The notes under the pieces: generated by a model
What the model was told of the DNA's origin: nothing
Database searches by the model: none
The model's input: the letters and a program-made list of their open reading frames with translations, nothing else
DNA from: Sulfurovum sp.
GTDB taxonomy: Bacteria > Campylobacterota > Campylobacteria > Campylobacterales > Sulfurovaceae
Direction: 5' to 3'
DNA: 49,913 bases
NCBI GenBank assembly: GCA_026989435.1
Contig: JALSJI010000074.1
Location: forward strand, 1 to 49,913
In this document: positions 1 to 49,913 of the stretch, one piece after another
Numbering within the stretch: the first letter of the stretch is position 1
Layout of the letters: every line of letters starts with the position of its first letter
Translations under genes and position numbers: made by a program

Positions 1-1
1 T

Positions 2-739
2 AACGAGCTTAATACCAATGTGGCACTCAACGGTACTGCACTTGAAGTTACCGATGCAGGCGGAACTAAAAGTGTAGATTTAGACGGTACCTTTGCAACG
101 GATACCGAAGTATCTGCGGCCATTGTTGCCAGTGCAGCACTTGACTTGGACAAAGACAGCACAAATGAAATACAAACGCTTACATCCAATGATAATACCG
201 TATCGCTTACCCAAAACGGCAATAATTATGATTTAAGCGTGAATATACCGGCACAGACGATTACTACTATCTCTAACACGATTGCCGGCAACAAGATAGC
301 CGACTATACCAATGAAAGTGGCACAACCGTCACTATTAATGAAACTGTTACATCACTCGCGCAACAAGCCTCCCCAAATCAGCTAGACTATCAATATACG
401 GATGAAAGCGGCACGCAAACTACACTACGATCAAGCCCGATAGTGGCTTTTGGTAAAGTAAGTGAAGCAGGAGCATTACAGCGTGGTTATGGTGCTACTG
501 TAGTCAGAAACAGTGCGGGGAATTATACTGTGACACTAGACACAGCAAGACCAACTGCAAATTATACTATTCAGCTTACTATCCTTGATTCAAACGGTGC
601 AGGCAATGATGATTACGATATTGCTTATAGTAACCAAACTACAGGTACCTTTATAGTACAAACAGGTGACAATGATAACGGTAATAATAACAGAGCCCAA
701 AGAGACAGTGAGTTTATGTTTACAGTGATAGATTACTAG
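2..739 (+). CDS. Surface fibre-like protein, 5' end cut off by window
   Basis: The frame is open from base 2, so the real start lies outside the window; the GTG at 20 is only the first internal candidate. About 245 residues are visible, all low-complexity, rich in Thr, Asn, Asp and Gly. They contain phrases such as DSTNEIQTL, NTVSLTQNG and a C-terminal block (GAGNDDYDIAYSNQTTGTF) typical of tail-fibre-like or adhesin-like surface proteins that I associate mainly with Bacteroidetes. No enzyme motif is visible. It ends 9 bases before the next gene and so is probably first-to-second in an operon of exported proteins. Export is inferred from the neighbours, because the N-terminus is not seen. Confidence 0.7.
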   Translation, partial: NELNTNVALNGTALEVTDAGGTKSVDLDGTFATDTEVSAAIVASAALDLDKDSTNEIQTLTSNDNTVSLTQNGNNYDLSVNIPAQTITTISNTIAGNKIADYTNESGTTVTINETVTSLAQQASPNQLDYQYTDESGTQTTLRSSPIVAFGKVSEAGALQRGYGATVVRNSAGNYTVTLDTARPTANYTIQLTILDSNGAGNDDYDIAYSNQTTGTFIVQTGDNDNGNNNRAQRDSEFMFTVIDY

Positions 740-748
740 GATACAGTG

Positions 749-1243
749 ATGAAAAAATTGATAGTGCTATTACTTACTTTAAATGCTATATCTTTTGCAA
801 TAACTACTAATGAACTAGTGCAAATTCATCAACTCAGCTCAACGCAAAAAAATGCTTTGAATGCACCTGCAGACGGGATGTTGGTTTTTGACACAACAAC
901 AAAAAGACTTTATGTCTTTGCAAATAGTGCATGGAGAGAACTACTCATTACCCCTCAAGTATTAACAAAAACGGCAAGCTACACATTACAAGCAAGTGAC
1001 AACGGCAAGATCATCACATTTAACAGCACTACGGATATAACACTTACTATCCCTTCTGGTTTTCCTGTAGGTTACAATGTATCAGTCTATCAAACAGGCA
1101 CAGGTAAAGTAACTATAGTCGGTAGTGGTACGACAGTTCTAAATAGATTAAATAGATTTAAAACTGCAGGTAAAGATGCAGGTATAGGCATAGTAAGTAC
1201 CTCAACCGACACTTACCATTTAACGGGAGATTTAAAAAAATAA
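749..1243 (+). CDS. Small exported protein with LVF/Y-W module
   Basis: Predicted 164 residues. The start is taken as ATG 749, not GTG 746, because AGGA at 738-741 then has normal spacing. Residues 1-18 form a signal peptide (MKKLIVLLLTLNAISFA). Residues 20-65 carry a module (ELVQIHQL.. then GMLVFDTTTKRLYVF..AWREL) that recurs in the proteins starting at 2168 and 2482. The remainder looks like a small beta-rich domain (SYTLQASDNGKIITFNS). Function is unknown; the module resembles short sequences found in Bacteroidetes surface proteins. It sits 9 bases after the fibre-like gene and 1 base before the next, which supports co-transcription. Confidence 0.7.
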   Translation: MKKLIVLLLTLNAISFAITTNELVQIHQLSSTQKNALNAPADGMLVFDTTTKRLYVFANSAWRELLITPQVLTKTASYTLQASDNGKIITFNSTTDITLTIPSGFPVGYNVSVYQTGTGKVTIVGSGTTVLNRLNRFKTAGKDAGIGIVSTSTDTYHLTGDLKK

Positions 1244-1244
1244 A

Positions 1245-2168
1245 ATGACAATTACAAACTCTTTTATGCGTATATTTATTATTCTTCTATCGCCTCTTGT
1301 GATGCATGGTATAGTTTCAAACTATAATCACTTTCCTACGTATCAACCCTCGCATATACTTGATGAAAAACGTACAAATATCAGCTTTGCTTTTAGTATG
1401 CGTGTATTGGTAAGTGAGTATAACGGTCCACTTATTAGACTCAGACGTGCAAGCGACAATGCCCAACAAGATTTTAGCCGGGGAGACAATGATATAGTAG
1501 ATGTTACAGCTATAAACACATGGAGAAACGGGAGCAATGTGTATGTACATACATGGTATGACCAAAGTGGATTAGGCAGAAATGCCGTGCAGACAAATCC
1601 CACTAGACAACCTCGTTTCTACCCCGATGCAACGATACCCTACTTTCAAGGAGACGGGTCTAACGACCACTTGACAGTAGATACACCTAACGGTATACAA
1701 GATGTGACGAATGCAGGAAAAGAAGGCAGCGTCCTAGCTTTGATGCGCGCAACGAAAAAAAATCAGCATACGTTTGGGGTATTGGACAATACGGCTTCTC
1801 CAAGCAACCGATGGAGTGCTCATCTAAACTGGGGGAATAGTAGGGCATATTTTGACCCGGGACATTGTTGTGTACCAAACAGAAGTTTTTATAATATAAC
1901 CAATGAAAATAAGTGGCGATATTATAGTTTTATAAAAAAAACATCAACTATCATTATGAGAGTAAACGGTATCGACAAATTAAATGGCACACATACAGCT
2001 AGTGCTTGTACTAGAACAGAGGACTTTGCCATAGGATGGGCTACCGGGAATGAAACCGGCAATCACTCTAGTACATCTTTTACCGAGTTTATTATGTATA
2101 AAATCGATATTCCTAGCTCTGAATATCAAGAAATAGAAGACAATGCTATGACATTTTGGGGGCTATAA
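1245..2168 (+). CDS. Exported arabinofuranosidase-B-like / LamG-type lectin protein
   Basis: Predicted 307 residues, with a hydrophobic N-terminus; an alternative start is the ATG at 1266. The core shows the pattern of the GH54 alpha-L-arabinofuranosidase B catalytic/lectin fold: FAFSMRVL, GPLIRLRRASDNAQQDF, VYVHTWYDQSGLGRNA and a late FTEFIMYKIDI strand. YDQSG.G.NA is the most recognisable block. This fold occurs both in glycosidases and as a carbohydrate-binding module, and I cannot tell which applies here. The stop codon overlaps the start of the next gene (ATAATG), so translation is probably coupled within the surface operon. Confidence 0.65.
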   Translation: MTITNSFMRIFIILLSPLVMHGIVSNYNHFPTYQPSHILDEKRTNISFAFSMRVLVSEYNGPLIRLRRASDNAQQDFSRGDNDIVDVTAINTWRNGSNVYVHTWYDQSGLGRNAVQTNPTRQPRFYPDATIPYFQGDGSNDHLTVDTPNGIQDVTNAGKEGSVLALMRATKKNQHTFGVLDNTASPSNRWSAHLNWGNSRAYFDPGHCCVPNRSFYNITNENKWRYYSFIKKTSTIIMRVNGIDKLNGTHTASACTRTEDFAIGWATGNETGNHSSTSFTEFIMYKIDIPSSEYQEIEDNAMTFWGL

Positions 2169-2482
2169 TGAAAAACTTTATAAAGAAATCAACCTTTTTA
2201 CTATTGCCGTTATCTCTACAATTTTCATTTGTCTATGCCGTTACAGCCGATGAATTACTTCAAATTCACAAAGTAACAACCACTGAAATGAATAGCATTA
2301 CTACACCGCAGGCAGGAAGTATTGTGTTTAATACAACAGAAGGTACCTTATATTTTTATACAGGTTCCGTGTGGAAAAGATTGCGTGCAACCGGTTCAGA
2401 AACTGTTATTCAAGCAGGAGACAACATTAATATCTCCGGTAATGGCAGTACTGCTACACCCTATGTGATAGGAGGACAATAA
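2168..2482 (+). CDS. Small exported protein with LVF/Y-W module
   Basis: Predicted 104 residues from ATG 2168, which overlaps the preceding stop codon. Residues 1-22 are a signal peptide ending near FVYA. Then follows the same module as in the 749 and 2482 genes (ELLQIHKVTTTEMNSI, GSIVFNTTEGTLYFYTGSVWKRL) and a short tail (GSETVIQAGDNINISGNG, ending PYVIGG) that is clearly shared with the 2482 protein. The protein is essentially the N-terminal part of its downstream neighbour without the fibrinogen-like domain, which suggests local duplication. Function unknown; probably a structural subunit on the outside of the cell. Confidence 0.7.
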   Translation: MKNFIKKSTFLLLPLSLQFSFVYAVTADELLQIHKVTTTEMNSITTPQAGSIVFNTTEGTLYFYTGSVWKRLRATGSETVIQAGDNINISGNGSTATPYVIGGQ

Positions 2483-3387
2483 TGAGAAATATCTATTTTA
2501 TTTATCTTTTAATTACCTCCTCAACATTTGGTGTTGTGCCGCAAAACGGTGAGCTTATTACTCTTCATCACGTGACTACCGCAGAGATGAATGCCATAGC
2601 TTCACCCAATACCGGTTCACTCGTATTTAACGGTGACGACAATGAAGTCTATGAATATAACGGCACGACATGGAATAACATCTCTAGTGACGGCAGTGAA
2701 ACAAAAATAGTTGCCGACAACTGTATAGAGGTAACAGGCACAGGTACCGCAGCTAACCCCTATATTATAAAAGACAACAATCTAGGAGAGACGAAGTCAA
2801 CAGCTGGTCTTGGCTGCAAACAGATACTGCAAAGCGGGTGTCAAACAAGAGACGGCATCTATTGGATTAACCCGGATGGGGGAAGTACGGATAATGCGTT
2901 TGAAGTCTATTGTGATATGAAAAATGGGGGATGGACTAAAATAGAGTATGCAGAGGATTTAGTCGATAAAAATTATTGGAATACAGGTGATGCGAGAAGA
3001 TGGCTACCAACGAACTTTACTTTAAAGCTCACAGATACACAAATTAATGATATACGTGCCGTATCGACAGAAGGCAAACAGACCTATGTGGGACAATGTG
3101 ATGGTGTGTTGCATTATTACTATAATAGTGGAAGTAGCTATAATTATTCTCTAGGTTTTCGTTTTCATACAGGGGATGAAACAGTTTATGGACAGCAAAA
3201 CTATCCTGGCACAAATATCACTGTGACGCAGGATGGGTGTGCTACCAATAGAACATACGCATTAAACACTATATTTGAGATAAATGATATACGCGTCCCT
3301 ATTGTCAATGTTTCATCTCAAGACAACGGTAATGGCACTGAGACTTTTGGTTCCCCACTTACAAATAACCCGGCATGGCTAAGGTAA
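2482..3387 (+). CDS. Exported fibrinogen-like domain protein
   Basis: Predicted 301 residues; ATG 2482 overlaps the upstream TAA by one base. It has a signal peptide (to about residue 18), then the recurrent module (ELITLHHVTTAEMNAI, GSLVFNGDDNEVYEYNGTTW) and the GSETKI..PYIIKDN tail. From about residue 105 it carries the start of a fibrinogen C-terminal-like fold: CKQILQSGCQTRDGIYWI, then DNAFEVYCDMKNGGWTKI. Fibrinogen-like domains often bind sugars or act as extracellular recognition modules. The rest (to residue 301) contains several Cys that could form disulfides. It is probably the last gene of the tightly packed run; a 65-base gap follows. Confidence 0.7.
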   Translation: MRNIYFIYLLITSSTFGVVPQNGELITLHHVTTAEMNAIASPNTGSLVFNGDDNEVYEYNGTTWNNISSDGSETKIVADNCIEVTGTGTAANPYIIKDNNLGETKSTAGLGCKQILQSGCQTRDGIYWINPDGGSTDNAFEVYCDMKNGGWTKIEYAEDLVDKNYWNTGDARRWLPTNFTLKLTDTQINDIRAVSTEGKQTYVGQCDGVLHYYYNSGSSYNYSLGFRFHTGDETVYGQQNYPGTNITVTQDGCATNRTYALNTIFEINDIRVPIVNVSSQDNGNGTETFGSPLTNNPAWLR

Positions 3388-3452
3388 AGAATGATTTTTG
3401 ACATTTGCATGATACAATACAAAGATATAACGACACTTTTAGGAGATGTACT

Positions 3453-4787
3453 ATGAGAGAGCAGGTTAAAAGCATATTATTCAGTATCATTATACCCTTT
3501 ATCTATCCTCTCTATGCCGATGTCGTCATAGGCAATGGAAACATAGAAAGACTCAACTCCGGTGTCATTAAAGATATTAATTGTCAAGATTATACTATTC
3601 TTTCTGACGGCTTGTTAAGTACCGCTAACGGTGGCGTACTCCGTGAGGTTAAAAAACTTGAGATTAACGGTACATGGGATTTTGGCAGTGGGCAAATCAT
3701 AGAACTTGGTACATGGATCAATAATGGTACGGTAGCTCTCAAGCCGACTCAAACTGCTCCAATACCCAATCTAACGTTTACTGCGCTATGTGGGCCTATA
3801 TCGGTACGCGGTACGTCTGACACCGATGGTGACGGCATATCAGATGCCGATGAAGGAGACAATGCCGTGGCTTTAGGATACGGTATCACACTTGATCAAG
3901 ATAATGACGGTACCTATAATTTCTTAGATGACGATAGTGACGGTGACGGACTTACGGATGCCGTTGAAGGGGGGAATACTATAGACACAGACGGTGACGG
4001 CATACCTGATTATCTAGATGCAGACGACTCTCGTCCAAACAGTGCTGACGACAACTCACTATCAGGAAACGATATAGGTGACACAATCGGTATTGATATC
4101 TTGGCCAACGATACCCTTAATGATGGATCGATAGCCGTAGCTGATGACGTGAATATAACACTCATTGCTCCTACCGGCGGTGTTGTTAACGAAGACGGCT
4201 CAGTAACCGTTGCAGGGGAAGGTACATGGAGATATGATCCTTCTACGGGTATATTAACCTTTACTCCGATAGAAGGGTTTACCGGCAATCCAAAACCAAT
4301 TAGCTACATACTTACAGAGCTTGCTACCGGACTTCAAAGTAGCCCTGCTACGGTTACTGTAAAATATGATGCTGTTGAGCCTGTAATACTCAGTGCAGCA
4401 GACGACGGTACTATTGTCATTACCCATTACGGACCGACACCGCTTAATGTATTGGACAATGACACCTATAGCGGTACCGTACATATAGAGATAGTACACT
4501 CACCTAAAAACGGAACCGTGGAGATTGCCAAAGGCAGCGATGGGATAGATATGATACTCTATGCGCCTGAGCCCAATATCAACAAGGTCAAAGACAGCTT
4601 TATCTATGCTATCATAGATGCCCAAGGAGAGCGTTCTGAAGCCATAGTAAAACTTGATATACAATGTGCCTCTACACAGACGTCTGATGGAGGAGTGCAA
4701 AGCGGGGTAACATTGTTTGTTATGATGCTGCTTAGTATGTTTACGGGACTCTATATCGTAAGAAGAGAAGAGAACAAAAAGGCCTAA
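3453..4787 (+). CDS. Cell-surface protein with TSP3-type calcium repeats and C-terminal anchor
   Basis: Predicted 444 residues. The start is ATG 3453, preceded by AGGAG at 3441-3445; an upstream ATG at 3405 has no such site. Layout: signal peptide (about 1-23, ending PLYA); a beta-rich N-terminal region; thrombospondin-type-3-like Ca-binding repeats at about 120-195 ([42 protein letters not shown]); two cadherin/Ig-like segments with ILANDTL and LNVLDNDTY motifs; and a final hydrophobic helix followed by a basic tail ([13 protein letters not shown]). That ending resembles C-terminal sorting/anchoring signals but I cannot assign a sortase class. Likely an envelope-anchored adhesin or structural protein. 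Confidence 0.75.
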
Positions 4788-4799
4788 AAAACCTTTTTG
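4775..4799. terminator. Bidirectional hairpin terminator between convergent genes
   Basis: A perfect 8-base inverted repeat, CAAAAAGG (4775-4782) and CCTTTTTG (4792-4799), with a 9-base A-rich loop, overlaps the stop of the surface protein gene and lies 13 bases from the end of infC. A and T tracts inside the stem give a T-run on either strand, so it can end both transcripts. Confidence 0.6.
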
Positions 4800-4811
4800 C
4801 AAAGCGTAGTA

Positions 4812-5360
4812 TTATTTTTTAAGCGGTGTGACGTACATATTGATATATCTGCCCTCTTGAGAGGGTCTACTCTCAAGATTTCCTATATCTTCAAGCATGG
4901 GCCACACACGGTTTAATACGTCAATACCCCATTCAGGATTTGCCATCTCCCTGCCTTTCAAAAAAACCCTTAGCTTTACATGTTTTCCTTTTTCTAAAAA
5001 TTCTCTGGCATGTTTGACTTTATAGTTGATGTCATTTTCGGCAATCTTACAAGAGAACTTAACCTCTTTGACTTCAATCTTTTTTTGATTTTTACGGGCC
5101 TCTTTTTTCTTTTTCTCCAACTCGTATTTATGTTTTCCGTAGTCCATTATTTTTGCAACAGGAGGATTGGCATCCGGGGAAACGAGTACCAAGTCTAGTC
5201 CTCTCTCTTCTGCAATGCCTAATGCTTCAGCTTTGGGGATAATACCTAATTGTTCCCCTGTATCGCTCAAAACCCTTAATTCATGTGCTCTAATAGCATC
5301 ATTCATAATGACATTATCAGCCTTTTTTCTGCCCCTGTTTCTATCATTTTGTCTACTCAA
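4812..5360 (-). CDS. infC: Translation initiation factor IF-3
   Basis: Predicted 182 residues. IF-3 binds the 30S subunit, keeps it apart from 50S and proofreads start-codon selection. The N-terminal domain (about 15-85, [18 protein letters not shown]) and C-terminal domain (about 90-175, [20 protein letters not shown] and LKGREM) are both complete. The start is TTG at 5360, with AAGGAA at 5365-5370 giving good spacing; the first ATG is codon 19 and would cut the conserved N-terminus. The start overlaps the thrS stop by four bases (TTGA), so translation is coupled. rpmI and rplT, which usually follow infC, are absent here. Confidence 0.95.
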
Positions 5361-7171
5361 ATCGTTCCTTCTTGAAGTTGTGTGATTAATTTTACCATAA
5401 ATTCATCCTGTGTGAGATTATACTGCTCTTTGTTGCGTCTGTCTCTTATTGCCACTGTTTTGTTGGCAACCTCTTCCTCTCCGATAATCACTACATAGGG
5501 TACACGCTGTTTTTCTGCTGTACGTATACGCTTGTTAAGTGAATCGTTTTTGTCATACACCTCTGCATCGATACCCTCTTTAAGCAGCATCTTCTTAAGC
5601 ATATGGGCATACTCGGAATGACTCTCGCCAATAGGCACGAAAATGACCTGTGTAGGTGCCAAGAAAAAAGGAAACTCTCCCGCATAGTGTTCCGTAAGTA
5701 TGCCTATAAATCTTTCAAACGAACCCAATATTGCACGGTGAATCATTACCGGTCGTTTACGTATATTGTCTTCAGCGACATACTCTACTTCAAAACGCTG
5801 TGGTAGTTGAAAATCAACCTGTATGGTGCCGCACTGCCATTTACGACCGATAGCATCGGTTATCTTAATATCAATCTTAGGACCGTAAAAGGCTCCGCCT
5901 CCCTCATCGATTGTATAGGGGAGTTGATTACTCTCAAGTGCATCTTTAAGTCCCTGTGTCGCTAGTTCCCATACTTCATCTTCACCGATAGCCTTTTGTG
6001 GTTTGGTAGCAATTTCCATAGTATATTCAAACCCAAAAAGCTTCATCACGGCATCTACAAACTCTACAACCTGTAGCACTTCCGTGGCAATTTGCTCTTG
6101 CGTACAAAAGATATGGGCATCATCTTGTGTAAACTCTCTTACACGCAAAAGCCCATGTAAAACACCTGATTTCTCATGACGGTGCACCACCCCGTACTCA
6201 TAGTAGCGAATAGGCAAATCACGGTAGGACTTTTGTGTCTGCTTAAATACCTGTATATGACCCAAACAGTTCATAGGCTTGATACCGTACTCCTGCTCAT
6301 CAATGCTTGTAAGATACATATTTTCACCGTAACATGCGTAGTGCCCCGAAGTTCTCCAAAGGTCTGCTTTTAAAATTTCGGGACCGCGTACCGGTTCATA
6401 GCCGCGCATCAAGTGTGCCTTATGCAGAATAGACTCTAGTTTATAGCGTAGTTTTGCCCCTTTGGGCATCCAAAAAGGAAGCCCCGCACCTGCCTCCTCA
6501 TTGAACATAAAGAGCTCCATTTGAGCACCAATTTTTCTATGATCGCGTTTTTTCGCTTCTTCAAGCATCGAAAGATGTGCCTTGAGAGACTCTTTGTCGG
6601 CAAATGCCACACCATAAATACGCGTAAGCATCTCTGCTGTCTCGTCTCCGCCCAAATAGGCTCCGGCTACACGTGTAAGTTTAAAATGGTGCAAAAAACG
6701 AAGTGCTGGCACATGAGGACCGCGACAGAGGTCCTCAAAATCACCCTGTTTATAAATAGAGAGCGTGTCGTCTGCAATGCGTTCCATCACTTTTTGCTTA
6801 AGGTCGTCATTGGCAAATTTCTCTAAAGCTTCTGCTTTACTCATCTCATACTTTTCGATTTTGTACTTTTTCTTGATAAGCTCTTTCATCTTTTTTTCAA
6901 TCGTTTTGAGATCATTTTCGCCAATTTGCTCATCTACTCTGAAGTCATAGTAAAATCCTTCATCTACTACCGGTCCTACAAAAAACTGTGCATTGGGATA
7001 CAACTCTGCAATTGCCTGTGCCATGAGATGCGCTGTAGAGTGACGAATGATCTCTAAAGATGCTTCGGAGTTATCATACTCTATTGGAGTAGCAGTGCAG
7101 TTTTCGCCTGCACTCTGCGTATCTATAATATTACCTTGATGGTCAATATAGCCTATAATGTTTTCGCTCAA
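5357..7171 (-). CDS. thrS: Threonyl-tRNA synthetase
   Basis: Predicted 604 residues; class II synthetase that charges tRNA-Thr and edits mischarged Ser-tRNA. The editing domain shows HxxxH (H44, H48) and CxxxH (C149, H153). The catalytic core has the zinc-binding cysteine at C302 (PMNCLGH), motif 2 with FTQDDAHIF, and motif 3 with LGSFERF. The C-terminal anticodon-binding domain is present (VIFVPIG..YVVIIG). It is shorter than the E. coli enzyme (642) because the N-terminal TGS-like region is reduced. The only suitable start is TTG 7171, preceded by AAGGA about six bases upstream. It is followed by infC with a 4-base overlap. Confidence 0.95.
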
Positions 7172-7268
7172 ATATATCCTTTATTCTATCGGTACCTACA
7201 CTTACAGTACCTTAAAGTAAGATTGATTATAACAAAAGTTAAATAAATATGTATTAAGTATCTCTAGG

Positions 7269-7274
7269 TTATAC
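7269..7274 (+). promoter_or_regulatory. Putative -10 box for tRNA-Val
   Basis: TATACT lies 23 bases before the mature tRNA 5' end, in a 125-base gap between the divergent thrS and this tRNA. No clear -35 box is visible at the expected distance. Confidence 0.4.
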
Positions 7275-7296
7275 TTCTGCTTCCTGAAGCCAGGAT

Positions 7297-7372
7297 GATC
7301 GCGTAACTCAGTCGGTAGAGTACTTCCTTGACATGGAAGAAGTCGTTGGTTCAAGTCCAATCGCGATCACCA
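7297..7372 (+). tRNA. tRNA-Val (GAC anticodon)
   Basis: A 76-base cloverleaf with encoded CCA. The acceptor stem is a perfect 7 bp pair, GATCGCG (7297-7303) with CGCGATC (7362-7368); the discriminator is A 7369. The anticodon stem is CTTCC/GGAAG and the loop TTGACAT gives anticodon GAC, reading Val GUC (and GUU). The T arm contains GGTTCAAGTCC. It is a single tRNA, transcribed away from thrS and convergent with dapF. Confidence 0.95.
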
Positions 7373-7383
7373 TTTTTACTCTT

Positions 7384-8136
7384 TCACGACACCAAAAATG
7401 TTTCAGCTTCAAAAACTTTTGTTACTTTTCCTCCAAAGCGATACACACCGTCTTCATAACTCACATAAAGCTCATCTCCGCTTAACGGATGTACTTTTAT
7501 CCTGTCTGATACTTTCCCCTCTTTATGATGGCGTATAAAACATGCTACCATACCTGTACCGCAGGCTAGCGTCTCATCTTCTACACCCCTTTCATAAGTA
7601 CGCACTACCATCGTATCCTCTTCAAGTTTACAGATATTGACATTACAATCATATTTTTCTCTTAATGCCCTCATCTCATCAATATCAAAGTCATCCATAT
7701 TGTCTCGTATATCCACTAAATGAGGCACCCCGGAATTAATGAGCCACCACTGCCTGGCATTTTCTTCTATATCTGTTCTTAGAATTTCAGGCTCTACCAT
7801 ATCAGATACAACATACAAGCCATTGATATTTGCTTTTATCACACCGGCTCCCGTTAGAAACTCTGCATGATTATTTTTGGATATACCTTTTTCATGAGCA
7901 AAATGGGCCACACATCTTGAAGCATTGCCGCACATCGCTGCACGTGAGCCGTCTGCATTATAAAACTCCCACTCAAAATCATATTTTTGATGCGGTAACA
8001 ACACGACAAGCCCATCGGCCCCTACACCGTTTTGTCTATGACAAAGTATTTTTGCAAGCGTAGATCTGTCTGCTTTTTGTTGTGCTATGAACAGAATAAA
8101 ATCATTACCGTTACCGGAATATTTAGTCACCTTCAT
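7384..8136 (-). CDS. dapF: Diaminopimelate epimerase
   Basis: Predicted 250 residues; converts LL- to meso-diaminopimelate for lysine and peptidoglycan synthesis, in the cytoplasm. The two catalytic cysteines are visible: C69 in AAMCGNASRC and C192 in LACGTGMVA. The N-terminal SGNGNDF block is also typical. Slightly shorter than the usual 270-280 residues. The start (ATG 8136) overlaps the end of coaE by four bases and has an AGGAG site within a short duplicated tract. Its product feeds the peptidoglycan cross-linked by the transpeptidase encoded two genes upstream. Confidence 0.95.
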   Translation of the reverse strand: MKVTKYSGNGNDFILFIAQQKADRSTLAKILCHRQNGVGADGLVVLLPHQKYDFEWEFYNADGSRAAMCGNASRCVAHFAHEKGISKNNHAEFLTGAGVIKANINGLYVVSDMVEPEILRTDIEENARQWWLINSGVPHLVDIRDNMDDFDIDEMRALREKYDCNVNICKLEEDTMVVRTYERGVEDETLACGTGMVACFIRHHKEGKVSDRIKVHPLSGDELYVSYEDGVYRFGGKVTKVFEAETFLVS

Positions 8137-8726
8137 CTAAAATCTCCTAAAATCTCCTCTTTTGCCTTTTGGCACTCGTGTATCAAGTGATGCAAATCTT
8201 TACTATTATCTATCACATACCTCGCATGCTTACGTTTATACTCTATGTCTATTTGCGTCTCTATACGCATCAACGCCTCCTTTTTGGAATATCCCCCTCT
8301 TTGCATCAGTCTCTCAATCTGCTTTTGTTTAGGTGTATACACAACCAAAACTCTCTTTATAGGATATCGATTATGCTCAAAAAAAAGAGGAATATCCACA
8401 AAATAGGGTCTTTTATACCGATCCTCTTGGAAGGAAAGATTCTTAATCTCTTCAAAAATGAGAGGATGCAACACCTTCTCAAGAGACTCTCTTTTTTTTG
8501 TATCGCTAAAAATAATTTTTCCAAGCACTTTTCTATCGACTCTTCCCTCTTTTACGCATGCTTTTCCAAAATAGTTTTCAATCACTTCATGCTGTTCGTC
8601 TAATATCCCGTGCGCTATTTTATCTGCATCAATAATTTTAAATCCGTTTACATTAAAAAACTTGGCTACCGTACTTTTCCCCGTTGCGATACTTCCCGTT
8701 AATGCAACTGCATAGTCAAATCCCAT
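8133..8726 (-). CDS. coaE: Dephospho-CoA kinase
   Basis: Predicted 197 residues; phosphorylates dephospho-CoA in the last step of coenzyme A synthesis. The P-loop GSIATGKS is at residues 11-18, followed by the conserved IIDADKIAH. HPLIF and VDIPLFFE are the CoaE-type substrate-domain motifs. Length is normal for the family. It lies 15 bases after the transpeptidase gene and overlaps dapF by four bases, so the three form one operon read on the minus strand. Confidence 0.93.
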   Translation of the reverse strand: MGFDYAVALTGSIATGKSTVAKFFNVNGFKIIDADKIAHGILDEQHEVIENYFGKACVKEGRVDRKVLGKIIFSDTKKRESLEKVLHPLIFEEIKNLSFQEDRYKRPYFVDIPLFFEHNRYPIKRVLVVYTPKQKQIERLMQRGGYSKKEALMRIETQIDIEYKRKHARYVIDNSKDLHHLIHECQKAKEEILGDFR

Positions 8727-8741
8727 CGCTTTATCTTGATA

Positions 8742-10406
8742 TTACCATCTTCTAAATGATTTTAACTGCATTTTATCATAGCCGTAGATATCATTTCTAA
8801 ATTGCAATTTACCGTCATAATCTACCCATGCCGTAAGATAGATAATATCAACCGGTATTCTCTCTTGAAGGGAGATCTGTTTTCTCTTTTTTCCTTTAAG
8901 TATTTTTTTTGCCTTGTCAAAACTCAAATTATTATTAAATTTTGCAAATGTTTTGAGTAGCTCTGTTGGCTTTTGCAAGCGTATACAGCCGTGCGAAAAT
9001 GCTCTTTTATCCCTATGAAATAGTTTTTTTGCCGGTGTATCATGCATATACACGGCATACTTGTTAGGAAACAGAAATTTTAATTTTCCCAAGGCATTGT
9101 TAGGGCCCGGTCTTTGTGCAAAACGAAAAGGGAGATGTTCGCTATATCTATATTGTGCCCAGTCAATCGTAGCAGGATTTATCTTTTTTGCCTTTTCCCC
9201 CCAACCTGCTCGTATCTCAATACCTTTTTTTTCCATGGCTCTTGGATTTCTAATTAGTTTAGGTATCATCTCTTTTTGCACGATGCTCTTAGGCAGGTTC
9301 CAATAGGGATTAAGTACAATTGTCTTTACCGTATTAGAAAAAATCGGTGTAGGATTTTTAGGTTTTCCTACAATAGTGCGTATTTTCCGTATCAACTTTC
9401 CATCCTCTTCAAAATAGAGCATGAATGCCGGGATATTAATCGTTATATGCAGGCGGGAAGAACCTTTTGGAAGCCATTTGATACGATCTAAATTAAGCAG
9501 TATCGTAGTGATACGCTCCTGTACTGTTTTGTTCAATATCTTCAAGGTACCTGAACCAACCGTACCATCGGATTTGAGACCGTTTCTTTTTTGAAATGCC
9601 TTTACGGCTTTTTGTAAACACTTGTCATAGGTGTCATCCTCTAAAACCTCCTCGCAAGGGACATAATCTCCCGTGATACGTAAACGTTCGCGAAGCATCA
9701 CTACACCCGAATCCTTTTTCCCTTTTTTTAATACTCCCTGAAGTTCTACCTTTGGCCACCCTCCGTTTGCCTCTATCTCTCTATATCGTATAAGCTCTTT
9801 TTGCAATGCTTTATATCTAAACTGTGAAGGAAGTGCTTTTTCCATCTCTTCACGTAAACTTCCTCCCAGTACCGCCTTTTCAAGCATTAAAATAGGATTA
9901 ACTTCCGGTCTGTGAAGTACCCATTCGGTCCTTACATCATTGACCATTAAGTTGGCAATACGTGCCTGAAAAGCGCCCCAGTTGATACTTCCGAAATAGG
10001 TATAATTCGTATAGGCGTAATAGAGTTGAGATATCTTGAACTCCAAGGCGATCTTGTCTCTCAGGCTACCCCCTTGGCTATAGAGGTTCATGGCTTCGCT
10101 CTCTAGCATCAGATTGTTTTTATAAAGTTTGCCGTAGGGGTTGAGCGTATTATCTTCTCTTATATAGCTAAACAGATCCTTTGCTGCAGGAGAGAGTTTT
10201 TTCTCATGCATCCATAGAGGGATAAAAAGAAGCTGTGTATACAACCTTCTTAAAAAGCTTTTTTTAGGCTGTGTTTGAAGCGAATTCATAATGATCTCAG
10301 AGGCTTCCTCCTGATATGCCAACTCTGATGCAGCCAGCGATACGGAGCTTAAATATACCAATGAAAATAATATGGTATACTTCAGTAGAATTTTTCTTAA
10401 TTTCAT
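8742..10406 (-). CDS. YcbB-type murein L,D-transpeptidase
   Basis: Predicted 554 residues from ATG 10406. A start at 10433 is possible but would place the signal peptide 9 residues in. Signal peptide to about residue 25 (SLA-A), then an alpha-helical scaffold domain, a peptidoglycan-binding helical module (about 240-290, CLQKAVKAFQKRNGLKSDG) and a YkuD catalytic domain. The active site is MHDTP...FSHGCIRL with the nucleophile near C474. Such enzymes make 3-3 cross-links or attach proteins to meso-DAP in the periplasm. A diverged paralogue lies at 46567. It shares an operon with coaE and dapF. Confidence 0.88.
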   Translation of the reverse strand: MKLRKILLKYTILFSLVYLSSVSLAASELAYQEEASEIIMNSLQTQPKKSFLRRLYTQLLFIPLWMHEKKLSPAAKDLFSYIREDNTLNPYGKLYKNNLMLESEAMNLYSQGGSLRDKIALEFKISQLYYAYTNYTYFGSINWGAFQARIANLMVNDVRTEWVLHRPEVNPILMLEKAVLGGSLREEMEKALPSQFRYKALQKELIRYREIEANGGWPKVELQGVLKKGKKDSGVVMLRERLRITGDYVPCEEVLEDDTYDKCLQKAVKAFQKRNGLKSDGTVGSGTLKILNKTVQERITTILLNLDRIKWLPKGSSRLHITINIPAFMLYFEEDGKLIRKIRTIVGKPKNPTPIFSNTVKTIVLNPYWNLPKSIVQKEMIPKLIRNPRAMEKKGIEIRAGWGEKAKKINPATIDWAQYRYSEHLPFRFAQRPGPNNALGKLKFLFPNKYAVYMHDTPAKKLFHRDKRAFSHGCIRLQKPTELLKTFAKFNNNLSFDKAKKILKGKKRKQISLQERIPVDIIYLTAWVDYDGKLQFRNDIYGYDKMQLKSFRRW

Positions 10407-10457
10407 TCTTGTCCCTAATAGCAATATAATCATTCTTTTCTTTAAATAAATAGTATT

Positions 10458-10463
10458 ATTATA
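10458..10463 (-). promoter_or_regulatory. -10 box for L,D-transpeptidase operon
   Basis: TATAAT on the minus strand, about 52 bases before the chosen start. The start-to-start gap to the divergent BatA gene is under 100 bases. No consensus -35 box is visible. Confidence 0.5.
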
Positions 10464-10483
10464 GCGTAAACTTATCAGAGTAG

Positions 10484-10492
10484 TGCTAAAAT
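10484..10492 (+). promoter_or_regulatory. Extended -10 promoter for Bat operon
   Basis: TG-C-TAAAAT matches an extended -10 element. A transcript starting 6-7 bases further on would begin at or next to the BatA ATG (10499), and no ribosome-binding site precedes that ATG, so the mRNA may be leaderless. Confidence 0.45.
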
Positions 10493-10498
10493 CATTAT

Positions 10499-11407
10499 AT
10501 GTATTTTCATTTTGGCTCTATTTGGTATCTTCTGTTATTGCTTTTCTTACCCTGTTTTATCCTGTGCAAATCCCATACCCAAACCTACTATTTTCCTAAA
10601 ACAGAATGGCTTTCAAAACAGAGCTTTTTTCTCTCCCGGGAACTCTTGCTCAAACTTGTACTCTATTCGATCATGGTCTTTGCGCTTGCAAAACCGTTTT
10701 TATATGACGCACCGGCAGCAAAACACAAAAAAGGCAGGGATCTTGTTTTGGTCTTAGATGCTTCCGGTTCAATGGCGCAAAGCGGATTTAACCCCGATAA
10801 TAGACTCATGAACAAATTTGATACAAATATTGCTCTGGCATCAGACTTTATTCAAAAGAGATATGATGATAATATGGGGATCGTTTTATTCGGTACTTTT
10901 GCCTATACTGCTTCACCGCTTACTTATGATTTAGATGCTTTGCAATATGTTTTAAAGATGACTAATGTTGCCATTGCGGGAGAGAGTACTGCCATAGGTG
11001 ATGCGATTATGCAGGCTATACACACTCTCTCTTTCGGCCAAGCCAAAAGCAAGGCTATTGTGTTACTTACTGACGGCTACCATAACTCGGGACGCACTTC
11101 CCCAAAAGAGGCAGTGCTTCACGCCAAAGCATTGGGCATTAAGATCTATACTATAGGTTTGGGCAAGGCATCCTCTTATGACGGCGCTCTGCTTAAAAAA
11201 ATCGCCCATGAGACTAAAGCAAAATCTTATGATGCACTCAATGCAAAAGCACTACAAGATATCTATAAAGAGATTCACCGGCTTGAACCCTCAAAGATAC
11301 GTAGCGAAAACTACCTGTACCAAAAACTGCTCTTCTCTTTTCCTTTAAGTGCTGCTTTTATACTGCTTTTGGTGTGGACACTATGGATACAAAGGAGGGA
11401 GAGATGA
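10499..11407 (+). CDS. batA: BatA-like von Willebrand factor A membrane protein
   Basis: Predicted 302 residues. Membrane segments at about 7-23, 50-67 and 278-297 flank a vWA domain whose MIDAS motif DASGS is at residues 87-91, with the second conserved stretch VLLTDG. In other bacteria Bat (aerotolerance) proteins form an inner-membrane complex with MoxR ATPases and are implicated in stress tolerance or envelope maturation; the exact client is unknown. The stop overlaps the next start (ATGA), and five genes follow in the same direction. Confidence 0.88.
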   Translation: MYFHFGSIWYLLLLLFLPCFILCKSHTQTYYFPKTEWLSKQSFFLSRELLLKLVLYSIMVFALAKPFLYDAPAAKHKKGRDLVLVLDASGSMAQSGFNPDNRLMNKFDTNIALASDFIQKRYDDNMGIVLFGTFAYTASPLTYDLDALQYVLKMTNVAIAGESTAIGDAIMQAIHTLSFGQAKSKAIVLLTDGYHNSGRTSPKEAVLHAKALGIKIYTIGLGKASSYDGALLKKIAHETKAKSYDALNAKALQDIYKEIHRLEPSKIRSENYLYQKLLFSFPLSAAFILLLVWTLWIQRRER

Positions 11408-12933
11408 GTTTTTTAATACCCATACTTTTGTGGGCGATTATTCCTCTACTTCTCTTTTTGTTTGCTTCACCAAAAAGTATAACCGTGCAGACACACATAA
11501 TGATACTGATATTGCTCCTTATTGCACTTGCCAGGCCTATACAAAAACAGCAAGCACAAGAGCTCTCTATCGATGCGCGGGAGATCATTATTGCTATAGA
11601 TATTTCACGCTCTATGCAAGCAAAAGATATACTCCCCACACGCTATCTCTTTGCCAAAGAGACTGCCAAACATCTACTTTTAAACAATACCACGGACTAT
11701 ATCATGCTTTTTGCTTTTACCAGCAATCCTTTGCTGCTCTCTCCGCCCAGTACGGATCATCTGCTTGCCGTACGCTCTTTAGAGAGTCTCAATCCCGCAT
11801 TTATACTAACCAAAGGAACATCGCTCAAAACTCTCTTTACAAAACTCTCCTCCTTATCTCCCGGACCCAAAACGCTTGTACTAATGACAGACGGCGGAGA
11901 AGAAAAGAGTAGCGAGATGCTTGCAGACTTGCTAAATGCAAACGATATCTCACTCATAACGCTTGCTTTGGGCAGCAAACAGGGAACGACTATTTCTCAA
12001 AAAAATGGAACAATGGTCAAAGACAAAGAGGGGAATCTCATTATTTCACGTCTAAATCCAATCTTGACTACACTCACAAAACGTCTCAACGGGGCTTATC
12101 TTATGCCATCCTACACACCCCAAAAAAGTGCTGAGGAGATAGCAGACATCTTAGAGTCTCAAGCACGGACACAGACTATTAAAAAAAGATACTACCGCTA
12201 CAAAGAACTCTATCAGGTTCCACTATTTTTAGCGCTGCTGCTATTCTTGCTTTTACATACACGTGGCGTGAAGTACCTCCTTGTTTTTTTTACATTTTTA
12301 CATCTTCCTCTGCAAGCATCCGTGCTTGAGGGGTATTATCTCTACCAATCTTATCAATCTTATAAACACGCAGATTATCGACAAACCAAACAACTTCTAA
12401 AAAAGGTAAAAACACCTTCATTGCAAAGTCGAATTTTGCTTGCCAACACCTATTTTAAAGAGGGAGACTATAAAAAAGCTATAGCCATGTATCACTCTAT
12501 CAAATCAACATCTGCCTCCATCAAGCAGCAACTCTACTATAATACTGCCAATGCCTATGTCTTTTTGCATCAATATGCCAAAGCCAAAACAAATTATATA
12601 AAATCTCTACAGTTGGGTTTTGATGAAGATGCCCTACACAACCTTAAGCTCATTATCTTTTTAGAAAATAAAACCTCAGCACCCCTTGGTATAGCACATC
12701 CAAAATCACAAAGCTCTCAAACAAGCAAAAGTGAAAACCAAAACAAAAATAACAAGAGAGAAGAAGACAAACCAAGCTCTTCATCCGGTGCAGGTACAGG
12801 TGCCAAACAGAAGCAAAAAAAAGAAAAACCCCATACGCTTATTACAGATAGCAATCCCCAAAAGCAACCTCTTGGCTCAAAAGTGTATGAACTTATCAAT
12901 AAAGGATATATCTATGAAACAGCGCCTTGGTAG
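11404..12933 (+). CDS. batB: BatB/BatC fusion: vWA domain plus TPR repeats
   Basis: Predicted 509 residues from ATG 11404, which has AAAGGAGG at 11391-11398. Two N-terminal membrane segments (3-21, 31-46) precede a vWA domain with MIDAS DISRS at 66-70. Another hydrophobic pair (about 265-300) follows, then TPR-like repeats at about 305-410 (EGDYKKAIAMYHSI, LHQYAKAKTNYIKSLQLG), as found in separate BatC proteins. The C-terminal 90 residues are Ser/Lys/Gln-rich low complexity. In many genomes BatB and BatC are two genes; here they are one reading frame. It overlaps BatA by 4 bases and BatD by 20. Confidence 0.87.
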   Translation: MSFLIPILLWAIIPLLLFLFASPKSITVQTHIMILILLLIALARPIQKQQAQELSIDAREIIIAIDISRSMQAKDILPTRYLFAKETAKHLLLNNTTDYIMLFAFTSNPLLLSPPSTDHLLAVRSLESLNPAFILTKGTSLKTLFTKLSSLSPGPKTLVLMTDGGEEKSSEMLADLLNANDISLITLALGSKQGTTISQKNGTMVKDKEGNLIISRLNPILTTLTKRLNGAYLMPSYTPQKSAEEIADILESQARTQTIKKRYYRYKELYQVPLFLALLLFLLLHTRGVKYLLVFFTFLHLPLQASVLEGYYLYQSYQSYKHADYRQTKQLLKKVKTPSLQSRILLANTYFKEGDYKKAIAMYHSIKSTSASIKQQLYYNTANAYVFLHQYAKAKTNYIKSLQLGFDEDALHNLKLIIFLENKTSAPLGIAHPKSQSSQTSKSENQNKNNKREEDKPSSSSGAGTGAKQKQKKEKPHTLITDSNPQKQPLGSKVYELINKGYIYETAPW

Positions 12934-14056
12934 TATCGTAGTAACACTCTTGTTGTTTTTTTTAACGACTTTATATGCGAAAGACTTTATCTACAATATG
13001 CATATCGCCACAAAAACACCTTATACCAAGGAGGGCATTTTATTTACGCTTGATATTAATCAGACAAATCCTGATGTAGTGTTACTTTTTGATTTTGATC
13101 TTCTTAAACATCAAGACTATCTATACCAGAGAGTTGACATGCAAGAGACAAATAAAGAGGATGGTTTGCATATACGATACACCTACCTCATCTACCCTCT
13201 TAAATCAGGGGTTGTTCATATTTATTTTAAACTTAAAAAAAGGGTAACTTCTGAGGATTCCGTTGCCTATAGCTTTTCAGGAGACAGGGACAATGTCAAA
13301 GGTCTTGTTACAAAAGATTACAACATTAACCTTACTCCGTTGACACTGGAGGTAAAACCCTTGCCCAAAGGAACAAAGCTTGTCGGGGATTTTACACTAA
13401 AAACATATCTTCCCAAGAATAGAGCCAAGGCATATGAGCCCCTTCCTTTTCATATTGCAATCCGGGGAAAGGGTTATCTTCCTCTGCTAGACTCTATACT
13501 TCCTCATGATACAAATTTCACGCTCTATAAAGAGAAACCAATCGTTCACACTACCTCAAACAGACAAGGAACACAAAGCGAGGTAAAATATACTATGGCA
13601 CTCTCCCATGACCAAAACTTCTCTTTACCTGAAATCTCTATCAAAGCGTTTAACCCTAAAAACCAAAAAACCTATACGCTCCATATACCTCCTAAACAAT
13701 TCATCATTTCAGAAGGGAATATAACCGCTCTGATTGACGATACGAATAGCCCTGTATTGCTTATAGAGGATTGGCGTTGGATAAGCATGCTTTTTTCTTA
13801 TCTTTTTGTATTTTTTTGCGGATTTATAAGTGCATTTATTTTCATGAAATATAACAATAAAAGAGTCAAAAAGAATTTCGATCCGATAAAAGAGAAAATC
13901 AAAGAAGCAAAGAGCAAAAAAGAGCTGCTGCAAATACTGATGTCTGATGAACAGAAACGTTTTGCCTCTTCTATCAAGTACTTAGAAGACTCTTTATATG
14001 CAGATGGTAAAATAGGCTTAAAAGAAATCAAAAAAAAGGCTCTAAGCTTACTATGA
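12914..14056 (+). CDS. batD: BatD-like membrane protein
   Basis: Predicted 380 residues from ATG 12914, where a signal peptide (MKQRLGSIVVTLLLFF..YA) begins and AAAGGA lies about eight bases upstream; a longer frame reaching back to 12731 only reads through the end of BatB/C. The mature part is beta-rich periplasmic (KTPYTKEGI and ALSHDQNFSLPEI-type repeats), then one membrane helix at about 289-312 and a 60-residue basic cytoplasmic tail. Assignment to BatD rests mainly on operon position and topology, since sequence conservation in this family is low. Its stop overlaps the MoxR start. Confidence 0.75.
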   Translation: MKQRLGSIVVTLLLFFLTTLYAKDFIYNMHIATKTPYTKEGILFTLDINQTNPDVVLLFDFDLLKHQDYLYQRVDMQETNKEDGLHIRYTYLIYPLKSGVVHIYFKLKKRVTSEDSVAYSFSGDRDNVKGLVTKDYNINLTPLTLEVKPLPKGTKLVGDFTLKTYLPKNRAKAYEPLPFHIAIRGKGYLPLLDSILPHDTNFTLYKEKPIVHTTSNRQGTQSEVKYTMALSHDQNFSLPEISIKAFNPKNQKTYTLHIPPKQFIISEGNITALIDDTNSPVLLIEDWRWISMLFSYLFVFFCGFISAFIFMKYNNKRVKKNFDPIKEKIKEAKSKKELLQILMSDEQKRFASSIKYLEDSLYADGKIGLKEIKKKALSLL

Positions 14057-15009
14057 AACAGATATATGAGAAAATAACGCTATTAAAAAAAGAGCTCTCA
14101 AAAACCGTTATCGGGCAAGAAGAGATGATAAACTCCCTACTCATCGGACTCCTTTGCGAGGGGCATATTCTTGTAGAGGGTGCTCCCGGACTAGCCAAAA
14201 CAACAACCGTTAATGCCCTTAGCCGTGCAATCAACCTCGATGCAAAACGAATTCAGTTCACACCCGATTTATTACCTTCTGATATTCTTGGTATTCAAAT
14301 ATATAACCAAAAAGACCATAGCTTCAGCATCAAAAAAGGTCCGCTCTTTACCAACCTTCTTTTAGCCGACGAGATCAATCGTGCTCCTGCAAAAGTACAA
14401 TCCGCCCTACTTGAGGCAATGCAGGAAAAACAGGTAACCATTGGAGACGAAACCCTTAAAGTGCCTGCGCCCTTTCTTGTAATGGCAACACAAAACCCTA
14501 TAGAGCAAGAGGGAGTATATCGTCTTCCGGAGGCACAATTGGACCGATTTATGATGAAAGTCATTGTCACACACAATAGAGAAGACGAGGAACTCGAAAT
14601 CATGAAAAAAGCAGCGACAAAAAGCTTTGATGAAATTAGTGAAGTCTTTTCATTGCATGATTTGCAAGATGCACAAAAAGCACTGGAGAATATCCATATC
14701 GACAAAGAGTTGGAGCGCTACATCGTGCAGCTTATATTAGCCACAAGAGAACCTCAGCGATTTGGGCTCGAAAACCTTGCGAGAGAGATACTTTTCGGTG
14801 TTAGTCCTCGAGCCACTATTGACCTGTATAAAGCAAGCCGCGCACAGGCCTATCTGGCAGGTAAAACATTTGTTAGCCCCTCTGATATTGTATCGGTTAC
14901 CCATCATGTCTTGAGGCATCGTATTATCCTCTCTTATGAAGCTAGAGCAAACCATATCACACATGACGCTATTATCTCTCAAATTATCCAAAAGGTACCG
15001 GTTCCCTAA
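14053..15009 (+). CDS. MoxR-family AAA+ ATPase
   Basis: Predicted 318 residues; cytoplasmic chaperone-like ATPase thought to assemble or activate vWA-domain partners. Walker A is EGAPGLAKT (42-50), Walker B LLLADEIN (102-109), sensor 1 ATQNPIEQEG, and arginine finger region LPEAQLDRF. The C-terminal lid contains GVSPRATIDL. The start ATG 14053 overlaps the BatD stop (ATGA). Its presence with two vWA proteins, BatD and a DUF58 protein is the classical MoxR-Bat arrangement, although the ATPase is often first in the operon and here is fourth. Confidence 0.93.
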   Translation: MKQIYEKITLLKKELSKTVIGQEEMINSLLIGLLCEGHILVEGAPGLAKTTTVNALSRAINLDAKRIQFTPDLLPSDILGIQIYNQKDHSFSIKKGPLFTNLLLADEINRAPAKVQSALLEAMQEKQVTIGDETLKVPAPFLVMATQNPIEQEGVYRLPEAQLDRFMMKVIVTHNREDEELEIMKKAATKSFDEISEVFSLHDLQDAQKALENIHIDKELERYIVQLILATREPQRFGLENLAREILFGVSPRATIDLYKASRAQAYLAGKTFVSPSDIVSVTHHVLRHRIILSYEARANHITHDAIISQIIQKVPVP

Positions 15010-15010
15010 T

Positions 15011-15838
15011 ATGTATCAGTCCCTAAAGAGTCTACAACTAAGTGCAAGGAGACAAGTCCATACTCTACTTTCCGGACACCATTTTTCCAAGCTTCAAGGA
15101 GAGATTAGCGATTTTTCGGAACTTAGAGAGTATCAAGCGGGAGACGATATTCGAAAAATACACTGGATGATAAGTGCAAAACGTATGACTCCCTATATTC
15201 GAGAGTCGCATGCATACAGAGAAATTTCTGTTGCCCTCGTAGCTCTTATGGATGGAAGTCTTTACTTTGCACAGGGAAATGACAAACAGAGAAAACTGGC
15301 AGAGATTGCAACAATCTTAGGCTATGCATGTGAAGAGCAAGATAACCTGTTTAGAGGATTTTGCTATACTCAAAACCAAGAGTTTATCACGCCTCCAACG
15401 AAACAACTTGATACTATCAATCAATTTTCAAAAACACTTTTTGAGGCATCACTGCTTCATAGTTCCCTAGATAACCATGTCGCCATTAAACGCCTCTTTG
15501 CTCATTTATCTAGACCGTCTCTGGTTTTTATCTTAAGTGATTTTCTAAAAGAGATCGACCTCTCTCTCCTAGCACAAAAGCATGAAGTGCTATGCATTAT
15601 TGTCAGAGACAAAGAGGAGGAGATGCCAAAAATAGAAACAGAAGCCACCCTGCTTTGTCCTACCGATAATACACAGACCCATGCCCGTCTAAGCACAGGA
15701 AATATAAAAAAATATTTAAAAAACCTTAAAAAACATGATGAAAAGCTTGTAACGCATTTCTCAAAGTATGGTATTTGCTATGTAAAAATACGCACCGATG
15801 AGGATAGCGTGAAAAAACTACGTCTCTTGTTTGATTAG
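15011..15838 (+). CDS. DUF58 domain protein
   Basis: Predicted 275 residues from ATG 15011, one base after the MoxR stop. The DUF58 signature is clear: GEISDFSELREYQAGDDIRK followed by IHW and TPYIRE (about 36-62). DUF58 proteins nearly always accompany MoxR ATPases and have a vWA-like fold, but their biochemical role is unknown. No transmembrane helix is evident, unlike many longer homologues. The gene ends directly against the end of the convergent gene at 15839. Confidence 0.9.
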   Translation: MYQSLKSLQLSARRQVHTLLSGHHFSKLQGEISDFSELREYQAGDDIRKIHWMISAKRMTPYIRESHAYREISVALVALMDGSLYFAQGNDKQRKLAEIATILGYACEEQDNLFRGFCYTQNQEFITPPTKQLDTINQFSKTLFEASLLHSSLDNHVAIKRLFAHLSRPSLVFILSDFLKEIDLSLLAQKHEVLCIIVRDKEEEMPKIETEATLLCPTDNTQTHARLSTGNIKKYLKNLKKHDEKLVTHFSKYGICYVKIRTDEDSVKKLRLLFD

Positions 15839-16468
15839 CTATTTATAAAGCAAATCACTATAATCTTCTTGTCTATTTACTTTTAATTTCCCCTCTATCT
15901 TCACAACCCTTATATCACCGTTTTTATAGGCCTTTTTTAAACGTTTTTTAATTTTATTCTGCTCTTTTTCTTTTGTGATCTTTTCTTTTTTCAGAAACTT
16001 TTTAAGTCCTATCCAGTGACTATTATCCTCTTCTTGGGTATAAATATCAATCGTCTCAATAGATTTTTTCTGCTCTAGCTGATGCACATAGAGTGTGCGC
16101 ATCTCATGAAAAGCCTCTTTAAGTAAATCTATCTCTCCCTTTAATGTTTTTGAGATCTGCTTGTTAGACTTTTTAAGATCTTTCACTGTGTTTTTTAAGA
16201 CAGCAATGGTTTCGTCTTTTGCCTCCAACAGTGCCTTATAATCCTTACTCGCTTTGGCTTTGGCAACACTTTTTTTATTTGTTGCAGGAGCTTCTTTTTC
16301 CTCTATAGAGGCTTGAGGCCTCTCTTCTTCACTAGTGTCAACCACAATGTAAAGTTTCCCGTCGACATTTTTTGCTTTGAGAATGCCGCGTTTTATTTTT
16401 GCATATACTGCTTGACGCGATATACCCAACTCTTGTGCATACTCTGCAGGTTTTATTAATTTTTCCAT
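15839..16468 (-). CDS. HTH and coiled-coil protein of unknown function
   Basis: Predicted 209 residues. Residues 1-45 form a helix-turn-helix resembling excisionase/MerR-type domains (IKPAEYAQELGISRQAVYAK followed by a KNVDGKLYIV wing). Residues 70-140 are a Lys/Glu/Ala-rich coiled coil, and residues 150-205 are a second conserved-looking segment (WIGLKKFLKKEKITKEKEQ). A coiled coil beside an HTH suggests a self-associating DNA-binding protein, perhaps a regulator or nucleoid protein; this is inference. It is followed on the other strand by DUF58 with no gap. GAGG precedes the ATG at 16468. Confidence 0.75.
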   Translation of the reverse strand: MEKLIKPAEYAQELGISRQAVYAKIKRGILKAKNVDGKLYIVVDTSEEERPQASIEEKEAPATNKKSVAKAKASKDYKALLEAKDETIAVLKNTVKDLKKSNKQISKTLKGEIDLLKEAFHEMRTLYVHQLEQKKSIETIDIYTQEEDNSHWIGLKKFLKKEKITKEKEQNKIKKRLKKAYKNGDIRVVKIEGKLKVNRQEDYSDLLYK

Positions 16469-16543
16469 AAACTACCTCTCATCTATTTACCGTATTGTCA
16501 AGCATAACATAACTTTAATGAAAGGTTTACAAATGAGATTCAT

Positions 16544-17179
16544 TTACTTGAGTGTACCGTCTAAAATTGGTACAAATAGGCACTGCTCTATTGCTTCGCT
16601 GGTAATGCGTCCATTTTTTTTATAAAAACGTGTGATGATATGATAGTTCTCTGCTTCTTCAATAGGGGCGATGAGTATCCCTCCCTCCGACAACTGCTCA
16701 AAGAGTACCTGAGGTATTTCTTTGGCAGTTGCCGATAAAAGTATACGCTCAAAAGGGGCATACTGTCTCCATCCTCTTTGCCCGTCATCAAAGCGTGTAA
16801 ATATATTATGGATTTCAAGAGACGAAAACCTACTTTTTGCCTCTTTGAGAAGCTCATCTATGCGCTCTATGGTAAAAACACGACGACATATCTTTGAAAG
16901 AATTGCGGCTTGATACCCAGAACCGCACCCAACTTCTAGTACCGAATCAACCCCTTTAAGTTCAAGGTGCTGTGTCATTTTAGCTACAGTTAAAGGTGAC
17001 GATATCCATTGACTAGCCGCCAAAGGAAGCGCATCTAGCTTATAGGATAGATGCTTAAATTCATTGGGTACAAACACCTCTCTGTCTATGGACAAAAAGG
17101 CATCTCTTACATGGCTATCGAGTTTAAAATGTTTTTCTATTTTTTGTACAAGATTTTGTCTATTTCTTGCTTTAATCAT
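16544..17179 (-). CDS. pcm: Protein-L-isoaspartate O-methyltransferase
   Basis: Predicted 211 residues; uses S-adenosylmethionine to methylate isoaspartyl residues in damaged proteins so that they revert to aspartate. SAM motif I is VLEVGCGSGYQAAIL (80-94); the preceding ISSPLTVAKM block is the family's ISAP-like substrate motif. RVFTIERIDEL and ILLSATAKEIPQVLFEQL fit motifs post-I and III. Length is normal. It stands 72 bases from the amidase gene upstream. Confidence 0.93.
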   Translation of the reverse strand: MIKARNRQNLVQKIEKHFKLDSHVRDAFLSIDREVFVPNEFKHLSYKLDALPLAASQWISSPLTVAKMTQHLELKGVDSVLEVGCGSGYQAAILSKICRRVFTIERIDELLKEAKSRFSSLEIHNIFTRFDDGQRGWRQYAPFERILLSATAKEIPQVLFEQLSEGGILIAPIEEAENYHIITRFYKKNGRITSEAIEQCLFVPILDGTLK

Positions 17180-17251
17180 CTATTTTGAAATCCCATCCCC
17201 GTTCATTGGCTACATTTTATCCAAAATCTGATTAAACTGGCTTTGATACCC

Positions 17252-17983
17252 CTACTCTAAAGTGATATAACGACGCATTTTTTTAATCTCTCTAAAATCT
17301 ATCGTTCCTTCAATACTCTCAAGCCTATCATCCGCAACATATGTTCCAAAAGGGGAGATAATAGAAGAAGAGCCTGCCATATCGCCGTTAACGCTGTTTG
17401 ACAACACAACATAACACTGATTCATCACTGCCAATGCACGGGAAAGAATCTCCAGATGATTCTTTCTCTCCTTCCCCCATCTAGCCGGAATAAGCACTAC
17501 ATCTGCACCCTCTATCTGCTTCCATAACTCTTTAAAACGCAATTCAAAACAGATCAATATTGCATATGTGACACCCTCTATCTCAAAACATTGAATTCTC
17601 TTTTTTTTCCCCTCTTTGAAATATAAATCTTCGCCACTGAGTTTGAAAAGTTTTACTTTATTTTGTCGATGGACTATTTTATGTTTATGAATGACCACTG
17701 CTTGATTTACAAAACTCTCTGCCTCTTCAAGAATAAACGTCGTTACAACTATTTGTCTATCTATGGTCTTTTTGAGTGTTTTAAGAGCTTTGGCTGAAAA
17801 TTTTGCGGCTGTTGCCATGTGTGCATAGTCAAACCCTGTCAAACATACTTCCGGTGCTACAATAAGATCTTTATCTTGGTACGCATCGATGTAGGAGAGA
17901 AGTCTATCCATGTTTTCCTGATAGCGATCGGAGGAAGCAAACTGTAGGGTTAGCGCTTCTAATGGTTTTTGTTTGGATTTCAT
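17252..17983 (-). CDS. Nitrilase-superfamily amidohydrolase
   Basis: Predicted 243 residues. The Glu-Lys-Cys triad is visible: E45 (VAPEVCLTGF), K109 (QNKVKLF) and C145 (ILICFELRF). The WGKERKNHLEILSRALAVMNQCYV block after it is typical of carbon-nitrogen hydrolases. Substrate unknown; relatives include omega-amidases and N-carbamoyl hydrolases. ATG 17983 begins one base after the nrdB stop with no clear ribosome-binding site, so translation is probably coupled to nrdB. Confidence 0.85.
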   Translation of the reverse strand: MKSKQKPLEALTLQFASSDRYQENMDRLLSYIDAYQDKDLIVAPEVCLTGFDYAHMATAAKFSAKALKTLKKTIDRQIVVTTFILEEAESFVNQAVVIHKHKIVHRQNKVKLFKLSGEDLYFKEGKKKRIQCFEIEGVTYAILICFELRFKELWKQIEGADVVLIPARWGKERKNHLEILSRALAVMNQCYVVLSNSVNGDMAGSSSIISPFGTYVADDRLESIEGTIDFREIKKMRRYITLE

Positions 17984-17984
17984 A

Positions 17985-19004
17985 TTAAAAATCGTCTAAA
18001 TCGAGACTTCCTTTGGAGTAGTTTGTCACATTCCCCTCAAAAAAATTCGTTTTTTGGTCATTAAACTGGGAGAAATTATCTACCCACTTGATAGGGTGCT
18101 CTACATTATATAGTTTTTTCATGCCTACTGCATGCAACCTCTTGTCTGCGAGGTATTGAATATACTGTGTGATAATTTCATCCGTTAATCCCAATATTTG
18201 CCCTTGGGTGATATAGGTACCCCACTCCGACTCTAGCTTTACGGCATCCCTAAACATCTCATACACACTCTCCTCCAGCTCTTTAGTAAAGAGTTCGGGA
18301 CGCTCTTTTTTAGTTGCATTTATCATGTTTTGAAACAAAAGTAGATGTGTCACTTCATCACGCTGTATAAAACGTATCATTTGTGCTGAGCCCAACATTT
18401 TATCCGAACGTGCCAAGGTATACAAATAAGTAAATCCGGAGTAAAAATAGATGCCTTCAAGTATCTGGTTGGCAAACATTGCCTTGACTATATTCGTATC
18501 TGTCGGATTCTTGGAGAGTTCATCATATACTTTCGCAATCGCATCATTTTTAGTTTTGAGCTTCATATCTCTTCTCCAAAGTTCATAAATCTCTTTGGTA
18601 TTTGTAGAGATACTGTCTACCATTACGGCATAACTCTGTGAGTGCAAGGCCTCCTCAAAGGCCTGTCGAACCAGAATAAGATTAATCTCCGGCGATGTTA
18701 CAAAAGGATTGAAGTTGTCCATGATATTATTTGTCTGCAAGGAGTCCATAAAAATAAGCTGTGCCAACACCTTGTCATAGGCCGATTTTTCTGCATCTGT
18801 AAGATGCTTGTAATCATTCACGTCTCTTGTCATATCAACCTCTTTTGGAAACCATGTATTATTCAGCATCATCTCCCAAAGATTGTATGCCCACTGATAT
18901 TTAATATCATTAAGCTCAAAAATACCTGTAGGGTTGCCTCCAAATATTTTCCTCTCTGCCGTTTTTTCATCCGAATTGGGATTATATATTCTTTTTCTTT
19001 CCAT
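17985..19004 (-). CDS. nrdB: Ribonucleotide reductase class I, small subunit
   Basis: Predicted 339 residues from ATG 19004 (GAAGG seven bases upstream); an upstream in-frame start at 19094 would add a non-conserved 30-residue tail. This subunit holds the diiron/tyrosyl radical needed by NrdA. Visible features: FMDSLQTNN helix with D87, [10 protein letters not shown] with E118, H121 and the radical Y125, EGIYFYSGF, and [10 protein letters not shown] for the second metal pair. The C-terminus (GSLDLDDF) is the type that docks into NrdA. It is separated from nrdA by a small unrelated gene, so the pair is not strictly adjacent. Confidence 0.95.
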
Positions 19005-19132
19005 TGTATGACCTTCAATATTCAAAGTATTATACACATATTGGCTGAGAATTCTCCAGTGATTTCGTAGGCTTGTTTTAGATAAGAAAAGCAACTTTTT
19101 ATCAAAGATACATAGTAAAAAAGGAGTACTCT

Positions 19133-19279
19133 ATCAATAAAGCATCATTACGTATAAAAAGCAAAAATCTGCTTAATGAAAGTCAAGGAGTTGATTGGGA
19201 GGAAGACTCCATAATTGACTTTCAAGCGGAGTATAGACTATTTTTGTGTACCGATTGTGAAGCGGTAGCTCTCTTTTAA
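19133..19279 (+). other. Possible short ORF without a canonical start
   Basis: In the 271-base gap between nrdB and the next gene, a plus-strand frame is open from 19082 to a TAA at 19277-19279 but has no ATG, GTG or TTG. An AAGGAG at 19121-19126 stands six bases before an ATC codon at 19133, from which 48 residues would be read, including LNESQGVDWEEDS and ending CTDCEAVALF. The frame converges with the next gene and the two stops share TTAA. It may be a gene with a rare AUC start, a remnant that lost its start, or chance. Confidence 0.25.
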
Positions 19280-19620
19280 AATTTCCATTCAAACTGAGCG
19301 GAAATCAGTGCTCCGGCTGAGGCACCTATCACATTGGCCCAGACATCCGCCCACTCTCTTGTACTATCTTTGTCTATCCCGTCAAGCCCCTCTTTTAATA
19401 GCCCCAAAGCAATCGATGCTCCTGCTCCATAGAAAAAAGCCTCTAGTTTGGATGAGCCCTTGCTCCTAGCAAATCCGGTAACTGCATATGAGAAGAGTGC
19501 ACTTCCGGCAATATGTAATTGTTTGTCACGTTGCAAGAAAAAAGGTCTCTCCTCAGCCAGAAGCACTTGCCCTATAATCAGAGAGACCGTGATATATACT
19601 ATTGCTATTTTTGTGTTCAC
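19276..19620 (-). CDS. Small exported YfiM-like protein
   Basis: Predicted 114 residues. N-terminal signal sequence or membrane anchor (1-22, ending LLA), followed by RDKQLHIAGSALFSY, which matches the DK-x-x-H-x-x-x-G start of the YfiM/DUF2279 family, then a small hydrophobic segment (YGAGASIALGLLKEGLDG) and a second one (WANVIGASAGALISA). Function of the family is unknown. It lies between nrdA and nrdB on the same strand, but neither spacing nor content links it to nucleotide reduction. Confidence 0.6.
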   Translation of the reverse strand: MNTKIAIVYITVSLIIGQVLLAEERPFFLQRDKQLHIAGSALFSYAVTGFARSKGSSKLEAFFYGAGASIALGLLKEGLDGIDKDSTREWADVWANVIGASAGALISAQFEWKF

Positions 19621-19694
19621 TCTTTACTCCTTACCCTACTACCGCTTGATCTTTTATGCATAAGCCTATACCATATTGGTCTTGCATATCAAAA

Positions 19695-22064
19695 CTATTG
19701 ACACCCGACACACTCCATCGACCTATCCTCTATATCGTTACTGCTTTCAGGCGACTGACTTCTTAAATAGTAGGTACTCTTTAGGCCGTATTTCCAAGCA
19801 TTCATATAAATCTCATTGAGGTATTTACCTGATGCTTTATCCAATGTAATAAAAATATTAAGAGACTGCCCTTGATCTAGCCATTTTTGTCGAATTGCCC
19901 CAGCTTTTATAAGTACATTCTGATCCATCTCATAAGCGGAGGTATAGTACTGCCAGGTCTTGGCGGATAAATTAGGTGCAACCACGGGAATAAGCCCCGA
20001 GAGGTTTTCTTCAAACCATTTACGCTTATATACAGGTTCTATGGCTTGTGTCGTTCCCGTCAAAATAGAGATAGATGAAGTAGGCGCTATTGCCATTAAA
20101 TATCCGTTTCTCATACCATCGGTTTTTACTTTTTCTTTAAGAGCAGCCCAATCATGCGTATACCCGAAAAGTCCACCCCTGTCTACAAGTTTACAGGCAT
20201 TTTCGTTTGCCTTGTCTATAGGGAAAATTCCTTTTGACCAATCTGAACCCTCAAATGCGGGATAAGGTCCTTTTTCAAGAGCCAAATTGCTCGATTCCTT
20301 TATGATATGATAAGAAAAGGACTCCATCACCTCGTCTATCTTTCTAAAGTGCTCATGGCTTCCCCACTCGATACCTGCCTCGGCAAGCATTTGTGCCTCC
20401 CCCATAACGCCTAATCCGATAGAACGTGACTTCTCATTGGTTTTTTTTACTTTGGCTAGCGGATAAAAATTTAAATCTATTACATTATCAAGCATACGCG
20501 TGGCAATAGGAACAACACGTGCCAAATCCTCTTCTGTGTGCACCTTGGAAAGATTGACGGAAGCTAGGTTACATACAGCGGTGTCCCCGTCTGTTTTCTC
20601 TTTATCGACTATCCATATTTGTTTACCCTTTAGGCTGTCAAGCGCTGTAACTTTTTTAGCAGGTTTTGTCGTACCGTTGTCAACGGTTAATATTTCATTT
20701 TCATCATAAGACTCTACAGAGCCGTCTGTAAAAGTAAACCGTACTTTGTAGGTATTAGGGGCTGTATTTTGAAAAATTTCCGTACAGAGATTTGTAGAAC
20801 GGATAACACCTGCATGTTTGTTGGGATTTGCTCTATTTGCAGTGTCTTTAAATGTCAAAAAAGGATTACCCGTCTCAAAATAGGAACGCAACATCTCTTT
20901 CCAAAGCGCTTTGGCCGAAACCCTCTCTTTTGTAATGTTTGCATCACTGTTTTCAAGCTCAATATAACGTTTTTCAAACTCCTCCCCGTACAAAGAGGTA
21001 AGTTCCGTAACCTCATAAGGATCAAAAAGTGTCCACATCTCATCTGCTTCTACTCTAGCCATAAAAAGGTCGTTAAGCCAAACGGCAGGGAAAAGATCGT
21101 GTGCTCTTCGCCGCTCTTCGCCAGAGTTTTTCTTCAAATCAAGAAAATCTTTAATATCAACATGCCACGGCTCAACATAGACTGCTATAGCACCCTTTCG
21201 CGTTCCAAGCTGATCTACGGCAATTGCAACATCGTTTGCAATTTTCAAAAACGGAATGATACCGCCTGCAGCATGTTTATGCCCATCAATAAATGACCCC
21301 ATTCCTCGTACCAAAGACCAGTCCCAGCCAATACCTCCTCCAAACTTCGAAAGCAGTGCCATCTCTTTATAAGCATCGAAAATACCCTCAATATTATCAG
21401 GAGTTGAGCCGATATAACACGAACTAAGTTGATGTCTGGGAGTACGTGCATTGGATAAGGTAGGTGTTGCGGCCATCACTTCAAATTTTGAGAGAATATC
21501 ATAAAACTTTTTTGCCCATGTCTGACAATCAAACTCGTTTTGTGCCAAAAACATCGCCACTCCCATAAAGAGCTGTTGAGGAAGCTCTATAGGCACACCT
21601 TTACTGTCTTTTAGCAGATATCTATCATACAAGGTTCTTATGCCCAGATAAGTAAACTGCAAATCACGTTCAGGTTTGATATAGGCATTGAGGTCATCTA
21701 GATCATACTTCTCTTTAAGCCCTAGAACAATACGCCCCTCCTTCTCTCCGCGTTCAAAATACTCACGAAGATGATTATAGCCCGTAAAGCCTGTCACCTT
21801 ATGATAGAAATCATAGATAAAAAGACGAGCTGCCACAAATGTCCAATCGGGTCTATCTATATCTATTTTATCCACTGCCGTTTTAATCAGTGTTGTCTGT
21901 ATCTCTTCCGAAGTAATCATATCACGAAACTGCAGCTTGGCATCTACTTCGAGTTCGCTTTGACTTACGCCTACAAGACCTTCAACTGCTTTTGAAGTAT
22001 ATTTTTGTATTTTTGTAACGTCTAAAGCCTCAACTCTTCCGTTTCTTTTGACTACTCTTATCAT
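19695..22064 (-). CDS. nrdA: Ribonucleotide reductase class I, large subunit
   Basis: Predicted 789 residues; reduces ribonucleoside diphosphates to deoxyribonucleotides. The N-terminal ATP-cone (about 1-90) suggests dATP feedback control. Active-site features: C216 (QLSSCYIGS), NLCTE with the thiyl-radical cysteine C427, C498 (VCNLASVNLS), and the C-terminal redox pair ECVGCQ. C427 and C498 are 71 residues apart, compared with 23 in E. coli, because of a beta-rich insert at about 435-492. ATG 22064 follows GGAG with six-base spacing. A palindrome and a nested stem-loop lie upstream. Confidence 0.95.
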   Translation of the reverse strand: MIRVVKRNGRVEALDVTKIQKYTSKAVEGLVGVSQSELEVDAKLQFRDMITSEEIQTTLIKTAVDKIDIDRPDWTFVAARLFIYDFYHKVTGFTGYNHLREYFERGEKEGRIVLGLKEKYDLDDLNAYIKPERDLQFTYLGIRTLYDRYLLKDSKGVPIELPQQLFMGVAMFLAQNEFDCQTWAKKFYDILSKFEVMAATPTLSNARTPRHQLSSCYIGSTPDNIEGIFDAYKEMALLSKFGGGIGWDWSLVRGMGSFIDGHKHAAGGIIPFLKIANDVAIAVDQLGTRKGAIAVYVEPWHVDIKDFLDLKKNSGEERRRAHDLFPAVWLNDLFMARVEADEMWTLFDPYEVTELTSLYGEEFEKRYIELENSDANITKERVSAKALWKEMLRSYFETGNPFLTFKDTANRANPNKHAGVIRSTNLCTEIFQNTAPNTYKVRFTFTDGSVESYDENEILTVDNGTTKPAKKVTALDSLKGKQIWIVDKEKTDGDTAVCNLASVNLSKVHTEEDLARVVPIATRMLDNVIDLNFYPLAKVKKTNEKSRSIGLGVMGEAQMLAEAGIEWGSHEHFRKIDEVMESFSYHIIKESSNLALEKGPYPAFEGSDWSKGIFPIDKANENACKLVDRGGLFGYTHDWAALKEKVKTDGMRNGYLMAIAPTSSISILTGTTQAIEPVYKRKWFEENLSGLIPVVAPNLSAKTWQYYTSAYEMDQNVLIKAGAIRQKWLDQGQSLNIFITLDKASGKYLNEIYMNAWKYGLKSTYYLRSQSPESSNDIEDRSMECVGCQ

Positions 22065-22146
22065 TCACCGCTCCGTTATTTATACACTTTTTACATAACC
22101 ATACTTATGATAAATTAAATCCGATTTTACTCAAATTAACCTTGTG

Positions 22147-22161
22147 TACTTTTGAAAAGTA
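22147..22161. promoter_or_regulatory. Perfect palindrome upstream of nrdA
   Basis: TACTTTT-G-AAAAGTA is a perfect 7-base inverted repeat with a one-base centre, 83 bases before the nrdA start. Its position fits an operator. It does not resemble the NrdR box consensus that I know. Confidence 0.35.
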
Positions 22162-22167
22162 ATATCA

Positions 22168-22252
22168 TTTTTAGGCATTTTGTTTATAAGAAAACTTAAT
22201 ATTTTTTGAAGGGCTGTATATTAGGTCGCAAGTAAAAAAAATAGCCTAAAAA
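22168..22252. other. Nested stem-loop in nrdA-purB gap
   Basis: TTTTTAGGC (22168-22176) and GCCTAAAAA (22244-22252) form a perfect 9-bp outer stem. Inside it, CTTAATAT (22195-22202) pairs with ATATTAGG (22218-22225) through 8 bp including one G-T pair. It lies in the 242-base gap downstream of purB and upstream of nrdA, both on the minus strand. It could be an nrdA leader structure, a purB 3' end or a small RNA; no known RNA family is recognised. Confidence 0.35.
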
Positions 22253-22306
22253 AAAGAGAAAAACCGTATGCTATACCATGCTACCAAACTACCCTCATTT
22301 TACACA

Positions 22307-23635
22307 CTATTTAAAAACTCTAGCAAATATCTTATCCACGTTTTTTGTATAATATTCAAAACTAAAACACTCTCTAATCCGTTCTTCTGAAAGTGATGCT
22401 CTAAGCTCCTTGTCTGCTAACAAGTACTGAAGGTACAAAGATTCTCCTTTCTCATTCGTTGTCGGTTTACCCTGCTGTATCTCCTCCCACACTTTCATTG
22501 CATTACGCTGTACAATGCGATAGGCATCCTCACGGCTCACGCCTGCTAAAGGGAGTTCAAGAAGCACACGCTGAGAAAAGACAAGGCCTCCTGTAAGGTT
22601 GAGGTTTTTCATCATATTTTCCGGCATTACGGTTAGATTGGCAATCACGGTATTCATTCTGTGCAACATAAAATCTGCTGTAATAAAAGCATCAGGCAGC
22701 CAAAATCGCTCTGTAGAGGAGTGAGAGATATCCCTTTCATGCCATAATGCTATATTCTCCATCGCCGGATTTGCATAGGCTCTAATCATACGTGCCAGTC
22801 CCGTGATATTTTCGGTAAGAATCGGGTTTCTCTTATGCGGCATGGCGGAAGAGCCTTTTTGCCCTTTGGAAAAATACTCTTCCGCCTCATATACCTCTGT
22901 TCTTTGGAGGTGTCTTACCTGTACGGCAAACTTTTCTATAGAGGATGCCATAAGTGCTAAAGCCGAGGCAAGCCTTGCATATCTGTCACGATGAACAACC
23001 TGATTTGAACACGGCTCCGGTTTTAAACCGAGCTCTTGCATCGTTAACTCTTCCAACTCTAACGGTGCATGAGCGAAATTTCCCATTGCTCCCGAAATCT
23101 GACCTACTGCTATCACCTCCATCGTCTGCTCCAGATTTGTTAAATGACGTGCCATTTCGTCATACCACACGGCAAGTGTAAGTCCGAAAGTAATAGGTTC
23201 TCCGTGTATACCGTGTGAACGTCCGACCATAAGCGTCATTTTATGTTCAAATGCCCGCTTTTTGATAGACTCCATCAGCATTTTCACATCTTCGATAATA
23301 ATTTCAAGTGATGCCTTCATCTGCAATGCCACTCCGGTATCTACTGCATCCGAGGACGTCATACCGTAATGAAACCATCTTGACTCCTCTCCAAGGCTTT
23401 CACTAACAGATGTATTAAAGGCAATTAAATCATGTTTTGTAACTGCTTCAATCTCCTCTATACGCTCTACGGAAAATGCAGCATTTTTTATAATTTTATC
23501 TGCATCATCCTGAGGAATTTTTCCCAACTTTGCCCATGCTTTCACTACTGCTTTTTCTACCTCTAACCATGCGGAATATCGTGCATGCTGTGTCCAGTGC
23601 CGTGCCATCTCTTCTCTTGCATATCTTTCAACCAT
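22307..23635 (-). CDS. purB: Adenylosuccinate lyase
   Basis: Predicted 442 residues; cleaves fumarate from SAICAR and adenylosuccinate in purine synthesis. The fumarase/lyase signature GSSAMPHKRNP is at 261-271, and the catalytic histidine region SHGIHGEP at 140-147. TSSDAVDTG (93-101) is also conserved. Length is normal for the bacterial tetrameric type. The start ATG 23635 is well supported. A shared palindromic -10 element upstream drives it divergently from the RluA-type gene. Confidence 0.95.
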   Translation of the reverse strand: MVERYAREEMARHWTQHARYSAWLEVEKAVVKAWAKLGKIPQDDADKIIKNAAFSVERIEEIEAVTKHDLIAFNTSVSESLGEESRWFHYGMTSSDAVDTGVALQMKASLEIIIEDVKMLMESIKKRAFEHKMTLMVGRSHGIHGEPITFGLTLAVWYDEMARHLTNLEQTMEVIAVGQISGAMGNFAHAPLELEELTMQELGLKPEPCSNQVVHRDRYARLASALALMASSIEKFAVQVRHLQRTEVYEAEEYFSKGQKGSSAMPHKRNPILTENITGLARMIRAYANPAMENIALWHERDISHSSTERFWLPDAFITADFMLHRMNTVIANLTVMPENMMKNLNLTGGLVFSQRVLLELPLAGVSREDAYRIVQRNAMKVWEEIQQGKPTTNEKGESLYLQYLLADKELRASLSEERIRECFSFEYYTKNVDKIFARVFK

Positions 23636-23707
23636 ATGTTTCTATTCCTTTGAGAGCTAGGGAATAAGATAAATCGACTCGTTCATACCAAACCCCTATT
23701 TTTATGC

Positions 23708-23717
23708 TAGAATTCTA
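23708..23717. promoter_or_regulatory. Overlapping divergent -10 boxes
   Basis: TAGAATTCTA is a perfect palindrome that provides a TAGAAT -10 box on each strand. On the plus strand it is preceded by TGC (extended -10) and lies 33 bases before the RluA-type gene; on the minus strand it serves purB about 75 bases away. Confidence 0.45.
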
Positions 23718-23749
23718 CCCTAAAAGCTGTTATATAAGGGTTAGCACGG

Positions 23750-24682
23750 ATGCCATTTGTTAAAGAGAAATTTAAAGTCAAAGAAAAGACAATCGCGTTT
23801 CTTTATGTTATGCGTACCCTTAATTTTACACAGGCCCAAGCCCAACGTCATATCGCAAAAGGGCGTCTTATCTCTCACGGGAAACCTATGACGCATACAG
23901 GCGCTACAATAGAGGGTGATATTGAAATGATTTTTTTCCGGCCCAAAGGCCGAGATATTCACCCCACATTCCAAAACAATGACTTTATGATATTTGAAAA
24001 ACCTTCCGGAGTCTTGGTACACCCAAACACCATGACTACATCCTATTCTATGCTGGATGATATCCGCAGTATTGCAGGAGACAGTGCCAATGCTACGCAT
24101 CGTATAGATATGGAGACTTCCGGACTTCTGCTTGCTTCCAAACACAAAAAGGCAGAACACTATCTTAAAAATCTCTTTGAACAGCGTATGATCAAAAAAT
24201 CATACTTAGCATGGGTAGACGGTAAACTTACAAAACCTTTTGTCTCTACAGAACCTATCAAAGTGAATCAAAACGGTTATGATGAAACAAAACACAAGGT
24301 CCTGATTGCAAAGGACGGAAAAGCTTCTCATACAGAATTTTTTCCTCTAAAATATGATGAAACACTCGATGTATCTTTAGTAGCATGCTACCCTCATACC
24401 GGCAGATTGCACCAGATACGTATCCACTTGTTTCACGTGAAACATCCTATACTGGGAGATCCGATATATGGGTCAAGCTTTGCAGCGAGCGATGCATACT
24501 TAGATATGGTCCAGAGTGAGGAGGAGCGACTAATCCAACACGGTGCGCCACGATTAATGCTCCATGCACAGAGCCTTGAGTTTACCTACGGGAATCGATT
24601 CTATATTGAAAGTAAAGTAGATTTTGTGTCACAAAAATCTTTGATAGTGCCGAAACATTTGAGAGCTTTTAATAGACAATAA
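23750..24682 (+). CDS. RluA-family pseudouridine synthase
   Basis: Predicted 310 residues; converts specific uridines of rRNA or tRNA to pseudouridine. The catalytic Asp is D120 in ATHRIDMETSGLLLASK, the RluA motif II. HPNTMTTSYSM and CYPHTGRLHQIRIHLF are the other family blocks. A short S4-like RNA-binding region occupies the N-terminus (about 15-65, TQAQAQRHIAKGRLI). The exact target (RluC, RluD or TruC-like) cannot be assigned. A perfect parS site is embedded in the codons for LFHVKH. Confidence 0.9.
   Translation: MPFVKEKFKVKEKTIAFLYVMRTLNFTQAQAQRHIAKGRLISHGKPMTHTGATIEGDIEMIFFRPKGRDIHPTFQNNDFMIFEKPSGVLVHPNTMTTSYSMLDDIRSIAGDSANATHRIDMETSGLLLASKHKKAEHYLKNLFEQRMIKKSYLAWVDGKLTKPFVSTEPIKVNQNGYDETKHKVLIAKDGKASHTEFFPLKYDETLDVSLVACYPHTGRLHQIRIHLFHVKHPILGDPIYGSSFAASDAYLDMVQSEEERLIQHGAPRLMLHAQSLEFTYGNRFYIESKVDFVSQKSLIVPKHLRAFNRQ
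24429..24444. promoter_or_regulatory. parS centromere site 1
   Basis: TGTTTCACGTGAAACA is a perfect 16-base palindrome identical to the consensus parS bound by chromosomal ParB/Spo0J. It lies inside the RluA-type gene, about 24 kb from dnaA, consistent with an origin-proximal ParB loading site. Confidence 0.85.
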
Positions 24683-24684
24683 AT

Positions 24685-24711
24685 CTCTTTTTTACGATAA
24701 AAACAAAAGAG
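24685..24711 (+). terminator. Weak hairpin after RluA-type gene
   Basis: CTCTTTT (24685-24691) and AAAAGAG (24705-24711) form a 7-bp stem directly after the stop. The loop is 13 bases and no strong T-run follows, so the call is tentative. It may also end the minus-strand rlmN transcript. Confidence 0.3.
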
Positions 24712-24770
24712 TATAACGCATACACATATGCTTGCAAAATGTTTCATCCGCCTCTCTTGTATACCCTGAA

Positions 24771-24872
24771 CTACTTCTCGTCATCTGAACGTGATTCCAA
24801 GATAATCCATCCCACACCGATGATAGCAACCACAAGCAAAAAAAGCAACATAAATATATCTAAAAAAGGCAT
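24771..24872 (-). CDS. 33-residue single-helix membrane peptide
   Basis: An ATG at 24872, inside the last codons of rlmN, starts a 33-residue frame ending at TAG 24771-24773. The peptide has a short polar start (MPFLDIF), one hydrophobic helix of about 17 residues (MLLFLLVVAIIGVGWII) and an acidic-basic tail (LESRSDDEK). AGAGGGG is five bases upstream of the ATG. The 13-base overlap with rlmN implies coupled translation at the end of the hisF-PNP-rlmN operon. I do not recognise a family; small single-pass peptides often regulate membrane complexes, but nothing here shows that. Confidence 0.6.
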   Translation of the reverse strand: MPFLDIFMLLFLLVVAIIGVGWIILESRSDDEK

Positions 24873-25945
24873 TTAGACCCCTCTCGTATCTCTTGTTCTC
24901 TAAGCTGACCGCATGCAGCAGAGATATCCAAACCTTTAGATTCCCTTATTGTGCAATGCAGCCCTCGTGAAGTTAAGTATGCCTGAAATTTTTCCATATC
25001 TGCTTGATTTGGACGCTTAAATTGTGTTCCTCCGTAGGGATTAAAATAAATTAAATTTACTTTGGCTTTAATCCCATCTAATAATGAAAGCAGCTTCTTC
25101 GCAGCAGATATGTCATCATTGACATCCTTTATGACAAGGTACTCAAACATTACTCTCTTTCTTTCATTGACGGGAAATGCCTTAACTGCCTCTATAATTG
25201 ATTGGATATTGTATGCTTTATTAATAGGCATCAACCACTCCCGCAAATCATCATCCACTGCATGCAAAGAGATAGCCAAATTTACACCTAAAGCCTCTTT
25301 GCCAAGTTTTTCAATTTTGTAAGAGAGTCCTGAAGTAGAGATGGTTTGTCGATGTGTCGCTATTGCCATCCCCTCTTCATCAGCACATATTTTTACTGAC
25401 TTGACAACTTCTTTTAGGTTGTCAAGAGGCTCACCCATTCCCATAAAAACAAGGTTTACACGACGGTTGCCTGCAATATCATTATCCTTTTTAATAAGAC
25501 GCACCTGCTCAACAATCTCTCCTGCTGTCAAATTTCGCACAAAACCGCCTTTTGCAGTCAAGCAAAAGGCACACCCTACCTTACACCCTACCTGAGAGGA
25601 GATACAGACCGTATAGCGCTCCTTATGCTTTAAAGAGCCATCTTTATGATACTGCTTCTCTCTCATTAACAACAAGACTGCCTCAATCGTATGACCGTCA
25701 TGTAGTTCATAGAGATATTTACGGCTACCGTCTTTTGAGTTTTGTACCATTACCTGTTTTAAAGGAGAGATCAAATACTTCTCTTTCAACGTATCTCTCA
25801 AGTCCTGAGGAAGATTTCTCATCTCATCAAAGGATGTAGCATACTTGTGATACAGCCAATGATAAATTTGTTTTGCTCTAAAAGCAGGAGAGATCTCTTG
25901 GGCGAGCTCCGCTTTTGTTAAATCCTGTATATTCTTTTTAAGCAT
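24860..25945 (-). CDS. rlmN: Dual-specificity rRNA/tRNA adenine-C2 methyltransferase RlmN
   Basis: Predicted 361 residues; radical-SAM enzyme methylating A2503 of 23S rRNA and A37 of some tRNAs. The [4Fe-4S] cluster cysteines are C121, C125 and C128 (QVGCKVGCAFCLTAKGG). The mono-methyl-carrying C345 is in ISAACGQL and C114 lies in YTVCISSQ. VFMGMGEPLDN and STSGLSYKI are typical RlmN blocks. It begins 3 bases after the phosphorylase stop, so it is part of the hisF operon; the 33-residue peptide gene overlaps its end. Confidence 0.95.
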   Translation of the reverse strand: MLKKNIQDLTKAELAQEISPAFRAKQIYHWLYHKYATSFDEMRNLPQDLRDTLKEKYLISPLKQVMVQNSKDGSRKYLYELHDGHTIEAVLLLMREKQYHKDGSLKHKERYTVCISSQVGCKVGCAFCLTAKGGFVRNLTAGEIVEQVRLIKKDNDIAGNRRVNLVFMGMGEPLDNLKEVVKSVKICADEEGMAIATHRQTISTSGLSYKIEKLGKEALGVNLAISLHAVDDDLREWLMPINKAYNIQSIIEAVKAFPVNERKRVMFEYLVIKDVNDDISAAKKLLSLLDGIKAKVNLIYFNPYGGTQFKRPNQADMEKFQAYLTSRGLHCTIRESKGLDISAACGQLREQEIREGSKCLF

Positions 25946-25948
25946 ATC

Positions 25949-26473
25949 TTACTTCTTTATATTAAGATGTACAACAATTTTTTCCATCGCCTCTTTTTGA
26001 TTTTTCAAAAATGTATCATGTCCATTTTCGTCGCAATAGTTAGTCACACAAAATACTCCGCCTGCAGGGATACCAAAGGATTTTGCTACTTTGAGTACAG
26101 CATAATACTCCATATTCTCCAAATGAATATTTTTTTCAAGGTAGCGTTTCGAAATATCTGTATTTTTTGTAATATAATTAGATGAATTTACAAGTGTTTC
26201 ACGTGAAACATCATCTGTTGCAGAAACTAAATTATCTATAGGTGTGTATGAACCGCCTATAAGAAAACTGTTCTCTATGTTTGTTGCCGCTTTTGACTCC
26301 ACTATGTCAAATATTTTCTTTTCTCCGTATGAACCGGCCGTTCCGATAAAAAGGAGATACTTTGGTGTCTCTGCCATACACAGTTTTGTTAAGTTCATCG
26401 CTACATCCAACATACCAATGCCCACCGGTATAGCAAAGTCAAACTGTTCACTTTTTCCTGCACATATAATCAT
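25949..26473 (-). CDS. Purine-nucleoside phosphorylase-like protein
   Basis: Predicted 174 residues, shorter than standard nucleoside phosphorylases (about 230-240) because the N-terminal region is reduced. FIGTAGSYG (about 42-50) is the phosphate/ribose-binding loop of the PNP/UDP family and ENMEYYAVLKVAKSFGIPA matches the region contacting ribose (E near residue 118). The D needed for purine specificity is not clear to me; NYCDENG near the end may be the corresponding loop. Substrate is unproven. It lies between hisF and rlmN with 2-3 base gaps. A second parS site is embedded in it. Confidence 0.75.
   Translation of the reverse strand: MIICAGKSEQFDFAIPVGIGMLDVAMNLTKLCMAETPKYLLFIGTAGSYGEKKIFDIVESKAATNIENSFLIGGSYTPIDNLVSATDDVSRETLVNSSNYITKNTDISKRYLEKNIHLENMEYYAVLKVAKSFGIPAGGVFCVTNYCDENGHDTFLKNQKEAMEKIVVHLNIKK
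26195..26210. promoter_or_regulatory. parS centromere site 2
   Basis: A second perfect copy of TGTTTCACGTGAAACA, 1766 bases from the first, inside the nucleoside phosphorylase gene at the codons for DVSRETL. Two perfect sites within 2 kb, both in coding sequence near the origin, strongly support a ParB centromere cluster. Confidence 0.85.
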
Positions 26474-26475
26474 AT

Positions 26476-27240
26476 CTATATCCTTACTGCTATATTTTTT
26501 TTACGCAGATACTTTTTTAAATCCAAAATATCAATCTCCTTAAAGTGAAAAATCGAAGCAGCCAGTGCTGCATCTGCACGGCCAAACGTAAATGCTTCTT
26601 CAATATGTTGCATTGTCCCTGCACCTCCTGAAGCAATAAGAGGTATATTTACAAGTTCAGATATTTTTTGATTAAGCATATTGTCAAACCCTGCTTTAGT
26701 GCCATCTGCATCCATAGAGGTTACCAGGAGCTCTCCCGCTCCACGCTCATATGCCTCTTTCCCCCACTTTAATGCATCTATACCTGTATCTTTTCTGCCT
26801 CCGTGTGTGAAGATGTGCCATCTGTTTGGTGCTACCCTTTTGGCATCAATTGCTACGACAATACACTGTGAACCAAACCGTTTTGCGCCCTCTTCTATAA
26901 ACCGGGGTCTTTGAATAGCAGCAGAGTTCACACTAATTTTATCGCACCCCGCTTCTAAAAGATTATAAATATCAGACAACCGACGTATCCCCCCGCCTAC
27001 GGTAAGAGGAATAAACACCTCTTTAGCGACTTCTCTAACCACATCTACAATCGTGTCGCGCCCCTCATGTGTAGCACCGATATCTAAAAAAGTAATCTCA
27101 TCGGCACCCTCTTCATTATAACGGTATGCCACCTCAACAGGATCTCCCGCATCTCGTAACCCTGTAAAATTCACACCCTTAACCACTCTCCCCCCGTCAA
27201 CATCTAGACAGGGTATAATTCTTTTTGCAAAATAGTCCAT
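26476..27240 (-). CDS. hisF: Imidazole glycerol phosphate synthase cyclase subunit
   Basis: Predicted 254 residues from ATG 27240, which gives the family start [17 protein letters not shown] and GTG codons 6-9 bases upstream are alternatives. HisF closes the imidazole ring of histidine using ammonia from HisH. The (beta/alpha)8 barrel's catalytic aspartates are D13 (CLDVDGG) and the Asp in [17 protein letters not shown] and [15 protein letters not shown] are phosphate-binding loops. No other his gene is adjacent. It leads the hisF-PNP-rlmN operon. Confidence 0.95.
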
Positions 27241-27334
27241 CGACACCAACTCTTTTCATTTCAATTATGGTAGAATTATACAGAAATTATCCCAAATAGA
27301 GGATAGGTATTGGGCATATAAGGATATTTATAGT

Positions 27335-28165
27335 ATGATTATTGATAATTTATCCGAATTTGCTTCTAAAAAATTTGGTCAAAACTTTTTAAAAAACGAC
27401 TATTATCTACAAAAAATCGTCCAAGCGATGCCCGATAGCAACCTAAGAGTTGCAGAAATCGGATCTGGCTTAGGTGATTTAACCAAAGAACTTGTAAAAG
27501 TTCGTAATGTCACGGCATTTGAGGTTGATAAAAGATTATGTGAGCATCTACAGATAACGTTTCAAACGCAAATTAAACAGATGCGTTTTGAACTTCGTTG
27601 CGGAGATGTGCTTGAGCATTGGGAGTCGGGAAATCTACTGGATGAACCTTATCATCTTGTAGCCAACCTGCCCTACTATATCGCGACCACTATCATCTTA
27701 AAAGCATTGAAAGACACCCGTTGCCAGAGTATTTTGGTTATGGTTCAAAAAGAAGTAGCACTAAAATTTGCAGCAAAGGTCAAAGAAAAAGCGTTTTCGT
27801 CGCTTTCCGTATTGACCTCTTCTGCAGGAGAGGCAAGGATATGTTTTGAGGTTGAACCTGAAGCATTCGTCCCCCCTCCCAACGTTACCTCTGCAGTGCT
27901 TTTCATAAAGAAAAATAGCTCTAGAGACGACAAGGGGTTTGAGAGATTTTTGAAAATAGCTTTTCAACAGCCTCGTAAAAAACTCTCTAAAAATCTTATG
28001 GCTTTTTTTTCAAAAGAAAAGGTCAATCAACTTTTTAAAAAATTGGGGCTAAATCCTCATTTAAGACCTCATGAGGTCGGGACTGAAATTTATCATCAAT
28101 TATATAATCAATTAAAGGATAATCTAGATGGAAAACAACAACCTAAGCGCAAACGCTCAAAATAA
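27335..28165 (+). CDS. rsmA: 16S rRNA adenine dimethyltransferase RsmA (KsgA)
   Basis: Predicted 276 residues; dimethylates A1518 and A1519 of 16S rRNA, a late 30S assembly checkpoint. Signature blocks: KKFGQNFL (12-19), SAM-binding IGSGLGDLT (42-50), AFEVDKRL, and catalytic NLPYYIATT near 110. VEPEAFVPPPNV is the conserved C-domain start. AGGA at 27321-27324 precedes the ATG. The last 38 bases overlap the start of rnj, so the two are co-expressed, linking rRNA maturation with RNA decay/processing. Confidence 0.95.
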   Translation: MIIDNLSEFASKKFGQNFLKNDYYLQKIVQAMPDSNLRVAEIGSGLGDLTKELVKVRNVTAFEVDKRLCEHLQITFQTQIKQMRFELRCGDVLEHWESGNLLDEPYHLVANLPYYIATTIILKALKDTRCQSILVMVQKEVALKFAAKVKEKAFSSLSVLTSSAGEARICFEVEPEAFVPPPNVTSAVLFIKKNSSRDDKGFERFLKIAFQQPRKKLSKNLMAFFSKEKVNQLFKKLGLNPHLRPHEVGTEIYHQLYNQLKDNLDGKQQPKRKRSK

Positions 28166-30164
28166 AACACAAAAGAGACCTAATAATACAGGACAAAGAC
28201 GACCCAACCCCCACAGACAAAATAACCAAACCTCCCAAATAAACACACAAACCCCCAATACAAAACGCCCGGGTCCCAACAGAAAACCAAATCCCAATCA
28301 AAATAAAAATACTCCCCAAAAACGCTATGACAATGACAACAGAAACAACAAAAAACCAAACAAAAACCGCTATAACAGCAATAAAAATAAACGTAAAAAT
28401 ACGACAACGGTAAACGATGAGATGCGAAAATACCTCGAAATCAATGACAAGATCAAAGAGGAGACAATGAAACCGTGGAAAAAAATAGATATGTCGTCCA
28501 CTGCAAAAATACGTTTTACTCCCCTTGGCGGTCTTGGCGAAATCGGTGGGAATATGGCAGTACTTGAGACAGAAACCACTGCTATTATCATTGATGTAGG
28601 TATGTCTTTCCCTGACGAGACAATGCACGGCGTTGATATTTTAGTACCTGATTTTTCCTATTTGCATGTACTTAAAGAGAGTGGCAAAAAAGTATTTTGT
28701 ATCATCACGCATGGGCATGAAGACCATATCGGTGCTATGCCCTACCTCTTTAAGGAACTTCAGTTTCCTATCTATGGCACACCGCTTGCACTGGCGATGA
28801 TTGAGAACAAGTTCAACGAGCATGGGCTCTCTGCCTATACAAAATATTTCAACTATGTCACCATGAGAAAACAACACCAAATCGGAGATATGAAAATTGA
28901 ATGGATGCATAATACCCACTCTATTATAGATGCTTGTTCTCTAGCTATAGAGACTCCTGCAGGCATCATTATCCATACGGCAGACTTTAAGGTAGACCAC
29001 ACTCCTGTTGATAACTATACAATGGATTTGCGGCGTTTTTCCCATTATGGTGAAAAAGGTGTTTTATGCCTCTTCTCCGACTCAACAAACTCACATAATC
29101 CTGGCAGCACTAAATCTGAAAAAGTTGTCGGAAAAACCTTTGACTCCCTCTTTGATATGGCAAGAGGAAGAGTCATTATGTCCACCTTCTCCTCCAATGT
29201 ACACCGGATTGTACAGGCAATGGAAAGGGCTGTCAAGCATGGCAGAAAAATATGTGTCATAGGGCGTTCTATGGAACGAAATATTGAGACAAACCGTGCT
29301 TTAGGTTTTGTGGATATCGAGGACAAACACTTTATAGAGGTACATGAAGTACCTAGATATGCCGACCATGAGGTACTCATTGTAACCACAGGTTCACAGG
29401 GTGAGACTATGGCTGCACTCAACCGAATGGCAACCGATGAACACAGACATATCAAACTCAAACCAAGTGATACGGTAATTATCTCCGCCTCTGCCATTCC
29501 CGGCAATGAAGCATCCGTATCAAGCCTTTTAAACAAGCTTATGAAAGCAGGATGTACAGTACGTTACAAAGAGTTCTCGGATATTCATGTATCGGGACAT
29601 GCTGCACAAGAGGAACAAAAGCTTATATTACGTTTAATTCAGCCTAAGTTTTTTCTACCTGTTCACGGTGAATACAACCATATTGCAAAACATGCACAAA
29701 CGGCTATAGAGTGCGGTGTAGATGAGAGAAACATACTCTTAATGTCCGATGGTGATCAGATAGAACTGACAACCAAATACCTAAAAAAGGTGAAAACAGT
29801 TAAAACCGGAAAAACCTATATTGACAACCAAAATAATATGACTATCGAAAACGATGTCGTCCTTGACAGGCAAAAACTGGCTGAAGACGGTATTGTCAAT
29901 ATCGTAGCACAGATTTCACAAAGCAATCAAAAAATTATAGGAAAAGTGGTCGTCACTACACATGGCCTTGTTCCCGACAAAGACGACAAAAAGTTCCAAA
30001 AAGAGATTCAAGTCCTGCTTGAGACAATGCTTTTAAATATGAAGCCAGAAGCCCTTAAAAACCATAAAGATATTGAGAATGATATAAGAAACAGTGTCAG
30101 AAAACATATTATACGCACTCAAAAAAAATACCCTCTCATCATCCCTACTATCTTTATCATCTAA
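28128..30164 (+). CDS. rnj: Ribonuclease J with long N-terminal extension
   Basis: Predicted 678 residues. RNase J is a 5'-3' exonuclease and endonuclease with a metallo-beta-lactamase and beta-CASP domain. The metal-binding motif THGHEDHIG gives H195, H197, D199 and H200. SFPDETMHGVD, SDSTNSHNPG, and FLPVHGEYNHIAKHAQ are family motifs. Residues 1-125 are an Asn/Gln/Pro/Lys/Arg-rich, probably disordered basic extension. H. pylori RNase J also has a long N-terminal extension, so this is a Campylobacterota feature. No RNase E gene is seen in the window. It overlaps rsmA by 38 bases. Confidence 0.95.
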   Translation: MENNNLSANAQNKTQKRPNNTGQRRPNPHRQNNQTSQINTQTPNTKRPGPNRKPNPNQNKNTPQKRYDNDNRNNKKPNKNRYNSNKNKRKNTTTVNDEMRKYLEINDKIKEETMKPWKKIDMSSTAKIRFTPLGGLGEIGGNMAVLETETTAIIIDVGMSFPDETMHGVDILVPDFSYLHVLKESGKKVFCIITHGHEDHIGAMPYLFKELQFPIYGTPLALAMIENKFNEHGLSAYTKYFNYVTMRKQHQIGDMKIEWMHNTHSIIDACSLAIETPAGIIIHTADFKVDHTPVDNYTMDLRRFSHYGEKGVLCLFSDSTNSHNPGSTKSEKVVGKTFDSLFDMARGRVIMSTFSSNVHRIVQAMERAVKHGRKICVIGRSMERNIETNRALGFVDIEDKHFIEVHEVPRYADHEVLIVTTGSQGETMAALNRMATDEHRHIKLKPSDTVIISASAIPGNEASVSSLLNKLMKAGCTVRYKEFSDIHVSGHAAQEEQKLILRLIQPKFFLPVHGEYNHIAKHAQTAIECGVDERNILLMSDGDQIELTTKYLKKVKTVKTGKTYIDNQNNMTIENDVVLDRQKLAEDGIVNIVAQISQSNQKIIGKVVVTTHGLVPDKDDKKFQKEIQVLLETMLLNMKPEALKNHKDIENDIRNSVRKHIIRTQKKYPLIIPTIFII

Positions 30165-30165
30165 A

Positions 30166-30194
30166 TACTCTACTCTTCTTTAGAAAGAGGAGTA
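30166..30194 (+). terminator. Hairpin after rnj
   Basis: TACTC..CTCTT pairs with AAGAG-GAGTA through 10 bp with a two-base bulge on the left arm and a 7-base loop, one base after the rnj stop. No clean T-run follows, so it may be a processing or rho-assisted site. Confidence 0.4.
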
Positions 30195-30244
30195 CTGCAA
30201 TTATTCTCACTTTCTTCTTAAGCATTATTGTTCTCATAATTATG

Positions 30245-30250
30245 TATAAT
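30245..30250 (+). promoter_or_regulatory. -10 box for OmpA/BON gene
   Basis: TATAAT with a TATG just upstream, about 73 bases before the ATG at 30323, in the 158-base gap after rnj. An AAAGGA site follows at 30311-30316. Confidence 0.4.
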
Positions 30251-30322
30251 ATTTATGCAAAGTTATACTTAGCCGTTATGTCATAGACTATTATCTCTCA
30301 AATATCGGACAAAGGAAAAGAG

Positions 30323-31693
30323 ATGAAAAAATTTTTGCCTTGGCTTCTTTTATTATTACTGCTTATCATAATATGCGTATGGAGCAAAATAGAAGACATA
30401 CATACCAAAACACCACTAGCACCACAACAAGAGACTATCGTACAAAAAGTTTCCCCAAAAAAACAGTATATGGAGTACACCATTACGCAGACAGAGAACG
30501 GTGCAATCCTCAACGGCACTCTATCCAACAAAAAACAACAAAATCTGTTATCGTCTGCCTATCAAAACAACTCAAGTCAACTTACTATTGACAACATTTC
30601 CCTTCACTCTGAGCTCTTAGGCGATAAGGCCGTTTCGCTTACAGGAGAGATACTGCCTCATTTTATCAAACATTATAAAAACGGGAAAATTGTCTATAGT
30701 GACAATATGCTTTATATCTACGGTGAAGTAAAAAGCTATGAAGCACAGCACACTATGCAGAGTTTACTTGCCACTTCAACGCTCCCAACCCAAAACCATA
30801 CGAAGGTAGTCATTGAAAAACCGATTTACTTCACTATCATAAAATCACCTTCGGAGATAGCACTAAGCGGTACATTTAACACCCAAGCCCAAGCGGAGCT
30901 ACTACGTAAAAAATTACCCGCTTCGACAAAAGCACACATAGATCAAGAGAGGCATCTTGTCGATAACGGAATTATCTCTTTTACCCAAAATATTCTTCCT
31001 GTATTTGTCCAATATTATACCAAGGGCACCATTGAGTATAGCAACGAAGTGTTACATGTCTCCGGCACGGTTACCTCGCAAAAAGCATTAGAGAGGATGC
31101 AAAGTCTACTCTCTTCTGATACGATCAATATTGTCAACCGTACAACGCTCGATCAAGAGGCAATAGCAAAAGCCGCTGCCCAAGCAGAAGCTCTACGAAA
31201 AGCTCAAGAAGAAGCCAAACTGGCAGCAGAAATGGAGGCAAAAAGAGCTGCCGAGGAAGCACGACGACAAGAAGAAAGACGACAAGAGGAAGAGAAGCGC
31301 ACCAAAGCACAGGCTATACAAAAAGAAAAAGAGCTGAAAGAGAAGATTAAAAAGCTTCTACAGATTGAAAATATTGAGTTTGAAGTAGCAAGTGACCGGC
31401 TTACGGCTCAAGGCAAAGCTACCGTGGAGAAACTCTCTGCTATTCTTTTGCAATACCCGCATTTCAAAGCAGAGATAGCCGGCCATACGGATTCAGACGG
31501 TTCTGCACTCTTTAATAAAAACCTCTCACAAAAAAGAGTGGACACCGTAAAATCCCTGCTGATTAAAAAAGGTATTGATTCCGGTCGCCTAACTGCTATA
31601 GGCTATGGTGAATCGAAACCGCTAGTTCCAAATACAAGTGACGAAAATAAGCAAAAAAACCGTCGTGTAGAAATTCATATTCAAGGAGAATAA
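30323..31693 (+). CDS. OmpA-family protein with BON-like repeats
   Basis: Predicted 456 residues. An N-terminal membrane helix (about 5-19) is followed by two or three BON-like repeats at about 48-270, each with a core of YTITQTENGAILNGTLSN type and a paired SDNMLYIYGEVKS/SNEVLHVSGTVTS strand. An Ala/Glu/Arg coiled coil (about 275-345) leads to a C-terminal OmpA peptidoglycan-binding domain (AGHTDSDGS, LSQKRVDTVKSLL, NRRVEIHI). It is likely an inner-membrane-anchored protein gripping peptidoglycan, like the mycobacterial OmpATb/ArfA arrangement. It leads a small operon with the HhH protein 2 bases downstream. Confidence 0.82.
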   Translation: MKKFLPWLLLLLLLIIICVWSKIEDIHTKTPLAPQQETIVQKVSPKKQYMEYTITQTENGAILNGTLSNKKQQNLLSSAYQNNSSQLTIDNISLHSELLGDKAVSLTGEILPHFIKHYKNGKIVYSDNMLYIYGEVKSYEAQHTMQSLLATSTLPTQNHTKVVIEKPIYFTIIKSPSEIALSGTFNTQAQAELLRKKLPASTKAHIDQERHLVDNGIISFTQNILPVFVQYYTKGTIEYSNEVLHVSGTVTSQKALERMQSLLSSDTINIVNRTTLDQEAIAKAAAQAEALRKAQEEAKLAAEMEAKRAAEEARRQEERRQEEEKRTKAQAIQKEKELKEKIKKLLQIENIEFEVASDRLTAQGKATVEKLSAILLQYPHFKAEIAGHTDSDGSALFNKNLSQKRVDTVKSLLIKKGIDSGRLTAIGYGESKPLVPNTSDENKQKNRRVEIHIQGE

Positions 31694-31695
31694 CT

Positions 31696-32439
31696 ATGTT
31701 AGAAATTGCATCACAAATGATATTATGTCTACTGCTCGTTGCCCTTTTAGGATTTATTATAGGCTACCTTTTTGGAAAGCTTACTTGTGCCAAAGACGAC
31801 TGTAACAGCCATACAGAAGAAAAGTTAACTCATGTTACACAAAAAGAGCAATCCATGCAGACAACATCTACCAATATCTCAAATGTTTCTTCACAAACAC
31901 AGATACAAAACCATACAGAAGATCTATCTTCAGCTAACAGTGACAAAACTGCCCTGCTCTCTTCTTCTAGGCAGTCTCAGCAAGAAAAAGCAGACACTGT
32001 CTCGCAAAATAAAACTAAAGAAGATATGCAAAAAACATCATCTTCTAGCACAGAAAATGCTACTTTAGGTAACAAAGAGTCAAAAGATGCAGATAAGCTA
32101 GTTTTAAAAGAAGACAACACGTCTGACTGTAGCAACAATCTAAAAAAACCGGAACTTCTCTCGGAGCCTCGCTCAAACAAAGCGGATAATCTAACGCGTA
32201 TCAAAGGTATTGGAGCCAAACTTGAAGAGGTACTCAACCAAAAAGGTATTTACCATTTTGAACAAATTGCTGCATGGACATCGGAAAATATTGCTTGGGC
32301 AAACAGCACATTGGGCTTTCCGGGAAGGGTCGAAAGAGAAAAATGGGTGGAACAGGCCAAAATACTTGCTTCCGGAGAAGAGACCGAGTTTTCCAAAAGG
32401 GTTGATGCCGGAAAAGTTGCATCAAGCAAAAAGAGCTAA
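31696..32439 (+). CDS. Membrane-anchored helix-hairpin-helix protein
   Basis: Predicted 247 residues. One N-terminal membrane helix (about 8-28), a long Ser/Gln/Lys/Glu-rich linker with many repeats of S, T and K (40-150), and a C-terminal helix-hairpin-helix region (about 157-220: NLTRIKGIGAKLEEVL, then WANSTLGFPGRVEREKWVEQA). This C-terminal block resembles the short HhH domain of COG3743-type proteins, seen in several envelope and respiratory fusions. HhH usually binds DNA, but at the membrane it may serve protein contacts. Function unknown; paired with the OmpA/BON gene. Confidence 0.7.
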   Translation: MLEIASQMILCLLLVALLGFIIGYLFGKLTCAKDDCNSHTEEKLTHVTQKEQSMQTTSTNISNVSSQTQIQNHTEDLSSANSDKTALLSSSRQSQQEKADTVSQNKTKEDMQKTSSSSTENATLGNKESKDADKLVLKEDNTSDCSNNLKKPELLSEPRSNKADNLTRIKGIGAKLEEVLNQKGIYHFEQIAAWTSENIAWANSTLGFPGRVEREKWVEQAKILASGEETEFSKRVDAGKVASSKKS

Positions 32440-32498
32440 GCCTTTCAATTTAAAGCTTATGCCTACCAACCCAAAGAGTCTTTTACTCGTCTAAACTA

Positions 32499-32507
32499 TG
32501 CTATAAT
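32499..32507 (+). promoter_or_regulatory. Extended -10 promoter for kdsD operon
   Basis: TG-C-TATAAT at 32499-32507; a TTTACT-like -35 lies about 17 bases before it. The ATG at 32506 is part of this box and is therefore unlikely to be the gene start; the true start is 32536. Confidence 0.55.
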
Positions 32508-32535
32508 GGCACTACAAAATAGTAAAGTGTACTCA

Positions 32536-33510
32536 ATGAACCTCATACAAATAGCCCAAGAGACTTTAGAGATTGAAGCGGATGCGCTTTACCAAGCATC
32601 TAAACGTCTAAACCAAAACTTTTTAGATGCCATTGAGGTAATTCTTAAAACAAAAGGGAAACTTATTATTACCGGTGTCGGAAAGTCCGGACTAGTAGGC
32701 GCAAAGATGGCAGCAACCTTTGCAAGTACGGGTACCTCTTCTTTCTTTCTCCACCCTACTGAAGCACTGCACGGTGATCTGGGTATGATATCTAAAGAGG
32801 ATACCCTGCTTGCTATTAGCTCCAGCGGAGAGAGCGAAGAGCTTACTAAAATCCTACCGCATATCAAACGTTTTGATATTCCTCTCATCGGACTTAGCTC
32901 TGATCCCCTCTCCTCTTTGGGAAGATATGCCGATGTTTTTTTGGATATCTCCGTTGAAAAAGAAGCATGCCCTCTCGGTATTGCACCTACTGCATCTACC
33001 ACACTCACGATGGCACTTGGTGATGCTTTGGCCGTTGTACTCATGGAGCATCGAGGCTTCAAAGAGCAGGACTTTGCCTCTTTTCATCCGGGAGGAACTC
33101 TGGGGAAAAAACTTTTTATCAAAATTAAAGATCTCATGCGAACGGAAGCACTTCCCCTCATATATGAAGATACTCCTCTAAAAGAGGCTATTGTCACAAT
33201 GAGTGAAGGAAAATTAGGGACAGTACTTATTGTTGACCGGCACAAAAAACTTCTTGCAATCCTTAGCGACGGTGATCTAAGACGCGCCCTACTCCAAAAA
33301 GATTTTTCTTTAGAAGATTTCGCCATTGACTATGCGAGCAAAGTACCCAAGAGCTGTAACAACACGGATCTCTTAGCAAGCGATGCATTAGAGATCATAG
33401 AAAAAAGCAAAATACAACTCCTTCCCGTTACCGATAAAAACGGAATAATATTAGGTACCTTGCATATACATGATTTAATCAACGCAGGTATTAGAAATAG
33501 AGAAAAGTAG
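32536..33510 (+). CDS. kdsD: Arabinose-5-phosphate isomerase
   Basis: Predicted 324 residues from ATG 32536. It interconverts ribulose-5-phosphate and arabinose-5-phosphate, the entry to KDO for lipopolysaccharide. SIS domain (about 1-180): VGKSGLVGAKMA, TGTSSFFLHPTEALHGD and SSSGESEEL. Two CBS domains (about 205-320) follow: MSEGKLGTVLIVD, ILSDGDLRRALL and LPVTDKNGIILG. This is the KpsF/GutQ/KdsD architecture; the KDO role is the usual one. It begins an operon with an RsuA/RluB-type synthase and rarA. Confidence 0.92.
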   Translation: MNLIQIAQETLEIEADALYQASKRLNQNFLDAIEVILKTKGKLIITGVGKSGLVGAKMAATFASTGTSSFFLHPTEALHGDLGMISKEDTLLAISSSGESEELTKILPHIKRFDIPLIGLSSDPLSSLGRYADVFLDISVEKEACPLGIAPTASTTLTMALGDALAVVLMEHRGFKEQDFASFHPGGTLGKKLFIKIKDLMRTEALPLIYEDTPLKEAIVTMSEGKLGTVLIVDRHKKLLAILSDGDLRRALLQKDFSLEDFAIDYASKVPKSCNNTDLLASDALEIIEKSKIQLLPVTDKNGIILGTLHIHDLINAGIRNREK

Positions 33511-33513
33511 CAT

Positions 33514-34308
33514 ATGAGACTCAATAAATATATTTCACATCATACAAAATATTCCAGAAGAGAGGCTGACGGACTAATTGTCTCAGGGGTTGTTACCTTG
33601 AATAAAAAACCTTTAACAGACTATAGCTATGATGTCCAAAAAGACGATAAGATATTTATAAAAGGAAAGCGTGTCAAAGAGACAGTCGGATTTACGGTAA
33701 TCGTTTACAATAAACCAAAAGGTGTCTTGGTTACAAAAAAAGACGATAGAGGACGCACAACGATATACCATAAGCTTCCAGGCAAATTTAGACACTTTGT
33801 TCCTGTAGGTAGGCTAGACTATGCATCAGAAGGACTTTTGCTTTTAACGGACAATATAGATCTCTCTACAGCACTCATGCAGAGCAAACTGGAAAGAACT
33901 TATAATCTTAAAATAGATAGACGCATCACAACGGAGATGACCGATGCAATAAAAGAGGGGCTACATCTAGATGATGCACGTGCCGGTGCTCATAACAAAT
34001 CTGATATACACGGAATGTCTTTTGCTCCCTTTACGCACTTTGAAATCAGAAATGAGGGAAAACGATTTACGAAACTCCGTGTAAGTATTACAGAAGGAAA
34101 AAATAGGGAACTTAGACGATTTTTTGCACATTTTGGTGCGAATGTACTTGATCTAAAGCGTATTTCCTTTGGTGAAATATCACTTAACAATTTACCTGAA
34201 AATAAGGTACGATACCTTACGCGAAAAGAGTATGAGGCTATACGCCAATTTCTAAAAACATACCGTAAAACAACATATAATAACCAAAAACAGCCACAGA
34301 AGAAATAA
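33514..34308 (+). CDS. RsuA/RluB-type rRNA pseudouridine synthase
   Basis: Predicted 264 residues. N-terminal S4 domain (1-45, RLNKYISHHTKYSRREADG) and the catalytic motif VGRLDYASEGLLLLTD with D102. ITEGKNRELRRFFAHFGANV is the RNA-binding block typical of RluB/RluE/RsuA. The RluB type (23S U2605) seems likelier than RsuA but cannot be fixed by eye. It follows kdsD by 3 bases and precedes rarA by 12. Confidence 0.88.
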   Translation: MRLNKYISHHTKYSRREADGLIVSGVVTLNKKPLTDYSYDVQKDDKIFIKGKRVKETVGFTVIVYNKPKGVLVTKKDDRGRTTIYHKLPGKFRHFVPVGRLDYASEGLLLLTDNIDLSTALMQSKLERTYNLKIDRRITTEMTDAIKEGLHLDDARAGAHNKSDIHGMSFAPFTHFEIRNEGKRFTKLRVSITEGKNRELRRFFAHFGANVLDLKRISFGEISLNNLPENKVRYLTRKEYEAIRQFLKTYRKTTYNNQKQPQKK

Positions 34309-34320
34309 AAGATTAAAGAT

Positions 34321-35507
34321 ATGCTAAACTTTGCAATCAAATACCGCCCAAGGACGCTTGAAGATATCGTAGGCCAAGATCATTTGGTAGGAAAAGAGGG
34401 TATTATACGTAAATTTATAAAGTCGGGCAGGGTTCCTCATGTTTTTTTACAGGACCGCCTGGGACGGGAAAAACGACACTTTCCGGGGTGATTGCCCTTA
34501 TGCTCAGTCGGCCTTTTTATGAGATGAATGCCACCACATTCAAAATAGATGAGCTGCGCAATATACTTAAAAGTCACACACATGCTCCTGAAAATCCCCT
34601 TATCTTTATTGATGAGGTACACAGATTGAGCAAGAACCAACAAAAGGTTCTTTTGCCTTTTATGGAACGTAACAGCGCTCTTATTATAGGGGCTTCTACT
34701 GAAAACCCCTATTATGCACTTACCGCATCCGTACGCTCTAGATCACATATATTAACATTAAATAGCATTAATAATACTAATATCAAAAAGTATTTAATTA
34801 GCATAATAAAACATGAAAAAATATCGCTAAACGATGATGCTCTTAGATATCTTATCTCCTCTAGCGGTGGGGATATGCGTGCTGCGCTGAATCTTCTCGA
34901 ATCTGCTTCAACCATTTCATCGCCTATTACCGTGGAGATCTTAAAACAAATACGTCCGCAAAGCATGCAGAAAGGAAGCTCTGAGGATGAAAATCACTAT
35001 GAACTCACTTCGGCAATGATCAAAAGTATTCGCGACTCCGACATAGATGCAGGCCTCTATTATTTAGCAAGACTGATTGATGGCGGCGAACCTGCTGAAT
35101 TTATTGCAAGACGTCTGATGATTTTGGCCTCTGAGGATATAGGAAATGCAAACCCCCATGCATTAAACCTAGCATCATCTACACTCAATATTGTCAAACA
35201 CATAGGTTATCCTGAGGCAAGCATTACACTCTCTCAGCTTGTTATCTATTTAGCATCCTCTCCTAAATCAAACGCTGCATATCATGCTATCAAGGCTGCC
35301 TTGAAATCTATTAGGGCAGGGGAGGCAGATCCCGTTCCTTCACATATTAAACCCCAAGCAAAAAACTATAAATCTCCGCATAACTTCGGGGGATGGGTAA
35401 GACAAGCATATCTATCAAGACCACACTCGTTTTATCACTCACGGCAAATAGGTTTTGAGAAAACATTGTGGCAGTGGCACGAAAAAATAGTATCCTCAGC
35501 CAAATAG
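34321..35507 (+). pseudogene. rarA: Replication-associated recombination protein RarA, frameshifted
   Basis: Two frames together make a complete RarA (AAA+ clamp-loader-like ATPase, helps restart stalled forks). From ATG 34321 the frame reads MLNFAIKYRPRTLEDIVGQD.. to VPHVFLQDRL and a stop at about 34490. The other frame supplies TGPPGTGKTTLSG (Walker A), FIDEVHRLSKNQQK (Walker B), TENPYYAL and the C-terminal oligomerisation part to 35507. The switch is at a run of seven T (34442-34448); eight would restore one frame. The site reads T-TTT-TTA in the first frame, so it may be a sequencing error, a true mutation or a -1 frameshift site. Confidence 0.85.
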
Positions 35508-35527
35508 TTCACTTTTTACCCACATTT

Positions 35528-35546
35528 ATATACTATAATAGTATAT
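35528..35546 (+). promoter_or_regulatory. Palindromic -10 region of OmpA lipoprotein gene
   Basis: ATATACTATAATAGTATAT is a perfect 19-base palindrome with a one-base centre that includes TATAAT at 35534-35539, 25 bases before the start codon. It could be an operator laid over the promoter, or chance AT-rich symmetry. Confidence 0.35.
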
Positions 35547-35570
35547 TTAAAGCAGAAAAAGGATAGATCC

Positions 35571-36287
35571 ATGATAAAAAAACATTATAAGTTGCTTCTT
35601 ATCTCAAGTGTAGCAATAACACTACTTACAGGTTGCTACAATGAACCTGGATTGGTAGCAGACGGTAGCTATAATCGTACCAAAACCGGTGCAATTGGCG
35701 GAGCTATAGCTGGTGCACTCACAGGCTACAACACAAAAGGTCATAATAAAAAGAAGAGGGCACTCATAGGTGGTCTACTCGGCGCAGCTACAGGCGGTGC
35801 GATAGGGTATAGCTTGGATAAACAGGCAAATGAAGTTGCCGATGCCTTAGGTACAGGCGTCGACAATGATCCCCTTGCAGTGCTTGACCCACAAAAAAGC
35901 ATTATCGTCTCCAAACATCCCAATTATGTCAAAATTATGTTTAGAGACCGTATGATGTTTGCAACAGCCTCTTCGCAACTACAACCAACGGCAAAAGCCA
36001 AAGTGCACAAAGTTGCCGCATTACTCGAATCCTATCCTCAGACCATTGTAGGTGTTGCAGGATTTACAGATAACCGTGGAAGTTATGCTTACAATAAAAA
36101 ACTTTCAGAAAAAAGAGCGGACACTGTCGCCAATATTCTCTCTGTAAACAGAAAGCCATATACAAAAGGTTGTGCTTACGACAAAGAAGTCGCACCCAAC
36201 ACAACAGAAGAGGGCAGAGCACTTAACAGACGTGTTGAGGTCTACCTCTATCCCAATGCAGAGGCTATGTCGGATCCTTGTGTTTAA
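35571..36287 (+). CDS. OmpA-family outer-membrane lipoprotein
   Basis: Predicted 238 residues. Lipobox LLTGC with the lipidated Cys at 22. Residues 38-85 form a glycine-zipper stretch (AIGGAIAGALTG, GGLLGAATGGAIGYSL). The C-terminal half is an OmpA peptidoglycan-binding domain (FATASSQLQPTA, GFTDNRGSYAYNKKLSEKR, GRALNRRVEVYL). It resembles YiaD-type lipoproteins. RBS AAAAAGGA is seven bases upstream of ATG 35571. A 3-base gap separates its end from the convergent gene at 36290. Confidence 0.85.
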   Translation: MIKKHYKLLLISSVAITLLTGCYNEPGLVADGSYNRTKTGAIGGAIAGALTGYNTKGHNKKKRALIGGLLGAATGGAIGYSLDKQANEVADALGTGVDNDPLAVLDPQKSIIVSKHPNYVKIMFRDRMMFATASSQLQPTAKAKVHKVAALLESYPQTIVGVAGFTDNRGSYAYNKKLSEKRADTVANILSVNRKPYTKGCAYDKEVAPNTTEEGRALNRRVEVYLYPNAEAMSDPCV

Positions 36288-36289
36288 GT

Positions 36290-36703
36290 CTATTTTACGG
36301 ACTCAAGCATCTTCCTTGCCTCTTGGGCACTAAGTGTCCCTGAGAGAAATTCGCCTTCTACCCGCTCAATAACCTCTAGTAGTTTTTTTTGCAAAAGCTT
36401 TCCTTTGATTCTCTCTTGTACAAATTGTCTCATATAGTCGTAATCAGGAAATATCTCAAGAAATTCCATTTTAAGTGCACTGGCGTGCCAAGCGGACAAT
36501 TGTCTCTTTTCGTCTTCACCTTCTACTATCAATATCTCTTGCCCGACGGCATCTTTACCGATATATTTTTCAAACTGATGTTTTTGCTCATACTCGCTGC
36601 TTCTATATCTTTCATCATTTTTTTGTATATCTCCTATAAAGTCGGTGATAAAATAAAGAAAGACAACACCTACTGCAGTAAAAATAAACAGACTTCTATC
36701 CAT
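36290..36703 (-). CDS. Hypothetical membrane-anchored protein
   Basis: Predicted 137 residues. The N-terminus is a single hydrophobic helix (about 5-22, LFIFTAVGVVFLYFITDFI) followed by a charged, mostly helical region rich in Glu, Lys and Arg (YIGKDAVGQEILIVEGEDEK, ending LSAQEARKMLESVK). No known domain recognised. It stands alone between the lipoprotein gene (convergent) and the tRNA cluster. Confidence 0.6.
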   Translation of the reverse strand: MDRSLFIFTAVGVVFLYFITDFIGDIQKNDERYRSSEYEQKHQFEKYIGKDAVGQEILIVEGEDEKRQLSAWHASALKMEFLEIFPDYDYMRQFVQERIKGKLLQKKLLEVIERVEGEFLSGTLSAQEARKMLESVK

Positions 36704-36788
36704 AATAGTATCCTAATCATGATTCGACTTATAGCTATTATACTGTAAAATTCAATAATTAGTTCTAAAAGCAGGGGAGGATTAATAG

Positions 36789-36873
36789 TGGTGCGGATGA
36801 GAGGACTCGAACCTCCACGCCTTACGGCACCAGATCCTAAGTCTGGCGTGTCTGCCAATTTCACCACATCCGC
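36789..36873 (-). tRNA. tRNA-Leu (TAG anticodon)
   Basis: An 85-base class II tRNA with encoded CCA. Acceptor GCGGATG pairs with CATCCGC; anticodon stem CCAGA/TCTGG and loop CTTAGGA give TAG, reading Leu CUA. A variable arm (TGCCGTAAGGCG) is present. Last of the five-tRNA cluster. Confidence 0.94.
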
Positions 36874-36876
36874 ATG

Positions 36877-36953
36877 TGGTACACCCGTCAGGATTCGAAC
36901 CTGAGACCGCCCGCTTAGAAGGCGGGTGCTCTATCCAGCTGAGCTACGAGTGC
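36877..36953 (-). tRNA. tRNA-Arg (TCT anticodon)
   Basis: A 77-base tRNA with encoded CCA. The anticodon stem is CCCGC/GCGGG and the loop CTTCTAA gives TCT, reading Arg AGA. The acceptor stem GCACTCG/CGGGTGT contains two G-T pairs. It starts 3 bases before the Leu tRNA. Confidence 0.94.
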
Positions 36954-36980
36954 ATGCAATAAATAACTATCACTCTTCAA

Positions 36981-37057
36981 TGGTACGCTTGAGAGGACTC
37001 GAACCTCTAACCCTCAGATCCGAAGTCTGATGCTCTATCCAATTGAGCCACAAGCGC
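36981..37057 (-). tRNA. tRNA-Arg (TCG anticodon)
   Basis: A 77-base tRNA with encoded CCA. Anticodon stem TCAGA/TCTGA and loop CTTCGGA give TCG, reading Arg CGA. The acceptor stem is GCGCTTG/CAAGCGT with one terminal G-T pair. Confidence 0.94.
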
Positions 37058-37092
37058 TTCATCTTTGGGTTCTACCCTGTATGCATTGCCAA

Positions 37093-37169
37093 TGGGGTGG
37101 ACGACGGGGCTCGAACCCGCGACAACCTGTGCCACAAACAGGTGCTCTACCAACTGAACTACGTCCACC
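37093..37169 (-). tRNA. tRNA-His (GTG anticodon)
   Basis: A 77-base tRNA with the extra 5' G(-1) at 37169 pairing with discriminator C, as expected for tRNA-His, and an encoded CCA. Anticodon stem CCTGT/ACAGG and loop TTGTGGC give GTG. Acceptor stem GTGGACG/CGTCCAC is perfect. Confidence 0.95.
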
Positions 37170-37214
37170 ATACTATACTTATTCGGTGTATTATTATACT
37201 GTTATATTGCTAAA

Positions 37215-37291
37215 TGGTCGGAGTGAAAGGACTCGAACCTTCGACCCCCTGGTCCCAAACCAGGTGCGCTACCAGACTGCGCTACACTCCG
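37215..37291 (-). tRNA. tRNA-Pro (TGG anticodon)
   Basis: A 77-base tRNA with encoded CCA; acceptor CGGAGTG/CACTCCG is perfect. Anticodon stem CCTGG/CCAGG and loop TTTGGGA give TGG. First of the five tRNAs transcribed, about 45 bases after the promoter. Confidence 0.95.
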
Positions 37292-37335
37292 ATGAACCGC
37301 TTTTTTTGATACAATCTGTCTGAAAAAAGAATGCA

Positions 37336-37364
37336 ATTATAGTCAAAAGGTTTCTTTTTGTCAA
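37336..37364 (-). promoter_or_regulatory. Perfect consensus sigma-70 promoter of tRNA cluster
   Basis: On the minus strand TTGACA (37364-37359), a spacer of exactly 17 bases and TATAAT (37341-37336). Most promoters in this window lack a recognisable -35, so this full match marks a very strong, constitutive promoter for the Pro-His-Arg-Arg-Leu operon. Confidence 0.9.
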
Positions 37365-37435
37365 TAGACGGGATTAAAAAGTATGCAAATCATGCTTTTT
37401 GATTTTGGCTTAAAGCGTATTGAACTCTAGCATAG

Positions 37436-37441
37436 TATAAT
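37436..37441 (+). promoter_or_regulatory. -10 box for alsT
   Basis: TATAAT, 26 bases before the ATG at 37467, with the AAAAAAGG ribosome-binding site in between. There is no clear -35. The 175-base gap holds this and the opposing tRNA promoter. Confidence 0.45.
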
Positions 37442-37466
37442 AATTTATTACAAAAAAGGTAACTCA

Positions 37467-38936
37467 ATGAATGCTATTTTTGAACAAATCAATGGCTTGT
37501 TAGGCTCAATTTTCTTTTTTGATATATTTTTTGGGGTAGTAGATGGCTCTAGTATGCCTTTTATCGTAGCCTGGCTCATTGCAGGCGGGGTTTATCTTAC
37601 TTTTCGTTTTGGTTTTATTAATGCACGTATGTTTATCCATGCTTTTCAAATTATCACGGGTAAATATAAAACAGCAGATGATGTCGGAGAGATTACCCCT
37701 TTTCAATCACTTACTACGGCACTTTCAGCCACAGTGGGACTTGGAAACATCGCAGGTGTTGCCATCGCTATTGCCATAGGTGGTCCAGGGGCTACATTTT
37801 GGATGATAGTAGCAGGTTTTTTCGGTATGACGCTTAAGTTTACAGAAGTAACCCTCGCCCAAATTTACCGCGAAAAAAGACCGGATGGTCGTATCATGGG
37901 TGGGGCGATGCAGTACCTCTCTAAAGGCCTGGCTGCAAAAGGGCATTCAAAACTGGGAAAAGCTCTTGCTGCACTCTTTGCCATACTTGCCATCGGTGGT
38001 TCACTAGGAGCGGGGAATGCCTTTCAAACCTCACAAGCCATGGGAGTACTCACCGAACGTATTCCTTTCTTCGCGCAGTACCCTATTGTCTTTGGACTTG
38101 TACTGGCAACTATCGTTGGTTTTGTGATAATTGGAGGCATTAAACGCATTGCCAAAACGGCGGAAAAAATTGTACCCCTTATGGTGTTTGTCTATCTGCT
38201 TGCATCACTATGGATACTTTTTGTCAATGCCGCTATGGTGCCTGAAGCTATTGTTACCATCATCCGTGAAGCATTTTCTCCTACGGCAGCTGCAGGTGGA
38301 CTCATAGGAGTACTGGTGCAAGGCTTTAAACGTGCTGCTTTCTCTTCTGAAGCGGGTATAGGTTCAGCCGCCATCGTGCACTCTACCGCAGCGGTGAAGT
38401 ATCCTGTACGTCAAGGTATGGTTGCGCTGTATGAGCCCTTTATAGACACCATTGTCATCTGTACGATGACGGCACTTGTTATCGTGACTACGGGCGTGTA
38501 TGCGGTCGACGGTGAGTTTGCAAATCTGGTTGCCTCTAAACAAGGTGCGGCACTCACTGCTGCTGCGTATGGTACGGTTATCTCCTGGTTTCCCGTTATC
38601 CTCTCTTTTTCCATTGTGCTCTTTGCATTTTCTACAATGATAGCATGGTCCTACTACGGGGAGCGTGCATGGACCTACCTTTTTGGTGAAAAGTATACCT
38701 TAGTGTTTAAACTTATCTTTGTCGCATTTACGGTAATGGCATCAGTTACGAGTGCTTCTACCCTGCTGGAGTTTTCCGACCTGCTCATACTTGCTATGGC
38801 GCTACCAAACCTTATAGGACTATATATGTTACAAGGGGATGTAAAAGAAAATCTTACAGAGTATTTGAAAAAGCGGAAGTCCGGAGAGCTAGATAAAGAG
38901 TGCATAGATAAAGGGGTTTGTATAGAACCCGGATAA
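37467..38936 (+). CDS. alsT: Sodium:alanine (AGCS family) symporter
   Basis: Predicted 489 residues with about 10-11 membrane helices; takes up alanine or glycine with Na+. Family blocks: the LSATVGLGNIAGVA region (about 85-98), GGPGATFWMIVAGFFGM, GGSLGAGNAFQ and KRAAFSSEAGIGSA (about 290). The C-terminus ends in a short charged tail. It stands as a single gene between the tRNA cluster and a convergent purM. Confidence 0.92.
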   Translation: MNAIFEQINGLLGSIFFFDIFFGVVDGSSMPFIVAWLIAGGVYLTFRFGFINARMFIHAFQIITGKYKTADDVGEITPFQSLTTALSATVGLGNIAGVAIAIAIGGPGATFWMIVAGFFGMTLKFTEVTLAQIYREKRPDGRIMGGAMQYLSKGLAAKGHSKLGKALAALFAILAIGGSLGAGNAFQTSQAMGVLTERIPFFAQYPIVFGLVLATIVGFVIIGGIKRIAKTAEKIVPLMVFVYLLASLWILFVNAAMVPEAIVTIIREAFSPTAAAGGLIGVLVQGFKRAAFSSEAGIGSAAIVHSTAAVKYPVRQGMVALYEPFIDTIVICTMTALVIVTTGVYAVDGEFANLVASKQGAALTAAAYGTVISWFPVILSFSIVLFAFSTMIAWSYYGERAWTYLFGEKYTLVFKLIFVAFTVMASVTSASTLLEFSDLLILAMALPNLIGLYMLQGDVKENLTEYLKKRKSGELDKECIDKGVCIEPG

Positions 38937-39005
38937 CAAAACCAAAGAGACAATTTAAATCACTCCTAAAAATTCTTAGCCAGCTTAGTTTGCTATAGAT
39001 TTAAT

Positions 39006-39073
39006 CCAATGGTATGAGCGAAGCGAGAAAGCATGCGTATAAGTATGTAACCGAACGCAACAAAGCCACTTGG
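39006..39073. repeat. Hairpin repeat element, copy 1
   Basis: A 68-base imperfect palindrome between convergent alsT and purM. The ends CCAATGG and CCACTTGG are complementary with one bulged base, and the core GAGCGAAGCGAG ... ACCGAACGCAACAAAGCC matches the copy at 42441, with a variable central hairpin (GCATGCGTATAAGTATGT). Confidence 0.5.
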
Positions 39074-39094
39074 TCAAACATACGGCAAAAAGCA

Positions 39095-40090
39095 CTAGAC
39101 TAAATCAACACCTTTTTCGCCTGCTGCTAATGCACCGACAACATATCCGTCTGTATTTTCCAACACGGCATCCACATCTTCAGGCTCAACAATCCATACC
39201 ATACCTACACCCATGTTAAAGGTTCTAAACATCTCTTTTTCGGCTACGTACCGAGACATAAACTCAAAGACAGGCAGGACATATATAGCATCTTTGTTTA
39301 CAACCGCTCTGATACCCTCAGGAAGTACACGCGGAAGGTTTTCTACGATACCTCCGCCTGTAATGTGAGCTAAAGCTTTAATATGCTGTTTATTAGCTTT
39401 ATACTCTTTCACATAGATTCGTGTTGGTTCTAACAGGGTATCTACGAGAGGTTTACCTTCAAAGTCTGTGCTTAAATCCATCCCCAATACATCAAAAAAT
39501 ATTTTTCTCGTAAGCGAGTATCCGTTTGAATGTATACCGGAGCTTGGCATGGCTATAAGAACCTGTCCCTCTTTTACATTAGCAACCGTATCCATTTCAC
39601 TTCGTTCTGCTATACCTACTGCAAAGCCTGCTAAATCAAAATCATCATTAGAGTACATCCCCGGCATCTCTGCCGTCTCTCCCCCTATAAGCGCGCATTC
39701 GCTTCGTCTGCAGCCCTCGGCAATACCTGCTACTACATCTTTAGCCTTCTGTGGCAAAAGTTTGCCTGTGGCATAGTAATCGAGGAAAAACATCGGTGTG
39801 CCATTGTTACAAATGAGATCATTGACACACATCGCTACCAAGTCGATACCTACGGTATCAAGCTTTCCGCTCTCTATAGCAATACGAAGCTTAGTTCCAA
39901 CACCGTCGGTGGCAGAAAGAAGCACCGGCTCTTTATAGCCTGTAGGTATAGCATAAGCACCCGCAAAAGAACCGATACCTCCTATCACATTGTTGTCAAA
40001 TGTCGATTTGACATCTGCTTTAATCACCTCAACAAATGCATTTCCTGCATCTATATCAACCCCTGCATCCTTATATGAGATATCTGACAT
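39095..40090 (-). CDS. purM: Phosphoribosylformylglycinamidine cyclo-ligase
   Basis: Predicted 331 residues; ATP-dependent ring closure that makes AIR in purine synthesis. N-terminus SYKDAGVDIDAGNAFVE, ATP-binding SATDGVGTKLRIA, DLVAMCVNDLI, GGETAEMPGMY and HITGGGIVENLPRVLP are all standard PurM motifs. Length is a little shorter than the E. coli protein (345). AAAGG lies nine bases before ATG 40090. Confidence 0.95.
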   Translation of the reverse strand: MSDISYKDAGVDIDAGNAFVEVIKADVKSTFDNNVIGGIGSFAGAYAIPTGYKEPVLLSATDGVGTKLRIAIESGKLDTVGIDLVAMCVNDLICNNGTPMFFLDYYATGKLLPQKAKDVVAGIAEGCRRSECALIGGETAEMPGMYSNDDFDLAGFAVGIAERSEMDTVANVKEGQVLIAMPSSGIHSNGYSLTRKIFFDVLGMDLSTDFEGKPLVDTLLEPTRIYVKEYKANKQHIKALAHITGGGIVENLPRVLPEGIRAVVNKDAIYVLPVFEFMSRYVAEKEMFRTFNMGVGMVWIVEPEDVDAVLENTDGYVVGALAAGEKGVDLV

Positions 40091-40140
40091 CTATTACTAC
40101 CTTTTGCAATGAATCCTCTTTATCTGCGAGTACACAATCA

Positions 40141-40377
40141 TTAGTTGTTTTTATCTTTTGTACTTTCTTCACATGAAGGAAATATCTTTTTAAGCATGAT
40201 AAGTCCGGGGCACCATCCCGTAAGCCCTGCTATTACAAGTATCGCCATCATGCCAAACTGCAAAAGAAAAGCCATCTGCAGCATAAGTTGCTCACCGGCA
40301 ATACCCATACCGGCAAGCCCCAATACAAAACCAAGAATGCTTGCCTGAATCAGACGCTGTATTTTTTCGGCACACAT
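40141..40377 (-). CDS. DUF2892-like small membrane protein
   Basis: Predicted 78 residues from ATG 40377 (AAGGA six bases upstream); a frame extended back to 40416 lacks a ribosome-binding site. Two membrane helices (about 12-28 and 33-52) and the motif GLTGWCPGLIMLKK, shared with the YgaP-type DUF2892 inner-membrane domains. Role unknown; often near rhodanese or redox genes, but not here. Confidence 0.7.
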   Translation of the reverse strand: MCAEKIQRLIQASILGFVLGLAGMGIAGEQLMLQMAFLLQFGMMAILVIAGLTGWCPGLIMLKKIFPSCEESTKDKNN

Positions 40378-40439
40378 GCTAAATCCTTCAAAAGAAATTA
40401 GGCGCATTATACCCAAAATTAACTGTTAGGCTTTCCTCG

Positions 40440-40754
40440 TTAAGAGTGTAATTTCCGCCCCAGTTTTTCTTCAACAGCAGCCACCTTATTATTCAGCCTG
40501 CCTATTGGACCTTCACGCCAATCTATTTTAATAGAACTATAGACACGTCCACAATCTTTTTGTAGTTCCTTATAAGCATTATTAATTATTAATAATACCT
40601 GTTCAACACTCTCCCCTTCAATAATAGTACCCATAGGAGTGAGATGATAAGGCAACCCGCTTTTATCTACTATGTCTAAGACACGGGCAACAAAGGCACT
40701 CTTACTCTGTGTTTTTTCTGTGGGGAACATCGAAAATTCTACTAATGCCGACAT
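40440..40754 (-). CDS. MTH1187/YkoF-family thiamine-binding protein
   Basis: Predicted 104 residues from ATG 40754 (AAGGA seven bases upstream). MSALVEFSMFPTEKTQSKSA, then PYHLTPMGTIIEGES and a helical C-terminus match the small ferredoxin-fold MTH1187/YqgV family, reported to bind thiamine or similar ligands. No TPP riboswitch is seen upstream. The start lies 37 bases from the divergent flavoprotein gene. Confidence 0.8.
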   Translation of the reverse strand: MSALVEFSMFPTEKTQSKSAFVARVLDIVDKSGLPYHLTPMGTIIEGESVEQVLLIINNAYKELQKDCGRVYSSIKIDWREGPIGRLNNKVAAVEEKLGRKLHS

Positions 40755-40780
40755 ATATAATCCTTGTAAATCTTTTGAGC

Positions 40781-40786
40781 TATAAT
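40781..40786 (+). promoter_or_regulatory. -10 box next to flavoprotein start
   Basis: TATAAT six bases before the ATG at 40792; a second TATAAT (40795-40800) lies seven bases before the ATG at 40807. Either would give a transcript that starts close to its own start codon. Confidence 0.35.
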
Positions 40787-40791
40787 ACCTT

Positions 40792-42006
40792 ATGTATAAT
40801 GAAACTATGATAATCATCGGAGGCGGTGCTGCCGGTTTAACGACAGCTATTTGTAGTGCTAGGGAAGGTAGACAGGTGCTTTTGCTTGAACAAAACATGA
40901 AAATAGGTAAAAAAATCCTTGTCTCGGGCAACGGTAAATGCAATATAGGCAATAGATATATAAGCCCCCGAAGATTTCATGGGCAAAACCCGACTTTTAT
41001 AAAAGAGGTGCTCAAAGGTTACGACTTTGAGGTAATAAAAAAGTTCTTCACCTCTATCGGTTTAGAACTCATAGAGGGGAGAGAAGGAAAAATGTTTCCT
41101 ATGTCACTACAGGCATCTTCTGTAGTAGACCTGCTCGAGTATGAAGCAAAAAGAGTAGGGGTACGGATAGTATGCAATTGTAAAGTTAAAGATATTGAAA
41201 AAAAAGAGCATGGCTTTACACTCCGGACAACACAAGGAGAGAAGCAGTGTCAACAGCTTGTCGTTGCTTCAGGCTCACCCGCTGCTCCTCACTTGGGTGG
41301 TTCAAACGCAGGTTATACTTTTGCAGCCAAAATGGGACACTCACTTGTCCCAAGACACCCTAGCCTCGTGCAACTCTGCTCAGAAGAGAGATGGGTGAAA
41401 GGCTGTGCAGGAGTCAAAGTAGCAGGGCTTGCCAAACTCTATGCCAACGGTGAGTACATCACAGAAAAAAAGGGGGATTTACTCTTTACCGGCTACGGTA
41501 TAAGCGGACTAGCCATACTAGACCTAAGCCGTGAGGTAAGCACCCGCCTTGCCAACTTCGAATATTGTGAACTAAGGCTAGACCTTGTGCCGGAACTAGG
41601 CAAAGAAAAACTCACCAACTTACTACTGACCAGAGTAAAAGAAAACAGTGAAAAACCTCTAAGCCTATGGCTTCAAGGTGTACTCAACAAAAAACTCATA
41701 CCCAGAATACTAGAACAGTCCAAATGCAAAGTACGCACAGAAAATGCTCTAGATAGAAAAGAGATAAACCGCCTTGCACACGCCATCAAAAACCTCAAAC
41801 TCAGTATCTCGGATACCAAAGGTTTTAAAGGAGCAGAAGCCGCCGCAGGAGGCATAAATACCACTGAAGTAGATGCGCAGACGATGGAATCTAAACTCGT
41901 ACCTAATCTTTTTTTTGTAGGGGAGATACTCGATGTCGATGGAGATAGGGGAGGGTTTAATTTTCATTTTGCCTGGGTGAGCGGGATGAGGGTAAATAAT
42001 TTATAA
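40792..42006 (+). CDS. BaiN/RdsA-type FAD-dependent oxidoreductase
   Basis: Predicted 404 residues (399 if ATG 40807 is used). The dinucleotide-binding GxGxxG is IIGGGAAGLTTAICSA at the N-terminus, then KIGKKILVSGNGKCNIGN, the HI0933 family signature, and a C-terminal GGDRGGFNFHFAW-like FAD loop (DVDGDRGGFNFHFAWVSG). RdsA-type proteins carry a reductive role proposed for rRNA dihydrouridine; BaiN homologues act on steroids; which applies is unproven. No ribosome-binding site is visible at either start. Confidence 0.85.
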   Translation: MYNETMIIIGGGAAGLTTAICSAREGRQVLLLEQNMKIGKKILVSGNGKCNIGNRYISPRRFHGQNPTFIKEVLKGYDFEVIKKFFTSIGLELIEGREGKMFPMSLQASSVVDLLEYEAKRVGVRIVCNCKVKDIEKKEHGFTLRTTQGEKQCQQLVVASGSPAAPHLGGSNAGYTFAAKMGHSLVPRHPSLVQLCSEERWVKGCAGVKVAGLAKLYANGEYITEKKGDLLFTGYGISGLAILDLSREVSTRLANFEYCELRLDLVPELGKEKLTNLLLTRVKENSEKPLSLWLQGVLNKKLIPRILEQSKCKVRTENALDRKEINRLAHAIKNLKLSISDTKGFKGAEAAAGGINTTEVDAQTMESKLVPNLFFVGEILDVDGDRGGFNFHFAWVSGMRVNNL

Positions 42007-42018
42007 AAGGATAAAATA

Positions 42019-42436
42019 ATGGACATAAATACAACAATTAATATATCAATACTTATATCAGCATGTTTGGCAATCTTGGGATGGATTGTGAATAATATAT
42101 TAAGTCGAAGGCATGAAATAGCCAAAAAGAGGTTAGACTATAGATTAGAGACTCTTCATTCATTTATACCTGTTTATTTGTCATTAACTAAATCACAACA
42201 ACCTTTTATTGATGACCCAGAACTTAAATAGTAAATTTAATGATGCTAGTGTAAAGTTTCAACTATATGGATTAGAGGATGAAATAAAACTTTTAGACTT
42301 GTGTATGTCAAATGTTACAAAACATGACATTATAGCCTTAACTACTAACCTAAATCGATTAATAGAGTTAACAAAAAATAGAATACGAAATGAATTAAAA
42401 TTACCAAAGTTGAAATGGTCTTTTAGTTTGCTGTAG
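42019..42436 (+). pseudogene. Small membrane protein, frameshifted
   Basis: Two overlapping frames together give one protein of about 138 residues. The first (42019-42231) reads MDINTTINISILISACLAIL, a membrane helix, then HEIAKKRLDYRLETLHSFIPVYLSLT to DDPELK and a TAG. The second frame continues with SKFNDASVKFQLYGLEDEIK and ends ELKLPKLKWSFSLL. Removing one base near 42229 restores a continuous frame. The protein looks like a small family of single-helix proteins with a helical soluble tail. It may be a genuine mutation or a sequencing indel. AAAGGA precedes the ATG. Confidence 0.65.
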
Positions 42437-42440
42437 GTTT

Positions 42441-42511
42441 GGCTGAACAGCGTGAGTAGAGTGAGGGAGTGTACGTTAAGTACATGACCGAACGAAACGA
42501 AGCCGTTCAGC
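42441..42511. repeat. Hairpin repeat element, copy 2
   Basis: A 71-base imperfect palindrome with ends GCTGAAC/GTTCAGC (7 bp perfect), a core matching copy 1 (GTGAGTAGAGTGAG ... ACCGAACGAAACGAAGCC) and a central hairpin TGTAC-GTTAA-GTACA. Like copy 1, it lies between the 3' ends of convergent genes, here the small membrane gene and typA. Confidence 0.55.
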
Positions 42512-42535
42512 AAAAGATGCAGTGAAATAAAAGAA

Positions 42536-44353
42536 CTATTTCGCGTTTTTTTTATCTCTTGCTAGACGTTTTCTTACCACTGGGTCTAATGATTTCTTGC
42601 GTATTCTAATAGACTCGGGAGTTACCTCTACTAGTTCATCGTCCTCTATCCACTCCATGGCACTTTCTAAACTCATCTCTCTAGGCGGTACAAGTTTAAT
42701 AGCTTCATCCGCCCCCGAGGTTCTCATATTTGTGAGTGCCTTTCCTTTAAGAGGATTAACATCAAGATCTCCCGGTCTTGAGTTTTCACCAATTACCATA
42801 CCTGAATAGACCTTGTCTTGCGGTTTAATAAAGAGTGTACCCCGTGACTGAAGATTAAAAATAGAAAAGGCGACTGCTTCACCGTCATCCATGGAGACCA
42901 AAGCTCCCGGCGTACGGCTCTGTACGGTACCCGTATAGGGTCTATACTCTAAAAAAGAGTGATTCATGATACCTTCACCTTTAGTATCCGTCAAGAACTC
43001 GGAACGAAATCCGATAAGTCCGCGTGCAGGAATCTCAAACTCTAATCTTACGGTACCGTCCGGCATTGGGGTTAGGCTTGTCATATTTGCTTTTCTTTTG
43101 CCTAGTTTTTCTATAGCAACACCCTGAAACTCCTCCGGTACATCTACCACTAAATGCTCAAACGGCTCCATTTTAACACCGTTTTCCTCTTTAGTGACAA
43201 CTTCCGGACGAGCCAACATAAACTCAAAACCTTCACGTCTCATATTCTCCGCTAATATACCAATTTGCAACTCACCGCGACCTGAGACCTTAAAAGAGGC
43301 ATCTCCCATTGGCTCCATTCGCATTGCAATATTTGTCTCCATCTCCTTTTCAAGACGCTCTTTGATTTTGTTTGAGGTGACATGTTTTCCCTCTTGTCCT
43401 GCTAAAGGACCGTTGTTGACAGACATAATAACAGACAAGGTGGGCTCTTCTACATGCATAGGGTCTAAGGCGACAGGATTTATCGGATCACAAACCGAGT
43501 CACCTACATCAATGTCCGAAAAGCCTGCAATTGCTACAATATCTCCCGCTTCTGCTTCTTCGATGTCGATACGTTCAAGCCCTTTAAAGCCTATAAGTTT
43601 AGAGATGCGTGATTTTGTTTTGGAACCATCAGCCTTGATTAGCAGATACTCATCACCTTTTTTAACTTTACCGTTAAAAATACGTACAATACCGATACGC
43701 CCCACAAAGTTGTCACTATCAAGCGTAAATACCTGTGCTTGTGTATCATTCGTAGGTGAGCCTTTCGGATAGGGCACTTTTTCTAATATCGCTTCAAAAA
43801 GAGGAGTCATATCCTTGTTTTCATCTTCCATTTCCCATTTGGCATAGCCGTCTCTAGCAGCAGCATAAAGTACGGGGAACTCAAGCTGCTCTTCATTGGC
43901 ATCAAGAGCTACAAGCAAATCGAATACCTCATCAAGTACTCTCTCCGGATCAGCACCGTCTTTGTCTATTTTATTAATCACTACTACGGGAATAAGTCCA
44001 AATCCTATTGCTTTTTTTAATACAAATTTAGTTTGAGGCATTACGCCCTCTTGTGCATCAACCAGAAGCAGTACCCCGTCAACCATCTTAAGCACACGCT
44101 CGACCTCACCACCAAAATCAGCATGCCCCGGTGTATCGATGATGTTAATCTTATGATCACCGTAGTTAATCGCTGTATTTTTAGAGAGAATCGTAATTCC
44201 TCTCTCTTTTTCAATAGCATCCGAATCCATCGCTCTCTCTTCTACTTCCTGATGTGCCGCAAATGTACCTGACTGCTGAAGAAGTTCATCTACTAGTGTG
44301 GTTTTACCGTGATCGACGTGTGCTATTACGGCAATATTTTTAATTTTTTGCAT
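42536..44353 (-). CDS. typA: Ribosome-associated GTPase TypA/BipA
   Basis: Predicted 605 residues; translational GTPase related to EF-G that helps 50S assembly and stress adaptation. G-motifs: AHVDHGKTT (11-19), [25 protein letters not shown]. Domain V block [20 protein letters not shown] and the C-terminal [12 protein letters not shown] are characteristic of TypA. Length normal. The promoter has a palindromic -10 (44386-44404). Confidence 0.95.
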
Positions 44354-44385
44354 TAAAGTATCCTAAAATAAAGACTCAAGCCTTT

Positions 44386-44404
44386 TATAATTTCGCGAAT
44401 TATA
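44386..44404 (-). promoter_or_regulatory. Palindromic promoter of typA
   Basis: TATAATT-TCGCG-AATTATA is a perfect 7-base inverted repeat. The -10 TATAAT is on the minus strand at 44404-44399, about 45 bases before the start codon. A CGCG core makes it unlike plain AT-rich symmetry. Confidence 0.4.
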
Positions 44405-44504
44405 TCCTAAAATTACTATAGAGTAGATTGCAGAAAATCATGAAAAACCTTGGCAGAGTATTCTAAATGAAATATAGACAGAAGCCTTGTCTTTACACCC
44501 TTAT

Positions 44505-45608
44505 TTATAGGGATAATCCATAAATCTCATGGTATGTTTTCATCGCATATCTGTCTGTCATAGAGGCGATATAGTCTGCAATTACACGCTCCTCTTTACG
44601 TACTGAAAAAAGTTCCTTTTGATAAACGGGAAGAAGGTCTCTGTCTTCTCTAAATGCTCTATAAAGTCCTTTAATACACTGTTTTCCGGCATACATCTTT
44701 CGTGCTATTTTTTCATGAGTGTAGAGCTTATTAAAAAGCAGTTTTTTAAGTATTTTCAAGGCACGATCCGTCTCTTTTGAAAATCCTACAGGGAGTTTTT
44801 GGTCTGCCTCCAATGTAGCAACAATAGGTGTTTTTTGACGATATTTTTTTACTTCCTCCTCGGAGTTTTTGATAACATCTTCTACAAGTATCTTAATAAG
44901 TCCTGCTACAAAACGATGACGATAGAGTTTTTCCTCTCTTTGTATACCCTCTTTTTGTACCATCTCGTCTACTTTTTGACAAAGTGGATCTTGAAATAAA
45001 TCTTTAAAAGAGATAAGACCGTACTTCACGCCATCGTCTATATCATGCGAGGTATAGGCTATCGCATCTGCATGGTCAACTACCATAGCTTCGAGGCTTG
45101 GGTGCTTCTTTAAATCATATTGTATCTCTAGCTCTTCTAAAAAAGGTTTTTTATAGGGGTAGGAGTGTTTTAATACTCCTTCTAATGTGGCAAAAGTAAG
45201 GTTGAGTCCATCAAAGTGCTTATAACGTTTTTCCAATCTAGTTAACACTCTAAACGACTGAAAATTATGCTCAAACCCCAAAACTTGACCGTCTGATTTA
45301 AGTTGTCTGTCTAACTCCTCTCCTCCTACGTGTCCAAAAGGCGTATGTCCTAAATCATGTGAGAGAGCAATGACCTCTGCCAATGTTTCATTAAGATCCA
45401 ACATTCGTGAAAGCGTACGTGCAATCTGAGAGACTTCAAGCGAGTGGGTAAGTCGCGTACGAAAATAGTCACCCTCATGATTTAAAAAAACCTGTGTCTT
45501 GTACTCTAATCGTCTAAAAGACGAACAGTGCAATACCCTATCTCTATCCCTTGCATAAGGATCTCTAAAGTCTTCTTCAAAAGCGTAAAATCTCTCATGG
45601 GGCTTCAT
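44505..45608 (-). CDS. dgt: dGTP triphosphohydrolase-like HD protein
   Basis: Predicted 367 residues; removes triphosphate from dGTP or other dNTPs. The HD-domain metal ligands are H55 (RLTHSLEVSQIAR), H84-D85 (ALSHDLGHTPFGH) and the Asp of VVDHADAIAYTSHD (near 183-188). The N-terminal RDPYARDRDRVLHCSSFRRL is the typical Dgt start. Divergent from thyX, so dNTP pool control genes face each other over a 56-base region with a palindrome. Confidence 0.9.
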   Translation of the reverse strand: MKPHERFYAFEEDFRDPYARDRDRVLHCSSFRRLEYKTQVFLNHEGDYFRTRLTHSLEVSQIARTLSRMLDLNETLAEVIALSHDLGHTPFGHVGGEELDRQLKSDGQVLGFEHNFQSFRVLTRLEKRYKHFDGLNLTFATLEGVLKHSYPYKKPFLEELEIQYDLKKHPSLEAMVVDHADAIAYTSHDIDDGVKYGLISFKDLFQDPLCQKVDEMVQKEGIQREEKLYRHRFVAGLIKILVEDVIKNSEEEVKKYRQKTPIVATLEADQKLPVGFSKETDRALKILKKLLFNKLYTHEKIARKMYAGKQCIKGLYRAFREDRDLLPVYQKELFSVRKEERVIADYIASMTDRYAMKTYHEIYGLSL

Positions 45609-45627
45609 AGTATGCCTTTAGTAAAAA

Positions 45628-45645
45628 TTGATATAATTGTATCAA
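45628..45645. promoter_or_regulatory. Palindrome in dgt-thyX divergent promoter
   Basis: TTGATA-TAATTG-TATCAA is a perfect 6-base inverted repeat in the 56-base divergent gap. It contains TATAAT for thyX (45632-45637) and, on the minus strand, TACAAT for dgt. A regulator bound here would control both genes. Confidence 0.45.
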
Positions 45646-45664
45646 ATTATCAGAGGTTTATGGC

Positions 45665-46504
45665 ATGCAAAAGATAAAAGAGTATTATATAGAATACGAA
45701 AAACCGAAAGTAATCCTCTTGCAAGAGTCGGGATTGGGTGTGGCCGAAATAGCTGCACGTACCTGTTACGATTCGTTTGAAAACTCTGAAAATACATGCA
45801 TTAAAGATGCAATGCGCGATATGGATAGGGATGCCATAAACCATATAGAGAATTCCGAGCTGCTCTCAAACCTTGCATGGGTACATCACCACCACTCTAT
45901 TATGGAGCATGCTACACTCTCTTATTTAATACAAGGAACAAGCAGAGGCGTATTACAAGAGCATGCACGCCATAGGCTCCAAGCCATTTCGGTACGAAGT
46001 ACCCGTTATACTATGTCCTCCGTCATCAATGCTTTTACTGCATCACTGGAAGCTAAAGAGGGTTTTGATTTCTTCTTAAACACAATTTTAAAGCTCAATC
46101 TTTTTGTCATTACCGATACAACTTATTTAGAGATAGAAATCCGCTCTATTTACGATAAGTTCATGTTTCAATACAGACGCAACCCTGATTATCTCAAAGA
46201 TGCCGTAGCAAAGTCCTCTCTCTCTTTTATAGAACAGCACAAAGGAGATCCGGAAGCACTCTACCGTGCATTAGAGTGCGGAAAGAAAAAACGCAACGTA
46301 GGTGACGGCTTTAAACATATCGTAACAGACAACTGGAGAGTCGACATGGTAGTAAGTTTTAATATTCGTTCTCTTAAAAACTACTTTGAATTGCGTGATA
46401 ACGGTGCTGCATGGTTTCAAATACGGTGGCTTGCGCAGGAAATGAAAAAAGTAACCCCGGTTAAATATTTAAAGCTGATAGACAAGCAGTATAAAAACGG
46501 CTAA
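45665..46504 (+). CDS. thyX: Flavin-dependent thymidylate synthase
   Basis: Predicted 279 residues; makes dTMP from dUMP using FAD, NADPH and methylene-THF. The ThyX motif RHRx7S is R102-H103-R104 to S112 (HARHRLQAISVRSTRY). WVHHHHSIMEHATLSY is the other family block. Longer than many ThyX proteins (about 220-250). An AGAGG site is upstream of ATG 45665. Its divergent partner is the dNTPase gene dgt. Confidence 0.93.
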   Translation: MQKIKEYYIEYEKPKVILLQESGLGVAEIAARTCYDSFENSENTCIKDAMRDMDRDAINHIENSELLSNLAWVHHHHSIMEHATLSYLIQGTSRGVLQEHARHRLQAISVRSTRYTMSSVINAFTASLEAKEGFDFFLNTILKLNLFVITDTTYLEIEIRSIYDKFMFQYRRNPDYLKDAVAKSSLSFIEQHKGDPEALYRALECGKKKRNVGDGFKHIVTDNWRVDMVVSFNIRSLKNYFELRDNGAAWFQIRWLAQEMKKVTPVKYLKLIDKQYKNG

Positions 46505-46566
46505 AAAGATTTCTTTGGATATGGTATATTTTTTAGATTTATACATAAATTTATGAAAGGAAAACA

Positions 46567-48273
46567 TTGTATTATTTTAAATTTTTACTTATTCTTTTGT
46601 GTCTACAAAATTTCGTCTATGCTAAGGTACTGTCTTTAGAAAGCATTAGCAGTCAAATACAAAACTCCTTAGAGACCCGTCTAAAAGGTCAAAACAAAAA
46701 TATTGTAAAACAGCTCTATAACAAGTCAGGTAATATGCCGATATGGATAGGAAAAGAGAATAAAACAAAACTTACACAGCTTATTGCAGCACTTAAAGAT
46801 CCTCTTTATAACTATAAAAACAAAACTTTTGATCAAAGAGCCATAGGACGCCTGTTTTATCAACTCGATAACGAAGAAATACAAGAGAATAAAAAAGCTG
46901 CCGTGTATGCCAGACTTGATCTGATGCTTTCTAACTCCTTTGTACGTTTGGTTCGCTTTATCGTACAAGGAGACGTAGACTGGAAACTTGTGCAAAAAAA
47001 ACTAAAAAGTCTTGAACAGACAGACAATATTATCTCACGATGGGAAATGACACCCAAATCGTTTCCCTCAGTCGATTCTCTTACTTCTGCTGCACTTGAA
47101 GGTGATATCAAAGGCTATTTAAACTCTTTGCTTTCTATGGAAAAACATTATAGAAAGCTGGTAAAACTTCTAAAAAGTTATCGTGTAATGAGCAAGTTTC
47201 CAAAAATTCCATACAGCAACAAGGTTTTAAAGTTGGGTGATCGCGCATCTCGTATAGAAAATATAAAAAAACGCCTTCAAATCTCCGGAGATTATCCAAA
47301 AGATGCAAAAATCGATACCAAATTTGACAAAACTCTTCAAAAAGCAGTGCTTACCTATCAAAAACGTTATCTTCTTAAAGTAGACGGAAAAATAGATAAG
47401 ACCATGACCTATTACCTAAATCAGCCTGCTAAAAAAAATATACAAGCAATTATTACCAATTTGGACAAAACAAAACTTTATCCTAAACATTTTGAATCAG
47501 AACACATTGAAGTCAATGTTCCCGATTTTAACCTACGCTACTATAAAGAAGGTACTATGATTATGAAAACGGGTGTGGTCGTCGGTAGAATAGACAGACC
47601 TACGCCACTTTTTTCGGAGAAAATAAAATATATGGTACTTAATCCTACTTGGACTATTCCCGATAGCCTTATTAAGCGTGATCTTATCCCTGTACTGAGA
47701 GAAAACCCCATGTATCTCGAAGAAAACAATATTCATGTATTTCAAGGAGAAAAAGAGATCAAAATCACACAAGAGATGCTTGATCCTTATGAACATAGTA
47801 AAAAACCCGTACCTTACCGTTTTGTACAATTTCCCGGAGAGAATAATGCGCTTGGTCGCGTGAAGTTTATGTTTCCTAACAAATATGCCGTATATCTTCA
47901 TGACACCGATAACAAATCTTTATTAAACCGTAGATACAAAATATATAGTTCAGGATGCATACGCGTAGGAAAACCGTTTAAGCTTGTAGATTTGCTTCTT
48001 GAACATGCCAAAGGCTCTTATTCGAAAGATAAAATAGATACCATTTTGCAAAGCAACACACCGACAACTATTAAGCTTTCTGGACCTGTGCCTGTGCATA
48101 TTGTTTACTTTACCGTATATGAAGAGGATGGTTTAGCTTACTTTAAAAATGATATCTATCTCTATGACAAAATTATAGAAGAATCCGTAGCAGGCCATAA
48201 GAAAAGTACGTTTACCGTACCTAAAAAACGTATGATTTCTGTTAAAAAACAGGGCAGAGCTCTCACTAACTAG
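46567..48273 (+). CDS. Second YcbB-type L,D-transpeptidase
   Basis: Predicted 568 residues from TTG 46567, with AAAGG at 46556-46560; no ATG fits the signal peptide ([18 protein letters not shown]). Architecture is the same as the 8742 paralogue: scaffold, peptidoglycan-binding helices (about 225-280, [22 protein letters not shown]) and a YkuD domain. The active site reads LHDTD...YSSGCIRV with the nucleophile at C464. The His of SHGC is replaced by Ser, a variant I also associate with E. coli YcbB (LdtD). The final 30 residues are a basic tail. Its stop shares CTAG with the stop of ruvC. Confidence 0.87.
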
Positions 48274-48755
48274 TTTTTCTTTTTACGTATTTTTATCCTT
48301 TGCAGATGTGTTAATGCTATAGCCATTGCATCTGTAACATCCAAAGGTTTAATCTTTTTTTTCAAACCAAAAACTTTTTTTACCATAAAAGATACCTGTT
48401 CTTTAGTAGCTTTTCCGTTTCCTGTAACCGATTTTTTAACCTGCAGTGCCGTGTATTCATGAAAATTTCCTATCTCTTGAAGTATTTTTAAACACAATGC
48501 ACCTCTAAACTGTGCCAGTTTAATAACTGATTTTGGATTATAGGCAAAAAATATATCTTCGATAGCCACCTCATCTATACTGTGGGTTCTTAAAATAAGG
48601 TCAATCCCCTCTATCATCTCTACTATTTGTGACTGTAATTCTTTCTCTTTCATTTTAAGCAAACCTGCTTCTACAAGCGAAAGATTTTTTCCGTCAAAAT
48701 CTATAATACAGTAACCTAAATTACGGCTTCCCGGGTCAATTCCTAATATTTTCAT
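48270..48755 (-). CDS. ruvC: Holliday junction resolvase RuvC
   Basis: Predicted 161 residues; cleaves Holliday junctions with RuvAB. Catalytic acidic residues: D7 ([13 protein letters not shown]), E66 (VAIEDIFF), D139 and D142 ([13 protein letters not shown]). Length normal. It is divergent from dnaA; a DnaA box overlaps its start codon, so initiation complexes may affect its transcription. Its last four bases overlap the end of the transpeptidase gene. Confidence 0.95.
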
Positions 48756-48850
48756 TCACACCTTTGTTCACATGGTGAATTACTCTATTCACCTATGCAT
48801 AATGACGCTATTTTAGCTGAATTTGGATAAAATCTTAAAAGTTATTCACA
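48752..48850. other. Replication origin region (oriC1-like DnaA-box cluster)
   Basis: Five box-like sites lie in the ruvC-dnaA gap: TCATTCACA (48752-48760), TTGTTCACA (48764-48772), the reverse of TAATTCACC (48774-48782), CTATTCACC (48785-48793) and TTATTCACA (48842-48850). The first is identical to the H. pylori-type box. An AT-rich stretch with TTTGGATAAAATCTTAAAAG sits between the fourth and fifth. Epsilonproteobacterial origins are often bipartite, so a second part may lie downstream of dnaA, outside the window. Confidence 0.75.
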
Positions 48851-48870
48851 TATCACTTCAAGGCACATAG

Positions 48871-49913
48871 ATGAATATTGGTCAAAAAGTACTTTTTGAG
48901 CTTAAAAAAGAGATAAGTGAAATAGAATATAATCGTTATATTAAAAAACTGACTTATGATACTAAAAATTCCAGATCAAACATCGCCTATTTTATTGCCC
49001 CTAATATGATTATTGCTAAATGGATAAAAACTAAATATGCTGCTAAAATAGCCCATCTTTTTGAACTTCAAAATAACTCCAAACCAGAAATAGAGATCAC
49101 CATAGGAAAAATAAAAGATAGACAACCTGAAACAAAAGCTCATCATAAAACAAATAGCTCAAAAAGCACCTATTTAAATCCTTCACTTACCTTTGAGAGT
49201 TTTATCGTGGGAAGTTCAAACCAATTTGCCTATACGACCGCAAAATCTGTTGCCGAAAAACCGGGAGAGCAATACAATCCTCTTTTTATCTACGGGGGAG
49301 TAGGATTGGGAAAAACACACCTTCTTCAAGCTATAGGAAACTATCACATCAATTTAGGAAAAACAGTCATTTATACAACTTTAGAGCAGTTTATGAACTC
49401 TTTTACTTCCCATTTACGCTCTCAAACAATGGATAGATTCAGAGATAAATTCAGAGAGTGTAATTTACTTCTTATAGATGATATTCAATTTCTAAGCAGA
49501 AAAGAGCAAACACAAGAGGAGTTTTTTCATACCTTTAATGCGCTCTATAACAATAGCAAACAAATTGTCCTCACTGCCGATAGAGCTCCTAATAAAATCG
49601 CAGGACTTGTTGACAGACTGCGTACACGTTTTGAATGGGGACTTATGGCAGATATACAACCTCCGGGTCTTGAGACAAAAATTGCCATCATTGAAAAAAA
49701 GTGTGAACTTGACGGTATAAAACTTGATACAGAGATTATTCACTTTATTGCTACACATATGGGTGATAATATTCGGGAAATAGAAGGTACGATTATTAAA
49801 CTTAATGCCCTTTCTCATATGCTTAACCAAGATATTACACTCGATTTTGCACAAAATGCTATAAAAGATCAAATTAAAGAAAAAAAAGAGAATATCACTA
49901 TTGATGAAATAGT
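48871..49913 (+). CDS. dnaA: Chromosomal replication initiator DnaA, 3' end cut off
   Basis: About 347 residues are visible from ATG 48871 before the window ends. Domain I (1-75), a short linker, then the AAA+ domain: Walker A YGGVGLGKTH (141-150), Walker B LLLIDDIQFLSRK (about 204), and sensor/arginine-finger region LRTRFEWGL. Sensor 2 (DNIREIEGTIIKL) is also present. The helix-turn-helix domain IV lies beyond the window. AAGG is eight bases before the ATG. It marks the origin end of the chromosome. Confidence 0.96.
   Translation, partial: MNIGQKVLFELKKEISEIEYNRYIKKLTYDTKNSRSNIAYFIAPNMIIAKWIKTKYAAKIAHLFELQNNSKPEIEITIGKIKDRQPETKAHHKTNSSKSTYLNPSLTFESFIVGSSNQFAYTTAKSVAEKPGEQYNPLFIYGGVGLGKTHLLQAIGNYHINLGKTVIYTTLEQFMNSFTSHLRSQTMDRFRDKFRECNLLLIDDIQFLSRKEQTQEEFFHTFNALYNNSKQIVLTADRAPNKIAGLVDRLRTRFEWGLMADIQPPGLETKIAIIEKKCELDGIKLDTEIIHFIATHMGDNIREIEGTIIKLNALSHMLNQDITLDFAQNAIKDQIKEKKENITIDEI

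Follow-up and report, generated by a model that had tools for sequence, protein, structure and literature searches.

A Sulfurovum operon of putative exported fibre proteins joins phage-tail-type modules to a procollagen C-propeptide-type domain

The COLFI domain, the C-propeptide-type domain of procollagens, has been described as metazoan-specific (PMC4224354) and has been traced to choanoflagellates (PMC5120351), and an overlapping COLFI/FBG region has been noted in the LAPs of Plasmodium (PMC11285972). In a different setting, the T4-like cyanophage S-TIM4 (ORF36-41) has a fibre gene followed by back-to-back genes that combine an NGxxW module with a GGGW domain. A third described system, the myxosortase-sorted MYXO-CTERM tail, consists of a short motif with an invariant Cys, a transmembrane segment (TM) and a charged tail (PMC11980579). 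Here we describe an operon at the start of a 49,913-nucleotide stretch of Sulfurovum sp. DNA (the window) that resembles each of these systems in part. Its gene layout is like that of S-TIM4, although the S-TIM4 genes lack signal peptides and the C-terminal halves of their products are not COLFI.

The operon consists of five packed genes and a sixth 65 bases further on (Table 1), as an earlier, sequence-only reading of the window had described. Nine bases separate gene 1 from gene 2 (which has an ATG start at 749 and a GTG at 746) and one base separates gene 2 from gene 3, while genes 3 and 4, and genes 4 and 5, overlap by one base each. A signal peptide at every visible start had also been claimed, and each of genes 2-6 indeed begins with a Sec-type signal as judged by eye. 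Gene 1 is truncated by the contig end; positions 1-105 of the window, which lie within a repeat, are identical to contig C13, and in the sister genome G727 the full-length protein has 911 amino acids. The operon is flanked by a mutS-like gene, an outer membrane protein (OMP) barrel gene and rpmI/rplT on one side and by infC and thrS on the other.

Table 1 Features of the operon and its 3' flank (positions in the window unless a contig is named).
Feature	Position	Strand	Description
Gene 1, 3' part	2..739	+	Open at left end; repeat stalk (DSTNEIQTL type) and C-terminal knob (about 413-736)
Gene 1, 5' part	contig C13:1073..3	-	Signal peptide, VGIGT motif (VGIGTTTPNE), repeats
Gene 2	749..1243	+	Signal, 'GxLVFxTTxxxLYVY...W' module at the N-terminus, phage-minor-tail-type beta domain at the C-terminus
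Gene 3	1245..2168	+	Signal, ArabFuran-catal-type (ConA-like) lectin or hydrolase-like domain
Gene 4	2168..2482	+	Signal, N-terminal module only, no tip
Gene 5	2482..3387	+	Signal, N-terminal module common to genes 2 and 4, COLFI tip
COLFI (procollagen C-propeptide-type) domain of gene 5	2809..3384	+	PF01410; fold model
Gene 6	3453..4787	+	Signal, TSP3-like DxDGD repeats, CshA-type/Big_9 domains, C-terminal anchor
Gene 6 tail	4665..4784	+	C-x-S-x-Q-x-SD, hydrophobic stretch, G(L/F)YxxR(R/K)EE
infC	4812..5360	-	Convergent; 3'-side landmark of the insertion site
thrS	5357-7171		After infC

Genes 1-4 have modules in common with phage tail proteins but carry Sec signal peptides. Gene 1 matches a PHROG tail fibre family (8.5e-9), and part of it matches tail fibres of Cellulophaga phages, one link to phages of Bacteroidetes; no phage match was found for its N-terminal part. 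Gene 2 matches phrog_21978 (4.9e-17), and gene 3 matches the virion structural family phrog_10356 (9.6e-16) and has relatives among proteins of Gordonia, Arthrobacter and S-CBS4 phages. All of these resemblances are at 25-50% identity and concern single modules only. When viral contigs were searched, the N-terminal module of genes 2, 4 and 5 matched nothing beyond short module stretches in phage virion genes, and gene 3, the gene 1 knob and the COLFI domain gave no match; a fold search among viral structures returned no relative, plasmid searches returned no match, and genes 1-3 gave nothing significant against PDB sequences. Matches to phage tail and virion proteins might be taken to mean that the operon is a remnant of a prophage or of a phage-tail-like particle, its genes being tail-fibre genes of a virion that stayed behind in the chromosome. 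We regard this as very improbable because the visible starts all carry signal peptides, unlike those of the phage homologues compared, because neither flank carries a gene for head, baseplate, integrase or lysis functions, because purifying selection acts on the genes and a second genome keeps their synteny, and because gene 6 has the features of an ordinary bacterial surface protein.

What genes 2, 4 and 5 share is a single N-terminal module, whereas their tips differ (a beta domain, none and COLFI, respectively). The common module, together with the tipless gene 4, suggests a shared dock, which argues against the idea that the operon encodes independent periplasmic or secreted lectins or hydrolases for polysaccharide use that are merely co-transcribed and form no common structure. 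That idea draws on the match of gene 3 to the arabinofuranosidase model PF09206 (4.6e-7) and on the distant relationship of the gene 5 fold to lectins, but gene 3 covers only the first third of PF09206 and the operon yielded no further enzyme domain, and we consider the idea improbable. Instead we favour, with some reserve, the reading that the six genes specify a modular surface fibre or adhesin, exported by Sec and made from phage-tail-fibre-type parts. In such a fibre, gene 1 would supply a long repetitive stalk ending in the knob, genes 2, 4 and 5 small subunits with the common module as adaptor, gene 3 a ConA-like, lectin-type subunit, and gene 6 a calcium-repeat protein with a membrane-anchor or sorting tail; the six proteins may assemble physically at the cell surface and serve in adhesion or glycan binding. 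The sequence-only reading had suggested looking upstream for a secretion or usher gene; neither is present there, only the divergent gene for the small OMP barrel. Genes 1-5 have Sec as their only visible export signal and no visible anchor in the outer membrane, and neither an usher nor a dedicated secretion gene is linked to them, so their products could also stay in the periplasm.

The domain assignments of that reading all stood apart from one, the fibrinogen-like domain of gene 5, of which only the first part is fibrinogen-like. Gene 5 matches the COLFI model PF01410 at 9.3e-20 and 71.4 bits (curated cut-off 26.2) over model positions 25-225 of 233, and a profile of the bacterial family matches the C-propeptide of COL3A1 in full length (hmmsearch, 9.8e-14). 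By contrast, FBG entries are matched only over the first ~50-120 positions, and gene 5 is not listed for PF00147. The likeness to FBG domains such as those of ficolin and angiopoietin (NF040941, GGGWT) lies in the first ~45-70 residues (YCDM..GGW), whereas the remainder is unlike the gene 5 domain and the structural Z score is only ~5; we therefore rejected a plain fibrinogen-like reading. Four cysteines of gene 5 (residues 112, 144, 206 and 253) are invariant in a 14-row alignment of bacterial sequences and align with C1, C4, C6 and C7 of COL3A1. The intrachain disulfides of the procollagen C-propeptide pair C1 with C4 and C6 with C7. C2 and C3, which serve inter-chain bonding in procollagen, and the pair C5-C8 are unconserved in the bacterial family. 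Judged from its sequence, then, the gene 5 domain is a COLFI homologue, a statement that does not extend to covalent linkage of trimers.

Structure prediction agrees with this assignment. An AlphaFold model of the COLFI domain reached a pLDDT of 92.9 (a model of full gene 5, from a two-row alignment, reached 32), and in a Foldseek search with the domain model the top 17 matches were all procollagen C-propeptides (4e-14). Compared with human procollagen C-propeptides the model gave a Z of 21.6 and an rmsd of 2.2 A, with 187 of 192 residues aligned. The gene 5 tip is thus a full-length COLFI domain with the predicted fold of the procollagen C-propeptide, and it resembles the human COL1A1 and COL3A1 C-propeptides (5k31/4ae2) in sequence over the full length, in predicted fold and in the four common cysteines. 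It differs in being joined to a phage-type N-terminal module and in having no Gly-X-Y triple-helix repeat, so gene 5 does not encode a collagen. By analogy with procollagen the tip probably trimerises, and if it does it would cap or assemble a trimeric subunit; the poor conservation of C2 and C3 in the bacterial family speaks against this.

The nearest relatives found for the gene 5 COLFI domain are in Myxococcota, at 35-54% identity over the domain. Full-length COLFI is present there in 12 copies in 10 of 188 genomes, a count that leaves out the majority of Pfam COLFI matches in Myxococcota, which cover only the GGGW start (model positions 23-70). The Myxococcota domain lies at the C-terminus of secreted proteins (loci L113-L118 and L153-L159), with the four cysteines and a ...FGSxLxxxPAxLR end, but there MopE-like calcium repeats precede it, in long single proteins (two of which were read) and not in a small-subunit operon. 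Identity between bacterial and human COLFI is ~22%, and in a COLFI tree the human branch is very long and most of the branching lacks resolution. Since the Myxococcota relatives are closer than the human ones, we do not favour transfer of the domain from an animal host to a bacterium. We put forward, as a tentative and rather speculative proposal, that a bacterial COLFI family of Myxococcota and Sulfurovum serves to trimerise or cap exported subunits of fibres, and that the animal domain is derived from the bacterial module or goes back with it to an older common source. Full-length bacterial members with the predicted C-propeptide fold reopen the question of the origin of the trimerisation domain of fibrillar collagens, and the small versions among them offer a handle for direct tests of trimerisation.

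Comparison with sister genomes showed that the operon is patchily distributed. We found it in only three Sulfurovum metagenome-assembled genomes, and its site, between infC and the mutS-like gene, is empty in most Sulfurovum genomes in which the site can be read. G727 has the locus intact on one contig, in the order mutS-like gene, divergent OMP barrel gene, gene 1, genes 2-6 and infC; gene order 1-2-3-4-5-6 is kept, with one additional gene-5-like copy, and gene 2 and gene 3 are 66% and 67% identical to their orthologues. The order in G018 is 1-4-5-6, and gene 4 has orthologues in both genomes. The additional copy in G727 has an unchanged N-terminus and a different GGGW tip, and gene 6 of G018 has its C-terminal half swapped. 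Such exchange of tips is likely to vary the binding target. In this member of the Campylobacterota, the operon clearly illustrates how modules of phage-fibre type can serve as exchangeable tips of exported, probably surface-bound proteins. Ratios of dN/dS against G727 and G018 are about 0.05-0.21 (dS is high), and the operon genes are real genes under purifying selection.

The same comparisons bear on the earlier suggestion that this is a surface operon acquired horizontally from Bacteroidetes for attachment or glycan binding. The gene 1 knob occurs in 3 of 150 genomes of the family, and about 300 other Campylobacteria lack both the module common to genes 2, 4 and 5 and gene 3; genes 1-5 have no conserved counterpart in Campylobacteria and are therefore not conserved throughout the Campylobacterota. 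This patchiness, the occupied versus empty chromosomal site and the Cellulophaga phage match of gene 1 are consistent with acquisition. However, GC content is normal (0.406 versus 0.394), which together with purifying selection argues against recent import, and the operon genes have diverged in step with host genes, which points to an old import if there was one. We saw no sign of recent transfer. Horizontal acquisition of the operon from Bacteroidetes is therefore unlikely, given also that in searches covering Campylobacteria, Myxococcota, phages and plasmids the nearest relatives found for gene 5 are in Myxococcota, and that gene 6 has in its C-terminal half a module native to the Sulfurovaceae and widespread in that family. 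Of the earlier interpretation, a co-directional operon of exported, surface-type proteins is supported.

The tail of gene 6 has a layout, Cys motif, TM and Arg/Glu end, that is conserved in nine compared proteins of the family. This layout is MYXO-CTERM-like, but the motif is not the same, being C-x-S-x-Q-x-SD in gene 6, with an Arg/Lys-Glu-Glu end.

The six genes at the left end of the window, with the spacings and signal peptides described in the sequence-only reading, were all borne out on the window sequence. Gene 1 is open at this end, and a search of its own genome found window bases 1–109 again, within a repeat, on contig C13. That contig carries the 5′ part of gene 1, which encodes DADTDPANE-type repeats as well as a signal peptide and a 'VGIGTTTPNE' motif. 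Beyond it lie an OMP barrel gene in divergent orientation (PF13505, 1.9e-13) and a mutS-like gene whose product has a C-terminus rich in Cys and His, followed by rpmI and rplT. Beyond the operon, the window's contig (C74) continues into infC and thrS. Many Sulfurovum genomes have the order infC, mutS-like gene (on the opposite strand), rpmI and rplT, in which the usual infC-rpmI-rplT cluster is split by the MutS-family gene, and the infC-mutS gap is empty at loci L045, L048, L050, L052, L053, L060, L061, L063 and L064. From this empty-site order we predicted that C13 joins C74 and that the operon is inserted between infC and mutS. Indeed, this placement is seen on one contig in a third carrier genome, G727, which reads mutS, OMP barrel gene, genes 1, 2, 3 and 4, an extra gene-5-like gene, genes 5 and 6, infC and thrS, and in which the complete gene 1 encodes 911 aa. 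In the other carrier, the close relative G018 (JALSPX01, 'Sulfurovum sp.'), the order is 1-4-5-6, genes 2 and 3 being missing and the downstream neighbours different. The contigs compared come from MAGs and may contain assembly errors; the assembled gene 5 of G727 is frame-disrupted. Other cargo occupies the infC-mutS site at loci L058 and L049, which may mark this position as a hot spot for cargo.

The sequence-only reading took the domain of gene 5 to be fibrinogen-like; Pfam assigns residues 104–290 not to Fibrinogen_C but to COLFI, the procollagen C-propeptide domain (9.3e-20), and a single-sequence search matched human COL3A1 in both halves. Among 188 sampled Myxococcota genomes, 10 hold a total of 12 full-length relatives (35–54% identity), positioned at the end of calcium-repeat proteins wherever their context was read. 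A profile of a 14-row bacterial alignment matched COL3A1 over its full length (9.8e-14) and fibrinogen-type entries through their first part only. Four cysteines are invariant in this alignment and line up with the procollagen C-propeptide cysteines C1, C4, C6 and C7. A structure model built from the alignment (pLDDT 92.9, pTM 0.88) had human procollagen C-propeptides as all of its best 17 PDB matches (E ~1e-13, TM 0.82–0.86), superposing on the propeptide with a Z of 21.6 (rmsd 2.2 Å, 187/192 residues), whereas Z was ~5 against fibrinogen domains. Gene 5 thus shares a homologous domain with procollagen, yet is not a collagen, because it lacks the Gly-X-Y helix and the inter-chain cysteines, the latter not being conserved in the bacterial family. 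COLFI has been called metazoan-specific (PMC4224354), its origin has been placed in choanoflagellates (PMC5120351), and an overlapping COLFI/FBG region has been noted in Plasmodium LAPs (PMC11285972). We found no description of a full-length bacterial COLFI in the open-licence literature; Pfam/InterPro may already list bacterial members. One Myxococcota MAG, G457, has 77 matches to GGGWT (NF040941), a very large family expansion.

Genes 2, 4 and 5 have in common a dock-like N-terminal module (E-L..H..TT.EMN.I..P..GSLVFNTT...LY.Y.GT.W) related to modules of phage virion proteins, with exchanged tips: a beta domain known from phage minor tail proteins in gene 2, none in gene 4, COLFI in gene 5, and a GGGW tip with a different C-terminus in the extra G727 copy. 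For gene 3, matches were to virion structural proteins and to the first part of PF09206, and gene 1 bears a knob as well as fibre repeats. A comparable gene row lies behind the fibre gene of cyanophage S-TIM4, although without signal peptides or COLFI; these phage genes probably encode receptor-binding tips.

Coordinates of features in the window and at compared loci
Feature	Location	Position	Description
Gene 6 tail	window	4665–4784	C-x-S-x-Q-x-SD / hydrophobic (TM) / G(L/F)YxxR(R/K)EE
MutS-family gene	L004 (C13)	1822–4761	Cys/His-rich (HNH-like) C-terminus; opposite strand, between infC and rpmI-rplT
AAA-ATPase/second-gene pair	L058 (another Sulfurovum genome), infC-mutS site	667–2348	'GENNIGKTALLEAL', 'LLVEGITDVNLVRYIY'; resembles OLD/DUF4435-type pair
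Gene 5 (COLFI) orthologue	L173 (G727)	7859–8796	frame-disrupted in assembly near 8290
Gene-5-like neighbour copy	L173 (G727)	6948–7862	another tip; reading frame intact
ORF37–40	L067 (S-TIM4)	4587–7639	tandem NGxxW module + GGGW domain genes, annotated unknown

Gene 6 combines DxDGD repeats, CshA/Big_9 domains and a tripartite C-terminal tail, which is conserved in nine compared proteins, occurs on Sulfurovaceae surface proteins at L164 and L166–L172, and resembles MYXO-CTERM in layout (PMC11980579). It is a candidate sorting signal for Campylobacterota. We propose that the operon's proteins reach the cell surface, gene 6 by way of this tail, that the gene 1 product would act as a stalk onto which, or onto one another, the small subunits would dock, and that the COLFI tip of gene 5 may form trimers. 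The most likely function of the operon is attachment to a surface, host or glycan.

Among 297 other near-complete Campylobacteria, neither the N-terminal module of genes 2, 4 and 5 nor gene 3 was found. COLFI rose above the cut-off in the operon's own genome only (1/397), gene 5 was matched in one of 60 relatives (plus one weak partial match), and the gene 1 knob occurs in 3 of 150 family genomes, its own included. Unlike the rest of the operon, the C-terminal half of gene 6 is common in the family (58/150 genomes). The operon's ordinary GC, together with a dN/dS of ~0.05–0.21 at high dS, indicates that it is not recent in the lineage and is under purifying selection.
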